A program made the position numbers and the translations under genes. A DNA stretch of 64,000 bases from NCBI GenBank assembly GCA_903871335.1, contig CAIQGE010000033.1:1-64000 (forward strand), read 5' to 3'. Source of the DNA: an uncultured Actinomycetes bacterium (GTDB lineage: Bacteria > Actinomycetota > Acidimicrobiia > Acidimicrobiales > RAAP-2). Below, piece after piece: positions 1-64,000 of this stretch (within the stretch, counting starts at the first letter, position 1; each line of letters begins with the position of its first letter). The notes beneath the pieces are model-generated. The model saw only the letters and a program-made list of their open reading frames with translations. It did not search any database and was not told the DNA's origin.

Positions 1-683
1 AGTCCGCGGTTCTTCGCCGAGAGCAACAGCTCGCGCCAACTCTGGGTCGACTCGCGCACCCCGTCCTCGAGTGAGATCAGGTGCTTGTGACCGTCACTGT
101 CTACGCCCATCAGCACCAGCACGCAGATCTTGTCGTGGTCCCCGCGCAGGTTCTGGTAGATGCCGTCGGCGTAGAGGTAGGTAAAGGTGGTGCCCGACAG
201 ATCACGGGACTTCCACTCGTCGAACTAGCTGGTCCAGGCCTTCTTGAGTCCCAGCAGCACCGCCGGGGTCACCTTTTTCGCCCCCTCGCCGAGCACGACT
301 TCAAGTACACCAGCGATGTCGGCCTCGCTCACGCCTCGTAAGTAGGCGTAGCAAGCCCAGGCGTCAATGGACGCCGAGCGTCGCAGGTATCTCGGGATCA
401 TCGTCGACGCGAAGTTCACGTTGTGGCCGTCACGCGACCTAATCCTCGGCACCGAAACGGCCACGTCACCAACGGCCGTGGTCACCAGGCGCTCGGGCAA
501 ATGTCCGTTGCGCACCACGTGGGCGCCGCCTTGACGAAGTTCGGCGAGAACGCACTCGACTTCCACCTCCAGAGCACTCTGGATCAGGGTTCTCGCGTGA
601 ACTCTCAGCAGTTCGGTGATTGGATCGGCCACCTCGCGCGACGTACTCAGGTCCGCGGCGAAGTTGGGCGTTACGATTGTCAT
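1..683 (-). pseudogene. IS256-family transposase interrupted by an in-frame amber codon, truncated by the window edge
   Basis: The first 152 codons encode the N-terminal part of an IS256-type transposase, with the family pattern MIPRYLRRSASIDAW followed by YLRGVSEADI. Reading then meets a TAG at about 225-227, directly after KKAWTS. The same frame continues without another stop to base 1 and encodes recognisable family sequence (FDEWKSRDL, then YLYADGIYQNLRG with the catalytic-core aspartate, then LMGVDSDGHK). A single CAG-to-TAG change would explain the break. The start is supported by AAGGAGA seven bases before ATG. The second catalytic Asp and the Glu would lie outside the window. Unless the stop is suppressed, the enzyme is probably inactive. 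Confidence 0.8.
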
Positions 684-745
684 GGGTCAGTTCTCCTTGT
701 TGGTTGAATTCGCAAAAGACATTCAACAAGGGATCTGACCCATCT
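1..745 (-). mobile_element. IS256-type insertion sequence, 5' end of the transposase gene only; rest lies outside the window
   Basis: The stretch carries the 5' part of an IS256 (mutator-type) transposase gene read on the minus strand and its upstream end. The other terminus is beyond base 1, so terminal inverted repeats and the target duplication cannot be compared. The outer boundary near 745 is a guess from the end of the transposase leader (a strong AAGGAGA ribosome-binding site sits at about 693-699). A tRNA-Pro fragment about 1 kb away suggests the element sits in or beside an integrated island. Confidence 0.55.
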
Positions 746-945
746 CACTTCACGAGGCGAAACTCCTCAAATTCGGCCAGCCACAACTTTTCCGCATAGC
801 CCGAAGGAATTAGGTTTCCTTGTGAAGCGTTGTGACGGATTGCGCCAAGTGCACAACCTCCAGTCGGAGACTGTGCAGGTCGCCCCTTCGACACCAGGGA
901 TCCTCGACGAAGTCAACCCGAGAGTTCCGTGGGCTAAATTGAGTC

Positions 946-1431
946 GTGTCTCGCACCAACCCTGGACCATCTTCAGATCCCGACGTCGTCAAGCAGCTGA
1001 GGTCGTTCAATTCCTGGAACATGCACTGGTCCGACCAGGACCTTCGGGAAGTTGCGCGGGTCCTTGAACCCCGAGAAATACCCCTTGCTCTTGCCAATAT
1101 TTCGTGGCTGAAGTTGCCTCACGAGCGCTTACGAGTGAATGATCCCGCTAGGGGATTCTTCGAACCGCGACACATTCCAATTCTGATCGCAAGCGATCGT
1201 CGGCTAATCGCCATTCTGCTCAGCAAGACGCCGGGGCTATCCAGGAATCCAAAAGACGTCGCTATATGGTCAGTGCCGAGATCCGATATCGCCGAGATCA
1301 ATATGCGTTGGGGATTTAGGACTCGAATTCGGATGAACTACGGAACTGAGGTCACGGCGATTTGCAGCCCCTGGTTTCTACTTGGGGGACTGCTCTCGGT
1401 TCGCCGTCTCTTTGCACTTCTGAAGATTTAG
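946..1431 (+). CDS. Orphan hypothetical protein, 161 aa, possibly PH-like
   Basis: I do not recognise this protein with confidence. It is soluble over most of its length, with a hydrophobic C-terminus (WFLLGGLLSVRRLFALLKI). The central part (IPILIASDRRLIAILL, then a WSVPRSDIAEI segment) resembles bacterial PH-like domains, where a protein decides whether a value is 'seen' by alternating strands; this is a weak impression. GTG at 946 is preceded by TAAATT five bases upstream and no Shine-Dalgarno sequence, like the leaderless genes elsewhere in the window. An in-frame ATG at 1021 is the alternative. It lies alone between a broken transposase and a tRNA scar, so it is likely island cargo. Confidence 0.5.
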   Translation: MSRTNPGPSSDPDVVKQLRSFNSWNMHWSDQDLREVARVLEPREIPLALANISWLKLPHERLRVNDPARGFFEPRHIPILIASDRRLIAILLSKTPGLSRNPKDVAIWSVPRSDIAEINMRWGFRTRIRMNYGTEVTAICSPWFLLGGLLSVRRLFALLKI

Positions 1432-1433
1432 TC

Positions 1434-1451
1434 AGGCAGCCTTCACTGCCT
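1434..1451 (+). terminator. Small hairpin just after the orphan gene
   Basis: AGGCAG-CCTTCA-CTGCCT is a perfect 6-bp inverted repeat with a 6-nt loop, two bases after the stop codon of the 946-1431 gene. There is no T-run after it, so a role in termination is only a guess. Confidence 0.3.
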
Positions 1452-1663
1452 AGTAGCAAACTTGTTGGCTCACCCCTCCGAAGCGAACCCAAACTCTGTA
1501 TTCGGGCTAAGCGAGAACTCTTGAATCGTGAGTTGGTCGTGATAGCAGTTGGATAGCAGTTGTCCTGAGTGCTCATGAATTTCATGACCGTCGTGAAAGT
1601 TAAAAGACCAGTGTTTCCAATGATTTTGATTTGCAAGATTCCCGTGAAAGTACCCTTACGGTG

Positions 1664-1709
1664 CCTGGGGGTCAAGAGGTCCCGGGTTCAAATCCCGGCA
1701 GCCCGACCA
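1664..1709 (+). other. 3' fragment of a tRNA-Pro(GGG) gene, candidate integration scar (att site)
   Basis: The segment reads as a tRNA from the anticodon loop to the encoded CCA: loop CTGGGGG (anticodon GGG), TCAAG, variable AGGTC, T-stem CCGGG, T-loop TTCAAAT, T-stem CCCGG, acceptor strand CAGCCCG, A, CCA. The 5' half is missing: upstream there is no CGGGCTG acceptor strand, D-arm or matching CTTGA anticodon strand. Such 3' halves are the usual attachment cores of tyrosine-recombinase elements that integrate into tRNA genes. The gap 1432-1805 holds this fragment and otherwise nothing I can identify. Confidence 0.75.
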
Positions 1710-1805
1710 TTATTTCTCTACCGGGTGCTGGATGCAGCACGCCGTACCTCGATCTTGGGTCTTTTGACCCGAATGAGGGGTAGCGAGCGGCAGCAAGATG
1801 GCTCC

Positions 1806-2480
1806 ATGAAGCGTAATTTCGAACGTCCCGTGGTGCACCTGTCGGCCCTCCTATTACTGGCGGGATTAATCCTCGCCTCGTGTGGCGGATCAACAACTTC
1901 CACGACCACGACGACGACGGTTCCGGTTCTGCACTTCCAACCACACGACGCGGTCTGGCCCTACTTCAATGACGGTGTCCGCTACATCACTCCGCGAGCG
2001 GCGGCCCTGAATTTTGCGCAGACGTACGTCGGCATGAGTTCGCCCACGACGGGAACGTTCACGCCCGTTGGTGCCACCGCGGGAACAGTCGCGGTGAGGC
2101 CCTCTGTCGGCGGACCGGTGACATTAGTAGGGGTCTACGAAGACGTGAACAGTAAGACGTGGTGGGTTTCAGGATCCACGACCGCGAACATTCGCGTGAG
2201 CGACCCCCAACCTGGCTCTCTCGTTCACTCGCCGCTCCACACGGCAGGTACGAGCACGGCCTTTGAGGCGGTCGTCAACGTGCACGTTCGGGCCGACGGA
2301 CTGTCGACACCGCTCGTGTCGTCTGTCGTGATGGGTGGTTCCAATGGCGTCATGGGGAACTTCACGAAGGATTTCGCTTTTGACACGACGACCTCGTCAG
2401 ATGGTGCGGTCATCTTCTCGGTACGTTCCGCCAAGGACGGCTCGGTAATCGAAGCCACCGTCGTGCGACTGCATTGGTAG
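1806..2480 (+). CDS. Lipoprotein with C-terminal Gmad2 domain
   Basis: A 224-residue exported protein. The N-terminus is a lipoprotein signal peptide with a hydrophobic run ending in the lipobox LASC, followed by GG and a Ser/Thr-rich linker. The last ~90 residues match the Gmad2 immunoglobulin-like domain found in GerM/spore-germination-type and actinobacterial surface proteins (pattern STAFEAVVNVHV ... GNFTKDFAF ... RSAKDGS). A role in the cell envelope is likely but the ligand is unknown. The reading frame is open back to 1569, but that extension runs through the tRNA-Pro scar and has no signal peptide, so I place the start at ATG 1806. Confidence 0.8.
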   Translation: MKRNFERPVVHLSALLLLAGLILASCGGSTTSTTTTTTVPVLHFQPHDAVWPYFNDGVRYITPRAAALNFAQTYVGMSSPTTGTFTPVGATAGTVAVRPSVGGPVTLVGVYEDVNSKTWWVSGSTTANIRVSDPQPGSLVHSPLHTAGTSTAFEAVVNVHVRADGLSTPLVSSVVMGGSNGVMGNFTKDFAFDTTTSSDGAVIFSVRSAKDGSVIEATVVRLHW

Positions 2481-2496
2481 CGCTCGCCACCAGTAA

Positions 2497-3120
2497 CTAG
2501 TTCTGCGACTGACCTCGAATGAGGGCGACCTCACTCGACGATGGTGGCGCAGTCCGCAAAGGAGCATTGCAGAACATCCACGCCTGTGATTGCAGTTCCA
2601 ACGCGCGTCGCCACGCGTCCGGTGAGACGGTGCCCGATCTTTCGATAACGCCCCTCAGGGACCAAAAGAGAGTCACCAAGTCTTCGTAGACCACGTCGCT
2701 TCGAACGGCACCGGCGCGCTGAGCTCTTTCGAGGACCTCACGTCCGAGATGGTCAATTTCCTCGCGCAGTTCGTCATCGGCGTCGCCCCACAGTCGTGGC
2801 AAGCAACCGAGGTGCAAGCGGTAGATCTCCCCCACGTCAAACAACAGCGCCAGGAAACCATCACCGGCATCATTCGCGTCCAGCGCCGATCGCTGCGCGT
2901 CTCGAATGTCGCTCAGGACTTCGTGCACCACCGACGCAATGAGATCCTCTTTCGTCGGAAATCTCCGGTAGATCGTTCCCACGCCGACACCCGCGCGTTG
3001 AGCGATCACTTCCATGCCCGCGTCCAAACCCTCCTGGTCGAAAGTTGAACGCGCGGCGTCGAGAATGCGACTTCGGTTCTCGGCGGCGTCGCGGCGAAGG
3101 GCTCGTGCGCTCACGATCAA
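2497..3120 (-). CDS. TetR-family transcriptional regulator
   Basis: About 205 residues. The N-terminal helix-turn-helix is clear: RILDAARSTFDQEG, then a MEVIAQRAGVGVGTIYRRFP recognition region and TKEDL. The C-terminal two thirds is the variable ligand-binding/dimerisation part. It follows the MFS exporter and its TTG start at 3120 overlaps the exporter's stop (TTGA). A GTG at 3114 has a better-spaced GAGGA and may be the true start. TetR proteins cotranscribed with an MFS pump usually repress that pump and release on binding its substrate; a candidate operator lies upstream of the operon at 4604-4619. Confidence 0.88.
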   Translation of the reverse strand: MIVSARALRRDAAENRSRILDAARSTFDQEGLDAGMEVIAQRAGVGVGTIYRRFPTKEDLIASVVHEVLSDIRDAQRSALDANDAGDGFLALLFDVGEIYRLHLGCLPRLWGDADDELREEIDHLGREVLERAQRAGAVRSDVVYEDLVTLFWSLRGVIERSGTVSPDAWRRALELQSQAWMFCNAPLRTAPPSSSEVALIRGQSQN

Positions 3121-4580
3121 TCCTCGACCAAAGTACCGCCAGGGACAATGGCGAGTTCTGCGTGTAGGTGATGTTCACTCATGTCGTCCTCTGTCGCGGT
3201 CGGAATCAAGATCGCCGCAATAACGGCGACGATAGTCACGACCGCCAAGAACAAGAACCCGTGCGTGTAACCCGACTCGGCGGGATAGGACGGTTGATGA
3301 GCGTCCGTGGTGGGGAGAAGTTGGGAGGTCACGATGCTGCCCATGATGGCCGCTCCCACCGCACCTCCGATTGTTCGAATATTCGCGTTCATGCCGCTCG
3401 CCACTCCGGTTTGCGCGGGAGGCACGGCCTGCACGATGAGATTCGACATGGCCGAAAACGCAATGCCCAAACCCACTCCCAGCAGCGCACTGACGGCGTA
3501 GATCTGCCACGGGTGGCTGTGAGCAACAGCCAACACGATGTAGCCCAGCGCCGACATGATGGAACCGATAATCACAGCGTTCTTGGAACCAATGCGCGCG
3601 GCGATCCGACCCGACAAGAGCCCGAAGAAGAACATCATGACGGTCATGGGTAACAAGAAAAGGCCTGAGCGGATGATGCTGGCGCCGAATCCGTATCCGT
3701 AGCTCGCGGGCGTTTGGAGGAAGGCGGGCAGAAAGGCCATCGCGGAATACATGCCCACACCAAAGAGGAAACCCACAAGATTGTTGGTCCACACGGCGGG
3801 CACCCGCATCATAGCGAGATCAATTAGCGGCTCCGACGCTCGTGATTCACTGAGAATCCATAAGACGAACACGACCACCGTCAGTGCGAACAACCCAATG
3901 ATGCGCGCCGAACCCCATCCCCAACTCGACGCCTCGCTGACGGCCACGAGGAGTGTGACCAACCAACCGGACAGCAGGAGCGCCGACACCCAACTGACTC
4001 GTCCGGGCGTACGAACGGGTGATTCGGGAACGAAGAAGTAGGTCGCCACCGCCGCGAAGATGGTGACAATCATCGGTAGGAAAAACAACCAGTGGTACCC
4101 GAGTGAACTGACAATGGGTCCCGCAATAATTGTGCCGAGACCACCTCCAACCGCCGTCATGGCCGCGATCGTGCCAATCGCCGTGGGAACCTTCGCACGT
4201 GGAAACTCATCGCGAATGATGCCGAATGACAAGGGCAACGTTCCACCACCAATTCCCTGAACCGCCCGTCCGATAATGAGGACGCCGAGAGAATGGGCCA
4301 GGCCCGCGATGAGTGAACCAGCCGAGAGCGCCACCAAAGTAGCGACGAGCACCCGTTCCTTGCCAATCATGTCACCCACTCGACCCATGATCGGTGTGAA
4401 CACTGAAGCAGAGAGCAGGTAGGCCGTGACCACCCACGTGATCTGGGTGGTATGGAGATCGTGTCCGATGGTGGACAACGCAGGGATCACGAGAGACTGG
4501 AGCAGCGCGTACGCGGAGACGCCCGTCACGAGAACGGCAAACGTCACCTGGTAATGAGCTCGCTCGATTGTCTTCGTCAT
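3117..4580 (-). CDS. MFS drug-efflux-type transporter (DHA2, 14 TM)
   Basis: A 487-residue polytopic membrane protein with about 14 hydrophobic helices, the size and layout of the DHA2 drug:H+ antiporters. Motif A appears between TM2 and TM3 as GRVGDMIGKERV, and the motif-C-like segment GGGLGTIIAGPIV is in TM5. It would expel an unknown small molecule from the cytoplasm. I chose ATG 4580, with GAGGA five bases upstream, over GTG 4592. The gene heads a two-gene operon with the TetR regulator. A TATACT -10 box and a palindrome lie just upstream. Confidence 0.88.
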   Translation of the reverse strand: MTKTIERAHYQVTFAVLVTGVSAYALLQSLVIPALSTIGHDLHTTQITWVVTAYLLSASVFTPIMGRVGDMIGKERVLVATLVALSAGSLIAGLAHSLGVLIIGRAVQGIGGGTLPLSFGIIRDEFPRAKVPTAIGTIAAMTAVGGGLGTIIAGPIVSSLGYHWLFFLPMIVTIFAAVATYFFVPESPVRTPGRVSWVSALLLSGWLVTLLVAVSEASSWGWGSARIIGLFALTVVVFVLWILSESRASEPLIDLAMMRVPAVWTNNLVGFLFGVGMYSAMAFLPAFLQTPASYGYGFGASIIRSGLFLLPMTVMMFFFGLLSGRIAARIGSKNAVIIGSIMSALGYIVLAVAHSHPWQIYAVSALLGVGLGIAFSAMSNLIVQAVPPAQTGVASGMNANIRTIGGAVGAAIMGSIVTSQLLPTTDAHQPSYPAESGYTHGFLFLAVVTIVAVIAAILIPTATEDDMSEHHLHAELAIVPGGTLVED

Positions 4581-4603
4581 CAATGTCCTCACCCGTCACT
4601 AAC

Positions 4604-4627
4604 CGGAATCACTATTCCGAGAGTATA
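4604..4627 (-). promoter_or_regulatory. Promoter and candidate TetR operator of the MFS-tetR operon
   Basis: On the minus strand a TATACT -10 box (4627-4622) is followed directly by a perfect palindrome, CGGAAT-(4 nt)-ATTCCG (4619-4604), placed over the expected transcription start. A repressor bound there would block the operon. No convincing -35 box is visible. Confidence 0.5.
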
Positions 4628-4678
4628 AGTGGAACGTCTTCTCCTCTTACGGCATTTCGACTGGGAAAACGTGGGGTT

Positions 4679-5317
4679 CTACGCGCGGGAACTTCGCAGG
4701 GCCTCTAGGCGCTGTTGGACCTGCGGCCACTCATCTCGGATCACGGAATACATGGCTGAATCGCGGGGTTGATCTCGCTCACCTTCGACGAGCGAACTTT
4801 GCCACGAACGCAAGATGCCTTCGAAGCGGGCGCCCACTCGCTCGATCGCTGCGCGCGAACGAAGGTTTCGAGCGTCGGTCTTGAGGTCAACGCGAACGAC
4901 TCCCCAGTGATCAAAGGCCCACGACATCAGCAAAAGCTTGGCCTCTGTATTCACTCCCGTTCGTTGTGCACGAGGAGCCAACCACGTGCCCCCAATTTCA
5001 ATGGCGTCGGGCACGGCTCTTTCGAAGTAGAACCGCGGCGTCAGGTACCGCGTCGCTCCCAGCAGAGACGCATCATTGCGGTCACGGATAACAAAGTTGA
5101 CGGTGCGTCCGAGACTTTCTTCCTCCAGAAGATCTTTCACGATTCGGTGGGCGTGATCCACATCGCGCGGTACCGTCGTGAACCCAAATGTGCCACGATC
5201 GTCGCCCGCGGCCTCGGCTAAATCGACACCGTGGTGAGCTTCGAGGGGTTCCAATGCGACCTGGTTCCCGATCAACGTGGTGACGCCATAGCGAAGTGCG
5301 TACCGAGCTGACGTCAT
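4679..5317 (-). CDS. GNAT acetyltransferase, RimJ/RimL-like
   Basis: A 212-residue protein of the GNAT fold, closest to the RimJ/RimL N-acetyltransferase group. Features are the N-terminal strand [12 protein letters not shown], the central [19 protein letters not shown] region where acetyl-CoA binds, and the late [20 protein letters not shown] motif typical of this branch (N-x-x-S-x-x-x-x-E-x-x-G). The substrate is not predictable: ribosomal-protein N-terminus, amino acid or small molecule are all possible. ATG 5317 has no ribosome-binding site, but TAGAAT lies six bases upstream, suggesting a leaderless transcript. Confidence 0.85.
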
Positions 5318-5323
5318 GGGAGG

Positions 5324-5368
5324 ATTCTAGAAGGGCCTTCAGTACACGGTCAGTGGTGCGTTTAGCCT
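5324..5368. promoter_or_regulatory. Divergent -10 boxes for the acetyltransferase and the YfhO-like gene, both leaderless-type
   Basis: TAGAAT (minus strand, 5329-5324) is six bases before ATG 5317, and TAGCCT (plus strand, 5363-5368) is seven bases before ATG 5376. Neither gene has a Shine-Dalgarno sequence, so transcription probably starts at or next to each start codon. Confidence 0.5.
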
Positions 5369-5375
5369 TGACGGC

Positions 5376-7712
5376 ATGTCGACCGGTCCCGTGGATTCTC
5401 TCCCGCCCGTCGACGAGCCAGAGCGCGCGTCATTCGTTCGTCGATCGATCTCGGATCTCTCGGGCGCGATCGTGGTGGTCCTCGGCGTTATCGCCGGCAA
5501 TATGTCGTACTGGTCGGGGCGAGTGACCGCCAATCCACTCGCCACGGTGTCGGCTATTTCCCACGTCGTTCAATGGGGACCTCATCGTGGAACACCGACC
5601 ATTGACGCCAATGTGGGACTAAGTTCCCAGGCGCTCGGACACCTCGCGGCCGAGTCTCTCCTGCACGGCAACGTGCCGTGGTGGAATTTCTATGAAGGCT
5701 TCGGCGCACCTCTTGTTGGAGAAATGCAGTCCGCGGCGTTGTTTCCCTTGACTCCTCTACTGGCCCTGTCCAATGGTCAACTCATCTTTCACGTGATCCT
5801 GGAAATGATCGCCGGTCTCGCCACATTTGCGTTGATTCGCGTGATGGGATTGTCCGTAGTTCCCGCCGTTGCGGCGGGCGTGGCGTTCTCTCTCAACGGA
5901 ACGTTCGCGTGGATTGCCAACGCCGTCGTCAATCCAATCTGCTTCTTGCCTGTCTGCCTGTTAGGAGTGGAGTTAGCCCGCCGGTCCGTGACACGTTCAC
6001 GCGTCGGTGGGTGGGTCATTCTGGCTTTCGGTATTGGAATGTCCATCGCGGCGGGTTTCCCTGAGGTGGCATTTTTCGATGGACTCCTCGTGGTGGTGTG
6101 GGTTGGCGCTCGCGCCCTTCGAATGTCGCGAGACAACGCGATTCGTCTTCTTCGGAAAATTGCCTACGGAATTCTTGCGGGCGTGGCGCTGGGCGCACCG
6201 ATTTTGGTCGCGTTCTTTGACTACCTGCGCGTGGGCGGCGTGGGGCCACACGGGATGGGGGGGTTCTCGCACGCGTCGCTGTCCCCGATCGCTCGTCCGC
6301 TCACGTTGCTGCCCTACGCCTATGACGTTCCATGGAATCACGCGTCCACCGTCGCTGTTCGAGCAGCGGTGGGAGGGGTCGGAGGATTCGTGGGCGTGGC
6401 CTGCCTCTTCCTCGCCGTTATGTCCGTAATGGGAACACGGCAGCGAACGCTCCGATGGGCACTGTGGGCGTGGATAGTCGTGGCTATGGGCGCGTCGTGG
6501 GGATGGCTGGGTCTTCATGACCTTTTGAACCTCATTCCGGGTGTGGCCCAAATGTCTCTGAACCGCTACATCCCGGCCTCCTACGAGATGGCCCTGGTGG
6601 TGCTGGCTGCGTTCGGTCTTGACGATCTCGTACGGGGTGACCGACGTCCCTTCCGCGTAGTCGTGGCGGGCATGGGGTCGGGAGCGTTGTTGTTGTGGGC
6701 CACTCTTTCTGCGTCACCCACGCGCCACGCCATTGGTGCTACGTCTGGCTTGTCTGCCTTTGACGTGTGGTGGAGTTTTGGGGTTCTGGGTGCGTGTGTG
6801 GCGTGCGTCCTGCTGCTGAGGGCTCGCGTCGCGACCATCGCGATTCTTCTGGTGATCGTGGCCGATTCGCTCGTAGGTTTCGTGCCGCCGACCACATACG
6901 GTGTCCATTCGTACGTGGTCGACTGGCCCGCTCAACACTTTCTGCAGACGCATCTTGGTGAGGAGCGGTTCTATTCGATGTACTCCGAAGTACCCAACTA
7001 CGGTTCGTATTTCGCGACTGCGCAGCTCGATCTCTACGATTTTCCCGCACCGCGCCCATTTCTGGCCTACGTTCCCGCCAAATTGGATGCCAACGCGAGC
7101 GGATATACGTTCTTTGGCTGGCTTCGAGTCGACCCGAAAGGTCCCTCCGCGCTCCAAGAGTTCGCGCGCAACATCTCTCACTACGAACAAGTCGGCGTCA
7201 AGTATCTCGTGATGGGAACAACTCGGGTGCCTCGCAATGTCTTCTCGTCCCTCGGCGTTCGAACGGCATTTCGCGGAAAAGTCCTCACCATCAGTGAATT
7301 GCCCAACGTACGATCATTCTTTTCAGCATCCGCCGGATGCCGCGTCTCGTCGTCCTCGTTCAACGTCGCCACCGTGGAGTGCCATCACCCCGGGACGGTG
7401 TACCGCCTCGAAGAAACCATGCCCGGGTGGACAGCGACGAGTAATGGTCAAAATGTCCCCGTGTCGACGTGGCACATCGCGTTCCAGCAAGTGCACGTTC
7501 CTCGTGGTCGTAGCGTTCTTCACTTTTCATTTGTGCCGCCCCATGAGACGCCGGCACTGCTCGCGTGCGTCACTGCGCTTCTTGCAATGGTGTGCGGCGG
7601 CGTATTTGCGCCATTGTGGAATCGTCGCCCACGTCGTGTGGACTCCGCCACAGACGACGACAAGGACGAACTAGGAAGTCATACCCCCGAGACCGACGAG
7701 GCCTCGGGCTAA
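5376..7712 (+). CDS. YfhO-like polytopic membrane protein
   Basis: A 778-residue integral membrane protein. The first ~500 residues contain a dozen or so hydrophobic helices, followed by a largely extracytoplasmic domain (roughly residues 500-750, including a LEETMPGWTATSNGQ segment typical of the YfhO family) and a final helix near the C-terminus. YfhO-type proteins belong to the GT-C-like superfamily and have been linked to glycosylation of teichoic acids; here the substrate is unknown. An early loop after TM1 (GPHRGTPTIDANVGLSSQ) fits the first extracellular loop of GT-C enzymes. The 3' end overlaps the convergent DinB-like gene by 42 bp. Confidence 0.72.
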   Translation: MSTGPVDSLPPVDEPERASFVRRSISDLSGAIVVVLGVIAGNMSYWSGRVTANPLATVSAISHVVQWGPHRGTPTIDANVGLSSQALGHLAAESLLHGNVPWWNFYEGFGAPLVGEMQSAALFPLTPLLALSNGQLIFHVILEMIAGLATFALIRVMGLSVVPAVAAGVAFSLNGTFAWIANAVVNPICFLPVCLLGVELARRSVTRSRVGGWVILAFGIGMSIAAGFPEVAFFDGLLVVVWVGARALRMSRDNAIRLLRKIAYGILAGVALGAPILVAFFDYLRVGGVGPHGMGGFSHASLSPIARPLTLLPYAYDVPWNHASTVAVRAAVGGVGGFVGVACLFLAVMSVMGTRQRTLRWALWAWIVVAMGASWGWLGLHDLLNLIPGVAQMSLNRYIPASYEMALVVLAAFGLDDLVRGDRRPFRVVVAGMGSGALLLWATLSASPTRHAIGATSGLSAFDVWWSFGVLGACVACVLLLRARVATIAILLVIVADSLVGFVPPTTYGVHSYVVDWPAQHFLQTHLGEERFYSMYSEVPNYGSYFATAQLDLYDFPAPRPFLAYVPAKLDANASGYTFFGWLRVDPKGPSALQEFARNISHYEQVGVKYLVMGTTRVPRNVFSSLGVRTAFRGKVLTISELPNVRSFFSASAGCRVSSSSFNVATVECHHPGTVYRLEETMPGWTATSNGQNVPVSTWHIAFQQVHVPRGRSVLHFSFVPPHETPALLACVTALLAMVCGGVFAPLWNRRPRRVDSATDDDKDELGSHTPETDEASG

Positions 7713-8240
7713 CTCGATTTCTCCCATGTGGCGAAGTCCGTGTTGATAGATCCAACACTCAAATCCGTCAAGAACCGTGATGCCCTCGGGACCCGCGCAG
7801 CGGGCGGAGTACGTGCTGGCAACCAGGGGTGGGAACGGTCGAGCAATCAGCACCCGGGTGAATTCACCGGGGTCGATGCTGGCGAGATAGCCCTCCGTGC
7901 GATCAAAGACTGATCGTTGGTAGTCCTTAAAGGCTTGGTAGTTGCCGATCCGTTGAGATTCCATCTCATCCACGGTCAACTCTTTGCCGTGGTTGTTGAT
8001 CGACATCTGCACGCGCTCTTGCCAATCATCGCTCCACAATGGCGCCTCCCCGGAGATGAGCATGAACGACGCGTCGTGCATATTCGTGTAATGAAACAAA
8101 GAAAACGCAATGGGCAGAACGCCGGAGCGCTCGAAGTGATTGACGTGCTCAATTTCCATTGATTCCACAGCCTGGTAGTACAGCGAGTGCATGGTCGCCA
8201 TCCGACGTTGGAGGGAATCTAGAAGCAGCTCACTCGACAC
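7671..8240 (-). CDS. DinB-superfamily protein
   Basis: A 189-residue all-helical protein resembling the DinB/YfiT four-helix-bundle superfamily. Histidines that could form the metal site are in an early helix (FSLFHYTNMHD) and in the last helix as HGLRHMGEIELARG, the HxxxH arrangement of the family. Members include metal-dependent thiol (bacillithiol/mycothiol) S-transferases and many of unknown function. GTG 8240 has an AAAGGA about 11 bases upstream, rather far for a ribosome-binding site. It is convergent with the YfhO-like gene. Exact activity cannot be stated. Confidence 0.65.
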   Translation of the reverse strand: MSSELLLDSLQRRMATMHSLYYQAVESMEIEHVNHFERSGVLPIAFSLFHYTNMHDASFMLISGEAPLWSDDWQERVQMSINNHGKELTVDEMESQRIGNYQAFKDYQRSVFDRTEGYLASIDPGEFTRVLIARPFPPLVASTYSARCAGPEGITVLDGFECWIYQHGLRHMGEIELARGLVGLGGMTS

Positions 8241-8297
8241 AATGTCACCGGTCCTTTACGCGAGAGAATCTGTCAGTGATTGTGTCACAAGTTGAAA

Positions 8298-9218
8298 CTA
8301 CGCGAGTGCTGCAGGGTCGGCGGCGAATTCGAGCGTGAGCCAGATGTCGTAGTCAAGGTCAGCGAAACGGGCGAGAAGGGCTCGTCGGACATCATCGGAC
8401 TGTCGCACTCGCCAGTCGGGTGAGACGATGAAGTCCACCTCGGCGTAGAGCTTTCGGCCCACCTTGGTCAGGCGGATTGCCGGCTGTGGCAGTGAGAATT
8501 CCACGCGCACATCGTCGACGGCCATGAGCACGGGAGCGCGAATCTCCGGGTCGGGACTACCCTCGACCAGTTCGACAAAGGTGCCGCGAATCATCTTCAC
8601 CGGGGGTCCTATGAACATGGCGCACGCGAGAATGACGAGAGCGGGGTCGATATAGAGGGCGACCGCGGACCACGAGGTGCCCTTGATGATGGCGGCGCCG
8701 ATGAATCCGACGAGCATGCCGAGGCCCAAGAGGCCACCGGCGAACCACTGTGTCGCTTCCGCGCCCACCAGCTCGCTGCCTTCATTCCAGCGTCGTAACA
8801 GCCACGCGACGAAAAGCGGCACGACCACGCCCACAGCAGCGTAAAAGACGCCCCATCCGGCGGGCGCCGGCGATCCTCCGTGGACAATGGTGAGGATGGC
8901 GTCAAACGTGGCGTACGCACACGTCGCGAGGAGCGCCACGCCCTCGACACCAATAATGAGAGGCGTGAGAGCCTCTCGTCCGAAGGGGTATCTCGACGTG
9001 GGACCGGCCTCGACCACTCTCGAAATGCGCAGCGCCAGCCACGACAGACCAATTCCCAAGAAGGTGTAGAACCCGTCGAACAGGATGATCTGCGAATTCG
9101 TGATCACGCCAATGGTGATACCGAGTACCGCCAACAGGAATGCAAACAGCATGGACAGTCGCAACGCCTGTCGTTCACGACGTCCTTCTGTTTGCCACTC
9201 AATCTCGGTCGAGGTCAT
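8298..9218 (-). CDS. Cation diffusion facilitator (CDF) family transporter
   Basis: A 306-residue inner-membrane protein with about six helices. The family pattern starts with FAFLLAVLGITIGVITNSQ and FDGFYTFLGIGLSWLALRIS, where the DGxYT segment occupies the TM2 metal-site position (usually HxxxD or DxxxD in Zn/Fe/Mn exporters), and SRYPFGREALTPL matches the RYPFG-type loop. The C-terminal ~90 residues form the cytoplasmic domain. CDF proteins export divalent metals by proton antiport; the metal is uncertain. The frame is open to 9344, but ATG 9218 with GGAAAG upstream begins exactly where family similarity begins. Confidence 0.82.
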   Translation of the reverse strand: MTSTEIEWQTEGRRERQALRLSMLFAFLLAVLGITIGVITNSQIILFDGFYTFLGIGLSWLALRISRVVEAGPTSRYPFGREALTPLIIGVEGVALLATCAYATFDAILTIVHGGSPAPAGWGVFYAAVGVVVPLFVAWLLRRWNEGSELVGAEATQWFAGGLLGLGMLVGFIGAAIIKGTSWSAVALYIDPALVILACAMFIGPPVKMIRGTFVELVEGSPDPEIRAPVLMAVDDVRVEFSLPQPAIRLTKVGRKLYAEVDFIVSPDWRVRQSDDVRRALLARFADLDYDIWLTLEFAADPAALA

Positions 9219-9297
9219 CGAGCTTTCCACCCGTCGCGGTGATGAAACGGCTGAGAGCGACGTTGCCGACGAGCAACGAATCGGCGAAATTCCATGA

Positions 9298-9816
9298 TCA
9301 ATCGAGGCGGCGCAAGGAGCCCTTGTAACGCTTCGCGTTCTCAACGTAGATGGCCGCTCCCCCGTTAATCATCGCGGGATTCGATGCGTTTTCTTTGATG
9401 GTGGCGGGCACTCCAACGGCGAGAGCATTCTCTGGTACCACGCCGTTGTTCGTGACCACGCAGCCCGCCGCCACCGTCGCCCCGGAGTGAACGTGCGCGT
9501 GGTGCAGCACGACCGATCCGCTCCCCACGAGCGCCCGATCGTGAATGACGCAACCTTCGAGGTGAGCAATGTGCCCGATCACGCAGTCGCTACCTACCAC
9601 CGTTGGAAACTCAGCGACTGCGTGCACCACGGCGCCATCTTGAATGGAGGTCCTCTCCCCCACCACGATGGTTCCGTAGTCACCCCGCAGAACTGCACCC
9701 GGCCAAATAGAGGACAACGCACCGATGCGCACGTCACCAATCACAACGGCGTCGGGATGCACGTAGGCGTCGGGATGAATGGTGGGGACTCGGTCGTCCA
9801 GCGCGTAAATCGGCAT
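9298..9816 (-). CDS. Gamma-class carbonic-anhydrase-like left-handed beta-helix protein
   Basis: A 172-residue hexapeptide-repeat protein of the YrdA/PaaY/gamma-carbonic-anhydrase group: about six turns of left-handed beta-helix and a C-terminal helix. The early RGDYG motif of the family is present. Of the three zinc-binding histidines of Methanosarcina Cam, the first two are represented (H65 in VVHAV, H82 in IGHIAH), but the third position, five residues after H82, is Glu87 (IGHIAHLEGC); His85 lies between. Activity as a carbonic anhydrase is therefore unproven. ATG 9816 is chosen over ATG 9819 because the AAAGGAG box abuts the latter. Confidence 0.8.
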   Translation of the reverse strand: MPIYALDDRVPTIHPDAYVHPDAVVIGDVRIGALSSIWPGAVLRGDYGTIVVGERTSIQDGAVVHAVAEFPTVVGSDCVIGHIAHLEGCVIHDRALVGSGSVVLHHAHVHSGATVAAGCVVTNNGVVPENALAVGVPATIKENASNPAMINGGAAIYVENAKRYKGSLRRLD

Positions 9817-9863
9817 CATTCTCCTTTGTGGGTGTGCGACTCAGCGAAACCTATCGCGTGAGT

Positions 9864-10046
9864 TCAGTGTGTGAGCCACACGATGAGTTGATAGAGACGG
9901 AATACGAGGTAGATCGCGGTCGCGACGAAAAAGAACTTCCATCGCCACGGCATCGGCCCCGCTTCCTCGGGCACGAGATCTGCCCCGCAGATACTGCAGA
10001 CGTCGGCCTCCTCTGCACGTTCGCAGTGGTCGCACCAGTTGGTCAT
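9864..10046 (-). CDS. Small zinc-ribbon membrane protein (60 aa)
   Basis: A 60-residue protein with a zinc ribbon formed by two CxxC pairs (WCDHCERAEE and VCSICGADL) followed by one transmembrane helix (KFFFVATAIYLVFRLYQLIV). Its ATG overlaps the der stop by one base (TGATG), so it is translated with the GTPase. Small zinc-ribbon/TM proteins of this kind are common in actinobacteria and have no assigned role. Cytoplasmic placement of the ribbon is inferred from the lack of a signal peptide. Confidence 0.72.
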   Translation of the reverse strand: MTNWCDHCERAEEADVCSICGADLVPEEAGPMPWRWKFFFVATAIYLVFRLYQLIVWLTH

Positions 10047-11338
10047 CAGTCCACTCGTACTCGAATTCGCAATGGTGTGGTGCCGAGATCAAATCGTTCC
10101 CGTAGCGATCGTTCCACGTAGCGCAAATACGTGGAGGAAATCTTGCCGGAGGCAAAGAGGGTGAACGTGGGAGGTTCGACAGCGCCTTGCACGGCGTAGC
10201 GAATTCGACCCGTCGGGGCGGGGTGCTTCACCTGGAGGTCGCGAATGGCCCGATTGAGCGTGCCCGTAGAGATTCGCTTCACGTAATCGGCGGCGGCGAT
10301 GTTGAGCGCCGGAAGGATTCGGTGCATTCCCTTACCCGACAGGGCCGTCGTCTTGATCACGGGGGCATCACCGAGGAAGGCCAATTTGTCGGCCACGCCG
10401 GCGAGCACGATGGGTCGCTCCTCGGTCTCGACGAGCTCCCACTTGTTCAAGATGATGATGGAAGGACAACCGGCGGCCGAGATACGTTCCGCGAGACGTT
10501 GGTCCTGCCCCGTCGCGCCCGCCGTGGCGTCAATGACGAGAAGGGCAATGTCGGCACGATCCAGCGCCTGCAGGCTCCGCAGGACGGAATACGTCTCGAG
10601 GCCCGCCTCCGTACGTGCACGTTTGCGCATGCCGGCAGTATCAATGAAGCGGATCAGACCCTCGGGGGTGTCGACAACGGTGTCCACGGCGTCGCGCGTG
10701 GTGCCCGGCATGTCGTGAACCACCGCTCGTTCCTCGCCGATGAGTTGATTGAAGAGCGTCGATTTCCCAACATTGGGTCGACCGACGATGGCGACGTTGA
10801 GTGCGCCGTCGTCAATATCCTCACCCGTGACGACTTCATCCTCTTCCGTACTGATGAGATCGACAATTCGATCGAGAAGGTCTCCCGAACCTCGACCGTG
10901 AAGGGCGGAGACGGGGAAAGGCTCGCCCGCGCCAAGTGAGAAGAATTCCCAGATGGCCGACATGTGTTGTTCGTCGTCAACTTTGTTCGCCACGAGCAGG
11001 ACCGGCTTGCCCTTGCGAAGGACCCAACGAGCCGCTTCCATATCTTCGTCCATGACGCCGACATTCGTATCGACGACCAGGAGGATCAGGGTCGCTTCGT
11101 CCAAAGCGAGATCGGCTTGTCGCGACACCTTGTCTTCGAGTTCGTCACCGACAGCGAGCCAGCCCCCGGTGTCAATCAAGTCAAAGGCGATGCCCCGCCA
11201 TTCGACTTCCACGGTCTTGCGGTCACGGGTGACGCCTCGTTGTTCTTCCACGACCGTGACCCGGCGCCCCACGAGTCGATTAACCAGAGAACTCTTGCCC
11301 ACATTGGGTCTTCCGACGATGACTACCTTGGGCTTCAC
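10046..11338 (-). CDS. der: Ribosome biogenesis GTPase Der (EngA)
   Basis: A 430-residue tandem GTPase required for 50S assembly. Two complete G domains are visible: the first with GRPNVGKSSL (~residues 8-17), DTGGW and NKVD, the second with GRPNVGKSTL (~185-194), DTAGM and NKWE, followed by the C-terminal KH-like domain (TLFASGKISSTYLRYVERSL). The length is normal. It overlaps the upstream radical-SAM gene by 4 bp and the downstream zinc-ribbon gene by 1 bp, so the three are probably cotranscribed. In mycobacteria der follows cmk; here it is separated from cmk by plsC, a GT2 gene, ispH and the DUF512 gene. Confidence 0.97.
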   Translation of the reverse strand: MKPKVVIVGRPNVGKSSLVNRLVGRRVTVVEEQRGVTRDRKTVEVEWRGIAFDLIDTGGWLAVGDELEDKVSRQADLALDEATLILLVVDTNVGVMDEDMEAARWVLRKGKPVLLVANKVDDEQHMSAIWEFFSLGAGEPFPVSALHGRGSGDLLDRIVDLISTEEDEVVTGEDIDDGALNVAIVGRPNVGKSTLFNQLIGEERAVVHDMPGTTRDAVDTVVDTPEGLIRFIDTAGMRKRARTEAGLETYSVLRSLQALDRADIALLVIDATAGATGQDQRLAERISAAGCPSIIILNKWELVETEERPIVLAGVADKLAFLGDAPVIKTTALSGKGMHRILPALNIAAADYVKRISTGTLNRAIRDLQVKHPAPTGRIRYAVQGAVEPPTFTLFASGKISSTYLRYVERSLRERFDLGTTPLRIRVRVD

Positions 11339-12714
11339 GACGCTCCCGTCACGTTTTGCATGATTTCATCCAACGCTCGGCGAAGGGCCACGCCCGATGT
11401 TGGGACGACGGCAATATGCGCGTCGACATCCTCTAACCGTAGGCCGTCCAGAAAGAGGTCTTCGGACAAGCACAGATCAGGCAGCAAATACAGGCGGTCA
11501 CGTCCACCTTCCGCCGTTGCCCGCCGCACGTCGGAACCGGTCAATAAGCCCGCCACTTTGATGTTGCCACCGAAGTATCGGTTGGACACGGACATGACGT
11601 CGACACCCTCGTAACCGTGCTCACGGAGGAGACGTTCGAGAAGGGGTGCCGCATACTCGCCGGTCAGAATCGTGGGTCGACCGCCAAAGGACACCGCCTG
11701 GTTGAGACGGTACCTCTCCGCTCGGTAGCCCCACGCTGGCGCGCCGTCGACGGACTGGAAAAATCCGGATCCGAGTGTTTCCATGTCGTGAGTGGTCGCG
11801 AAACTCTCTTCGAATGCGGCCACGAGGCCCACGCCATTTTCGGCCTGATCCAAGGACTCGAGTTCGCCCGCCGTGGGTGGTGCCAACCCCGCGAGCAGGT
11901 AAAACTCGTCGCTCGCGTGAATGAGACGACGCCCGAATAAGTCGACGCATAGTTCTGCGTAGTGACTGACAAGTTCCACGGTGGCGGCAGCTTCTTCGGG
12001 GAGGTGGGCGCGCATGGTGGGCTCTTGGGAAAAATCACTCAACCCCAAGGGAACAACGCTCACGGTGGCCAATTCGGGATACAACGTCACGACGTCGTCG
12101 AGAGTGCGGACGAGATAGTCACCGTCGTTAACCCCGGGACACACAACGACCTGCCCGTGCACCTCAACCCCGGCGTCCAGTAAGGCCCGTAGCCATCGCA
12201 AACTGCTCGCGCCCCGGGGATTGCGCAACATCTCCGCGCGCAGAACGGGGTCGGTGGTGTGAATGGACACGTAGAGGGGGGACAAGTTTTCGTCGATGAC
12301 GCGTTCAAGATCGAATTCGGTAAAACGCGTGAGGGTCGTGTAGTTGCCGTACAGGAATGACAGACGAAAGTCGTCGTCCTTCACGTACAAGCTTCGCCGC
12401 ATCCCTTTCGGCAGTTGATAGATAAAGCAAAACGAGCAGTGGTTGTCGCAAGTACGAATACGGTCAAATACGGCCGATTCGATTGAAAGGCCTAGTCGCT
12501 CGCCGATCTCTTTGTCCACGTTGAAGCGGCGCTGGAGTTCTTCACCGGGGCGCTGGACCATGACGTCGAGTTCATCGCCGTCAATCAACTGCTGGTACTC
12601 AATAATGTCCGTTGGTGCGCGTCCGTTGATGCTGAGGATCTCGTCGTGGGTTCTGATTCCTGCTCGGTGCGCCGGGGAATCCTCGACCACGTTGCTTACG
12701 ACGGCACCAGACAC
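11335..12714 (-). CDS. PDZ/radical-SAM/DUF512 protein
   Basis: A 459-residue protein with an N-terminal PDZ-like domain (~1-65, VVEDSPAHRAGIRTHDEILS), a radical-SAM-like core with the cysteine triad CDNHCSFCF (~86-94), and a C-terminal DUF512 domain. The triad would hold a 4Fe-4S cluster that cleaves S-adenosylmethionine; spacing is CxxxCxxC. Members are widespread in clostridia, cyanobacteria and actinobacteria and lie next to der in several genomes. The reaction is unknown. GTG 12714 has TAGTGT six bases upstream and no properly spaced ribosome-binding site, so the transcript is probably leaderless. ispH is divergent. Confidence 0.9.
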   Translation of the reverse strand: MSGAVVSNVVEDSPAHRAGIRTHDEILSINGRAPTDIIEYQQLIDGDELDVMVQRPGEELQRRFNVDKEIGERLGLSIESAVFDRIRTCDNHCSFCFIYQLPKGMRRSLYVKDDDFRLSFLYGNYTTLTRFTEFDLERVIDENLSPLYVSIHTTDPVLRAEMLRNPRGASSLRWLRALLDAGVEVHGQVVVCPGVNDGDYLVRTLDDVVTLYPELATVSVVPLGLSDFSQEPTMRAHLPEEAAATVELVSHYAELCVDLFGRRLIHASDEFYLLAGLAPPTAGELESLDQAENGVGLVAAFEESFATTHDMETLGSGFFQSVDGAPAWGYRAERYRLNQAVSFGGRPTILTGEYAAPLLERLLREHGYEGVDVMSVSNRYFGGNIKVAGLLTGSDVRRATAEGGRDRLYLLPDLCLSEDLFLDGLRLEDVDAHIAVVPTSGVALRRALDEIMQNVTGAS

Positions 12715-12720
12715 CCCCTC

Positions 12721-12765
12721 ACACTACGAGGAAAGAGGGCCTTTTCCGGCGGTGATCGTTAGGAT
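12721..12765. promoter_or_regulatory. Divergent leaderless-type -10 boxes for DUF512 gene and ispH
   Basis: TAGTGT (minus strand, 12726-12721) is six bases before GTG 12714. TAGGAT (plus strand, 12760-12765) is seven bases before GTG 12773. The latter box contains the upstream ATG at 12764, which argues that translation of ispH starts at 12773. Confidence 0.45.
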
Positions 12766-12772
12766 GCCCTTC

Positions 12773-13804
12773 GTGGTAGTCGATCGTGTCCTCCTGGCTT
12801 CCCCTCGCGGCTTTTGTGCCGGCGTCGAGAAGGCCATCAAGGCCCTCGACTGGATGACGAAGATTTTTGAGCCTCCCGTCTACTGCTATCACGAAATTGT
12901 TCATAATCAGTACGTCGTTGATCACTTCCGGCGGCTGGGTGTGATTTTCGTTGATGATGTACGCACTGTGCCACCCGGTTCTCCCGTGATGTTGAGCGCC
13001 CACGGATCTCCTCCTGAGGTGGTGGACGCGGCTCGTGAATCAGGCGGCACCGTCATTGACGCCGTGTGTCCACTCGTAACCAAGGTCCACCACGAGCTCA
13101 AAGTTCGCGCTCGCAAGGGTTTTACCGTGCTGTACGTGGGTCACGAAGGACACGAGGAAGCCGTGGGCACCATGGCCGTTGCGCCGGAGTCAGTCCACTT
13201 GATCCAGAGCGTCGAGGACATCGACCGGCTGCGCGATGACGTGCGACCGAAGGCTTTGTTGTCCCAGACGACCCTGTCGCTCGACGAGTGGCAGGAACTT
13301 CGTGAGCACGCCGAAGCCACATTCCCTGACTTATGGATGCCGAATCGGTCTGATCTTTGTTTCGCGACCACCAACCGTCAGGCGGCACTGCGAGCGATCG
13401 CCGCTCACGCGGACGCGGTGATCGTCATTGGATCGGCGAATTCGTCGAACACGGTCGCACTGGCGAAGGTCGCGGAGGCGACGGGTTGCCCGAGAGTGTT
13501 GCGCGTCAATGCGGCCAGCGAGCTACCCGATGACCTGAGTGGGATCGTGGCCGTGACTGCTGGAGCTTCGGCGCCGGAGTCCTTGGTCAACGAAGTGCTC
13601 GAATTCCTGCAACCTCGTGATGGTGTCGACATCGATCCCGTGACGGTGGAGGACGAGTATTTTCCTCCTCCGCCGGAACTTCGCGAGACTCTGCGGGCTC
13701 TCAGTCTTCTGCTTGACGTCGCGTTGGGAGCCCCGTTGGTGTCAGACGAAGTGGCCTCCTCGGACCGACTTCATAGTGCAGCCACCGTTCTTGAGTCACC
13801 CTGA
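12773..13804 (+). CDS. ispH: 4-hydroxy-3-methylbut-2-enyl diphosphate reductase (IspH/LytB)
   Basis: Last enzyme of the MEP isoprenoid pathway, reducing HMBPP to IPP and DMAPP with a 4Fe-4S cluster. The three cluster cysteines are visible in GFCAGVEKAI (~residue 15), DAVCPLVTKVH (~99) and DLCFATTNRQ (~199). The substrate-binding SSNT motif follows (IGSANSSNTVAL), with His in YHEIVHN and GHEGHEE. The length of 343 residues is slightly longer than the Escherichia coli enzyme because of a C-terminal tail after the EDEYFPPPPEL segment. The start is GTG 12773 if leaderless; ATG 12764 is three codons upstream. The longer frame from 12443 lies antisense to the DUF512 gene and was rejected. Confidence 0.96.
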   Translation: MVVDRVLLASPRGFCAGVEKAIKALDWMTKIFEPPVYCYHEIVHNQYVVDHFRRLGVIFVDDVRTVPPGSPVMLSAHGSPPEVVDAARESGGTVIDAVCPLVTKVHHELKVRARKGFTVLYVGHEGHEEAVGTMAVAPESVHLIQSVEDIDRLRDDVRPKALLSQTTLSLDEWQELREHAEATFPDLWMPNRSDLCFATTNRQAALRAIAAHADAVIVIGSANSSNTVALAKVAEATGCPRVLRVNAASELPDDLSGIVAVTAGASAPESLVNEVLEFLQPRDGVDIDPVTVEDEYFPPPPELRETLRALSLLLDVALGAPLVSDEVASSDRLHSAATVLESP

Positions 13805-13974
13805 CGCTGTTTCGTAAAGAAAACGTCATAATTTTCACCCTCGAAACGACCCTTTTCTCCCTGATGAGGGCCTAACTGGCCAGTAACTTTGGTCAAGAAC
13901 TTTTACCGGAACGCCCACCTAGGCCTCGACGAGCGGCGCTCGCGAGAACCGGTTGGTCGAGGAGGACCGCATTC

Positions 13975-14772
13975 ATGGCCGTAGATCTCGAAAAGCGACG
14001 TTTGGCAGGCTTGCGCAAGTACGCCATCGCCCAAGCCACCCAGCGTTTTACCGTCGATTACCCTGGTTTTCGACCCGAAGAGATCGTGGTCCTCTTTTGC
14101 GCCTACGAAGAAGAGGGCAATATTGGACACGTTCTGTCCAAGATGCCATCTTCCATTGACGGACGGCCGTACACGACGCTGGTCGTCGTCGATGGCGGCG
14201 ATGACGCCACCGCGGAGATCAGTCGTTCCTACGACGACGTCAAGGTCATTGAATTCCCAACCAATCTCGGACACGGCGTGGCCCTCCAGGTTGGTTACCG
14301 ATACTGCGTCGATAACGGCGTGAAGTACATCGTCACCATTGACTCCGACGGACAGAACGACCCCGTCGAGATTCCTCAGATCTTGGCTCCATTGCTGCGC
14401 GACGAGACGGACTTCGTCGTCGCCTCTCGTGAACTCGGTATCGACAACACGTCCGACCGTTTCCGCAAGACCGGTGTCAAGTTCTTTTCGTTCATCATGA
14501 ATCGCATGACGGGCTCCGACTTGACGGACACGTCGAATGGTTACCGCGCTCTACGAGTGTCGATGATGGCGGACGTCATTGACCGTCTCGAACAAGAGCA
14601 GTACCAAACCGCCGAGCTTCTGATTACGTGCTTGAAGCGCGGATGGCGCGTCGGTGAAGTGCCGACGAATTGGTACCCTCGCCACTCGGGAACGACGAAG
14701 AAGGGCAAAAACTGGCTCTTCGGCTACCGCTACACCCGTGTCGTCTTTAAGACGTGGTGGCGCGAGCGCTAA
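13975..14772 (+). CDS. Family 2 glycosyltransferase (DPM1-like)
   Basis: A 265-residue soluble glycosyltransferase of the GT-A fold, resembling polyprenyl-phosphate sugar synthases: VVLFCAYEEEGNIGHVL at the nucleotide-binding N-terminus, VVVDGGDDAT, and the DxD-type motif IDSDGQND (~residues 122-129) for metal and nucleotide-sugar binding. There are no membrane helices. It could charge polyprenyl phosphate with a sugar used by the GT-C-type enzymes encoded elsewhere in the window; this is inference. A good ribosome-binding site (GAGGAGG) precedes ATG 13975. The stop overlaps the convergent plsC stop by 4 bp. Confidence 0.85.
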   Translation: MAVDLEKRRLAGLRKYAIAQATQRFTVDYPGFRPEEIVVLFCAYEEEGNIGHVLSKMPSSIDGRPYTTLVVVDGGDDATAEISRSYDDVKVIEFPTNLGHGVALQVGYRYCVDNGVKYIVTIDSDGQNDPVEIPQILAPLLRDETDFVVASRELGIDNTSDRFRKTGVKFFSFIMNRMTGSDLTDTSNGYRALRVSMMADVIDRLEQEQYQTAELLITCLKRGWRVGEVPTNWYPRHSGTTKKGKNWLFGYRYTRVVFKTWWRER

Positions 14773-15428
14773 TTCTTCATCGCTTGTTGGTAGACCGCTT
14801 CGAGGTTGGCTCGTAATTCTTCGGTTGACGCGGCAATTTGTGAGCGGGTGACGCGCGTTTCGCTCTGAGGCGGCGAAATCGGTGAACCAATAACTATTGA
14901 GACCTTGACCGGACGCGGAAATTTGGCCCCTCGAGGCATCGCTCGTTCCGTGTGACCAATTCCCACCGGCACTACCGGAGCATTCGTACGCGACGCGATG
15001 AACATGGCGCCATCGTGAAGGTCAACGACGGCGTCACCTTCCTGACGTGTTCCTTCGGGGAACAGAACGAGTGCTTCGCCTTTTTCGAGGACTTGTTGTG
15101 CGAAATTCAATGATTCCCGGTCCGCCGTGCCCCGCTTCACGGGAAAGGCGCCCATGGTACTGATCAGTTGCTTGAGGACGGGAACGCCCCAGAGCGAATC
15201 CTTGGCCATAAAGAACGTCTTGCGGTCGGTCATAAAAATGGTGAAGGCGAAGTCGACGTTGGAGCGATGGATGGGCGCGATCAACACCGGTCCTGAACTC
15301 GGGATGTTCTCTTTTCCGACCACCGTCGGGCGAAACATGATCCACCACAGCCCGCGTAGAAGTCCACGAAAGAACTTCCAGCCCAGTGTTTGTTCCGTTC
15401 TTAGTTCGATGTGTGAGATTTCAGACAT
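14769..15428 (-). CDS. plsC: 1-acyl-sn-glycerol-3-phosphate acyltransferase (PlsC family)
   Basis: A 219-residue acyltransferase making phosphatidic acid from lysophosphatidate. The catalytic HX4D motif is HRSNVD (~residues 53-58), followed by the substrate motif FPEGTRQEG (~122-130) and the later PVVPVGIGHTER block. It associates with the membrane through an N-terminal hydrophobic segment (GLLRGLWWIMFRPTVVG). It overlaps the 3' end of cmk by 28 bp and ends the scpA-to-plsC chain. In mycobacteria and streptomycetes a PlsC homologue also lies next to cmk. Paralogues with other acceptors exist, so the gene symbol is tentative. Confidence 0.88.
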   Translation of the reverse strand: MSEISHIELRTEQTLGWKFFRGLLRGLWWIMFRPTVVGKENIPSSGPVLIAPIHRSNVDFAFTIFMTDRKTFFMAKDSLWGVPVLKQLISTMGAFPVKRGTADRESLNFAQQVLEKGEALVLFPEGTRQEGDAVVDLHDGAMFIASRTNAPVVPVGIGHTERAMPRGAKFPRPVKVSIVIGSPISPPQSETRVTRSQIAASTEELRANLEAVYQQAMKN

Positions 15429-16030
15429 TCAACGATCTCCTTCACGACGTCCTCCACGCTACGACCCGTAGTGTCAATAACAATGGCATCTTCCGCCTGG
15501 CGTAGCGGGGAGACGACGCGACTGGCGTCCGCCGCATCTCGTCGGGCAATGGAATCTTCGCCCTCCTCATTGCGTCGACGAGCTCTTTCTTCGAGCGAGG
15601 CCGTCAAGAAGACCTTCAGTCGTGCGTCGGGAAAAACGACGGTCGTGATGTCGCGACCTTCGACGACCGTGCCCTCCGGCTGGCGCTCTGCCCATTCCCG
15701 TTGGCGATCGACCAGCGCTTCACGAACCTTGCGGGTCGCGGCCACGACCGACACTCCGACATTCGTCGCGGCCGAGCGGATTTCCTCCTCGATGTCGTCA
15801 CCGTTGATTGCGACTCGGGGCAATGTCTCGATCTCCACAGTGCGCGCCAATAATCCCATCGCATCGCCATCAGATAGATCGACACCGTATCGATACGCGG
15901 CGACGGTGACCGCCCGGTACATCGCCCCGGTATCGAGAAAACTCCAACCCAATTCGGTCGCGACTGCTTTAGCGACCGTGGACTTTCCCGAACCCGCGGG
16001 ACCGTCGATGGCGACGACATTGGCACTCAT
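15401..16030 (-). CDS. cmk: Cytidylate kinase
   Basis: A 209-residue CMP/dCMP kinase. The P-loop is DGPAGSGKSTVAKAVA near the N-terminus, followed by the LDTGAMYRAVT nucleotide-binding motif, the GRDITTVVFPDA segment and the lid region with ARRRNEEGED and IVIDTTGRSVEDVV at the C-terminus. It phosphorylates CMP for nucleotide recycling. ATG 16030 overlaps the aroA stop by 4 bp (ATGA-type coupling). The order scpA-scpB-rluB-...-cmk-...-der is the usual actinobacterial one. Confidence 0.96.
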   Translation of the reverse strand: MSANVVAIDGPAGSGKSTVAKAVATELGWSFLDTGAMYRAVTVAAYRYGVDLSDGDAMGLLARTVEIETLPRVAINGDDIEEEIRSAATNVGVSVVAATRKVREALVDRQREWAERQPEGTVVEGRDITTVVFPDARLKVFLTASLEERARRRNEEGEDSIARRDAADASRVVSPLRQAEDAIVIDTTGRSVEDVVKEIVECLKSHTSN

Positions 16031-17307
16031 CGCAGCGATGCTACGACGTCAAAGAAGTCCGGAAAGCTCGACGAGACCGTCTCGGCCCCCTCAATAGATC
16101 CTCCCCTACCCACCACGGCCGCCACGGTGGCTGACATCACCATCCGGTGATCCAAAGCGGCCCGATACGAGAAGGGCTGGAACAACGCGGCGCTTCCGAC
16201 CCCGTGAATGATGAGATCGTCGCCATCAATCTCCGCAGATGCACCCAGGGCGGACACGAGATCGACGCTGCCCTGCAGGCGGTCGGACTCCTTGATGCGG
16301 AGTTCACCCACGTCCACAAATCGTGTAACCCCCGATGCCGCGGCCGCCGCGACCGCGAGAACGGGAACTTCGTCGACGGAAGGAATCTCCTCCGAGGAAA
16401 CGACGACACCCTGGAGCACGGAGGAACGCGCCACGAGACAGACGCCGTGTGCGCTGGGTCGGAGGTCAATATCCGCACCCATTCGTTGAAGTACTGACAC
16501 AAACCCCAACCGCTCCGCACCCGGGTAGAGGTCGTCGACGGTAACGTCCGCGTCAGCGTGCAGGGCGGCCAGCACCGCGAAGAAGGCGGACTGTGACGGG
16601 TCGCCGGGCACCCACCAATCGTGGGGCTGTGGTCGAGAACCCTGGAGTCGAACGACACGACCCTTGCCCACGTCCTGCGACTCCACCGTGACGCCCGCAT
16701 CACGCAGCATTTCTTCCGTATTGGCCCGAGTCCGTAGCGACTCATGCACGATCGTGGTTCCCGACGCCGAGAGGCCCGCGAGGAGCACCGCCGATTTCAC
16801 TTGAGCACTGGGAACGGGGACCGAATATTCGATGGCGTGTCGAGCACCACCCGGGACTTCGATCGTGAGGGGTGGTGTGCACCGTTCGCCGTGCCCGCGA
16901 AGAAATAGTCCCATCTCCCTCAACGGTTCGGCCACTCGATCCATTGGTCGCGCACTCAACGAGTCGTCACCAACCAGCACGTGAGTCCCCGGCACGGAGG
17001 CGAGAAAACCTGCGAGTAATCGCATGGTGGTTCCCGAGTTACCGCAATCAAGACGAGTCGTCGACGGGTGGAGCCCACCGTCGGGTCCGACGACAACAAC
17101 AACATCCCCTCGATCCTCGACGAGTGCACCGAGGGCGGTCATGATCTTCCTGGTCGCCGACACGTCCTCTCCGTTGGACAGCCCGTGAATGGTGGACTCT
17201 CCACTGGCCAACGCGGCGATCATGAGGGTCCGATGCGAAATGGACTTATCCCCCGGTGTGCTGACCACGCCGCGGAGTCGAGGGGCCGGGGAGATGGTTA
17301 CGATCAC
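16027..17307 (-). CDS. aroA: 3-phosphoshikimate 1-carboxyvinyltransferase (EPSP synthase)
   Basis: A 426-residue enzyme of the shikimate pathway, joining phosphoenolpyruvate to shikimate 3-phosphate. Clear motifs are PGDKSISHRTLMIAAL near residue 19, LDCGNSGTTMRLLAG around 90 with Gly at the glyphosate-sensitive position, DPSQSAFFAVLAAL, and RIKESDRLQ near 345. The length is normal for a monofunctional enzyme. It overlaps tyrA upstream by 4 bp and cmk downstream by 4 bp, part of a run in which aromatic amino acid genes sit between rluB and cmk. Confidence 0.97.
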   Translation of the reverse strand: MIVTISPAPRLRGVVSTPGDKSISHRTLMIAALASGESTIHGLSNGEDVSATRKIMTALGALVEDRGDVVVVVGPDGGLHPSTTRLDCGNSGTTMRLLAGFLASVPGTHVLVGDDSLSARPMDRVAEPLREMGLFLRGHGERCTPPLTIEVPGGARHAIEYSVPVPSAQVKSAVLLAGLSASGTTIVHESLRTRANTEEMLRDAGVTVESQDVGKGRVVRLQGSRPQPHDWWVPGDPSQSAFFAVLAALHADADVTVDDLYPGAERLGFVSVLQRMGADIDLRPSAHGVCLVARSSVLQGVVVSSEEIPSVDEVPVLAVAAAAASGVTRFVDVGELRIKESDRLQGSVDLVSALGASAEIDGDDLIIHGVGSAALFQPFSYRAALDHRMVMSATVAAVVGRGGSIEGAETVSSSFPDFFDVVASLR

Positions 17308-18383
17308 GACTTGAGATCCCTCGACACGCGGTATCCACTCGACTCGAGCGCGGACACGAATCGTTCCACGAGCGACTCTTCGATCGCCATCAAGATGACA
17401 CCCGGTTGTCCTTCCACGCTGTGCGAAATTTCGATGTCAAAAATATTGACGTTGAGATCGCTCGCCGTCATTGTGACATCAGCGAGGACACCGGGTCGGT
17501 CGGGCACCGGAACCCGAATGAACGCGAGGTCCGCCGAAGCGATGCTCCGCCCCGGTAGCTCTCGACGGGCGTGCGACGCCGTTCGTAGGTCATCCATAAG
17601 CCCTTCACGGTCCTGCTGCGAAATGAGCACCTCAAGGTGCTCCAGGCGTGCTCGCAGGGCCCGTAGTCCCGTTGTGACGGCCGCGGAATTCTGAAACAAG
17701 ACATCGGGCCAGATGACCGGATCACCCGCGGACACTCGCGTCATGTCGCGAAAACCGCCCGCGGCCAGCTGCAACAATGCCCCGTCACTTTCGGCGACGA
17801 CGGACGCTTCATTCATAAGAGCGCCCGCTACTAAGTGAGGTACGTGGCTCGCCATAGCGACCAAACGGTCGTGAGTGTCGTGGTCGAGGGCCACCACATT
17901 GGCATCGAGATCGCGCAAAATACTGTGCAATCGGCTGTAGTCCTCGGGTCGGGTCGTCCCAGTAGGCGTTAACACCCACGTACAACCGTTGAACAGATCC
18001 GCGCGTGAACCGTCAAGGCCTCGTTGTTCTGATCCAGCCATGGGGTGACCGCCAATGAATCGCAGATCGTCAATCGCGTCCACGATGGAACCTTTGATGC
18101 CGGCAACATCAGTCACGAGCAGTCGAGGCGAGTTCGACGTTGCCAAGATATTCAACGCTTGATCAACAACGACGCCCGCGGGAACGGCGATCACGACGAG
18201 CTCGGTGTCATCGCTCATGTCCGTACCCGTGATGATGTCCTGTGCAATCGCTCGGGTGACGGTGTCGACATTCGCGTCGCTGCCGCTGACTCGCCATCCT
18301 CGCGCATTCAAGGCGAGGGCGAGAGAGCCGCCGATCAGTCCCAGACCGACGACGTGGGCGTGCCGTTCACTCGGGGAGGTCAT
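17304..18383 (-). CDS. tyrA: Prephenate dehydrogenase with C-terminal ACT domain
   Basis: A 359-residue protein for tyrosine synthesis. The N-terminal Rossmann fold has VVGLGLIGGSLALALNARG, and the catalytic His lies in FIGGHPMAGSEQRGLDG. An ACT domain follows at the C-terminus (VPVPDRPGVLADVTMTASDL, ~residues 285-345), likely binding tyrosine for feedback control. The frame is open to 18437, but ATG 18383 (MTSPSERHAHVVGLG) starts right before the fold. It overlaps aroH by 17 bp, so the chorismate mutase and dehydrogenase are coupled in order of the pathway. Confidence 0.93.
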   Translation of the reverse strand: MTSPSERHAHVVGLGLIGGSLALALNARGWRVSGSDANVDTVTRAIAQDIITGTDMSDDTELVVIAVPAGVVVDQALNILATSNSPRLLVTDVAGIKGSIVDAIDDLRFIGGHPMAGSEQRGLDGSRADLFNGCTWVLTPTGTTRPEDYSRLHSILRDLDANVVALDHDTHDRLVAMASHVPHLVAGALMNEASVVAESDGALLQLAAGGFRDMTRVSAGDPVIWPDVLFQNSAAVTTGLRALRARLEHLEVLISQQDREGLMDDLRTASHARRELPGRSIASADLAFIRVPVPDRPGVLADVTMTASDLNVNIFDIEISHSVEGQPGVILMAIEESLVERFVSALESSGYRVSRDLKS

Positions 18384-18738
18384 CGCGAAGGCCCTGCGCG
18401 CCGTGCAGATACGTGTGGCGAATCTTCTGGCGTTCAATCGCTGCGTACGCGTGCACCATCACGCGTACGCAGCGAGCGGTGGCGCCAACGACGTTGATTT
18501 CGGTAGCGCACATCAAAGGTATGTCACCGAATCCAATTTCACGAGCGGCGGCCGCCGGAAACATGGACGTGAGGTCGGGGGTGGCGGTAAAGAAGACACT
18601 GATGATGTCGTCGTGTTCAAGTTCGTTACGTCGTTGAAGTTCGGTGAGCAATTCCTGCACCCGCACCGTGATCGCTTCCGTAGTGTCGGCTTCCACGGTC
18701 GTGGCGCCACGAATTGCTCGTACTCGCTCTTCCGTCAT
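18367..18738 (-). CDS. aroH: Chorismate mutase, AroH class
   Basis: A 123-residue protein of the trimeric pseudo-alpha/beta-barrel AroH family (Bacillus type), converting chorismate to prephenate. Diagnostic segments are RAIRGATTVEADT at the N-terminus (active-site Arg7 equivalent), FFTATPDLTSMFPA, PLMCATEINV (usually PLMCAQEMxV) and CVRVMVHA. ATG 18738 overlaps the rluB stop by 4 bp; the longer frame from 18906 is antisense-free but lies entirely inside rluB and was rejected. Together with aroA and tyrA it forms a small tyrosine/aromatic operon. Confidence 0.93.
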   Translation of the reverse strand: MTEERVRAIRGATTVEADTTEAITVRVQELLTELQRRNELEHDDIISVFFTATPDLTSMFPAAAAREIGFGDIPLMCATEINVVGATARCVRVMVHAYAAIERQKIRHTYLHGAQGLRDDLPE

Positions 18739-19484
18739 GGATGCATCGTACTGTCCGAGAAGTCGATGACACCGACGGTATCCATCAGCTTGCGAATCTC
18801 CGCTAGAGACAACTGCCGTGACGAACCCGGCGGCAACGTGGCATCGTGAATGGGTCCAATGCGCGTGCGCACGAGACGAATAACCTCGTGGCCAATAGCG
18901 GCGCACATGCGACGAACCTGACGATTACGTCCTTCGTGAATCACGATACGAAGAACGCCGTCGCTCACACGAGACACGGTGGCCGGGGCGGTCATACCGT
19001 CTTCCAACTCGATACCTTCTCGTAAACGACGAATGGCTCCGGGGCTGGGATCTCCCTGCACACGTACGAGATATTCCTTGTCGACGCCGCTCGACGGGTG
19101 GGTGAGCAAGTGAGCCATGCGTCCGTCGTTGGTGAGAAGCAACAGTCCCTCGGTGTTCATATCCAGGCGTCCGACAGGGAAAATCCTCGCGTGAGAGGTC
19201 ACTAGGTCAAGGACCGTGGGGCGACCTTGTGGGTCATCAGCCGTTGTCACGACTCCCGCGGGCTTGTTCAGCAGGTAGTACACGTTGTTCGGTGCCGTCG
19301 GAGCGAGAATCCCATCGACGCAGATCACGCACACATCGGGGTCGACTCGATTACCCAGGATCGCGACGCGCCCGTCGATCGTGACTCGTCCGGCCTCAAT
19401 AAGGATCTCGCACGCGCGTCGGGATCCGTACCCGGCACGGGCCAAAGTCTTCTGGAGTCGTTCTCCGTCTTCGTACTGGTCCAA
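18735..19484 (-). CDS. rluB: 23S rRNA pseudouridine synthase, RluB/RsuA family
   Basis: A 249-residue RNA-modifying enzyme. An S4 RNA-binding domain comes first (LQKTLARAGYGSRRACEILI), then the catalytic domain with VGRLDMNTEGLLLLTNDG, holding the nucleophilic Asp, and the late EGRNRQVRRMCAAIGHEV motif. Family members modify helix 89 or nearby sites of 23S rRNA, or 16S U516; the exact target cannot be read from sequence. The start is TTG 19484, immediately after the scpB stop codon. Downstream ATGs inside the S4 domain are too late. Confidence 0.93.
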   Translation of the reverse strand: MDQYEDGERLQKTLARAGYGSRRACEILIEAGRVTIDGRVAILGNRVDPDVCVICVDGILAPTAPNNVYYLLNKPAGVVTTADDPQGRPTVLDLVTSHARIFPVGRLDMNTEGLLLLTNDGRMAHLLTHPSSGVDKEYLVRVQGDPSPGAIRRLREGIELEDGMTAPATVSRVSDGVLRIVIHEGRNRQVRRMCAAIGHEVIRLVRTRIGPIHDATLPPGSSRQLSLAEIRKLMDTVGVIDFSDSTMHP

Positions 19485-20072
19485 TTAGGACTCTCCGTCA
19501 GAAGTGACGCTGGCGAGCATCTCATCAGCGAGTGCGTTTGCCACATCGACGGGGGGCAGAAAGGACTCAATCGGTGGCAGATCGGACAAGGCGGCGAGAC
19601 CGAGTCGGTCGAGGAACAATTCCGTTGTTCCGTACAAGATGGCCTGACCCGGGCCATCGGCGCGACCCTGCTCTTCGATATAGCCACGCTGCTCGAGGAG
19701 ACGCACGACGCCATCCACGTTCACGCCGCGCAGCGCGGAAATTTGGGCGCGGGAAACGGGTTGGCGATAGGCGATGATCGCCAAGGTCTCGAGTGCCGCC
19801 GCGGAAAGACGGTGCGAGACGTCACGATTGGCAAACTTGGTCACCCATTCGGCAACGTCCGGCGCGCTCTGCATGCACCAGCCACTCGCCAGCTCGCTAA
19901 AGACGAAGCCACGACGCTCGGCTACGTATTCGTCACGCAAAGCGCGCAACGTCGTAGTCACGGTCGTCTCGTCCGTCTCGAGAACATCGGCCAACTCCGC
20001 GGCCGATATTGGCTCGAGGGCAATGGAAAGCATGGCCTCCAACTTCTGTTCGAGTGAGAAATCATCCCTCAT
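19485..20072 (-). CDS. scpB: Segregation and condensation protein B
   Basis: A ~195-residue protein of the SMC-ScpAB condensin. It has two winged-helix domains; characteristic segments are KLEAMLSIALEPISAAELAD at the start and AALETLAIIAYRQPVSRAQI (~residues 95-115) with RGVNVDGVVRLLEQRGYI. It binds the kleisin ScpA, encoded immediately upstream with a short overlap. ATG 20072 (MRDDFSLEQKL) is preferred; ATG 20078 and an upstream start at 20090 are possible. An SMC gene is not in the window. Confidence 0.95.
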   Translation of the reverse strand: MRDDFSLEQKLEAMLSIALEPISAAELADVLETDETTVTTTLRALRDEYVAERRGFVFSELASGWCMQSAPDVAEWVTKFANRDVSHRLSAAALETLAIIAYRQPVSRAQISALRGVNVDGVVRLLEQRGYIEEQGRADGPGQAILYGTTELFLDRLGLAALSDLPPIESFLPPVDVANALADEMLASVTSDGES

Positions 20073-20838
20073 AGACATCCACCATTCCAATTTCGAGCGA
20101 CCGGTCGAGGCTCACCCATTCAATCTCGAGATCCCCAAACGTGGAGCCTTGCCCTAGATCGACGTGGCCGAGCTTGCACAATTCGAGCAGCGCGAGGAAG
20201 TGCACGATGATCTCGATGCGCGTTTCGAGACCCAAGGTGAGTTCTCGGAACGAGAGTTTGCCGAGTGACGGCAATCTTTGGGCCAGCGTCACAACTGTCT
20301 CGGCTACCGTCACCGCATCCACGGTGACGTGGTGCAGTCGTACGACGGGCACGGGCTTCTCTTCGATTCCCTTGAGATACGCCTCGGCTAAGTGTCCCGG
20401 CGTAACGCCCGCGAGGAGGTCCGGGGGCGTTACGACGAAATCGGAACTGATACCCGCTAGGCGTGGGAACGAGCGACTCGCTCGCTCGAAGAGTGACACG
20501 AAAGAGTCGGCGAGCGCGGCGTACGTGCGCAACTCGAGAAGTCGGGCCAGGAGAACGTCGCGCTCCTCCCAACCAATGAATTCCTCGTCCATGTCGGAGC
20601 TCTCACGACCGGGCAGGAGACGCTGACTCTTCAACTCCAGAAGAATCGCGGCGATCAACAAGAATTCAGACAAATCTTCGATCGCGACCGTCTCGGGCGC
20701 CTCACGAACGACCGCCACGAAGGCATCCACGATGGGTGCCAGGGGAACGTCCAGCACATCGACATCGTGCGAACTAATTAGCTGCAACAGCAGTTCGATT
20801 GGCCCGCTGAATGCCGGCGTCGTCACGACGTAGGTCAC
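20062..20838 (-). CDS. scpA: Segregation and condensation protein A (kleisin)
   Basis: A ~258-residue kleisin subunit of the SMC complex: FSGPIELLLQLISSHDVDVLDVPL at the N-terminus (binds the SMC neck), then a long acidic helical middle (DLSEFLLIAAILLELKSQRL region) and a C-terminal winged helix that contacts the SMC head. Codons back to TTG 20856 are open, but TAGAGT is placed seven bases before GTG 20838, so a leaderless start there is likely. It heads the chain scpA-scpB-rluB-aroH-tyrA-aroA-cmk-plsC. The parA-like gene found upstream in mycobacteria is absent. Confidence 0.94.
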   Translation of the reverse strand: MTYVVTTPAFSGPIELLLQLISSHDVDVLDVPLAPIVDAFVAVVREAPETVAIEDLSEFLLIAAILLELKSQRLLPGRESSDMDEEFIGWEERDVLLARLLELRTYAALADSFVSLFERASRSFPRLAGISSDFVVTPPDLLAGVTPGHLAEAYLKGIEEKPVPVVRLHHVTVDAVTVAETVVTLAQRLPSLGKLSFRELTLGLETRIEIIVHFLALLELCKLGHVDLGQGSTFGDLEIEWVSLDRSLEIGMVDVYEG

Positions 20839-20845
20839 GCAGGGC

Positions 20846-20884
20846 ACTCTACTCAACGAATGCGAGAGGCCCTGCGCCTACGAT
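20846..20884. promoter_or_regulatory. Divergent leaderless-type -10 boxes for scpA and trpS
   Basis: TAGAGT (minus strand, 20851-20846) stands seven bases before GTG 20838 of scpA. TACGAT (plus strand, 20879-20884) stands six bases before ATG 20891 of trpS. The two boxes are only 27 bp apart, so the promoters must share or exclude polymerase. Confidence 0.45.
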
Positions 20885-20890
20885 GTAATG

Positions 20891-21859
20891 ATGCGGGTGC
20901 TTTCAGGGATTCAACCATCGGGAACCATACATTTGGGTAATTACCTTGGCGCCATCCGCAATTGGGTGGCTGAGCAGCACGAGGACGCCTACTACTGCGT
21001 CGTCGACTTGCATTCATTGACCTTGCCCATTGAGCCGAGTGAACTGCGCGAGAACACCCTCGAGTGCGCCGCTTCATTGTTGGCGTCGGGCATTGATCCC
21101 GAGCGCTGCACATTCTTCCTGCAATCTCACGTCCCCTACCATCCCCAGTTGGCCTGGCTGTTGGAATGTGTCGCCACCATGGGCGAACTGAACCGGATGA
21201 CCCAGTACAAGGAGAAGTCCGAGAAGAGCCAAGGGAAAGTTGGGCTGTTCACGTATCCGGTTCTCATGGCGGCCGACATCTTGTTGTACGACGCCGTCAG
21301 CGTGCCGGTGGGAGATGATCAACGTCAACACATCGAATTGGCGCGCAATCTGGCGGAACGCTTTAACACTCGATACGGCCCCACGTTCGTGGTCCCCGAG
21401 GGAGCTATTCCCACCGCCGGCGCGCGCGTCATGGACTTACAGCAGCCGGAACGCAAGATGAGTAAATCGGTATCCAGTCCCCTGGGAACTATCAGCCTTC
21501 TCGACGGCGCCGATGACGTGGTGAAAAAGGTCAAGAAGGCAGTCACCGACACCGATGGTGACGTCCGCTACGACCGGGTCGCCAAGCCGGGCATTTCCAA
21601 CTTGCTCGAGATTCTGGCCGCACTCACCAACAGCACCCCCCAGGGAATTGCCGAACACTTCGAGCGTTACGGTGACCTCAAAATGGCGGTGGCCGAAGCG
21701 ATCACTAACACCTTTCGACCAGTCCAGGAACGCTACGAGACCTACATGGCGGATCCGGCGGAGTTGCGCCGCGTGATGTCTATAGGTGCCGACCGGGCCA
21801 GCCTCGTGGCGGCCGAGACGTATCGTCGTGCCGCCGCCGCTGTCGGACTGATCAACTGA
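20891..21859 (+). CDS. trpS: Tryptophanyl-tRNA synthetase
   Basis: A 322-residue class I aminoacyl-tRNA synthetase charging tRNA-Trp. The HIGH-equivalent is TIHLGNYLGAI (~residues 11-21) and the KMSKS loop is RKMSKSVSSP (~residue 193). Tryptophan-pocket sequences such as GDDQRQHIELAR and the MTQYKEKS segment are present. The length is typical. Two ATGs are adjacent (20888 and 20891); the second has the TACGAT box at leaderless spacing. It stands alone on the plus strand within a minus-strand core block. Confidence 0.97.
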   Translation: MRVLSGIQPSGTIHLGNYLGAIRNWVAEQHEDAYYCVVDLHSLTLPIEPSELRENTLECAASLLASGIDPERCTFFLQSHVPYHPQLAWLLECVATMGELNRMTQYKEKSEKSQGKVGLFTYPVLMAADILLYDAVSVPVGDDQRQHIELARNLAERFNTRYGPTFVVPEGAIPTAGARVMDLQQPERKMSKSVSSPLGTISLLDGADDVVKKVKKAVTDTDGDVRYDRVAKPGISNLLEILAALTNSTPQGIAEHFERYGDLKMAVAEAITNTFRPVQERYETYMADPAELRRVMSIGADRASLVAAETYRRAAAAVGLIN

Positions 21860-21874
21860 CGAACGTCGTCCTAA

Positions 21875-22522
21875 TTACGGAGCGCAGTACTGCTCAAACC
21901 CCGCCAGACGGAGCCATTCATTCACCAGAGGTTGGAAGGGGCTCCACTTGGTGATGTAGACGATGGCAACGAAACCAATGACGACGAAGGGCAGCATCTG
22001 TCCCCGAAGGCGAAAATAGGTTCCCAAGTGCTTGGACGGCACGAGCCGTTCAATGAGCGCGGAGCCGTCGAGCGGTGGGATCGGGAGCAGATTCAGCGCC
22101 GCGAGTGAAATATTGACAATGCCCAGGTACGCGAAGAAATTCAACAATTGGCTGGAGCTGCACGGGTTGCTGTGCAGTATCCAGCGACACGCTCCCCACG
22201 CCACCGCCGACAAGATGATGTTCGTCGCCGGACCCGCCAGGGAGACGTACACACTCTGATTACGAGGTTTCCGGAGGTTACGGGTATTGACCGGCACCGG
22301 CTTCGCGTACCCGAAAGCGGGCAAGTTCGCCGCGATCAGGAGGAGAGGCATGAGGATGGTGCCAAATAGATCGACGTGCTTCGCCGGATTAAGAGATAGT
22401 CGACCAGCCCGACGAGCGGTGTGGTCACCAAAGAAGTCAGCAACCCAACCGTGAGCAACTTCGTGAAGAATGATCGAGGGAATGATCGCCAGGATGACGA
22501 GAACTATTTGCGACACCTGCAC
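21875..22522 (-). CDS. Site-2-protease-family (M50) membrane metalloprotease
   Basis: A 215-residue integral membrane protease of the compact M50 type. TM1 carries the zinc motif HEVAHGWVADFFGD (HExxH, ~residues 20-33), and a later helix has NLLPIPPLDGSALIE, which contributes the third ligand. It has no PDZ domain, unlike RseP/Rip1. Small members cleave membrane-bound substrates such as anti-sigma factors or have unknown targets. The start is GTG 22522 or, better placed relative to AGAGG, GTG 22516. It is convergent with trpS and separated from xerD by 18 bp. Confidence 0.88.
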   Translation of the reverse strand: MQVSQIVLVILAIIPSIILHEVAHGWVADFFGDHTARRAGRLSLNPAKHVDLFGTILMPLLLIAANLPAFGYAKPVPVNTRNLRKPRNQSVYVSLAGPATNIILSAVAWGACRWILHSNPCSSSQLLNFFAYLGIVNISLAALNLLPIPPLDGSALIERLVPSKHLGTYFRLRGQMLPFVVIGFVAIVYITKWSPFQPLVNEWLRLAGFEQYCAP

Positions 22523-22540
22523 GCCTCTTGTCTATCAGTC

Positions 22541-23441
22541 TTATCCGTGCGCGCGAGGATGAGCGGCCTCATAGGAGGATCTCAGAACTGACGTGGATAC
22601 TGAGGTGTACAGCTGCGTCGTGGCGATCGAGACGTGGCCGAGAAGTTCCTGCACCACTCGAATGTCGGCCCCGTGCTCGAGCATGTGCGTTGCGCAACTG
22701 TGCCGAAACACGTGTGCACTAACCATCTCACGGGAAACGCCAGCCGCGAGTGCACGTTGGCGAATAATGAGATCGACCCCTTGACGGGTCAAAGGTCCAC
22801 CACGTGCATTGAGAAAGAGGAACGAACGTGATGACGGACTCACCAGAGAGGGTCGTCCGTCCGAGGATAGATACACTCGCAGAGCGTCAACCAATACACC
22901 ACCGAGAGGAACCAGTCGTTGCTTGGAACCTTTCCCCGTCACGCGGATGAGCTCTTCGTCAAAGTCGATGTCCTGGAGTTGTACGCCAACGGCCTCGCTC
23001 ACCCGGCAGCCTGTGCCGTAGAGCAACTCGAGGAGAGCCTGATCCCGTCGCGCCAAAGCGGGATCTTCGTCCGACCGCCGCGCTTCAAGAACGCGGACCA
23101 TGAGATCCTCGGAAATGGGTTTCGGTAGTGTTCGACGCCGTCGAGTCACCGCGACCGCGCTGGCTGGGTTGATCGCGATCTCTCCTTCGTCGTACAAGAA
23201 GGCGAGGAGGCCGCGAATGGCCGCCAACGCCCGATTCACGCTCGCCGGTGACAGATGACTGGCGCGAAGGCTGCTGAGGTACTCCTCCAGCTGTGACGTC
23301 GAGAGCACGTCGAATGTCACGCCGGCCGTCGTGAGCCAATCACCAAAAGCGGCGAGGTCGCGTCCGTACGCCTCAATCGTGGCGGGGCTACGACCCTTCT
23401 CGATCACGAGCCACCGCAAATATTCTCGCCGTCGGGCTACA

Positions 23442-23449
<8 letters not shown>
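22541..23449 (-). CDS. xerD: Site-specific tyrosine recombinase XerD
   Basis: A 302-residue recombinase that resolves chromosome dimers at dif with XerC. The N-terminal SAM-like core-binding domain (YLRWLVIEKGRSPATIEAYG) is followed by the catalytic domain with the arginine in YGTGCRVSEAVG, the lysine in GKGSKQRLVPL, HVFRHSCATHMLEHG, LGHVSIATTQLYTSVS and the tyrosine nucleophile. The position between the nudix gene and scpA is the standard actinobacterial one for xerD, so it is a housekeeping gene, not an element integrase. It overlaps the nudix stop by 8 bp. Confidence 0.94.
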
Positions 23450-25660
<2,211 letters not shown>

Positions 25661-25698
25661 TCACATCGTACTGCACGGCGCGGGCTGTGGGGGGATGA

Positions 25699-27279
25699 CT
25701 ACAAGCCGCTTAATAAACGGGCCGCGAGAGCACGGGACTCAGCACCCGCACTGTCACCCGCCAACATGCGCGCAATTTCACTCACGCGCGCGTCGCCGCG
25801 GACTTCGTCAACGGTGGTGGTGGTCTTGCCGTCCGTGACGGCCTTGCGAACGACAAAATGACGATCCGCCCGAGCAGCTACGGACGCAAGGTGGGTCACG
25901 ACGATGACCTGCTGCTGACGAGAAAGTTCGTGGAGACAGTCACCGATTTGCTGCGCGACCGAACCACCGATTCCCGCGTCAACTTCGTCGAACACCGCAA
26001 CGACATCATCGGGCACGCTGACCAGCGACAGTGCGAGTAGGACCCTCGACAGCTCTCCCCCACTGGCAATTGCCCGCAGGGGTCCCCCGGGACGACCTGG
26101 TCCCGGTGAGAACTCGAAATCGATCTCGCTGCCGTCGCGGCCGTCTACCGAGATAGCAAGGTCGGCGCCGTTTAAGGCCACTCGAGGAAATTGTTCGGTC
26201 ACGGCAGCAGCGAGCGACAGGGCGCTAGCTTCTCGTTGTCGTCGGAACTCCTGCGCGAGAAGAGATTCCTCCCGACGCAGTTCCGTGAGTTCTTCGTCGA
26301 GCTCCGCCACGCTGCCGGCGAGCGCGAGCGCGTCCATGATTTCACGTTCCAGACGATCGCGAGCGGCAAAGACGTCCTCCAGCGCGCCGCCGTGCCTTCG
26401 TGAGAGCGCTTGTAGGACCGACACGCGTTCGTTGAGACGTTCCATCTCTTCCGGATCCGCCTCGAACTGCGCCGCCGCGGCTGACATCTCACGAACGACC
26501 TCACGCGCTTCCAGGACGAGCGAGAGGAGGCGATCTCGGTACAAGGCCAACTCGCCATCGGTGGGAAGGCTGTGGGCGCTAGCCGCCACGCGCTGCAACG
26601 CCGCGTGGTCCCCGTCCCCGTCAAGGGATTCAATCGCGTCGTTTACCACACCGAGATTGTCCAAAATGCTGCTCAGGCCTTGGAGACGCTCCAGACTGTC
26701 TCGCAGCTCGTCGGGTGATGTGGGGGCCACTCGGTCGATTTCGGCGAGTTGGAAACGACGAAAATCAAGGTCCTGCTCCCACTTCACGGGATCCGTACCA
26801 CGAAGGTCACGCTCTCTTTCGAGGTCACTCATTCGTCGTCGAATATCGCGCAGAGGTTCATCATCAATGCCACCGTGTCGATCGACGAGTCGCACTAATT
26901 CGCTGCGCGCACGCAAACGCAGCGAATCGTGTTGACCGTGAATGACGAGGAGCGAGTCACCGCGATGGCGCAACTCTTCCGAACTCGTCGCCCTTCCGTC
27001 GACCGAGGAACGCAGTCGTCCTCCGGCCACCTGTTCCCGCGCGAGGGCCACCTCGCCCTCCGCCGTACGAAAAACCGTCGCGACACGGAGCGAGTCGTCG
27101 CTACGCGAACCACGCGTGTCGCCCGAGCCGAGACACAGAGACAATGCTCCAACCAAGAGGGTCTTGCCGGCTCCCGTCTCACCCGTCAAGGCGTTGAATC
27201 CAGGACCAAACTCGATGGCACCGTGATCAATAGGACCCAGCCCCGACGCCTCGAGCGCAATGAGTTCAACCTTAGGCAT
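25699..27279 (-). CDS. recN: DNA repair protein RecN
   Basis: A 526-residue SMC-like ATPase for double-strand-break repair. Walker A is LTGETGAGKTLLVGAL near residue 38; a coiled-coil middle (ELRDSLERLQGL, LERERDL, ELTELRREESLL) separates it from the ABC signature SGGELSRVLLAL and the Walker B VAVFDEVDAGIGG. The frame is open to 27369, but ATG 27279 (MPKVELIALEASGLG) begins at the conserved N-terminus and overlaps the nadK stop by 8 bp. nadK-recN order is conserved in actinobacteria. Confidence 0.96.
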   Translation of the reverse strand: MPKVELIALEASGLGPIDHGAIEFGPGFNALTGETGAGKTLLVGALSLCLGSGDTRGSRSDDSLRVATVFRTAEGEVALAREQVAGGRLRSSVDGRATSSEELRHRGDSLLVIHGQHDSLRLRARSELVRLVDRHGGIDDEPLRDIRRRMSDLERERDLRGTDPVKWEQDLDFRRFQLAEIDRVAPTSPDELRDSLERLQGLSSILDNLGVVNDAIESLDGDGDHAALQRVAASAHSLPTDGELALYRDRLLSLVLEAREVVREMSAAAAQFEADPEEMERLNERVSVLQALSRRHGGALEDVFAARDRLEREIMDALALAGSVAELDEELTELRREESLLAQEFRRQREASALSLAAAVTEQFPRVALNGADLAISVDGRDGSEIDFEFSPGPGRPGGPLRAIASGGELSRVLLALSLVSVPDDVVAVFDEVDAGIGGSVAQQIGDCLHELSRQQQVIVVTHLASVAARADRHFVVRKAVTDGKTTTTVDEVRGDARVSEIARMLAGDSAGAESRALAARLLSGL

Positions 27280-28087
27280 GTCCCTCACGGAGGCTCTGTC
27301 GAAGTCGCGCACCCAGACCCAACTGTTCGCTGACCGCGACCTTGACGCCACGAGGGTCACACGTGACAATCACGTCGTCACCCGCTGACAGCGTCCCCAC
27401 GCTCGTGCCATCACAGACAATGACGCCGTCGCGATCAATGGCGCGCAGTCGAATCGTTTGGTGGGCGCCGACCACGATGGACCGATCAATGGTGAAGTGT
27501 GGCGCAATGGGCGTGAGAACAAGCACGTTGAGCTCGGGCGAGAGCACCGGTCCCCCCGCGGAGAAGTTGTACCCCGTTGACCCGGTCGCCGTAGCCACCA
27601 TCACCCCATCAGCGGAGTACGTAAGGAATTCGTCGTCCTCGATGTAACTCGTCACGCGAACCATCCGTCCCACTTGGGACCTTTCGACCACGACTTCGTT
27701 GAGGCAGAACTCATCAACGTTGCCGTTGGGAGTCGTCACACGAAGTCCCACACGAGTCTCAATGGCGAGTTCCCCTCGCAGTGCTCTACGAATCTCTTGG
27801 TACAGGAGGCTCGGGGGAACCGACAGGAGAAATCCCACTCGACCGAGATTGACACCCAAAATCTCGGCGTCCACACCATGGGCCAGTCGGGCGGCTCGAA
27901 GGAAAGTCCCGTCACCCCCCAAACTCACCACCAAGGTGTCAGAATTTGGCTGTTCGACGTGATCATCGAGATCCGCCAAGGTTCGACGGACCGAAATGCC
28001 CTCTGCGGATAAGTCAGCCGTGACAGCGTCGGCGAGCGCCAGGGCGTCTTCTCGTGATTGATATGTAACGAGCAGCACGTCGCGCAT
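27272..28087 (-). CDS. nadK: NAD kinase
   Basis: A 271-residue enzyme making NADP from NAD. The GGDG motif is VVSLGGDGTFLRAAR (~residues 55-69) and the second conserved block is TGSTGYNFSAGGP (~175). NE/D residues for substrate binding lie in FCLNEVVVERS. The start is ATG 28087 with GGAGGTG upstream; the longer frame to 28240 was rejected. It precedes recN in the same transcription unit and is divergent from the glutaredoxin-TrxR fusion. Confidence 0.96.
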   Translation of the reverse strand: MRDVLLVTYQSREDALALADAVTADLSAEGISVRRTLADLDDHVEQPNSDTLVVSLGGDGTFLRAARLAHGVDAEILGVNLGRVGFLLSVPPSLLYQEIRRALRGELAIETRVGLRVTTPNGNVDEFCLNEVVVERSQVGRMVRVTSYIEDDEFLTYSADGVMVATATGSTGYNFSAGGPVLSPELNVLVLTPIAPHFTIDRSIVVGAHQTIRLRAIDRDGVIVCDGTSVGTLSAGDDVIVTCDPRGVKVAVSEQLGLGARLRQSLREGHA

Positions 28088-28198
28088 CGCGGCACCTCCT
28101 GCGACATCGTACCGACACCACGTTGCCCTCGAGCGACCTGATGCAGCGACCGAACACCTCGGCAGTGAAAGCTGTGACACGACCACGCTCGCGCCTCG

Positions 28199-28204
28199 TA
28201 GATT
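28199..28204 (+). promoter_or_regulatory. Leaderless-type -10 box of the glutaredoxin-TrxR gene
   Basis: TAGATT lies seven bases before ATG 28212, with no ribosome-binding site between. A weak -35 candidate is GTGACA at 28174-28179, with a long 19-bp spacer. Confidence 0.5.
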
Positions 28205-28211
28205 CTCTGAC

Positions 28212-29417
28212 ATGACTACCGACACCAATTCGACCATCACCGTCTACGGAGCCAACTGGTGTCCGGATTGTCGGCGAGCTAAACAATTCCTGACCACTCA
28301 TCGCATTGCGTTCCACTGGGTTGACCTCGAAACGCAGCCCGAAGCGGTTAGCGAAGTGGAACGCCGCAACGATGGCAAGAGGATTATCCCGACGATCGTG
28401 TTTCCAGACGGGAGTTTCGTAACGGAGCCGTCAAACGACGAACTCGCGGACAAGCTCAATCTTCCGAGAGTGGCCGCGATGACCACGTACGACGTGGTGA
28501 TTGTCGGTGGCGGACCCACCGGACTGACGACCGCGATCTACGCCGCCCGAGAAAATCAGTCCGTGCTCATCGTGGAGCGATCTGCTCCGGGTGGTCAAGC
28601 TGGCGTGACGGAGCGTTTTGACAACTACCCCGGTTTCCCCGAGGGAGTGGGCGGAGCTGAACTTGCCGAACGTATGACACGACAGGCCGAACGTTACGGC
28701 GTCGAAATCTTGCAAGCGGTAGGCGTCACGGGGATTGAGCGCGACGAACCACTCGTACGCGTGAATCTCTCGACGGGAGAACACGTTCTCGCGGGCGCGG
28801 TACTCATCGCCAGTGGTTCTACCTACCGTCGCACCGGAGCGGAGGGCGAGGCGGACCTGATCGGTGCCGGCGTGCACTTCTGCGCCACGTGTGACGGCCC
28901 CTTCTACCGCGGCGCTTCTGATCTTTCGGTCATTGGAGGCGGTAATAGTGGCCTCGAGGAAGGGCTCTTCTTGACGCAGTTCGCCGAGCACGTCACCGTG
29001 ATTCAGGCACTTCCAACCCTCACGGCGAGCAAGCTGTTGCAGGAAAAGGTCCTGGCGCATCCCAAGATGTCGGTCCTACTGAATGCCAAGGTCAACTCCT
29101 TTAACGCAGACGATTCAGGAAAACTGCGATCACTTTCCATTGACGTTGACGGCGCAATTCACGAGCACTCCACCAACGGGGCCTTCGTCTTCATTGGTCT
29201 TGATCCCAACACGGATTTCCTGGCACAGGCGTTGGCTGTTGATGAAAGAGGATTCCTCACCACCGACCACTCATTCATGACCAGCGTGGCGGGTGTGTTT
29301 GCCGCCGGTGACGTGCGCTCAGGCTCTACGAAGCAATTAGCGTCGGCCGTCGGCGAAGGAGCCGCCGCGGCTATTCAGATCCGCTATTACTTGGACGCAC
29401 TCGAATCCGGAAATTGA
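28212..29417 (+). CDS. Glutaredoxin-thioredoxin-reductase-like fusion protein
   Basis: A 401-residue two-domain disulfide oxidoreductase. Residues 1-85 are a glutaredoxin/mycoredoxin-like domain with the active site WCPDC (Cys17, Cys20) and the cis-Pro region RIIPTIVF. From about residue 90 a complete low-molecular-weight thioredoxin reductase follows: FAD motif IVGGGPTGLTTAIYAARE, redox pair CATC (Cys224, Cys227), NAD(P)-binding GGGNSGLEEG and FAD-binding AGDVRSGSTKQLASAVGEG. The usual HRRDxxR motif that grips the NADPH 2'-phosphate is replaced by QALPTLTAS (~265-273), so NADPH may not be the donor. The natural reading is a reductase supplying its own glutaredoxin domain. ATG 28479 begins the reductase part and could be an internal start. 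Confidence 0.9.
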   Translation: MTTDTNSTITVYGANWCPDCRRAKQFLTTHRIAFHWVDLETQPEAVSEVERRNDGKRIIPTIVFPDGSFVTEPSNDELADKLNLPRVAAMTTYDVVIVGGGPTGLTTAIYAARENQSVLIVERSAPGGQAGVTERFDNYPGFPEGVGGAELAERMTRQAERYGVEILQAVGVTGIERDEPLVRVNLSTGEHVLAGAVLIASGSTYRRTGAEGEADLIGAGVHFCATCDGPFYRGASDLSVIGGGNSGLEEGLFLTQFAEHVTVIQALPTLTASKLLQEKVLAHPKMSVLLNAKVNSFNADDSGKLRSLSIDVDGAIHEHSTNGAFVFIGLDPNTDFLAQALAVDERGFLTTDHSFMTSVAGVFAAGDVRSGSTKQLASAVGEGAAAAIQIRYYLDALESGN

Positions 29418-29540
29418 GTTCGTGAGCCTCGCAGCTCTTCGCAGGTGCCCCTATTAGCTGTGGCGCAGACGATGTGCAACATCGAACTCGACGGGTTTTC
29501 CTGGTGTGGACGTCATGTCTGCCCGTCGCGATCAGTGGTG

Positions 29541-29990
29541 TCAAGCTCGCTCGGGCTTTTGCAACCGCACCACACGGTTCGGAGTTCTCCATTCCTTTTG
29601 CCATTGGGCGAACAAGCGCACCGTAGGCAGATCCAGCGCCGTGACGTAGTACTCGAGGTACTCCATCGAGTCCACGACTTCGAAGATCTCCACACTCAGA
29701 AAGTTGTCGGAGTGTCGATTGCCTATCGCGTGCAAATCGTTGGAAAGCCCGGCGTAGGGTTGGGAGATCTCCCGTTGCTGCGCTGGTGAGGCTTGATGGA
29801 CGGCGCTCCATTCATGAACGTCCCACCACCACATGTAGAAGAGGACCCAAATGTCACCGACGACGTCACTCTTCGACCTATTTCGCCGACTGACGGATTC
29901 GGGACGGAATTCATCCGCGCGCGGCTCGAGATCAGGAAACCAGCGGATCACCGCATCCAGCGCTTTGTTCCATTCATCGCCAATAATCAT
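29541..29990 (-). CDS. Unknown protein of a two-gene pair, 149 aa
   Basis: I do not recognise a family. The protein is acidic to neutral, soluble and rich in Trp and Tyr (LFYMWWWDVHEW, SMEYLEYYVTAL), probably mostly helical, and has no signal peptide or catalytic motif I can see. ATG 29990 lies two bases after the stop of the 77-codon gene upstream, so the pair is cotranscribed and probably cotranslated. The opposite strand has a competing 114-codon frame (29445-29789); the coupled arrangement favours this strand. The 123 bp between this gene and the end of the reductase fusion contain nothing I recognise. Confidence 0.55.
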   Translation of the reverse strand: MIIGDEWNKALDAVIRWFPDLEPRADEFRPESVSRRNRSKSDVVGDIWVLFYMWWWDVHEWSAVHQASPAQQREISQPYAGLSNDLHAIGNRHSDNFLSVEIFEVVDSMEYLEYYVTALDLPTVRLFAQWQKEWRTPNRVVRLQKPERA

Positions 29991-29992
29991 TG

Positions 29993-30226
29993 CTAGGTCC
30001 CCGAGCCTCCGCGCTCATCGTCGCCGGGAAGCGAGAAATAGACGGTGATGCTGGGCCAGGGACCTTCGGCCGTGATCTCTGTTTCCATGACGAGGTGCTG
30101 AACCTCGATGCCGCTAAATTCATCAAGAGTGTCGGCAACTCTTCGCAGAAGGGCACTGACACTCGCCTGGTCATCACCTGCGGGATTGGCCTGAGAGAAG
30201 TGTCGAATGAACCAGGACTGAGGCAC
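29993..30226 (-). CDS. Small unknown protein upstream of its partner, 77 aa
   Basis: A 77-residue protein with a helical N-terminal half (VSALLRRVADTLDEFSG) and a beta-rich second half (IEVQHLVMETEITAEG, SITVYFSL), a compact alpha/beta arrangement that looks like a real domain. GTG 30226 is preceded six bases upstream by CATACT, close to the leaderless promoter pattern. It pairs with the 149-residue protein downstream. Function unknown; a partner or immunity-like role is one speculation among several. Confidence 0.5.
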   Translation of the reverse strand: MPQSWFIRHFSQANPAGDDQASVSALLRRVADTLDEFSGIEVQHLVMETEITAEGPWPSITVYFSLPGDDERGGSGT

Positions 30227-30360
30227 TGAAGAAGTATGACCGATGTTCGGCCTGCCGACGCATACCTCAGCAATGATTCTCTACTTCACTCCAACACAGT
30301 GCGTTCCATCCATCACCCCGAATAATGAGGGTTGCGTTCAGGTCTAGGTCACTGGCATCG

Positions 30361-31026
30361 CTACGGCCACGCGATCCACGCTGTCCTGACATGAACGGTT
30401 CTGGGAGATGCGTAACCGAGACCAGACTTCTCTAAGGAAGCAGCGAGGAGAGTCCAAGTGGGCTTAGCGCGGTTCGGCGAACCGAAGAGCGAGAGACCCG
30501 AATTCACACACGCGAACTCCTGCGGGAGGCCTTCGAAGGTGTCAACGGCACCTTCAATCCGGTAGCAGTCCTGACCTCCCGCCAGCTGAACTCCGAAAGG
30601 GTGATCGAGCACGGGCTTTGCGGCACTCACGGGCACCAACGTCACTCCAGGTGCACGCAGAACTTCTACGTCATGACTCCATGGGTACGAGCGACACATG
30701 ACCTGCTGTGATTGTCCGTGTCCGTTGTTGATGGCCCAACACGGATCAAAGACGCGATTTCCCCCAAAGCATCGGTACGCCGGAACGTCGACCATCAGCG
30801 ATCCAAAGTCACACGTGCCCGAAATCGAGGAAACGACGTGTAATCCCGACAACGGAATGCCCTGAGCGGTAACCGGAGACACCAAAACGACGCGCGTGAA
30901 TGATGTTTGCTGCGACGCTTTGGCGCTGACGATAAAGGCGTTCAGCGCGAAAATGAGAAGTCCCAGAACGAGTGCCATCGTGATCATCAGCCAGACCCGG
31001 TGATATCCACCCTTAAAGACCGTCAT
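30361..31026 (-). CDS. Membrane-anchored exported protein with six cysteines
   Basis: A 221-residue protein with one N-terminal transmembrane segment (MITMALVLGLLIFALNAFIV) and an extracytoplasmic domain of ~185 residues. That domain holds six cysteines (in GTCDFG, YRCFGG, DPCWAI, VMCRSY, QDCYRIE and EFACVN), an even number suggesting three disulfides. I recognise no family. TATAGT lies seven bases before ATG 31026, the leaderless pattern. The 134 bp between it and the small gene at 30226 hold nothing I can identify. Confidence 0.65.
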   Translation of the reverse strand: MTVFKGGYHRVWLMITMALVLGLLIFALNAFIVSAKASQQTSFTRVVLVSPVTAQGIPLSGLHVVSSISGTCDFGSLMVDVPAYRCFGGNRVFDPCWAINNGHGQSQQVMCRSYPWSHDVEVLRAPGVTLVPVSAAKPVLDHPFGVQLAGGQDCYRIEGAVDTFEGLPQEFACVNSGLSLFGSPNRAKPTWTLLAASLEKSGLGYASPRTVHVRTAWIAWP

Positions 31027-31033
31027 CGACAGG

Positions 31034-31039
31034 ACTATA
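31034..31039 (-). promoter_or_regulatory. Leaderless-type -10 box of the six-cysteine exported protein gene
   Basis: TATAGT on the minus strand, followed by seven bases and ATG 31026. Confidence 0.5.
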
Positions 31040-31091
31040 GGGCTTTCGTGAATTCTGAGAGGAATGTAGCCCGTAGCCCTTTTCGCCTCGT

Positions 31092-31178
31092 TGGTGTCGA
31101 AGGCGGGACTTGAACCCGCACGCTCCTAAGAGCACCAGCCCCTCAAGCTGGCGCGTCTGCCTATTCCGCCACTTCGAC
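31092..31178 (-). tRNA. tRNA-Leu(GAG)
   Basis: A complete class II tRNA, 87 nt with encoded CCA. Acceptor strands GTCGAAG and CTTCGAC pair perfectly. The anticodon arm is CCAGC-TTGAGGG-GCTGG with anticodon GAG, reading CUC and CUU. A long variable arm (TGCTCTTAGGAGCGT region) typical of leucine tRNA and the T arm GCGGG-TTCAAGT-CCCGC follow. It stands between the solute-binding-protein gene and the exported-protein gene, all on the minus strand. Confidence 0.97.
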
Positions 31179-31202
31179 GTGGGGTTCCATATTAGCCCGA
31201 AC

Positions 31203-32864
31203 TTACGAAGTCGCAGAACCGTTCGCAACAGTGAGCCACGTGGGAATTTGATCGACGAAACCCACGAGCGATGACGTGAGTAGAACTCCTCCTACGTCAT
31301 TCGTCGACGTCATGAAGACCGGTGGTGTGAACAGAGGCCGCTGCCACGCCTGCGTGTTGATGTACTGGTCGATGAGTTCATAGTTGGTCACGGCATCGAG
31401 AGGGTTGTACGTGTCCTCAGCGGCCGCGTACCACTGGTCAATCTGGGTGGAGCGCCACCCGGTGTCATAGCCGTCGAAGTAGTCAGTACCCGTCCACGAC
31501 CGCACCACTTGTCCGGGCGGCCCACTCGCCACGATCGTGAAGATCCCCGCGTCCGCGTGACCCTTCTTTAAGTCCCCCGCCGCCATCTGATCCGTCCCGG
31601 CGTACGCCACGTGCACCCGCACGCCAGCTACGCGCCATTGTTGGGCTACGTTCTGCGCGGCAACGTCGTTCACCACGCCAGGTCCCACGACCAGCGACAC
31701 GCTGAGCCGAGACCCAGCGGGCGTGAACCACTTTCCGTGTCGCAGTACGTACCCCGCGGACCTGAGCACATCATTTGCACACTCGGTGCAGTCCTGCGAC
31801 GTGCTGGTCGGAGTGGTCGTCAGAGGTGATTGGGACGACTGTTGAAAGGGACCAAGCCCAACCGGCGACTGACGGTACGGGCTGTTTTGCGGGAACACGG
31901 AACTTCCACCGAGAGAGGGAATGTAGGTCACTGCCCCCCACTCATGATTGATCAAGGACTGTCGATCGAGGGCCCAGCCCAGGAATTGGCGCACCGCCAG
32001 ACTGCTCGTGGTGGGTCGCGTGGCCGAAAAGCCGAGTGACACGATTTGGTCCGAAGGACCCAAACGCCCCACCGTGTTGGGTCGAGACGACACGTCGGTG
32101 AGGAAGGCTGCGCTCACGTGGTTACGAAAGTCGACCGCGGAGGTCGAGGGCAGTGACGCTAGGGAAGAGCGAAGAATGACGTAGGTAAATCCCGGCGCCG
32201 GACCCGTCCACCGGGGATTCGCGACCAACGTCATGGCGTTACGGGAGACCGACAACACCTCGTAAGGTCCGAGGCTAGGTCGGTCCACGAAACTGGCGAA
32301 AGAACAGCGCAGCGGTACCCCACGGAAATCGATGTCGCGAAACAGCGTGTTCCAATCAGCAAAGGGTGTCTTGAAAATCGCGGTGACCGTTGACTTGTCC
32401 GCACTCTCCGTAAAACTCGCAATGTCGCGGTACCCGTCGGTTCGCGCGGAGGGAATGCTGCGGACCTTCGCGAACCACGCTTCCAGGTCGTCCGCCGTAA
32501 ATGGTTGGCCGTTGCTCCACGCGAAGCCTGGATTCACGGTGTACTGAACGGTCTGCGGCGTGAGGGACGTCAATTCGGCTTGGCCGATCGGTCCACTCGC
32601 GCCGACGGGAATTCCCGCGACGTTCGAGACGAATGCGGAAGGTCGAATGAGGTCGAGCACCGCTCGCGTGAGTGCGCTCGTAGACGTGTCGTAGTACCCG
32701 CAACCGGTGAAGTTTCCCGGCACCGAGACAGTCACCGTGGTCGGTGGAGCCAATGTGGTCGAGGTCGTTGTGGGCGTCGACGACGCGGGAGTCGCCGCCA
32801 GAAGCAGCGAGCCAGTCACCAGGGCGCCAACGAGCGCCGTTGCTCTACTGGAGGCGGAGATCAA
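31203..32864 (-). CDS. Family 5 extracellular solute-binding protein (peptide type), without lipobox
   Basis: A 553-residue exported binding protein of the SBP_bac_5/DppA-OppA family. A signal peptide (ALVGALVTGSLLLAATPASS) is followed by a Thr/Pro/Ser-rich linker and the binding domain, with the family-typical WSNGQPFTADDLEAWF and a C-terminal DAGIFTI/YNPLDAVTNYELID region. There is no Cys after the signal peptide, so unlike most Gram-positive binding proteins it should not be a lipoprotein. TTG 32864 overlaps the secG stop by 20 bp. It is 23 kb from the dppBCDF operon, which lacks a binding protein, and could serve it. Confidence 0.85.
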   Translation of the reverse strand: MISASSRATALVGALVTGSLLLAATPASSTPTTTSTTLAPPTTVTVSVPGNFTGCGYYDTSTSALTRAVLDLIRPSAFVSNVAGIPVGASGPIGQAELTSLTPQTVQYTVNPGFAWSNGQPFTADDLEAWFAKVRSIPSARTDGYRDIASFTESADKSTVTAIFKTPFADWNTLFRDIDFRGVPLRCSFASFVDRPSLGPYEVLSVSRNAMTLVANPRWTGPAPGFTYVILRSSLASLPSTSAVDFRNHVSAAFLTDVSSRPNTVGRLGPSDQIVSLGFSATRPTTSSLAVRQFLGWALDRQSLINHEWGAVTYIPSLGGSSVFPQNSPYRQSPVGLGPFQQSSQSPLTTTPTSTSQDCTECANDVLRSAGYVLRHGKWFTPAGSRLSVSLVVGPGVVNDVAAQNVAQQWRVAGVRVHVAYAGTDQMAAGDLKKGHADAGIFTIVASGPPGQVVRSWTGTDYFDGYDTGWRSTQIDQWYAAAEDTYNPLDAVTNYELIDQYINTQAWQRPLFTPPVFMTSTNDVGGVLLTSSLVGFVDQIPTWLTVANGSATS

Positions 32865-33075
32865 GTGTCAGCGTGGCGAACGCGAACACCAGTGCCACCG
32901 CAACGGTAATTCGGTCAAGGTTTTGCTCAACCACCGTCGAACCCTGCGCCATGGATCCCAAGGATCCACCCGCAAGGTCCGAGATTCCGCCACCGCGACC
33001 GGAGTGCATGAGAATGAGAAAAATCAGCGCGATGGCGCTAATGATCTCAACAATGATGATTAGCCACGTAAGCAC
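32845..33075 (-). CDS. secG: Preprotein translocase subunit SecG
   Basis: A 76-residue protein with two transmembrane helices (TWLIIIVEIISAIALIFLIL and the C-terminal ITVAVALVFAFATLTLD) joined by the conserved loop LMHSGRGGGISDLAGGSLGS. It helps SecYEG move proteins across the membrane. GTG 33075 has GGAGG eight bases upstream; the longer frame runs into tpiA and was rejected. The gap-pgk-tpiA-secG order is standard in actinobacteria. Confidence 0.93.
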   Translation of the reverse strand: MLTWLIIIVEIISAIALIFLILMHSGRGGGISDLAGGSLGSMAQGSTVVEQNLDRITVAVALVFAFATLTLDLRLQ

Positions 33076-33091
33076 GGCCAAAACCTCCGAT

Positions 33092-33859
33092 TCAACGGCT
33101 CCTACCGTAGCAGTCGCTAGCGGTCGAGACGATCTCCACGAATTGCTCGGCGACCAAACTGGCCCCACCCACTAGGAAACCATTGACATTTCCACCAGAG
33201 GCCAACTCGTGCGCATTCTCCGGTTTCACCGACCCGCCGTAGAGAATCGGAGTGGTGGCTCGCGCCGTTTCGGGCAGGGCCTCACGAATCACGGCGGCCA
33301 TTCGGGCCACTTGTTCCACGCTGGCGGTTTCGCCCGTACCGATGGCCCACACCGGTTCATAGGCGAGCGCGAAGTTCTGTTGTCCAATAGTCGCGGTCGC
33401 GATCGCGACTTGCTCTGCGACGAATTCCTCGTGCTGCTCCGCGGAGCGAACCTCAGCGCTCTCCCCCACGCAGATCACCGGACGCAGTCCCCCGCGGAGG
33501 ACCGTCAGCGCCGTGGCGGCCACGACCTCATCGGTCATCGCGAAGAAGGCTCGACGTTCGGAGTGGCCGACGAGGATGGACGTCACGCCGAGCCGCTTAT
33601 ACATCGACACACTGATCTCGCCGGTGTAGGCACCGCGATCAAATTCCGATACGTGCTGGCCGGCCAACAAGAGCGGCAGGCGGTCGGCTTCGACCACGGA
33701 AGACACGGACCGCAAATCAATGGCCGGTGGAGCGAGGACCACATCGACGTGATCGTGGGGATTGGCGCGCAGGAGAACGCCGATTTGCTGGGTGAGGTGG
33801 ATGCCCTCGACGTGGTCGAGGTTCATCTTCCAGTTTCCAATGACCTCACTACGAATCAC
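33092..33859 (-). CDS. tpiA: Triosephosphate isomerase
   Basis: A 255-residue TIM-barrel enzyme interconverting dihydroxyacetone phosphate and glyceraldehyde 3-phosphate. The catalytic lysine is in GNWKMN (residues 8-13), the His in VGHSERRAFF (~98) and the Glu in YEPVWAIGTGETA (~170), followed by the phosphate loop ILYGGSVKPENA. The start is GTG 33859, one base after the pgk stop. Part of the glycolytic operon. Confidence 0.98.
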   Translation of the reverse strand: MIRSEVIGNWKMNLDHVEGIHLTQQIGVLLRANPHDHVDVVLAPPAIDLRSVSSVVEADRLPLLLAGQHVSEFDRGAYTGEISVSMYKRLGVTSILVGHSERRAFFAMTDEVVAATALTVLRGGLRPVICVGESAEVRSAEQHEEFVAEQVAIATATIGQQNFALAYEPVWAIGTGETASVEQVARMAAVIREALPETARATTPILYGGSVKPENAHELASGGNVNGFLVGGASLVAEQFVEIVSTASDCYGRSR

Positions 33860-33860
33860 G

Positions 33861-35002
33861 TCAGGCCTTCTTGTTCCACGAGCAGGCTAGGAGCGCGTCG
33901 AGACCGGGCAGTGTGCCCAGTTCGAGCAGTTCCAAGGAAGCGCCACCGCCGGTGGATACGAACGTGACGTGGTCCTCGAGACCAAACTTCGCCACCGCCG
34001 ATGCCGAATCGCCGCCACCGATGATGGAGATGGCCTCGCTGCCAGCGACCGCCTGCGCCACGGCGCGGGTTCCTTCCTCGAGACGAGGGTCCTCAAAGAC
34101 ACCCATGGGACCGTTCCACAAGACCGTCCCGGCGTTGGCGATGATCTCGCTGAAGTGATCAACCGACGCGGGACCGATGTCGAGTCCCATGAAACCCTCC
34201 GGCACGTCATTGCCGAAGAGGGACGTCTCCACGTCGCCACCGGATCCGAACGAGCTTCCCGTCGGAAGCCCGAGAGCGTCGACAGGTAGAACCACGCGTC
34301 CTGTCGCCAGCAGTTCGCGACAGGCATCCAACTTCGACTCATCAACGAGCGAATTCCCAATGGTGTGACCGAGCGCTCGCCAGAAGGAAAAGGCCATGCC
34401 ACCGCCGATGATCACCGTGTCTGCCTTGTCCACCAGCATTTCGGTGATGCGCAACTTGTCGGCCACTTTGGCGCCGCCCACAATGGCGACGAACGGCCGT
34501 GACGGGGCGTCAAAGACGCCGAGCAACGTAGAGACCTCTTTCGCCAGATTGGGACCCGCGGCGCTCGGAACGTACTGGGGAGGACCCACGATCGACGCGT
34601 GGGCTCGGTGGGAGACACCGAAGGCCTCATTGACGTAGTAATCGAAGCCCTTGATCAGGAGGCGACCAAATTCCTCGTCATTGGCCTCTTCGCCCGCCTC
34701 AAAGCGCAGGTTCTCCATGAGCTCGACGCCGGGACACAATTCCTCCAAACGGCGCCGCACTGGGGCGACGGAGTATTTCTCCACGACGTGACCGTCAGGG
34801 CGACCCAGGTGGGTGCACGCCACGACGTTCGCGCCACGCGCGATCAACTCTTTGAAGAGAGGGACGGCCGCTCGAATACGAAAGTCGTCCACGACCTCCC
34901 ACTGACCGTTCACGTCCTTGAGCGGCGTGTTGAAGTCCACGCGAACGAGAACGTTGGCGCCCTCGAGCGAGCCCCACTGGTCGATCGTGGGCAGCGACAG
35001 GC

Positions 35003-35006
<4 letters not shown>
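33861..35006 (-). CDS. pgk: Phosphoglycerate kinase
   Basis: A ~381-residue kinase of lower glycolysis. Motifs: [11 protein letters not shown] near the N-terminus, HLGRPDG (substrate site), [22 protein letters not shown] and the ADP-binding [18 protein letters not shown] with [12 protein letters not shown]. The best start is TTG 35006, which overlaps the gap stop (TTGA) and has GGGGAG six bases upstream. The longer frame from 35060 adds residues read antisense to nothing but out of frame inside gap and lacks family similarity. Confidence 0.97.
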
Positions 35007-36013
<1,007 letters not shown>

Positions 36014-36041
36014 GACTACCCCTCTAACTAGAGCCGGTTAA

Positions 36042-36899
36042 TCATGCCACCAAATCAGCCAGACACCGTGCCAATTTGACGGCGTCGTGAACCTTGCCAT
36101 TCGGGCCCGTGATATCGGCTTCGGTGACCGGGAAATCGATGTCGCCGCGTACTAAAGACGACCGAGGGTCCACGACCACCTGATCGACCACGACGCCGTG
36201 GCGCACCAGTGCGTTTACGTGATCCGCAATCGAATAACCCTGGGTCTCGGGGCTTTGTTCGTGGAGATTGGCGACGAAGACTCGTCGAGCGGAACAGTGA
36301 GCCAGAGAGTCAGATATTCCGGGCACGACGCACGCCGCCAACACTGAGGTGTAAAGAGAACCCGGCCCAATGACCACGAGATCAGCCGCCGCAATCGCCT
36401 TTCGAGCCGCGTCGGGTGCTCCGACGTGCGAGGGCTCGGTGCTGAGGGACTGGATCGACGCGGACGCCGCCACCTCGGTTTGACCCTCAGTTCGTCCCTC
36501 GTTGGTTCTCGCGACCAGCACCACGCCCTCCGCGGAAGCGGGAATCACCTCGCCGGTGATCGCGAGCACTGTCGCGACCGCGCGTACCGATCCTTCAAGA
36601 TCTCCGGTCGCGTCAATGAGACCCGCCAACAAGAGATTCCCGAAGGCGTGTCCGGCCAGGTCACCGGAAGCGAATCGATGCTCCAGGTGAGGCGTGAGGG
36701 GGCCCGCCGGGTCCGCTAACGCCGCGAGGCATTTGCGGATGTCGCCCACCGCCGCCATGTCGAGGTCTTCGCGAAGACGGCCGGATGACCCACCATTGTC
36801 GGCAACCGAGACGATGCCGATCACGTCATCGGTGATACGCCGCAGAGCGCGCAGGCTGACGGCGGTCCCGTGGCCTCCGCCAATGGCCACTGCCCTCAT
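36042..36899 (-). CDS. yvcK: YvcK/CofD-like gluconeogenesis and envelope factor
   Basis: A 285-residue protein of the YvcK family, related to CofD. The N-terminal AIGGGHGTAVSLRALRR is the nucleotide-sugar-binding motif, followed by VSVADNGGSSGRLRED and the mid-domain AFGNLLLAGLID. In Bacillus and mycobacteria (CuvA) it is needed for growth on gluconeogenic carbon and for cell-wall precursor control, and binds UDP-GlcNAc. ATG 36899 overlaps the rapZ stop by 4 bp. The open frame up to 37052 lies in rapZ and was rejected. Confidence 0.94.
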   Translation of the reverse strand: MRAVAIGGGHGTAVSLRALRRITDDVIGIVSVADNGGSSGRLREDLDMAAVGDIRKCLAALADPAGPLTPHLEHRFASGDLAGHAFGNLLLAGLIDATGDLEGSVRAVATVLAITGEVIPASAEGVVLVARTNEGRTEGQTEVAASASIQSLSTEPSHVGAPDAARKAIAAADLVVIGPGSLYTSVLAACVVPGISDSLAHCSARRVFVANLHEQSPETQGYSIADHVNALVRHGVVVDQVVVDPRSSLVRGDIDFPVTEADITGPNGKVHDAVKLARCLADLVA

Positions 36900-37741
36900 C
36901 GGTCGACGTCCCGATGAAACACCGCCGTGCGGAAGGGCAATCTCCGGCCGATTTCTTCGGTAATGGCCACTGATCGGTGGCGCCCTCCCGTGCAGCCGAT
37001 GGCGATGGAAAGATAGGACTTGCCCTCTTTCGCGAAGGCGGGAATCTGCCAAGTCAGCAGATGCACTACGTCGTCGAGAAAACGTTGGGCATCGGCTTGC
37101 TCGAGAACGTAGATGGAGACCGACTCATCGAGTCCCGAGAAGGGTCGGAGGGCTTCGACCCAATGGGGGTTGGGCAAGAAACGGCAATCAAACACGAGAT
37201 CTACGTCGCGAGGTATTCCGTTCGAATACCCGAACGAGATGAGCGAAATGCGCATCCCGCTGTCACCCTCCGCTAACAAGAACACTTCGGCAATGCGGTG
37301 GCGCAATTGGTTCGAGTTCAACACACCCGTGTCAATGACCAAGTCAGCGCTATCGCGAATCGTTTGGAATTGCGCGCGCTCCCCCGCAATAGCGTCCGCG
37401 AGAGAGGGCGCCGGGAACGGGTGTCGGCGCCGATTGCCCTCGAACCGGCGAATGAGCACCTCGTCGGGCGCATCGAGAAACAAGAGCTTGGCGTCCATCT
37501 GCTGTGTTTGAAGATCGTGCAGGACCGCGAGAAGGTGATCCGGCTGCACACGACCGCTACGTCCGACGACGAAGGCGACACCGACAAACTCAGGAGAACC
37601 GGAGGCGGCGAGATCGCTCACTCGCGTGATCAGGTCAAGGGGTAGGTTGTCAATGACGAACCAACCCAGGTCTTCCAGCGCGGCCGACACGGTGGATCGA
37701 CCCGCTCCCGACATACCGGCGACTAACAGAATTTCATTCAT
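36896..37741 (-). CDS. rapZ: RNase adapter protein RapZ
   Basis: A 281-residue P-loop protein. Walker A is VAGMSGAGRSTVSAAL and the following EDLGWFVIDNLPLDL is diagnostic of the family; the C-terminal part contains the HRSVAITEEIG segment (GGRHRSV) of the RNA-binding domain. In E. coli it delivers the sRNA GlmZ to RNase E; in Gram-positives the role is less clear but linked to YvcK and UDP-GlcNAc. ATG 37741 overlaps uvrC by 8 bp and the 3' end overlaps yvcK by 4 bp. Confidence 0.95.
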   Translation of the reverse strand: MNEILLVAGMSGAGRSTVSAALEDLGWFVIDNLPLDLITRVSDLAASGSPEFVGVAFVVGRSGRVQPDHLLAVLHDLQTQQMDAKLLFLDAPDEVLIRRFEGNRRRHPFPAPSLADAIAGERAQFQTIRDSADLVIDTGVLNSNQLRHRIAEVFLLAEGDSGMRISLISFGYSNGIPRDVDLVFDCRFLPNPHWVEALRPFSGLDESVSIYVLEQADAQRFLDDVVHLLTWQIPAFAKEGKSYLSIAIGCTGGRHRSVAITEEIGRRLPFRTAVFHRDVDR

Positions 37742-39602
37742 CACCCGCACCGCCCTTCGTGAGACGCACACTCGGAACGCCGTGCAAGTGATCGTAGAGC
37801 GTGCGCGCCACATTCTCCGGCAGACCCGGCGTCAGTCGCAGCTCGTCCCACGTGGCTGCTCGCACCGCGGCCAAGGAGCCGAAGTGTGTGGTGAGCGCGT
37901 CGCGGCGAGAAGGACCGAGTCCGGGAATTCCTTCGAGAGCCTCGCGAACCATCGACTTGCCACGCTTCGATCGATGGAACGTAATCGCGAAGCGGTGAGC
38001 CTCATCCCGCAATCTCTGAACCAGGTAGAGCGACTCGGATCCCCGCTCGAGGGCGATCGGGAGTGACGATCCCGGGCGATAGAGCAATTCTTCGCGTTTG
38101 GCGAGGGCCACGAGTTCGACCTGACCGGCCACGCCGGCATCTTCGCACGCCAGTTGGGCCGCCCCCAATTGTGGAAGGCCACCATCAATAATTAGAAGAT
38201 CGGCGTCACGAAACTTTTCGCCACCCTCAGCGTCGCCCCAATGCGACAAGCGGCGAGCCACGACTTCACGCATCGCTCCGGCGTCGTCGTTGCCGAGGAC
38301 GGATCGAACATTGAACCGGCGGTATTCGGATTTCTTGGGCAATCCGTCTTCAAAGACCACCATGGATCCGACGTAGTTCGTTCCCTGGAGATGCGACATG
38401 TCGAAGCACTCGATGCGGTAGGGCGGGCGCGAGAGCCCGAGCGCGCTCCCTAGCTCTTGTAATGCTCGCGACCGCGTGTTGTGGTCGTGTTCGCGCCGCA
38501 GTGAGTCGGTGCGCAGTACTTCAGTGCCGTCGTCGCGCACCATCTCCATGAGATGTCGGCGTCGCCCTCGCTGCGGGGCCACGACGTTGACGGGTCCCCC
38601 TCGTAGGTGAGCAAGGAAGGACGCAGTGAGGTCGTCACCCTCGACTCCATCGGGAACGAGGATGGTCCGCGGTATCAATGTCCCGTCGGCGTAGACCTCA
38701 GCAAAGGCTCGTTGGAGGATCATGGACGGCGTCTCATCAAATGCCAAGTCGAGCAGCAGGGCGTTGCGTCCGACCACCCGACCACCGCGCACACGGAACA
38801 TCGTGACGGCCGCCCTAGTGCCGGCGATCGACACCGCGAAACAGTCCAACTCACTTCGGTCATCGAGGACCACCCGCTGCCCTTCGGCCGCTCGATCGAG
38901 CGCCACGAGACCATCGCGCGCGCGTGCTGCGTCCTCATAGCGCTGCGTCGCGGCGGCGTCGTCCATGCGCGAACGGAGGCGAGTCCTCAGTTCCACGACG
39001 TCGCCCTCGAAGAAACGTTCGAATCCCTCTTCGATCTCGCCGTAGGCCTCAGGCGTGACGGCACCAATACAAGGACCCGCGCACTTACCAAGGTCAAAGA
39101 GCAGGCAGGGCCGCGATTGCCGTTCGTGTAGTCGAAACTTGGCGTTCGAACACGTTCGTAACGGATAGGCCGAGAGCACTTCGTCCAATGTTCGTCGCAG
39201 GGCACCCACGTGGGCGAAGGGGCCGAAGTACCGCACACCTTTGACGTGTTTGCCCCGGGTGATCGTCGGCTGCGCCCACGGCGTTCGGCGATCCAGGGCA
39301 AGGAACGGAAAACTCTTGTCGTCCTTAAGCCGCATGTTGTAGCGCGGCTGATGGGTCTTGATGAGTTCATTTTCCAGAATGAGCGCATCAACTTCTGAGT
39401 TCGTCACGATCCACTCGAGGCTGGACGCTTCGCTCATGAGGGTGCGCGTCTTGGTATCCAACGCGTCGGGACGCTGGAAGTAGTTGCTCAAACGCTGCGC
39501 CAACGAGCGGGCTTTACCGACGTATATGACAACACCGCGATCATTGCGGTAGATGTAGCAACCGCTCTCGTGCGGAATCCCGGACGGTCGTTCGAGCATC
39601 AC
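37734..39602 (-). CDS. uvrC: Excinuclease ABC subunit C
   Basis: A 622-residue nuclease making both incisions in nucleotide excision repair. The GIY-YIG domain comes first ([21 protein letters not shown]), then a UVR motif ([19 protein letters not shown]), the RNase-H-like 3'-terminal nuclease domain ([20 protein letters not shown]) and two helix-hairpin-helix motifs at the end ([20 protein letters not shown]). Start GTG 39602 or ATG 39599, in or next to the uvrA stop. It is the third uvr gene of the run uvrB-uvrA-uvrC. Confidence 0.97.
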
Positions 39603-42445
39603 TTCCGCCGTCGGGACCGCTTCACTCCGAGAACATCAGCCAGTACATCGCCCGTCGGTGTTCCCGTCGTCGCGACGTGCTCCGGTGTTCCCTCCGCTAC
39701 CACGAGTCCGCCTCGACGTCCACCTTCGGGACCCATGTCGACTAACCAGTCCGCCGTCTTGATGACGTCCAAGTTGTGCTCAATGACGAGGACCGTATTT
39801 CCCTGATCCACGAGTCGATGCAAGACTTCCAAGAGTCGCCGCACATCTTCAAAGTGGAGACCCGTCGTTGGCTCATCCAGGACGTACAGCGTGTGACCAG
39901 TGGGTCGTCGCGCGAGTTCGGTTGCGAGTTTGACCCGCTGCGCCTCACCTCCTGACAAGGTCGGGGCGGGTTGTCCGAGTCGGACGTATCCGAGTCCGAC
40001 ATCATCCAGCGACTGGATGTGTCGCAAGATCGACGGCTGGCGTTCGAAGAACTCGAGGGCTTCGCTGACGGGCATGTTCAACACGTCCGCGATCGACTTA
40101 CCCCGATAGAGCACCTCGAGAGTCTCTCGGTTGTATCGGGATCCCTGACACGTCTCACAATTGACGTACACGTCGGGCAGAAAGTGCATTTCGATCTTGA
40201 GCGTGCCGTCACCCGAACAGGCTTCGCAACGACCACCCTTCACGTTGAACGAGAAACGACCTTGCTGGTACCCACGAATCTTGGCTTCCTGGGTTTCCGC
40301 AAACAGCTTTCGGATCTTGTCGAAGACACCCGTATACGTCGCTGGATTGGAACGAGGGGTGCGGCCAATCGGCTGTTGGTCGACGGCGACCACCTTGTCG
40401 ACTTCCTTGACACCGTCAATGCGGTCATGCTCGGCGGGCACCACCTTGGCGCCGTAGAGCGAACGCTGCAGACTCGCGAGGAGGATGCCGTTGATCAATG
40501 ATGACTTTCCCGAGCCGGACACTCCCGTGACGGCGATAAATCCTCCCAAAGGAATGGTGACGTCAATTCCTCGCAAGTTATTAGCCCGGGCGTTGCGAAT
40601 CACGAGTTGTTCCCCCGGCAGCGCGCGACGGGTCGCGGGAACCTCGATGCGTCGCCGTCCAGAAAGGTACGCGCCGGTAATGGACTCCTCATTCACGAGG
40701 AGTGACGCGAAATCACCCGCGTGGACAACGTGTCCGCCGTGTTCTCCCGCACCGGGTCCGATGTCAACGATGTAGTCCGCTTCGCGAACCGTTTCTTCAT
40801 CATGCTCCACCACGATGACGGAGTTACCGAGGTCACGGAGTCGTTCGAGAGTCCCGATCAACCGTCGATTGTCTCGTTGGTGCAGACCAATGGAAGGTTC
40901 GTCCAGGACGTACAAGACACCCACCAAATGGCTACCGATCTGACTGGCCAACCGAATACGTTGCGCCTCACCACCCGACAAGGTCGCTGACGCTCGTGAC
41001 AAAGTGAGATAGTCGAGACCGACGTCGAGCAGGAACGACAGCCGTTCGACGATTTCTTTGATCACCTGTACCGCAATCTTGGTATCGCGAGCGTTCAATT
41101 TCAATGAACCGAAGAAAGCAACCGCCTCGTCAATGGTGTCGTTACACACGTCCGCGATCGACCGTCCATCCACCTTGACCGCGAGGACTTCGGGTTTCAG
41201 TCGCTGACCACCGCAGGAGTGGCACTCCACCTCGCGCATGTACTGTTCGGCCTGTTCCCGTGTCCAGTCGCCCTCCGCCTCGCTGCGCTTGCGTTCGAGC
41301 CAGGTCACGATGCCGCCATAACTGGCGTCGTAGGTCCGAACCTTTCCGTAACGATTGCGATACTTCACCGGAACTGTTTGTTCACCCACGCCGTAGAGGA
41401 CGAGCTTGCGATCCTTCGCCTTGAGCTTGTTCCACGGTGTGTCGATGGAGAATCCGCCAAGGTCGCACACGCCCTTGATCATTCGCTCGAAATACTTGAA
41501 CCGCAGACCTCCCCACGGCGCAAGAGCACCGTCAGCCAAGGAAAGAGATTCATCCGGTACGACCAAGAGAGGATCCACTTCGAATCGCGTACCGAGGCCC
41601 GTGCAGGTGGCGCAGGCCCCGTACGGTGAGTTGAACGAGAAGTCGCGTGGCGCCAATTCCGTAAAACTGATGCCGCACTTGGAGCACGCCAGTAGTTCAC
41701 TGAACTGTTCGACGCGATCCTCCTCGACCCAGAGGATGCCCACGACTCCCTTGGTCAATTTCAACGCCGCTTCGACAGATTCCGTGAGACGTTGACGAGA
41801 TGCTCCTCGTCCGGTCAAGCGGTCCACCACTACTTCGATGACGTGTGTCTCGTACCGCTCGAGCTTGATCTGTTCACGATCAGCGAGTTCGTGCACCGTA
41901 CCGTCCACCCTCACGCGAGAAAAACCTTGTCCCGCCAATTCGTCCAACAGGGTCGAATACTCACCCTTGCGACCCTCCACCACCGGAGCGAGGACCATAA
42001 AACGCCCCGCCGAACCCTTGGTCAAGATGAGATCAACAATTTGCTGCGGCGTCTGGCGCGAAACGGGATCACCGCACTTGGGGCAGTGCGGAACTCCGAC
42101 CCGAGCGAACAACAAGCGCAGGTAGTCGTACACCTCCGTTATGGTCCCGACCGTTGATCGGGGATTTCGAGAGGCCGTCTTTTGATCGATAGAAATGGCG
42201 GGCGACAATCCTTCGATGAAGTCGACATCGGGCTTGTCCATCTGGCCGAGGAACTGTCGGGCGTACGCCGAGAGGCTCTCGACGTACCGACGTTGGCCTT
42301 CGGCGTAGATGGTGTCGAAGGCCAACGAGGACTTTCCCGAGCCGGAAAGACCGGTGAAGACAACGAGCTGATCACGCGGAATTTCCACGGAGACGTTCTT
42401 CAGATTGTGCGCACGTGCGCCCTGCACCCGGATTGTGGAAGCCAT
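39599..42445 (-). CDS. uvrA: Excinuclease ABC subunit A
   Basis: A 948-residue DNA-damage sensor of the ABC class. The first Walker A is [20 protein letters not shown] and the second is [18 protein letters not shown]. Zinc modules include CSKCGISF...[10 protein letters not shown] in the first half and CEACSGDG...[10 protein letters not shown] in the second. Both signatures are intact ([17 protein letters not shown] and [17 protein letters not shown]). It loads UvrB at lesions. Lying 9 bp after uvrB and overlapping uvrC, it forms one operon with them. Confidence 0.98.
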
Positions 42446-42454
42446 TGTCGGAGA

Positions 42455-44473
42455 CTACTGTCCGTCTCCGACAACGACGCTGGCCGCGTCGTCACTCCTT
42501 TGTACGTGCAACTCGTGCAGCAGGTCGCGAAGTGCGGCGGCCTCTTCGAACCGAAGTTCTCGTGCCGCTAACAACATCTCCTTTTCCACTCTCGATATTT
42601 CGGCGTCGAGATCATCCAAAATGGCGTCAGAGACGGCGTCGCCCGCAGCGACCGTAACTCCAACCCGAGGCGCCGGTGCTCGTAGTCGATTCAAGATATC
42701 GGCAACGTTCTTCGTCACGGTGATGGGGCTGATCCCGTGCTCCAGGTTGTACGCCTCTTGCATCGTGCGTCGGCGCTCAGTCGTGCTGATCGCCTCGCGC
42801 ATCGAATCCGTGATGCGGTCGGCGTACAAAATGGCCTCTCCATTGGCATTTCGAGCGGCACGGCCAATGGTTTGGACGAGGGCGCTGCGAGATCGCAGAA
42901 AACCCTCCTTGTCGGCGTCCAAGATGGCCACCAGTGATACCTCGGGCAAGTCCAACCCTTCGCGCAAGAGATTGATGCCGACCAGTACGTCAAATTCACC
43001 TAGTCGCAACGACCGTAGGATTTCAATCCGTTCAATCGTGTCGATGTCGCTGTGCAGGTATCGCACCCGAATGTTGTGTTTGGCCAAGTAATCAGTGAGG
43101 TCTTCGGCCATGCGCTTGGTCAAGGTGGTCACGAGGACGCGTTCTCCGCGAGCAATGACGACCTTGATGCGCTCACGGAGATCATCGATTTGGTTCCTGG
43201 TCGGCACAATCGTGACCACCGGATCCAGCAAACCGGTCGGTCGAATCACCTGCGGCACAATCTGATCCGAGTGTTCCAACTCGTACGGTCCAGGTGTCGC
43301 CGATACGAACACCATCTGCGGCACGAGGTCAATGAATTCCTCGAAGTTGAGTGGTCGATTATCGAGAGCGCTCGGCAACCGGAACCCGTGCTCGACCAAG
43401 GTCTCCTTTCGAGCCTTGTCACCAGCGAACTGTCCCCTCACCTGTGGCAGGGCGACGTGAGATTCGTCGACCACCACCAGGAAATCTGGAGGGAAATAGT
43501 CGAGCAAAGTAAAAGGACGCTCCCCTCGCCCGCGACCGTCGAGGTGGGCCGAGTAGTTCTCAATTCCCGCACAGTTGCCGGTCTGCTCGATCATCTCGAT
43601 GTCGTGTTCGGTGCGGGAACGAAGTCGTTGGGCCTCAAGAAGCTTGCCTTGCGACTCGAAGAGTCGTAGTTGTTCTCCCAATTCGGCTTCGATGGTTTGC
43701 ACCGCACGCTCGAGCGTGTCATTGCCCGTGGCGTAGTGGGATGCCGCGAAAATCGTCACTTCACCGACGTCACCTTTTTCTTCTTGGGTCATCGGATTGA
43801 AGAACGAAATACGCTCAATCTCGTCACCGAAGAACGAAATACGCAACGCCTCGTTGTCGTACGCCGGCTGTAATTCGAGGGTGTCGCCCCGCACGCGAAA
43901 TGTTCCACGGGTAACGAGAAGATCATTTCGGGAATACTGCATTTCCACGAGACGGCCGAGCAACGCACGTTGATCGACGACATCTCCGACATTCAGCGCC
44001 AACATGCGTTGGGCGTATTCAATCGGCGATCCGAGACCGTAGATGCACGACACCGATGCCACGACCACCGTGTCACGACGAGTCAGGAGCGCTGACGTCG
44101 CCGCGTGCCGCAGGCGGTCGATCTCTTCGTTGATGGAGCTGTCTTTTTCGATATACGTGTCTGAGGACGGTACATATGCCTCAGGTTGGTAGTAGTCGTA
44201 GTACGAGACAAAGAACTCAACACGATTGTTCGGCAACATGTCTCTCAACTCGGACGCCAACTGCGCCGCGAGTGACTTATTGGGCTCGAGAATCAACGTG
44301 GGCCGCTGGACGCGTTCGATCATCCACGCGATCGTGGCGGTCTTGCCCGAGCCCGTGATGCCCTCGAGAGTTTGGTAGCGCAAGCCGTTCTGTACGCCAT
44401 CAGCCAGCCGCGTGATCGCGACGGGTTGATCACCTTGTGGAGAAAAGGGAGTTTCGACGACGAAATCAGTCAC
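42455..44473 (-). CDS. uvrB: Excinuclease ABC subunit B
   Basis: A 672-residue helicase-like damage-verification protein. Walker A is [19 protein letters not shown]; the beta-hairpin that probes DNA is [20 protein letters not shown]; the helicase motifs [10 protein letters not shown] and [20 protein letters not shown] follow. A C-terminal UVR domain ([19 protein letters not shown]) binds UvrC. Normal length. It overlaps coaE upstream by 8 bp, as in mycobacteria where coaE and uvrB are close neighbours. Confidence 0.98.
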
Positions 44474-45065
44474 GTAGGAACCCGCGTTCGTTCAAGAGGA
44501 CGTCGACGGTCGCGCGCAGTTCATCCAGGGAACCTTCGTTCACGAGTGTGACATCGCACAGTTTTCGTCGTTGGTCGTTGCTGGGTTGGTTAGCGATCCG
44601 AGCCAGCGCATCGTCGCGTCGAAGTGACCGCTGGTTGACGAGACGCTCCACCGCGACATCGGGATCGGCAAGAACGCACCAGACTTCGTCGAGTTGGAAG
44701 ATGACGCGATGTTCGAGCCGAAACAAGGGTAAGGCCACGACGACGAAGTCGTCGTCGTTGACGGCCGCGATCTGGTTCACCATCGACAAACCGATCGCGG
44801 TATGGGTGATGGCGTTCAGGCGTCGGAGAGCCGAACGGTCCCGAAAGACGATGTCCGCCACGAATTCTCGGTCCAAGACTCCGTCAGCCCTTAAGATCGC
44901 GTCGCCAAAAGCGTCACGTAGTTGGTGCCACGCGGGTTGACCGGGTTCGACCACCTCACGGGCAACCACGTCAGCGTCGATGATCACGGCACCCTTCTCG
45001 CCCAGGTAGTCGGTCACCGCCGTCTTGCCCGAGCCAATTCCACCCATTACCGCGATGCGAAACAT
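44466..45065 (-). CDS. coaE: Dephospho-CoA kinase
   Basis: A 199-residue kinase for the last step of coenzyme A synthesis. The P-loop is [18 protein letters not shown] at residues ~6-17, followed by [15 protein letters not shown] and the lid with [23 protein letters not shown] 45065 is preferred over the GTG at 45095. It leads the coaE-uvrB-uvrA-uvrC-rapZ-yvcK run. Its usual upstream neighbour rpsA is 15 kb away here. Confidence 0.96.
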
Positions 45066-45111
45066 GCAGCCACCGTAGTCACCCCGTCTCCTCACTCCTA
45101 CGACGCTTCTG

Positions 45112-45117
45112 TAGATT
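45112..45117 (+). promoter_or_regulatory. Leaderless-type -10 box of the AftD-like gene
   Basis: TAGATT, six bases before GTG 45124; no ribosome-binding site in between. It repeats the arrangement seen at the glutaredoxin-TrxR gene. Confidence 0.5.
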
Positions 45118-45123
45118 GACTCC

Positions 45124-48100
45124 GTGGATCACGCGCCCAGCGATGCCAAGAGGAAACGCGTACGTGTCCCACGCCTGCACCTCGACACGCTCATTCTCGC
45201 GGTGGTGGCGTACGTCCCATTACTGCTGACGAAGCGGGGATTGCTCGCTGACGACACCAAGGTCTACCTGTATCTAGACCCGCGACACTTGCTCGCCACC
45301 GCTGCGTCGATGTGGAACGCCGACGTGGGCTTTGGGACGGTGACCCACCAGAACATCGGGTACTTGTTCCCCATGGGTCCGTATTTCTTGCTCACGAAGG
45401 CCGCCGGACTACCCGTATGGGTCAGCCAAAGGTTCTGGATGGGTTCATTGTTGTTCTTCGCGGCACTCGGGGCACGCCGGTGCGCGGAAGAATTGGGACT
45501 CTCCCGTCGAGCGGGTTGGGTCGTCGCCATCCCGTACATGTTGACCCCATTCTTGATCGTCGACATCGCGCGGACATCCGCTCTGCTCATGCCGTGGGCG
45601 GGTCTCGGGTGGATGATGATCTTCACGATTCGTGCGGCGCACCGCAACGATTGGCGCAACCCCGCGCTGTTCGCCGTGGTCGTCGCCCTCACCGGGGGCG
45701 TCAATGCCACTTCGATTCTGACGGTAGGTCTGGCGCCACTGGCGTGGCTGGTCTTCGCCGGCGCCACTCACGAGATCCACTGGCGACGAGCCATGGTCGT
45801 CGCGGCGCGCATTGGTTCGTTGTCCCTCCTTGTCTCGTTGTGGTGGCTCGCGGGTCTGTGGGCCGAAGGCAAATACGGCATCAACATCCTGAAATTCACC
45901 GAGTCATTCGCCACCGTCACGACCACCTCCACGTCGTCAGAGGTCTTCAGGGGACTGGGCTACTGGTACTTCTACGGTTCTGACGGACTTCAACCGTGGA
46001 CCGTCGGCAGCTACGCATACATGAGCGGCCAGCTCGTGCCATTGGCCAGTTTCCTGGTGCCGATGGCGGGATTTGTCGCCGCCCTCTTGCTTCGCTGGCG
46101 CTACCGACTCTTCGCGGTGCTGATCACCTTCGTGGGACTGGTGGCCGCCGTCGCCTCCTACCCACTCGCCGCCCCGACACCTCTTGGAATTGTGCTGAAG
46201 TACTTGGCCAACCACACCACGGTTGGTTTGGCGATGCGCTCGACAAATCGCGTCCTCCCGCTTCTCGTCCTCGGCCTCGCCCTACTCACGGGAGCGCTGT
46301 ACGACGCACTCCGTGAACGGCTGCCCCGTCTGACGGCTGCCGGTGCGGGGGTCTTTGGTCTCGTCTGCGTCGTCGCGCTGGCACCCCTCTTTGAGTTGCA
46401 CGCCATTCCGGCGAACTTGACTCTCCCTAGTAACGCGCCGACGTACGTGCAGCAAGCAGCGGCTGATTTGAACAAAGGTTCATCGACCAGCACAGTGCTC
46501 GGCTTGCCCGGATTGGACTTTGCCTACTACCGCTACGGGACCTATAACGACTCCATTTGGCCCGCGCTTCTTCATCGTCCCTGGGTCAGCTCTCAGGTGC
46601 AACTCGTCGGTCAACCCGCCAGCGTCAATCTGATTCGAGCCCTCGACAGCACGTTGCAAGACGGAACGGCAAATCCCGCCTCCATCGCGCCCATCGCCCG
46701 CCTCTTCGGTGCGAGTGACGTTCTCGTTCAAATGGACGGCGAGTACGAGCGGTATTCGACGCCGTTACCGCCGTACCTCGCACATCTGTTTGCCACGAAC
46801 ACGTCGGGCATGTCGTTGTCGTCTACCTACGGCCCCACCACGTCGTTTGGCGCACTTAATGGCCCCTACATCAACGAACAGGTCGCAGCCTTGCCTTTTG
46901 GTACGCAATGGCCTCAGTCGTTACAGATCTACCGCGTTGAAGGTGCCCGCCCGCTCGTGAGGTCCGAATCCCAGACCTCACCCCTCATCGTCGCCGGCGA
47001 CGGTTCGGGACTCGTATCAATGTCCAATTTGGGCATGCTGTCCAACAACGACACCATCATCTACGACGCCGCGGAGAACGGATCGACCATCAAGAAGGAC
47101 GCGGCTCAGCCCGGAGCGTGGCTCGTCCTTACCGACACGAACGCCAAGCGTCAAGACACGTTTGGAACCCTGAATTCCACGAACGGCTACGTGTTGGCCG
47201 CTAACGAAGATCCGTCGACGAACGAGCAGGAACAGACGGTTCCCATTTTCCCCCAACAAAGTTCCCGGGCACAGACGGTGGCGGTGATGACGGGTGTCAG
47301 CGGTGTCACCGCCTCGAGCTACGGCAACCCGATTACGAACAATCCCGAATATCAACCGTCGCAGGCACTTGACGGTTCAACCTCAACGTCATGGCAGGCC
47401 GCGGCCTTCTCACCGGCCATTGGCACGTGGTGGCAGGTCACGGGCCTCAAGAAGACGTCGATCTCTTCTCTCCACATCGTGCAGGCGCAATCCGTCACCC
47501 TTAATCGGTGGATCACCAAGATCGGCATTTCTATTGACGGCGGGCCGCAGATTGTGCGTTCGTTGTCGGTCGCGTCTCGCAGCGTCGGCGGCGAATCCCT
47601 CTCGATACCAGCCACAGTGGGTCGCACGGTACGCCTCACGGTCCTCGGCGTGACGGGGGACGACAAGAGTCTGCCCAGCGCCAGCGCTATTGGATTCGCG
47701 GAAGTGGGCATCAATGGTTTCGGCCCGGCGACACGAGGGCTCCTTTTGCCGACGTCTCTTCTCGAAAAGGCGGGTAGTGCAGCAGCCACCGACACACTCA
47801 GCATTGTCGTCTCTCGGTTGCGCGCGTCGCCGTATCCACCACGCCTTGACCCAGAGAGCGGCCTGATTCGCTATTTCACGCTTCCCTACGCGCGTTCGTT
47901 TACGGGTGCGGGCACGATCACGCTCAATCCCAATGCTCGCGACCAGATCATCAACAGCATTCTTGGTCGTTCGCCAGGATCGGGGACGAGTGTGATCGCG
48001 ACCGATAGTTCGTCGCACATCACCGGATCCCTCATCAATCAGTCGTGGAACGCATTCGACGGTACGACCGGAACCGCGTGGGAGCCGCGATTTCACACCG

Positions 48101-50412
48101 GTGTGGGTGAGTGGGTCGAGGAGAAGTTGAACCACCCGGTACGACTGTCAACGTTTACTTTGTCGTTGGTCAATGACGGCTACCACATGTTGCCCACGGA
48201 AATGTCCGTCAGCAATGGCTCAACGTCCGAGAACTTCGCCGTGCCCGTCACGATGGCTCCCCGCACCGGCACCTTGAACACCGTGCAGAGTTTCACGATC
48301 ACCGTGCCCGCCATGACGGGGTCGGCTTTCCGATTCACCACGAAGAAGTACCAATTCACTACCGTGATCGATCGGGTCTCAGGAGGCATCAACTTCCCTC
48401 CGATCGGTATCGCCAACATTGCGGTACCGGGGGTGCACCCGGGCGTGACGCCCGCCAGTTTCTCGACGGGATGTCGCAGCGACTTGCTCCGCATTGACGG
48501 AACGCCGATACCCGTTCAAATTCGTGGCGCTACCGCGAGCGCCCTGGCTGGTGACAGCCTGAGTTTCCACACCTGCGGCACGACTCCCATTTCTCTCAGC
48601 GTGGGAACACACAGTCTCACGAGCGCCATCGGGCCTGCGACCGGACTTAACGTGAACGATGTCCAGTTGGTTTCACCCGGTACCAACGTGGGTCCCACCT
48701 CCACCACGACCGACCTGCACGGCGGTTGGTACGGGCGCACTGTGGTGCGAGCCACCGTTTCCCCCGCCGACGCCCATCGGTGGGTCGTGCTGGGACAATC
48801 ATTCGGACCCGGGTGGCACGCCGTCCTCAATGGTCACGATCTCGGTAGTCCCACCCTGGTGGACGGAGCGTCCATGGGGTGGCGCATGCCGGCCAACGTG
48901 ACGCACAACGAGAGCATCGCATTCATCTGGGAACCGCAGAACACGGTCCTGTACGCGCTCATCTTGTCGGGAATCGGACTCCTGGTCGTCGCCTTCATGG
49001 CCATTTTTGATGTTCCCCGGCGACGCCGACTGACTAGTCGTGAACAGGACGCGGAACATGTTGACAGTGCTCCAATATTCGGAGGATTCGTCGGCACCTT
49101 GTCGGCCCCGCCCGTCGTTCTCTACACGACAGCCGTCGTCGCCGCCCTCTGCGTTTCCCTGTGGCTCTTACCTTTCACCGTCGTTGCCGCATTCTTGTGG
49201 ACCAAGAGGGGCGAGGTGGGCCGAGTGCTCGGTGCCGTGGCACTGGGAGCGCTAGTCATCGGGGTCGGCGTATCGATATCCGCGACTCTGGGCCCGTGGC
49301 CTCGCGACATCAATTGGCCCTCCCACGTGGATTACTCCAACAGTTTCGTGTGGGTGGCCTTTGCGTTCTGGCTGCTCGCGATCATTGGTTCCTTGACCTC
49401 ACGGCCCCCTGATTCTCGCCCCGCACGTCCACGTACCCCGCGAGCACCCCGGACGCCCAAAGAAAAGGTCGTGGAGAAAATGGCAGTTCCCGCACCGGAG
49501 GAACTCACTTCGGCGACCCGTCGCCGTTCGTGGCGACGACCGTGGTCGGCCGCTCCCGTTGCCGCCGTCGCGGCAACCGCCAGCGTTACCGAATCGCGAC
49601 GCCGAGGTCTCAACGTCGCGGACGGGCCGCCTCCGCCCGTTCCCGAAGGCGAAGAACCGCCTCCCATGATGATTCCGTCGTCCGGCCTACGGCGGACGTA
49701 TTTCCTCCTGCGTTCGGCAATCGCGCTGCGCCACGAACCCGACGAGCTCCAGGCACTCAACGCGCAGGACTCCATCAACCAGGTTGTCGGAAAGACCGCC
49801 ATCTTCAACCGTGATGTTCTCGACATCTCGGACGCGGCCCAATCGAATGCCGAGAGTCTGACGCAGCGAGGCGCGCGAGTCACCACCATGCGTCGAGAAG
49901 TGCCCACTTCTCGACGTGCGTTTTCGACGCCAGCCAGTGACGTGGAGTTCGTCGAGCATATCGAATTCACACCACTGCATATTCCGGCGCCCGACAACAC
50001 ATTTGACTTGGTCTTCGCCACGAACATCTTTAGTTGCGTGGCGGAGCCCGGCGTGTTGCTCGAGGAACTGGTGCGCGTGACACGACACGGCGGCACGATT
50101 TACATTCAAAATCTCATGTGGTATTCGATCTGGGGCGGCCGAGAGATGAGTCCGTGGCACGTGGTGTCGGGTGATTACGCACGACGCCGATACGTGAAGC
50201 ACAAGGGCCACGAGCCCCTTTACCGTTACGGCGTCAATTTCTTCAAAATCCGACCGCACCAGATGATGCATCTCGTACGGGCGCGCCGTGACCTCGTCGT
50301 CTACTCCATGGGGCCACGCTTCCTGCCCACTTCCTGGCGCTGGCTCCTGCGGGTACCCCTGCTACGTGACGCGGTCGTGCAGGACCTCGTCATCGTGGTC
50401 GAACGCCGTTAA
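45124..50412 (+). CDS. AftD-like arabinofuranosyltransferase fused to a methyltransferase-like domain
   Basis: A 1762-residue membrane protein. The N-terminal ~430 residues form a multi-helix GT-C core (DUF3367/AftD family); the first extracytoplasmic loop has LADDTKVYLYLDP with the acidic residues expected for the decaprenyl-phospho-sugar site. The central extracytoplasmic part contains two discoidin-like beta domains (about 742-840, SQALDGSTSTSWQA; about 965-1080, WNAFDGTTGTAWEP). Four more helices follow (~1275-1425), then a Pro/Arg-rich linker and, from ~1555, a class I methyltransferase-like domain (VLDISDAAQSNAE, then FDLVFATNIFSCVAEPGVLLEEL). The glycine-rich SAM loop is degenerate. 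AftD adds alpha-1,3-arabinofuranose to mycobacterial arabinan; the substrate here is unknown. Confidence 0.88.
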   Translation: MDHAPSDAKRKRVRVPRLHLDTLILAVVAYVPLLLTKRGLLADDTKVYLYLDPRHLLATAASMWNADVGFGTVTHQNIGYLFPMGPYFLLTKAAGLPVWVSQRFWMGSLLFFAALGARRCAEELGLSRRAGWVVAIPYMLTPFLIVDIARTSALLMPWAGLGWMMIFTIRAAHRNDWRNPALFAVVVALTGGVNATSILTVGLAPLAWLVFAGATHEIHWRRAMVVAARIGSLSLLVSLWWLAGLWAEGKYGINILKFTESFATVTTTSTSSEVFRGLGYWYFYGSDGLQPWTVGSYAYMSGQLVPLASFLVPMAGFVAALLLRWRYRLFAVLITFVGLVAAVASYPLAAPTPLGIVLKYLANHTTVGLAMRSTNRVLPLLVLGLALLTGALYDALRERLPRLTAAGAGVFGLVCVVALAPLFELHAIPANLTLPSNAPTYVQQAAADLNKGSSTSTVLGLPGLDFAYYRYGTYNDSIWPALLHRPWVSSQVQLVGQPASVNLIRALDSTLQDGTANPASIAPIARLFGASDVLVQMDGEYERYSTPLPPYLAHLFATNTSGMSLSSTYGPTTSFGALNGPYINEQVAALPFGTQWPQSLQIYRVEGARPLVRSESQTSPLIVAGDGSGLVSMSNLGMLSNNDTIIYDAAENGSTIKKDAAQPGAWLVLTDTNAKRQDTFGTLNSTNGYVLAANEDPSTNEQEQTVPIFPQQSSRAQTVAVMTGVSGVTASSYGNPITNNPEYQPSQALDGSTSTSWQAAAFSPAIGTWWQVTGLKKTSISSLHIVQAQSVTLNRWITKIGISIDGGPQIVRSLSVASRSVGGESLSIPATVGRTVRLTVLGVTGDDKSLPSASAIGFAEVGINGFGPATRGLLLPTSLLEKAGSAAATDTLSIVVSRLRASPYPPRLDPESGLIRYFTLPYARSFTGAGTITLNPNARDQIINSILGRSPGSGTSVIATDSSSHITGSLINQSWNAFDGTTGTAWEPRFHTGVGEWVEEKLNHPVRLSTFTLSLVNDGYHMLPTEMSVSNGSTSENFAVPVTMAPRTGTLNTVQSFTITVPAMTGSAFRFTTKKYQFTTVIDRVSGGINFPPIGIANIAVPGVHPGVTPASFSTGCRSDLLRIDGTPIPVQIRGATASALAGDSLSFHTCGTTPISLSVGTHSLTSAIGPATGLNVNDVQLVSPGTNVGPTSTTTDLHGGWYGRTVVRATVSPADAHRWVVLGQSFGPGWHAVLNGHDLGSPTLVDGASMGWRMPANVTHNESIAFIWEPQNTVLYALILSGIGLLVVAFMAIFDVPRRRRLTSREQDAEHVDSAPIFGGFVGTLSAPPVVLYTTAVVAALCVSLWLLPFTVVAAFLWTKRGEVGRVLGAVALGALVIGVGVSISATLGPWPRDINWPSHVDYSNSFVWVAFAFWLLAIIGSLTSRPPDSRPARPRTPRAPRTPKEKVVEKMAVPAPEELTSATRRRSWRRPWSAAPVAAVAATASVTESRRRGLNVADGPPPPVPEGEEPPPMMIPSSGLRRTYFLLRSAIALRHEPDELQALNAQDSINQVVGKTAIFNRDVLDISDAAQSNAESLTQRGARVTTMRREVPTSRRAFSTPASDVEFVEHIEFTPLHIPAPDNTFDLVFATNIFSCVAEPGVLLEELVRVTRHGGTIYIQNLMWYSIWGGREMSPWHVVSGDYARRRYVKHKGHEPLYRYGVNFFKIRPHQMMHLVRARRDLVVYSMGPRFLPTSWRWLLRVPLLRDAVVQDLVIVVERR

Positions 50413-51551
50413 CGCGCTCGGTCGTTCAAGAGGCGGAAGAGCGAGAGCGCGACTTCGTCCCACGAGAACGTCGCGGCGTACCGCAGAGCGCCCGCCTGCA
50501 GACGAATGAGCTCCTCAGGGTCCTTGAGGGCCGCCACGAGCGCGTCGGCGAGCGATTCCTCCTCGGGCACCAGTACTCCACTTTCCCCCGGGAGAACGGC
50601 ATCACGGTGGCCGGCAATATCGAGGACCACCGCCGGTGTTCCGCACGCCGCCGCTTCCGTGATCGTCATCCCCCAACCTTCACGTAGAGAGTTGGACGTG
50701 AGGATCCACGCGGACCGGTAGAGATCACGTAGTTCCTCGTCCGAAATACGCCCCGGCAATGAGATCCACTCTTCGCCACCGACCGCAGCAATGGTGGCTT
50801 CCAGATCCGAGCGCAGGTACCCCTCCCCCGCAATAACCAAGCGCGCGTTCGGAACCTGGGCGTGCACGTCGGCAAAGGTGCGAATCAACTCATCGAATCT
50901 CTTGACGGGGGCTAGACGACCCACCGCGACCACGAGGGGCGTATCAGAGCGTGTCCCACCTGGCGAAAAGAACGAAGAAATACCGACGGGCACCACCGCC
51001 ACGTTCTTTAGCCCCAGAATGTCGCGGATCTCTTCCGCGCTGGAGGTGGACAAGGTGCTGATGCTGGACCGGCGATAAAAGAACGGCGCGATCCGATGTT
51101 CGAGCAGCCAACCAACGCGCGAGAGCGGTCCCGGGACAGAAATTTTCCACATGGCACCGTGTACGTGGTGGATGAGCGTCAGGCGCGGACCTCGAAACCA
51201 CAGAGGGCCAAAGAAAGGTATGCCGTTCCAGATCTCGACGACAGCGTCGTAGTTCTGTCGGTCGTGACGGAAGCCGCGCATGATTGCCTGAGGAAACACC
51301 TGATAACGGCCGCCAGCGCGTTCCACGAAATATCCGTGGCGCCGAATGCGGGACGTTCGTCCCGCGACAGCCGAGGTTCGTGCATCCACGACGAGACCGA
51401 CGGCGGCCCATCGACGCAGGACTTCGTCCGCGTGCAACTCACTGCCACCCGCCTCCGGATCTTCGAGATCCCGCCACGCCAGAACGCGAATCTTCTTAAG
51501 AGGAGACGACGCCGCAAGGGCGCGCAACTCGGCGACGGGATCACGCGTCAC
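50409..51551 (-). CDS. Family 4 glycosyltransferase
   Basis: A ~380-residue retaining glycosyltransferase of the GT-B fold. The N-terminal domain starts with IRVLAWRDLEDPEAGGSELHADEVLRRWA; the GT4 C-terminal signature follows as LVVAVGRLAPVKRFDELI, the SLPGRISDEELRDLYRSAWILTS block and EGWGMTITEAAACGTPAVVLD, with the EX7E motif. The first 56 codons of the open frame lie inside the flippase gene; GTG 51551 overlaps its stop as GTGA. It is convergent with the AftD-like gene, the two TAA codons sharing a TTAA. Donor and acceptor are unknown. Confidence 0.9.
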   Translation of the reverse strand: MTRDPVAELRALAASSPLKKIRVLAWRDLEDPEAGGSELHADEVLRRWAAVGLVVDARTSAVAGRTSRIRRHGYFVERAGGRYQVFPQAIMRGFRHDRQNYDAVVEIWNGIPFFGPLWFRGPRLTLIHHVHGAMWKISVPGPLSRVGWLLEHRIAPFFYRRSSISTLSTSSAEEIRDILGLKNVAVVPVGISSFFSPGGTRSDTPLVVAVGRLAPVKRFDELIRTFADVHAQVPNARLVIAGEGYLRSDLEATIAAVGGEEWISLPGRISDEELRDLYRSAWILTSNSLREGWGMTITEAAACGTPAVVLDIAGHRDAVLPGESGVLVPEEESLADALVAALKDPEELIRLQAGALRYAATFSWDEVALSLFRLLNDRAR

Positions 51552-52819
51552 GCTCGGGCCTCCTCCCGCAACCGAGCGCGTAGACGGTAGACCGCAGCGA
51601 CGAAAAGACCGACGACGACCAGACATTGCACTTCGAGGTCCCGCTGCGCGGTCGCACGCCACGCTCCATGCGCTCCCACGATCCACACAAAGCCAATCCC
51701 AACACACACGGTGAGCCACAGGGTGGGCCAGCGGGCTCCGTCACCCAGGAGGAACGTCACCAAAACTGTTGATACCGATAGCACCACCATCGCCAACACC
51801 AGAGTCATCAGAGCATTCGAGGCATGGCTGTAGCGGACACCGAAAACGTCGATGAGCAACGTATCGGGAATCAGCGCGGAGACGACCAGCAACAACGAGG
51901 CGGGTAGCGACAAGATCACACCAACCACCCCTAACTGTTTGAGGACGTCACCACCTTTTCGGTTGGCCAGCGCCGCTTCGGGCAGGAGGAAACTGCTCAA
52001 GATGGTCGCGGCGTAGACCAACGTCTTGGCGATCTGCGAGATGGCGGTATAGGAGCCGCCACCGTGTGGGTTCGCGTGGCCGATGGTGAAGACGTCGATG
52101 AATTGCAAGACCGCCATCAGGCCGAGTGTCCAGAACGCGACCAGCAGCTCCACGCTCACTCCCGTATGCGTCAGGGTCAGCGACGTATCTACGGGATCCT
52201 TGGAGGTCGTGAGACGCGCGGCGTGCCAACGAGTGATCAGTTCGGCGGTCAGTAGCCCCAAGCCGTAACCCGCCACACCTTGAGTCGTTCCCGCCAAGAT
52301 GAAAACTGTCCGCGCCACTCCTTCCACCACGAAGTTCAAGGCGAGATCGTTGTATCTCTGCCGCGACTGAAGCAGGGCGCGGTCCACCGACACCACGGCA
52401 TAGACAATGCCCGCGAGAATGACCAGCCACACATCGATCCACGCTCGATGACCCAACCAGCTCGCCACCACGACCGACAAGGGAATAGTGAGCAAAGCAC
52501 CTAGTGCGGCCGCTCGCACAATTCTCTGACGAAGTCGCGCCTCCCACCGACGCGTAAGACCTTCTTCTCCGCGCACGATGTAATACGTCGCCCGACGCAC
52601 AACGGCCACGCTGAGAGCGGAGCCGGGCAGGGCGACGACGAAGAAGACACCCACCATCTGGGAGTACGCGCTGTACGTATTCGGCGCTAGGAGCCTCGCG
52701 ATGAAGAAAGTGACGCCGAGATTGAGAAGGTTGGCGAATCCTCCCGCTAACGCGACGACGAGGGCGTTAGAGAGAAGTCGACGCCACGCGGATGACGTCT
52801 CACTGGCGGTGGTGGTCAT
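51548..52819 (-). CDS. Polysaccharide/lipid-oligosaccharide flippase-like membrane protein
   Basis: A 423-residue protein with about 12 transmembrane helices in the MOP/Wzx arrangement: LSNALVVALAGGFANLLNLGVTFF as TM1, then FFIARLLAPNTYSAYSQMVGV, a short positively charged loop after TM4, and a C-terminal helix pair. Wzx proteins flip undecaprenyl-linked sugars to the outer face. The start is ATG 52819, 11 bp after the stop of the oxidoreductase gene. With the downstream GT4 it forms one transcript. Assignment of the cargo is inference from context. Confidence 0.8.
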   Translation of the reverse strand: MTTTASETSSAWRRLLSNALVVALAGGFANLLNLGVTFFIARLLAPNTYSAYSQMVGVFFVVALPGSALSVAVVRRATYYIVRGEEGLTRRWEARLRQRIVRAAALGALLTIPLSVVVASWLGHRAWIDVWLVILAGIVYAVVSVDRALLQSRQRYNDLALNFVVEGVARTVFILAGTTQGVAGYGLGLLTAELITRWHAARLTTSKDPVDTSLTLTHTGVSVELLVAFWTLGLMAVLQFIDVFTIGHANPHGGGSYTAISQIAKTLVYAATILSSFLLPEAALANRKGGDVLKQLGVVGVILSLPASLLLVVSALIPDTLLIDVFGVRYSHASNALMTLVLAMVVLSVSTVLVTFLLGDGARWPTLWLTVCVGIGFVWIVGAHGAWRATAQRDLEVQCLVVVGLFVAAVYRLRARLREEARA

Positions 52820-52829
52820 TTCCGAATGC

Positions 52830-54317
52830 TCAGGCGGACGGGCTCCGCTTCGGGAGCACGGGCGCGTCACGCCCGGTGCCTTCACGACCTGACGTGGACG
52901 AGGACGTCTCGTGGTATTCCTCTTCCACGTTGACCGCCCAGATGTCGTTGTGAGCGCCGTAGATGTTCTCCACGGTGAGCATCGCGGTAAACATCGAGTG
53001 ATCCTGGTTGTTGTACTTGTGCATCCCGTTACGACCGATCAAGTGCACGTTCGGCAGGTCCGCGGCCAGATAGTCGCTGATGGCCTTGACATTCTCTTTG
53101 TACGTACTGTCGTAGTAGGGGTACGCCTTGGGCATACGGAACACGTACCCCAGTTCAATCGCCTCAGGATTCTTCACGAGCCCCAAGAAACCCAGTTCCT
53201 TCTTGCCCATCTCGATGAGGTCTTCGTCCTTCGCGTTCCACAGCTCGTCGCCTTCGAATACGAAGTATTCAAGACCGAGGCATGTCCGTCCTTCTTTCAC
53301 CATGAACGGCGACCACGAACCAAAGTTTTGGATACGCCCGACTTTGACTTCGGACGCGTGAATGTAGATCCAGTTGTCGGGAAATGCCTGATCCTCAGGA
53401 ATAACCAGAGCCACCGTCAAGAAGTCGCGGTAGTGCAAATCGTGTCCCGCGGCGATCACCTTGTTCGGAGCGGCCGGTTCAAAGGCGTCCACCAACTGCG
53501 CCATGGGCATCGTGGAAATGACGTGAGAAGCCGCCTGGTGCGTGACCGCACCGTCGGGGCCCTGCACATCAACGCCGACAGCCCGACCATTTTCGTGTCG
53601 GATACCCACCACTCGATGACGAAGCTCCACGCGGCCGCCCTTTTCGCGGATCAAGTCCGTGCATCTCTCCCACATCATTCCGGGGCCGTACTTGGGATAC
53701 TGGAATTCTTCGATCAAACTCGTGATATCTGTTTGATTGCGCTTCGGCATGAGTGCGTTCGAGATCGCGTTGCCCAAGGACAGACCCTTCACCCGCTGAG
53801 CCGCCCAGTCCGCCGGCATCTGGTGCACCGGCACGCCCCACACTTTTTCGGTGTACGTCTTGAAGAACCGTCGGTACAGTCGCCAGCCGAATCGCGCGAC
53901 GAGCCAACCCTCGTAGTTGGTCTGGTCCTTGGGCGGGTGGACCTTGGCCCACCCGTAGCTCCCCACGCTGCGGACGGCCTCAATGAAACCAAGGTTCTTG
54001 AGCGCGTTCGCGGGCTTCAGCGGGTAGTCGTAGTACTTGCCGTCGTAGAAAATGCGTGACATTCGAGGTCGAAGGAGAAAGTCCTCGTCCGGCAAGATTT
54101 CGTGCCAGAAGGCCTCAACTTCCGGCACCTTGGTGAAGAAACGGTGACCCCCGATATCAAAGCGCCAACCCTCTCGCTCGACGGTGCGACTGATGCCGCC
54201 CACGACACCATCGGCCTCATAGACGACCACGGTGCCACCACGCCGCAGCACCTCGTATGCGGCGGTCAGTCCCGCCGGTCCTGCTCCGATAATGACAACG
54301 GGGTTTTGCTCAACCAT
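52830..54317 (-). CDS. FAD-dependent oxidoreductase, UDP-galactopyranose-mutase/protoporphyrinogen-oxidase-like
   Basis: A 495-residue flavoprotein. The dinucleotide-binding motif is VVIIGAGPAGLTAAYEVLRR, followed by VYEADGVVGGISRTVEREGW and the GGHRFFTK segment. A YYDYPLKP stretch and RFGWRLYRRFFKTYTEKVWG resemble UDP-galactopyranose mutases and their long actinobacterial relatives, which make furanose sugar nucleotides or act on lipid-linked precursors. A role in sugar activation for the glycan cluster is inference. Start ATG 54317: TAAGGT lies seven bases upstream; the frame also opens at TTG 54335. A Ser/Thr-rich tail ends the protein. Confidence 0.82.
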   Translation of the reverse strand: MVEQNPVVIIGAGPAGLTAAYEVLRRGGTVVVYEADGVVGGISRTVEREGWRFDIGGHRFFTKVPEVEAFWHEILPDEDFLLRPRMSRIFYDGKYYDYPLKPANALKNLGFIEAVRSVGSYGWAKVHPPKDQTNYEGWLVARFGWRLYRRFFKTYTEKVWGVPVHQMPADWAAQRVKGLSLGNAISNALMPKRNQTDITSLIEEFQYPKYGPGMMWERCTDLIREKGGRVELRHRVVGIRHENGRAVGVDVQGPDGAVTHQAASHVISTMPMAQLVDAFEPAAPNKVIAAGHDLHYRDFLTVALVIPEDQAFPDNWIYIHASEVKVGRIQNFGSWSPFMVKEGRTCLGLEYFVFEGDELWNAKDEDLIEMGKKELGFLGLVKNPEAIELGYVFRMPKAYPYYDSTYKENVKAISDYLAADLPNVHLIGRNGMHKYNNQDHSMFTAMLTVENIYGAHNDIWAVNVEEEYHETSSSTSGREGTGRDAPVLPKRSPSA

Positions 54318-54324
54318 GCACGAA

Positions 54325-54330
54325 ACCTTA
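54325..54330 (-). promoter_or_regulatory. Leaderless-type -10 box of the FAD oxidoreductase gene
   Basis: TAAGGT on the minus strand, seven bases before ATG 54317. It places the promoter inside the upstream TTG-started extension, arguing for the shorter protein. Confidence 0.45.
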
Positions 54331-54358
54331 GTCAAGGCTTACGTGAACGTTTTCGGCA

Positions 54359-55918
54359 CTAACGGACGAGTTGCTGCAATTCCATGGATTGGTAATAACC
54401 GCTGAGCCCCAACGGCACGAGAGTCACCAGGTGGCGCTGGGTGGAGCGCGCCAAGGCTTCGGTAAAGTCAAAACACGTCCGCTTCAGCCCGTAATTCGGG
54501 GCCCACACCACGTAGACCGGGGTGCTCGCGGTGATGGAGTTCGCTTCACGAGCCGCATTCTGAACGGGAGTCTGGGCATTGTACGCATCGAGGTAGTCGT
54601 ACCAATTCACAATCGACGGATCCTCAAAGCGCGGATAGCCGATGTAGGTCAAGTCCTTGGGTGCATATCGCAGGAGGGACGGACCGAGTTGATCGGGGCA
54701 GACGTACACCAAGGAACCCGCTGGTGCGGCCTTCAGGGCCTCACCAATCACGCCACCCTGACTGCGTTGCACGTTGACACCCCACTTGTCGGTCCAGAGC
54801 GCAGCACCGGACAACAATCCCAACACCACGATGATGCGCAATGGTGTTTCGAAATTTCGGATGCCCCGTGCCGCCAACATCGAGATCGGAATAGCGACCA
54901 CCGCGGCGTAGCGCGGAACGTATGCCGAACCGGACACGTGCGAGGCAACCAAACCAAAGGCCATGGTGACCATGACAATGAACGTCAGGGTTCGGGCGTC
55001 CGACGCCCCCGTGTAATCCAGCAGCAGTGTTCGTTCTGAGCGTTTCATCGCCAGACCGAAAACCCCGTACAACACGAGCCCGACAAATACGAGCATCGTG
55101 ACTTCATTGTGCAAGGACGCGACGACCATGTGAACGCTTTGGTTGACGGTGAAACCGTTGAACCAGGTGAAGATTTGGTAGATGCCAGGACCAGGCGCCC
55201 AAGGCGTACCCGTGTGGAGGCGCTGAGAATTGAAGATCGGCACCCAGGGCAGGAATGCGACAAACGCCAGCGCGGGAGCGAGAACCAGCATCCAGTCTCG
55301 ACGACCGGCCTCTCGACGATGGACAAACCATCTGATCAACCCAAAAAGCCCGAAGACACCCACGAAGTAGATGGCCCAATAGTGCGTGTACAGCATCGTC
55401 GCACCGACAACAGCCAAAGTGACCGTGGTCGACCACCGGGGCTGATTGAGGTGGTGTCGCAAAACCAACAACAGAATGCAGCTCTCCAGCATCACCAACG
55501 AGTACATGCGAGTTTCGGTCGCGAAGTACACCGTGTACGGCAGCACCGCTACCACGGCTAATGCCAGCCACGCGGTGGTCTTCTCGAACCACGCGCGAGC
55601 CGCGAAAAAGACCACCACCAGTGTCAGAACCGATACGAGACCGGAGAATCCGCGGACGTCAAAATCACTCGTTCCAACAACTTTCATCCACCCGTGTAGG
55701 AGAAAGTAATAGAGCGGTGGCGCTCCGTCATTCTTGAGGTACCCGACAATTTGGCTGAAGGAATGCTGAGCAATATTGACGCCCTGCGCCTCATCGAGCC
55801 ACAACTTGGACGTCGTGCGAAATCGGAAGAAGATTCCCGCGACCACATCGAGGGCAATGAGAACCGGAAGACCGATCGTGGCCAGTCGGTCCAGTTGTTT
55901 CCAATTCGATCGTGCCAT
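54359..55918 (-). CDS. GT-C-type membrane glycosyltransferase (ArnT/PMT-like)
   Basis: A 519-residue integral membrane protein with about 10-12 helices. After TM1 comes an extracytoplasmic loop with LWLDEAQGVNIAQHSF, the D-E motif used by polyprenyl-phosphate-sugar-dependent transferases (PMT/ArnT/Dpm-type glycosyltransferase 39/83 families). The C-terminal domain is extracytoplasmic (LTYIGYPRFEDPSIVNWYDY). It probably transfers a sugar from a lipid carrier to a cell-wall acceptor or protein. ATG 55918 has TAGAGT six bases upstream, so leaderless. It is the first gene of the minus-strand part of the cluster, with its own promoter. Confidence 0.82.
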   Translation of the reverse strand: MARSNWKQLDRLATIGLPVLIALDVVAGIFFRFRTTSKLWLDEAQGVNIAQHSFSQIVGYLKNDGAPPLYYFLLHGWMKVVGTSDFDVRGFSGLVSVLTLVVVFFAARAWFEKTTAWLALAVVAVLPYTVYFATETRMYSLVMLESCILLLVLRHHLNQPRWSTTVTLAVVGATMLYTHYWAIYFVGVFGLFGLIRWFVHRREAGRRDWMLVLAPALAFVAFLPWVPIFNSQRLHTGTPWAPGPGIYQIFTWFNGFTVNQSVHMVVASLHNEVTMLVFVGLVLYGVFGLAMKRSERTLLLDYTGASDARTLTFIVMVTMAFGLVASHVSGSAYVPRYAAVVAIPISMLAARGIRNFETPLRIIVVLGLLSGAALWTDKWGVNVQRSQGGVIGEALKAAPAGSLVYVCPDQLGPSLLRYAPKDLTYIGYPRFEDPSIVNWYDYLDAYNAQTPVQNAAREANSITASTPVYVVWAPNYGLKRTCFDFTEALARSTQRHLVTLVPLGLSGYYQSMELQQLVR

Positions 55919-55924
55919 CGAGCC

Positions 55925-55930
55925 ACTCTA
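55925..55930 (-). promoter_or_regulatory. Leaderless-type -10 box of the GT-C glycosyltransferase gene
   Basis: TAGAGT on the minus strand, six bases before ATG 55918. Confidence 0.5.
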
Positions 55931-56002
55931 GAACTCCGGAGATTGCTCATTTCTCCATCTGGCGATTCGCTATCCTTCACTCAGCGCTTAGGGGGAAGGC
56001 AC

Positions 56003-56953
56003 GTGGGAAAGTACTTACTACGACGATTGATATTTCTCGTCTGGATCCTCATTGCGGTGTCGATCATTTGTTTCATGATCATTCACTTGTTGCCGGGGAG
56101 TCCTTCAGAGGCCATTCTGGGAACAGGCTGGACTCCGCAAGGTGCCGCACTGCTCAATAAGCAGTTGGGGCTTGACCAACCTCTGATTATGCAGTACCTC
56201 ACGTGGCTCGGCCATGTGCTGACCTTGAATTTCGGTCAGGATTACATCACGCAAACGTCGATTGCGTCCACCCTGAAGGTCGCTCTGCCGCCGACGATTG
56301 AGCTGGTTGTTCTTTCTCAGCTCATCTCACTCGGTCTGGCGATACCGGTGGCGACCTTCGCAGCTCTACGACCCAACAAACTGTTCGACAAGCTCGCCAA
56401 TCTCGGTTCCTTTGGGTTGCTCTCGGTGCCGACCTACGTCATCATCACGTTGCTCTATATCCCGATCACTCAGTGGTTGAACGTTCCCAACTCCGGTACC
56501 GCGTCCTACGTACCGATGAGTCAAGGATTGCTCACCAACCTCGAGAGCCTGTTGATTCCCATCGTGGCTCTCAGTATCGGCAGCTTCGTTGTGTATTTCC
56601 GGGTTTTCCGTGCCGACCTGATCTCGACGCTCCAGGAGGAGTACATCACAATGGCACGGTCGAAGGGAATCTCACGGCGACGAATCCTCTTTCGCCACGC
56701 CTATCGCCCCTCGTCGGTTGCTCTGATTAGCACCATCGGCGTCAACATGGCCGGGCTAGTGACAGGCACCTTTATCGCCGAACAAGTTGCTGCCGTTCCG
56801 GGTATCGGCTCCAGTTTGGTGGGTGCGATCTTCCAGCCCGATTACCAATTACTGCAGGCCATCGTGCTCGTCACGGCGACCATCGTGATTGTGGTCAATT
56901 TCGGACTCGACCTTCTGACCGGCTACATCGACCCAAGGATTTCCCGTGACTGA
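56003..56953 (+). CDS. dppB: Peptide ABC transporter permease, DppB type
   Basis: A 316-residue inner-membrane permease with six helices. TM1 is LIFLVWILIAVSIICFMI; the binding-protein-dependent-transport EAA loop appears as EEYITMARSKGISRRRILFRHAYRP (abbreviated here to the key EEYITMARSKG and FRHAYRP). It pairs with DppC to form the channel. GTG 56003 has the strong site GGGGGAAGG two bases upstream of a CAC; the longer frame from 55751 is antisense to the glycosyltransferase gene and was rejected. First gene of dppBCDF. Confidence 0.92.
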   Translation: MGKYLLRRLIFLVWILIAVSIICFMIIHLLPGSPSEAILGTGWTPQGAALLNKQLGLDQPLIMQYLTWLGHVLTLNFGQDYITQTSIASTLKVALPPTIELVVLSQLISLGLAIPVATFAALRPNKLFDKLANLGSFGLLSVPTYVIITLLYIPITQWLNVPNSGTASYVPMSQGLLTNLESLLIPIVALSIGSFVVYFRVFRADLISTLQEEYITMARSKGISRRRILFRHAYRPSSVALISTIGVNMAGLVTGTFIAEQVAAVPGIGSSLVGAIFQPDYQLLQAIVLVTATIVIVVNFGLDLLTGYIDPRISRD

Positions 56954-57941
56954 TTACCCGCCACAGAATTCCATTCATCCGTCGCCGTTTGCGCAATCTC
57001 CGCCGGCGTTCCCTCGTGAGGATCACAGCATTCACGAGCCAGCGATGCCGCTCGAGACGATTGATGACACCGAACACGGTTTCGACAAGGAAAAGCGACA
57101 GAGTCTCGGTTGGTTCTTCTGGTGCTGCGTGGTGTACTTCGCACTCAATGTGTTCGTGGCGCTTTTCGCCAACCATCTTCACCTGACGGACCCGTATTTG
57201 ACCACTGCGACAAACCCGAATCTTCCGGTCAATGGCGGGCCTACCAGCGCTAACTGGTTCGGAACGGATGAACTAGGACGCGACATCTTTAGCCGAGTTC
57301 TGTACGGCGCGCGCGTGTCGCTCTCCATCGGTTTCGGAGCCATCACGATTGGCTTCCTCATCGGAGGCACATTGGGCGTCTACGCGGCGTTCCGACGCAA
57401 GAAGATCGACGCAGTCCTCAGCGTCAGCATGTACACGATCCTGGCGTTCCCCGCGATCATCTTCCTTTTGGCCTTCACCGCCATTTGGAAGCCGATCTCG
57501 CTCAACAAGATCATCATTTTGCTCGGCATCGCCTCGATTCCGGCGGTGTATCGAGTCATCCGCGGCAGCACGTTGGCCGCCGGATCTCGCGAATTCGTCA
57601 TGGCCGCCAAGGTGCAAGGCGCAAGCGACTTTCGCATCATCTTCAAGGAAATTCTGCCGAATATTCTGCCAACGGCAATTTCGTTCTACATGATTGGTGT
57701 CGCCACGCTCATCATTCTGGAGGGTGCCCTCGCGGTACTCGGCACATCGGTGCCACCCCCGACGCCCTCATGGGGAAACATGATTAATGAAGGTATTTCG
57801 TATATCAACTCGCCGAATACCGGAGTGGGCCCCTGGCTCGTCCTCTTCCCCGGATTGGCATTCTGCCTCTTGCTCCTCTCGATCAACTACATCGGTGACA
57901 AGTTGCGTGAGCACTTCGACGTGACGGAAGGCAAGCTGTGA
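56946..57941 (+). CDS. dppC: Peptide ABC transporter permease, DppC type
   Basis: A 331-residue permease with a soluble ~45-residue N-terminus rich in Pro and His, then TM1 (WFFWCCVVYFALNVFVALFA), the DppC-specific extracytoplasmic HxxGTDELGRDI-type loop (NWFGTDELGRDIFSRVLYGA) and four or five further helices with the EAA loop SREFVMAAKVQGASDFRII. GTG 56946 overlaps dppB by 8 bp. Confidence 0.92.
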   Translation: MTDYPPQNSIHPSPFAQSPPAFPREDHSIHEPAMPLETIDDTEHGFDKEKRQSLGWFFWCCVVYFALNVFVALFANHLHLTDPYLTTATNPNLPVNGGPTSANWFGTDELGRDIFSRVLYGARVSLSIGFGAITIGFLIGGTLGVYAAFRRKKIDAVLSVSMYTILAFPAIIFLLAFTAIWKPISLNKIIILLGIASIPAVYRVIRGSTLAAGSREFVMAAKVQGASDFRIIFKEILPNILPTAISFYMIGVATLIILEGALAVLGTSVPPPTPSWGNMINEGISYINSPNTGVGPWLVLFPGLAFCLLLLSINYIGDKLREHFDVTEGKL

Positions 57942-59131
57942 GCGATCCCCAGACCCCCAACAACCAGATTCCCGAAGAGAACGCCGGAATGGCGGCACGA
58001 GGTTCGAACAAGATCACCTTCCTCCCCCCGGACGCTCCCCTGCTCCGTGTGGACAACGTTTCAACGACGTTCCACACACCGAGAGGCGACGTTCGCGCAG
58101 TTTCCAACATCTCATTTGAAGTGCGGTCCAACGAGGTCGTTGGCATCGTGGGTGAGTCGGGTTCAGGTAAGACCGTGCTCTCGCGCACCTTGATGGGCCT
58201 ACAGCCACGTCACGGTGTCACGGTTGACGGGAGCATCACCTTTGCCAAGAGGTACGTCGCGGAACGCGGAGACGCCATCGACGGTCAGGTCCCCGAGAAT
58301 CCACTCGTCGGCTTCGAAGTGGCGCGTGCCAAGGAATCCGATCTACGTACCGTCTGGGGTGTCGAGGTCGCCATGGTCTTTCAAGATCCCATGACGTCAC
58401 TCAATCCCGTGCAGCGCGTCGGCAACCAAATTTCTGAGGGCCTACGAGTTCGCCAAGGAATGTCGAAGGCAGACGCGAAGAAGCGCGCCATTGAATTACT
58501 GACGCAAGTGGGAATTCCCTCACCCGAAGAGCGCTATCGGGCATACCCCAATCAATTGTCGGGTGGTATGCGCCAACGCGTCATGATCGCCATCGCGTTG
58601 GCGTGCAATCCCCGCCTGTTGCTGGCGGACGAACCAACGACCGGCCTCGACGTCACGATTCAAGCGCAGATTCTGAACCTCCTTGAAGACCTCCAGCGCC
58701 GATATCACATGTCCGTATTGCTGGTCACGCACGACCTCGGTGTGGTGGCCACTCGTACGGACCGGATTGTCGTCATGTACGGCGGCCGAGTCGTGGAATG
58801 TGGCAATACTCGCGACGTCTTCTATGGGCACCGTATGCCGTACACGGAGGCGCTACTCAAGTCCACACCGAAGATTTCGAACTCGAGTCACTCGCGTCTG
58901 CAAACCATTCCTGGTCGACCTCCGGACATCTTGAATCTCCCGCCCGGCTGTTCTTTTGCCCCACGTTGTTCGTACGCCACGGAGAAGTGTCACCAGGAAC
59001 GACCCGAGCTCGAGGCGACCGAGAACGAAGGCCACTTCTTCGCGTGTTGGAATCCCCTGCCCGCTCGAAAGACCCCTCCGGCTACTCGCAGCGATGCATC
59101 AGAAATAGGAGTCGACAGTGTCCGAGACTAA
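57938..59131 (+). CDS. dppD: Peptide ABC transporter ATPase, DppD type, with an internal insertion
   Basis: A 397-residue ATPase. Walker A is [19 protein letters not shown], the Q-loop [13 protein letters not shown], signature [17 protein letters not shown], Walker [15 protein letters not shown] and the H-loop VTHDLGVVA. The C-terminal oligopeptide domain with [14 protein letters not shown] follows. Between Walker A and the Q-loop there are about 25 extra residues ([20 protein letters not shown]) compared with typical DppD; their role is unknown. GTG 57938 overlaps dppC by 4 bp. Confidence 0.94.
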
Positions 59132-60128
59132 TTCTGACAAGAAGGTTCTTCTCGAGGTCCGTGACCTGCGAGTGGAATTCCGCAAGGGTAAGAGAGTGGT
59201 CAGTGCCGTCGCGGGACTGGACTTTGATATCTACGAGGGTGAGACGCTGGGTCTCGTCGGCGAATCAGGTTGCGGTAAATCAACTACCGGCCGCGCGCTG
59301 ATGCTGATCGAGCAGCCGACCGCCGGCACTGTGAAATTGGGTGACGTCGAAATCACCAAGTTGAAGGGTCGCGCTCTTCGCGCCGCGCGACGACAGATGC
59401 AGATGATCTTCCAGGACCCGATCAGCTCGCTGAATCCGCGTCGTCGTGTCAAGGACATTGTCGCCGAGCCCATCGACTGCTGGCGGGCCGCCAAGGGTGA
59501 AGAACGCGAGAAGATCATCTTCGACCTGTTGACCAAGGTGGGAATCGACCCGCGTGTCTACGGAAACCGTTACGCCCGTCAATTCTCCGGTGGCCAATGC
59601 CAGCGAATTTCGATCGCGCGCTCACTCGCGATGAAGCCGCAGATGTTGATCTGTGACGAAATGGTCTCTGCGCTCGACGTATCCATTCAGGCGCAGATCT
59701 TGAACCTGCTGGAGGATCTGAAGGAAGAGTACGGATTGACGTTGCTCTTCATTGCCCACGACCTGGCGGTGGTCAAGAACGTCAGCGACCGTGTGGCGGT
59801 GATGTACCTCGGGAAGTTCTGTGAAATTGGACCCTCTGACGTCATGTACGCCGAGCCCGCTCACCCCTACACGAAGTTCCTGCTCAGTGCTGCCCTCGAG
59901 GCAGACCCCGACAGTCCCCGGCACGACCAAGTATTGGAAGGTGAGCCGCCCAGCCCGCTGGACCCCCCGAGTGGTTGCCGTTTCCGCACTCGGTGCCCGA
60001 ACGCCACTGAATTATGCGCGTCCACAGTGCCGGAAATGCAGACGCTGAGCGATGGGCATCAGGTCGCGTGCCACTTCCCCCTTGTCCCCGTTCGCCGCTC
60101 AGCGGCCCCCGCGGGAGCGGACGCGTAA
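59118..60128 (+). CDS. dppF: Peptide ABC transporter ATPase, DppF type
   Basis: A 336-residue ATPase. Walker A is LVGESGCGKSTTGRAL, the Q-loop MIFQDPISSLNPR, signature RQFSGGQCQRISIARSLA, Walker B LICDEMVSALDVS (Glu next to the Asp as expected) and H-loop IAHDLAVV. The C-terminal oligopeptide-transporter motif with CRFRTRCPNATELC is intact. GTG 59118 overlaps dppD by 14 bp. No solute-binding protein gene follows; a strong terminator ends the operon. Confidence 0.94.
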   Translation: MSETNSDKKVLLEVRDLRVEFRKGKRVVSAVAGLDFDIYEGETLGLVGESGCGKSTTGRALMLIEQPTAGTVKLGDVEITKLKGRALRAARRQMQMIFQDPISSLNPRRRVKDIVAEPIDCWRAAKGEEREKIIFDLLTKVGIDPRVYGNRYARQFSGGQCQRISIARSLAMKPQMLICDEMVSALDVSIQAQILNLLEDLKEEYGLTLLFIAHDLAVVKNVSDRVAVMYLGKFCEIGPSDVMYAEPAHPYTKFLLSAALEADPDSPRHDQVLEGEPPSPLDPPSGCRFRTRCPNATELCASTVPEMQTLSDGHQVACHFPLVPVRRSAAPAGADA

Positions 60129-60147
60129 GTATCACGTATCGTCCAAC

Positions 60148-60187
60148 AAAAAACCCCCGATGGACGCGAATCCATCGGGGGTTTTTT
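60148..60187. terminator. Bidirectional intrinsic terminator between dppF and rpsA
   Basis: An 11-bp perfect stem (CCCCCGATGGA, 60154-60164, and its complement 60171-60181) with a 6-nt loop is flanked by A6 on one side and T6 on the other. It can stop transcription from both dppBCDF and the convergent rpsA. Confidence 0.93.
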
Positions 60188-60198
60188 GTATCGCGGAA

Positions 60199-61572
60199 CT
60201 ATTCGGCGGGAGTTTCCGACTCGTCGACCACTTCGGTGCCGGCTTCTTCGCTCACCGTCTCGACTTCACCTTCGGGCTTCGCCGTGACTTCGGTTGCGTA
60301 CTCGGCCCACGCGGCCTGCGCTTCGGTCTCCGGTGTGAACTCGCTGTAGTCGTACGTACCGATGTAGTTACCCTCGGCGTCGTAGGCGTGTGAGCCGAAC
60401 GCCTCGCGGTACTCGGCCGACACTTCACCACCGTCGGCGGCCTGCTTGATCGAGAGACTGATACGGCGACGAGCTGTGTCCAGTTCAATGATCTTGACCC
60501 AGAGCTCTTCGCCCGGGGTGACGACCTGGTCGGGTGACTCGACGTGGTGCGCAGCCATTTCGGAAATGTGCACCAGACCCTCGATGCCGTCACCAACCTG
60601 GACGAACGCTCCGAAGGGAACCATCTTGGTGATACGACCGTAGACGAGCTGGTCGACACTGTGCGTATCGGCAAACTCTTGCCAAGGGTCACTCTGCGTG
60701 GCCTTGAGGGACAGGCTGATGCGCTCCTTCGAGAAGTCAACGTCCAAGACCTCCACGTCGACCTCGTCACCGACCGTGACGACCTGCGACGGGTGGTCGA
60801 TGTGCTTCCAACTGAGTTCTGAGACGTGAATAAGTCCGTCCATGCCACCCAGGTCCACGAATGCACCGAAGTTGACCACCGAGGAGATAACGCCACGACG
60901 GCGCTCGCCAGCCTTGAGGTTGTTGAGGAAATCGCCTCGCTGTTCCTTCTGGGTCTCTTCGAGCCACGCACGACGCGACAGAACGACGTTGTTGCGGTTG
61001 CGGTCGAGCTCGATGATCTTGGCTTCGACGGTCTTGCCAATGTACGGCTGCAACTCGCGCACACGGCGCAGCTCAACGAGCGACGCCGGAAGGAATCCGC
61101 GCAGACCGATGTCCACGATGAGACCACCCTTGACAACCTCGATGACGACACCCTTGACCACTTCGTCCTTGGTCTTGAGTTCTTCGATATTCGCCCACGC
61201 CTTTTCGTACTGCGCACGCTTCTTGGAGAGGACGAGACGTCCCTCCTTGTCTTCCTTGGCGAGAACCAATGCTTCGATCTTCTCGCCCATCTCAACAATG
61301 TCGGCGGGATTCACGTCATTGCGAATGGAGAGTTCCTTCGAGGGAATGACACCCTCGGACTTGAAGCCAATGTCAAGCAGGACTTCGTCCCGATCAATCT
61401 TGACGACCGTACCGACGACCAAGTCGCCGTCTTCAAACTCGAGAACCGAGTCGCCGACCACCGTGGCGAGGTCCGTGCCGACCATGTTGTCTTCGGTGAT
61501 GACACGGGGAACGTAGTTGCCTTCGGCATCGAAGGTGCCCATCGGCTGGTCGGAAAGCAGTGACTGCGACAT
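60199..61572 (-). CDS. rpsA: 30S ribosomal protein S1
   Basis: A 457-residue protein with four S1 repeats (starting near FEDGDLVVGTVVKI, KTKDEVVKGVVIEV, LKAGERRRGVISSV and VDQLVYGRITKMV), as in actinobacteria, and an acidic, disordered C-terminus (EEAGTEVVDESETPAE). It binds mRNA on the 30S subunit. AAAGGA precedes ATG 61572. Convergent with dppF, sharing the terminator. It is divorced from coaE, its usual downstream neighbour. Confidence 0.97.
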   Translation of the reverse strand: MSQSLLSDQPMGTFDAEGNYVPRVITEDNMVGTDLATVVGDSVLEFEDGDLVVGTVVKIDRDEVLLDIGFKSEGVIPSKELSIRNDVNPADIVEMGEKIEALVLAKEDKEGRLVLSKKRAQYEKAWANIEELKTKDEVVKGVVIEVVKGGLIVDIGLRGFLPASLVELRRVRELQPYIGKTVEAKIIELDRNRNNVVLSRRAWLEETQKEQRGDFLNNLKAGERRRGVISSVVNFGAFVDLGGMDGLIHVSELSWKHIDHPSQVVTVGDEVDVEVLDVDFSKERISLSLKATQSDPWQEFADTHSVDQLVYGRITKMVPFGAFVQVGDGIEGLVHISEMAAHHVESPDQVVTPGEELWVKIIELDTARRRISLSIKQAADGGEVSAEYREAFGSHAYDAEGNYIGTYDYSEFTPETEAQAAWAEYATEVTAKPEGEVETVSEEAGTEVVDESETPAE

Positions 61573-61623
61573 GTAAATCCTTTACGGCGCGACCGCACCG
61601 GGATCATCTAGGGGATACGAAGT

Positions 61624-61642
61624 GGGTTTCCGGTGCAAACCC
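61624..61642. other. Inverted repeat between polA and rpsA
   Basis: GGGTTT-(7 nt)-AAACCC is a perfect 6-bp inverted repeat within the 95 bp between the polA stop and the rpsA start. It could be a regulatory hairpin in the rpsA leader or part of a polA terminator; there is no T-run. Confidence 0.35.
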
Positions 61643-61667
61643 GGTTTCTGAGCCTAGCAGGCGGCCT

Positions 61668-64000
61668 TTAGCCCTTGGCGAGAGCCCAATTCTCGCCCCA
61701 ATGAATCGACACATCGAGCGGTACCGACAAGGTTGCAGCGTGTTCGAGGGCCTCACGAACCAAACTCTCGACTCTCGAGACCTCCGACGGAGGTGCTTCG
61801 ACCAGAACTTCATCATGTACCTGCAACACCAATCGAGCTGCCAGGTTGTTCGAACGGAGCACGTCATCCAAACGCACGAGTGCCAACTTGAAAATATCTG
61901 CGGCGAGACCTTGGATTCCGGCGTTCATTGCCTGTCGCTCCGCGGCTTGACGCTGCGGGCCAGACGCCGTCGCGAGGTCGGGAAAAGGACGAATGCGACC
62001 CAGCTCCGTTCGTGAGTAGCCCTGCTGGCGAACGTGCTTCACGGTGTCGTCCATGTAGGCCCTCAGGGCAGGGAATCCCGAAAAGTACTGATCAATGATG
62101 TCCTTCGCCGCGCCCACGCTGATGCCCAGTCGCTGAGAGAGGCCAAAGGCTTCCATGCCGTAGGCGAGGCCGTAGGACACCGCCTTGGCCGTCTCACGTT
62201 GATCATGAGTGACCTTGTCAGGGGTCGTGCCAAAAACCACGGCGGCGATTGAACGATGGACGTCTTCGGCTTCCTCGAAAGCGCGCAAGAGTCCAGGGTC
62301 CTGGGATAGATGGGCGATGACGCGAAGTTCAATCTGGTTGTAGTCCGCGACCAATAGCGACCAACCTGGCTGAGGCCCAAAGGCGTGCCGGAGTCGGCGT
62401 CCTTCGGTGCCTCGCACCGGGATGTTGTGCAGGTTGGGTCGATCCGACGACAAGCGACCCGTACGCGCCACAATCTGATGGAACGTGGCGTGGATCCGAG
62501 AGTCCGACTCGATCGTGTCGATCAGTGGTTGACCGTAGGTGCCCCGAAGTTTGTCGATCTCGCGGAAGCGGAGAATCAAAGGAATGATTTCGTGTTCATT
62601 CGCGATGGCTTCGAGGCTTCCGGCATCGGTAGAAAAGCCCGACTTGATCTTCTTCGTGGGTGTCAGCTGGAGTTCCTCGAACAGCACCTTTTGCAGCTGC
62701 TGGGGAGAGTTGACCTTAAATGCGTGTCCCGCCATTTCCTGGATCTGTTCGTCCAGCCGCGCCACTTCGTCTCGAAACTCCGCCGCAATTGTTTCGAGCA
62801 ACTCACGATTGACGTAGATGCCGCGAGATTCCATACGCCCGAGCACGACGAGCAACGGCAATTCGATGTGCTCATAGACGTAGTTCAATTCCCACGCCGC
62901 AATCTCGGTGCGAAGGACTTCGTTCAGCCTCCGAATGAGGCCCACGCGCAGCACGAGATCGTCGTCCTCAAGGGCGTCGAACAGCGTGCTCGGTTGGTTC
63001 GTCAGTTCCGTACCGAGGTAACGGCGAAGCGAAGTCGCGAGCGAGTAATCGCCACTCACCGCATCCAAGAGGAACGCCATGAGTGCGCCGTCGTCGGCCG
63101 GCACAATCCAGCCGGCCCCTTCGTCGGGCGCCGTGCGGACCAACCACTTGAGGTCATAGCCCGACACCGCCACGCCCGAAGCCGCAAATTGCCAGAACGC
63201 CGACAGGTCGCCCAACCACACTCGTGCGCTATCCGACACGGCAATACGTGTCTGCGTGAATGCCACCGTCACGCCGGAGGATGCGTCCAATTCATCCAGC
63301 GAGGCGGCACGTAGCAGGGTTGTGGTGCCCACGGGGGTTGCCGTCGGTGCTGCCTCTTCGGGTTCTGCGGATACGCCGAGAAGACCATCTTTGAGGAGTC
63401 GTTCATAACGTCCTCGCATCTGATTCATTTCGTACCGGTCGAAGAACGCCAGCATCTCCCCTCGGTGCCATCCACCTAGATGCACGGAGGCGGCGTCGAA
63501 GTCGAGTGGTACATCGCGGCGCAGCGTCATCATCGCCTGGTTGTTGCGAGCCAGCGCTTCGTTGGCGGCCAAGTTTTCTCTCAACTTGGGAGTGAGCTCC
63601 TCCAGATGAGCGAACAAGGCGTCGAAGTCGGGATACGTGGTTAGCAATTTTGCCGCGGTCTTCTCCCCCACGCCCGGTACACCCGGCAGATTGTCCGACG
63701 GATCTCCCCGAAGGGCGGCGAGAAGTTGGTATCGCTGTGGTTCGACGCCGCATCGTTCGATAATCCCGGCCTCGTCGTAGAGCGAGTAGTCAGTCACACC
63801 GCGGCGGTTGTACAGAACTCGGATGTACGGGTCTTCGACCAATTGGAACGAGTCACGATCCCCCGTCACGACGACGGTGGGAATGGAGTGATCTCGACCC
63901 CACGTCGCCAGTGTCGCCAGCACGTCGTCCGCCTCAAATCCGGGGACACCAAGGACCGGGATCGCCAGCGCACCACAGAATTCCCTGATGAGGTCGAACT
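61668..64000 (-). CDS. polA: DNA polymerase I, C-terminal part (5' end beyond the window)
   Basis: The 3' ~777 codons of polA; the frame continues open to base 64000, where GFEADDVLATLATWG of the 5'-nuclease domain is encoded just inside the window. The 5'-3' nuclease (FQLVEDPYIRVLYN, PGVPGVGEKTAAKLL), a 3'-5' exonuclease-like domain that appears to lack the DxE metal ligands, and the polymerase domain (LLVADYNQIELRVIAHLSQD, RETAKAVSYGLAYGM, LVLQVHDEVLVEAP) are all visible. Loss of proofreading is usual in actinobacterial PolA. It lies upstream of rpsA as in mycobacteria. Confidence 0.96.
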   Translation of the reverse strand, partial: FDLIREFCGALAIPVLGVPGFEADDVLATLATWGRDHSIPTVVVTGDRDSFQLVEDPYIRVLYNRRGVTDYSLYDEAGIIERCGVEPQRYQLLAALRGDPSDNLPGVPGVGEKTAAKLLTTYPDFDALFAHLEELTPKLRENLAANEALARNNQAMMTLRRDVPLDFDAASVHLGGWHRGEMLAFFDRYEMNQMRGRYERLLKDGLLGVSAEPEEAAPTATPVGTTTLLRAASLDELDASSGVTVAFTQTRIAVSDSARVWLGDLSAFWQFAASGVAVSGYDLKWLVRTAPDEGAGWIVPADDGALMAFLLDAVSGDYSLATSLRRYLGTELTNQPSTLFDALEDDDLVLRVGLIRRLNEVLRTEIAAWELNYVYEHIELPLLVVLGRMESRGIYVNRELLETIAAEFRDEVARLDEQIQEMAGHAFKVNSPQQLQKVLFEELQLTPTKKIKSGFSTDAGSLEAIANEHEIIPLILRFREIDKLRGTYGQPLIDTIESDSRIHATFHQIVARTGRLSSDRPNLHNIPVRGTEGRRLRHAFGPQPGWSLLVADYNQIELRVIAHLSQDPGLLRAFEEAEDVHRSIAAVVFGTTPDKVTHDQRETAKAVSYGLAYGMEAFGLSQRLGISVGAAKDIIDQYFSGFPALRAYMDDTVKHVRQQGYSRTELGRIRPFPDLATASGPQRQAAERQAMNAGIQGLAADIFKLALVRLDDVLRSNNLAARLVLQVHDEVLVEAPPSEVSRVESLVREALEHAATLSVPLDVSIHWGENWALAKG

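Follow-up and report, generated by a model that had tools for sequence, protein, structure and literature searches.

Rv0224c (MtrP) is a poorly understood protein of the mycobacterial envelope, encoded in the aftD-mmpA-tmaT cluster. The reference AftD is Rv0236c, which belongs to GT53, carries the Pfam domain PF11847 and has been solved from Mycobacterium abscessus (structures 6w98 and 6wbx). MtrP (Rv0224c / NCgl2764 / cg3168) was described from corynebacterial mutants as a putative methyltransferase needed for the acetylation and transport of trehalose mycolates; in Corynebacterium glutamicum the deletions of MtrP, MmpA and TmaT caused the same envelope defect, with the role of MtrP undefined (PMC8698533). 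Rv0224c is listed as essential in Mycobacterium tuberculosis (PMC7775120), and AcpM is a cytosolic partner on mycobacterial AftD that seems to be functionally important there (PMC7341804).

The window, a whole stretch of 64,000 nucleotides from an uncultured member of the order Acidimicrobiales, encodes a protein in which an AftD-type transferase continues into a methyltransferase-like tail. Literature searches found no publication on a fusion of AftD with a methyltransferase, nor on arabinofuranosyltransferases in Acidimicrobiia. The analysis was purely computational, and all genomes analysed were draft or metagenome assemblies.

Domain plan and gene neighbourhood

The features of the locus are as follows (aa, residues of the fused protein).

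44466..45095, minus strand: CoaE (Pfam, synteny), first gene of the conserved CoaE-UvrB-UvrA-UvrC flank by which the orthologous locus is recognised
45124..50412, plus strand: fusion of an AftD-like GT-C transferase and a putative MtrP-family pseudo-methyltransferase (single open frame, 1762 aa; same fusion in genomes G006, G016, G013 and G152)
45220..47223, plus strand: GT-C_AftD domain, aa 33-700 (Pfam PF11847, E 1.5e-82; alignment to 6wbx)
47305..47649, plus strand: F5/8 type C module (discoidin-like, carbohydrate-binding type), aa 728-842 (Pfam PF00754, family E 5.5e-15)
48949..49398, plus strand: C-terminal transmembrane helices, aa about 1276-1425 (hydropathy, flanking K/R counts)
49399..49668, plus strand: Pro/Arg/Ala-rich linker, aa 1426-1515, varying among species
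49600..49617, plus strand: RRGLNV linker motif, aa 1493-1498 (homologue comparison)
49669..50409, plus strand: class-I methyltransferase fold without SAM-site residues, assigned to the MtrP family (AF2, Foldseek, motif table)
49816..49848, plus strand: degenerate motif I, VLDISDAAQSN versus VLDVGGGPGYF in intact relatives
49891..49893, plus strand: Arg, aa 1590, closing beta-2; intact relatives carry Glu/Asp here, the expected ribose ligand
50409..51719, minus strand: GT4 glycosyltransferase, convergent neighbour (Pfam), conserved next to intact and degenerate fusions alike
51548..52885, minus strand: probable MOP-superfamily flippase (WzxE/MurJ/MATE-like; weak AF2 model, pLDDT 65)
52830..54335, minus strand: PRK07208 FAD protein, distantly UDP-galactopyranose-mutase-like (NCBIfam NF005548, 788 bits)
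54359..55918, minus strand: GT-C PMT_2-type glycosyltransferase (Pfam PF13231)

The frame of the fusion starts at GTG and contains no internal stops or frameshifts, and codon-position GC of the coding type extends through the C-terminal domain. Four further genomes of the same genus encode full fusions at the corresponding locus, in open frames of 1763, 1714, 1708 and 1713 aa (G006, G016, G013 and G152, respectively), the tails of the first three being 54, 48 and 43% identical to that of the window protein; a sixth genome (G178) has a matching fragment at a contig end. Because full-length fusions occur in these four other genomes, and thus in five, a frameshift or a local assembly artefact was ruled out as their source.

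The window protein scored 278-281 bits against PF11847 (curated cut-off 26). Its D-T-K motif at aa 44, also present in fused homologues, was aligned with SPDTK of M. abscessus AftD; the Asp of this motif in the first periplasmic loop is conserved, ADDTKVYLYLDP lying opposite SPDTKLDLAINP of 6wbx, and by analogy with GT-C enzymes it is the putative catalytic residue. A second discoidin-like stretch at about aa 954-1011 matched PF25302 weakly, and PF24607, the AftD-specific third carbohydrate-binding module, gave no match in the window protein at E 0.1; it was found in the intact fusion of G126. Simple hydropathy detected 13 clear hydrophobic segments ahead of the linker; AftD has sixteen transmembrane helices. 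Arg and Lys are abundant behind the last segment (aa 1407-1425), which predicts a cytoplasmic linker and tail and a GT-C active site facing outwards.

No Pfam match was obtained for the protein at 51548-52885; with its weak AF2 model the best Foldseek match was 6fhz (6.5e-7), and WzxE (9g9n) was matched at 1.2e-6. The PRK07208 protein scored 31 bits against TIGR00031, far under the cut-off. The GT4, probable flippase, PRK07208 and PMT_2 GT-C neighbours would fit a locus that assembles a lipid-linked glycan.

UbiA, DprE1 and DprE2, which constitute the decaprenyl-phosphoarabinose (arabinose donor) pathway, are encoded side by side on another contig of the window's genome (L137:247-3313, G000:C30), each above its NCBIfam cut-off. 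Emb (PF04602) and canonical Glf (PF03275) were absent from all 11 genomes searched, including the window's own, with positive controls. The original prediction, according to which no arabinogalactan partner genes accompany the protein, is thus correct for Emb and Glf but not for the donor genes. Family membership and these donor genes point to arabinose specificity; the large membrane enzyme probably builds an arabinose-containing sugar of the cell envelope, and the polymer made may possibly be new.

DprE1 was matched in 99 of the 99 genomes of the genus (above cut-off in 78), with or without AftD; this genus-wide presence contrasts with the patchy occurrence of AftD-type genes, found in only about ten of the 99, and tells against the donor genes as a sign of arabinose specificity.

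Identity and history of the methyltransferase-like tail

AF2, run on input rows that excluded plasmid-collection records, modelled the tail with confidence as a class-I methyltransferase fold (pLDDT 84.6, pTM 0.83), all top Foldseek matches have this fold (best 3l8d, E 1.4e-12), and Pfam places Methyltransf_11 at aa 1574-1661 (1.4e-8). A tblastn match (31% identity over 197 aa, E 7e-30) relates the tail to the Nocardia farcinica gene at the MtrP position. There the order is AftD, acyltransferase-3, PorA family, 10-segment membrane protein, 9-segment membrane protein, GT4, methyltransferase and aldehyde dehydrogenase, an order that we take to match the region from Rv0236c to Rv0223c, the methyltransferase then being MtrP. 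With this gene as anchor, sequence and synteny assign the tail to the MtrP (Rv0224c) family.

An AftD-like nature of MmpA was rejected: comparing AftD with Nocardia MmpA by hhalign gave a weak match (probability 12.6%, E 0.0023), which did not confirm the homology given in PMC8698533. In G112 and G109, long MmpA-like ORFs (655-662 aa) next to the methyltransferase were dismissed as shadow ORFs.

Standalone relatives of the tail have the motifs D-x-G-G-G-x-G, an acid after beta-2, GDG..LP and SSNVLEHV, and the SAM-site residues are kept in 24/24 standalone or sister-genus copies, save one Gly-to-Ala change in two. In the window's genus, 8/8 compared copies have lost the three motif-I glycines, the beta-2 acid (Arg in seven of the eight), the motif-II Asp and the Glu and His of LEH. 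An intact methyltransferase at this position was ruled out for the genus by this motif table, and judged by these residues the tail is a pseudo-methyltransferase, presumably without catalysis. The beta-1 acid is still Asp or Glu in 7/8 copies, and the GGxE..PWH region, GGREMSPWH at aa 1671-1679 of the window protein, is retained in 8/8. The linker is otherwise variable; its motif RRGLN(V/M) occurs in each of the five full degenerate fusions and each of the three split genes, with M instead of V in two cases, and is missing from the intact fusions checked.

All SAM motifs are intact in the fusions of three sister genera of the same family, g29, g30 and g44 (G125, G126 and G081-G085), and for g30 and g44 these fusions lie in the same UvrABC-CoaE / GT4 / PRK07208 / PMT locus. 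Viral contigs yielded no relatives. A tail of this kind is lacking in many PF11847 proteins, and PF11847 proteins are present in 78 of the 172 genomes of the window's family, a family of the Acidimicrobiales which is not known to make mycolates.

The central claim of the original prediction, an AftD-type GT-C enzyme covalently joined to a methyltransferase-fold domain, was confirmed by the single open frame and by the AF2 and Foldseek results: no frameshift separates two genes, the C-terminal domain is modelled with the foreseen fold, and homologues of the same architecture were found in the genus and in g29, g30 and g44. That AftD homologues stop at their last helices, as it says, is true of most PF11847 proteins but not of those of g29, g30 and g44, and its remark that AftD is known from mycolate-containing bacteria is at odds with the 78 genomes of this family.

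In G125 the GT-C domain is split across two frames of 471 and 1480 aa (L113:6041-8091), probably by a frameshift in that draft genome.

In the tree the degenerate copies form one clade (support 100/100). With the standalone genes as assumed outgroup, the g29/g30 intact fusions branch first, then those of g44 and then the degenerate ones of the window's genus (g1), an order that fits one fusion and one loss of the SAM site. The stem branch of the degenerate clade measures 1.45 changes per site, indicating fast evolution of the tail. Two species (G192 and G190) share a split of the fusion: an in-frame TAG is followed, after one codon, by an ATG in the same frame (L111:9454-9462 and L112:10847-10855), so that the tail is a separate gene of 316 aa. 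In G189 it is a gene of 257 aa that overlaps the transferase by 4 bases (L141:918-1691); this tail retains RRRGLNM, has lost the GGxE..PWH region and is more degraded than the others.

In G128, two acyltransferase-3 genes and a GT4 separate an AftD-like gene from a standalone methyltransferase that shares its locus and strand (L124:5069-17254), an arrangement plausible as the pre-fusion state. Intact separate MtrP-family genes were found in G152 and G195 of the window's genus (L140:43-855 and L128:3868-4680), that of G195 divergently adjoining an acyltransferase-3 gene; none was detected in the window's genome. The G128 locus resembles the mycobacterial MtrP-TmaT-AftD cluster.

Role of the tail

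The window protein is best explained, with a probability of roughly 0.6, as an arabinofuranosyltransferase whose pseudo-methyltransferase tail lies in the cytoplasm and serves regulation or assembly. It would be a GT-C enzyme that depends on polyprenyl-phosphate-arabinose and acts at the periplasmic side, with a tail at the cytoplasmic face derived from an MtrP-family (Rv0224c-type) methyltransferase. A single fusion in the ancestor common with g29, g30 and g44 would have produced a protein whose SAM site was intact; the fusion-bearing g1 members would descend from an ancestor in which this site was lost and the domain kept as a pseudo-methyltransferase. Tail and RRGLNV motif would then probably serve for docking or regulation and link the transferase with the GT4, the flippase and the FAD protein encoded at this locus. 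The scaffold alternative of the original prediction is now the best fit, with a regulatory role or a scaffold role suggested for the tail. This reading draws on the conserved fusion and locus, the SAM-site residues lost while the predicted fold is kept, the tree, the constraint on the tail in one species pair, the linker motif confined to the degenerate group, the lack of a detected intact MtrP-family gene in this genome, the donor genes, the GT4 fusions of MtrP-family domains beside AftD in other lineages, and AcpM as a cytosolic partner of mycobacterial AftD.

The main rival is decay without function: the methyltransferase would have become dispensable after the fusion, its active site would have been lost, and what is left would be a relic that does little harm as a cytoplasmic C-terminal domain. 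The fast evolution with its long tree branches, the splits in three genomes and the far more degraded separate tail of G189, which has lost GGxE..PWH, fit such slow decay; the separate intact MtrP-family genes of G152 and G195 speak in its favour as well. However, the tail is retained with open frames in every genome of the genus whose locus is readable to its end, its folded model is confident, GGxE..PWH is kept in all compared copies, and a new linker motif has arisen and is conserved. The tails of G192 and G190 differ with a dN/dS of 0.06-0.07, which indicates purifying selection on the degenerate tail in this split pair, the only one to which the figure applies, dS being saturated between fused copies. 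A relic is considered unlikely.

Much less probable still is a bifunctional protein, as originally proposed, in which the tail remains an active methyltransferase with unusual SAM binding. The class-I fold, the beta-1 acid and the GGxE..PWH region would suit it, but the glycine loop, the beta-2 acid, the motif-II Asp and the LEH residues are gone from every compared copy of the genus and kept in the relatives. By analogy with AcpM, whose association with AftD appears functionally important (PMC7341804), the tail might instead sense another small molecule or an acyl or lipid carrier by binding; the altered pocket on a retained fold would allow this, but the pocket residues differ among species, and we give this reading a small chance only, above that of an active methyltransferase and below that of a relic.

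Returning to the pseudo-methyltransferase module, a wider and rather doubtful extension is that MtrP-family proteins in general are cytoplasmic partners of AftD/MmpA-type GT-C membrane proteins, with a structural or regulatory job and a methyltransferase activity that is secondary or dispensable. It is suggested because one lineage fused the two proteins, lost the SAM site and kept the domain.

Significance and comparison with known systems

The natural fusion of an MtrP-family domain with an AftD-type transferase argues strongly that the two work together, also outside mycolate-making bacteria. It ties together two products of the envelope gene cluster of mycobacteria and offers a route to the function of MtrP. 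The passage from an intact to a disabled methyltransferase within one bacterial family makes it testable whether MtrP must methylate or only bind its partner.

Like AftD, the window protein has the GT-C_AftD domain, the DTK motif, discoidin-like modules and C-terminal helices, and its closest solved proteins are those of M. abscessus AftD (phmmer E 2.3e-51; the match is confined to aa 22-1306, so that about 450 residues have no counterpart). It differs by belonging to a divergent clade (281 bits versus 901 for Nocardia AftD), by the additional linker and pseudo-methyltransferase of about 330 aa and by its locus. The tail shares with MtrP the GGxE..PWH region and an adjoining GT4, whereas it is covalently joined to an AftD-type transferase, has lost the SAM-site residues and occurs in an organism not known for mycolates.

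In three other lineages (G047, G038 and G117) a GT4 is fused with an MtrP-family methyltransferase near a canonical AftD (L060:6484-8691, L062:10165-12147 and L123:6623-8560). These fusions also join the MtrP-family domain to a partner from the same gene set near AftD, but the partner is the GT4 and the SAM motif is intact. AcpM on mycobacterial AftD and on EmbA-EmbB likewise represents a cytosolic non-transferase partner of an arabinosyltransferase (PMC7341804); unlike the tail of the window protein, it is a separate acyl carrier protein and not a fused pseudo-enzyme.
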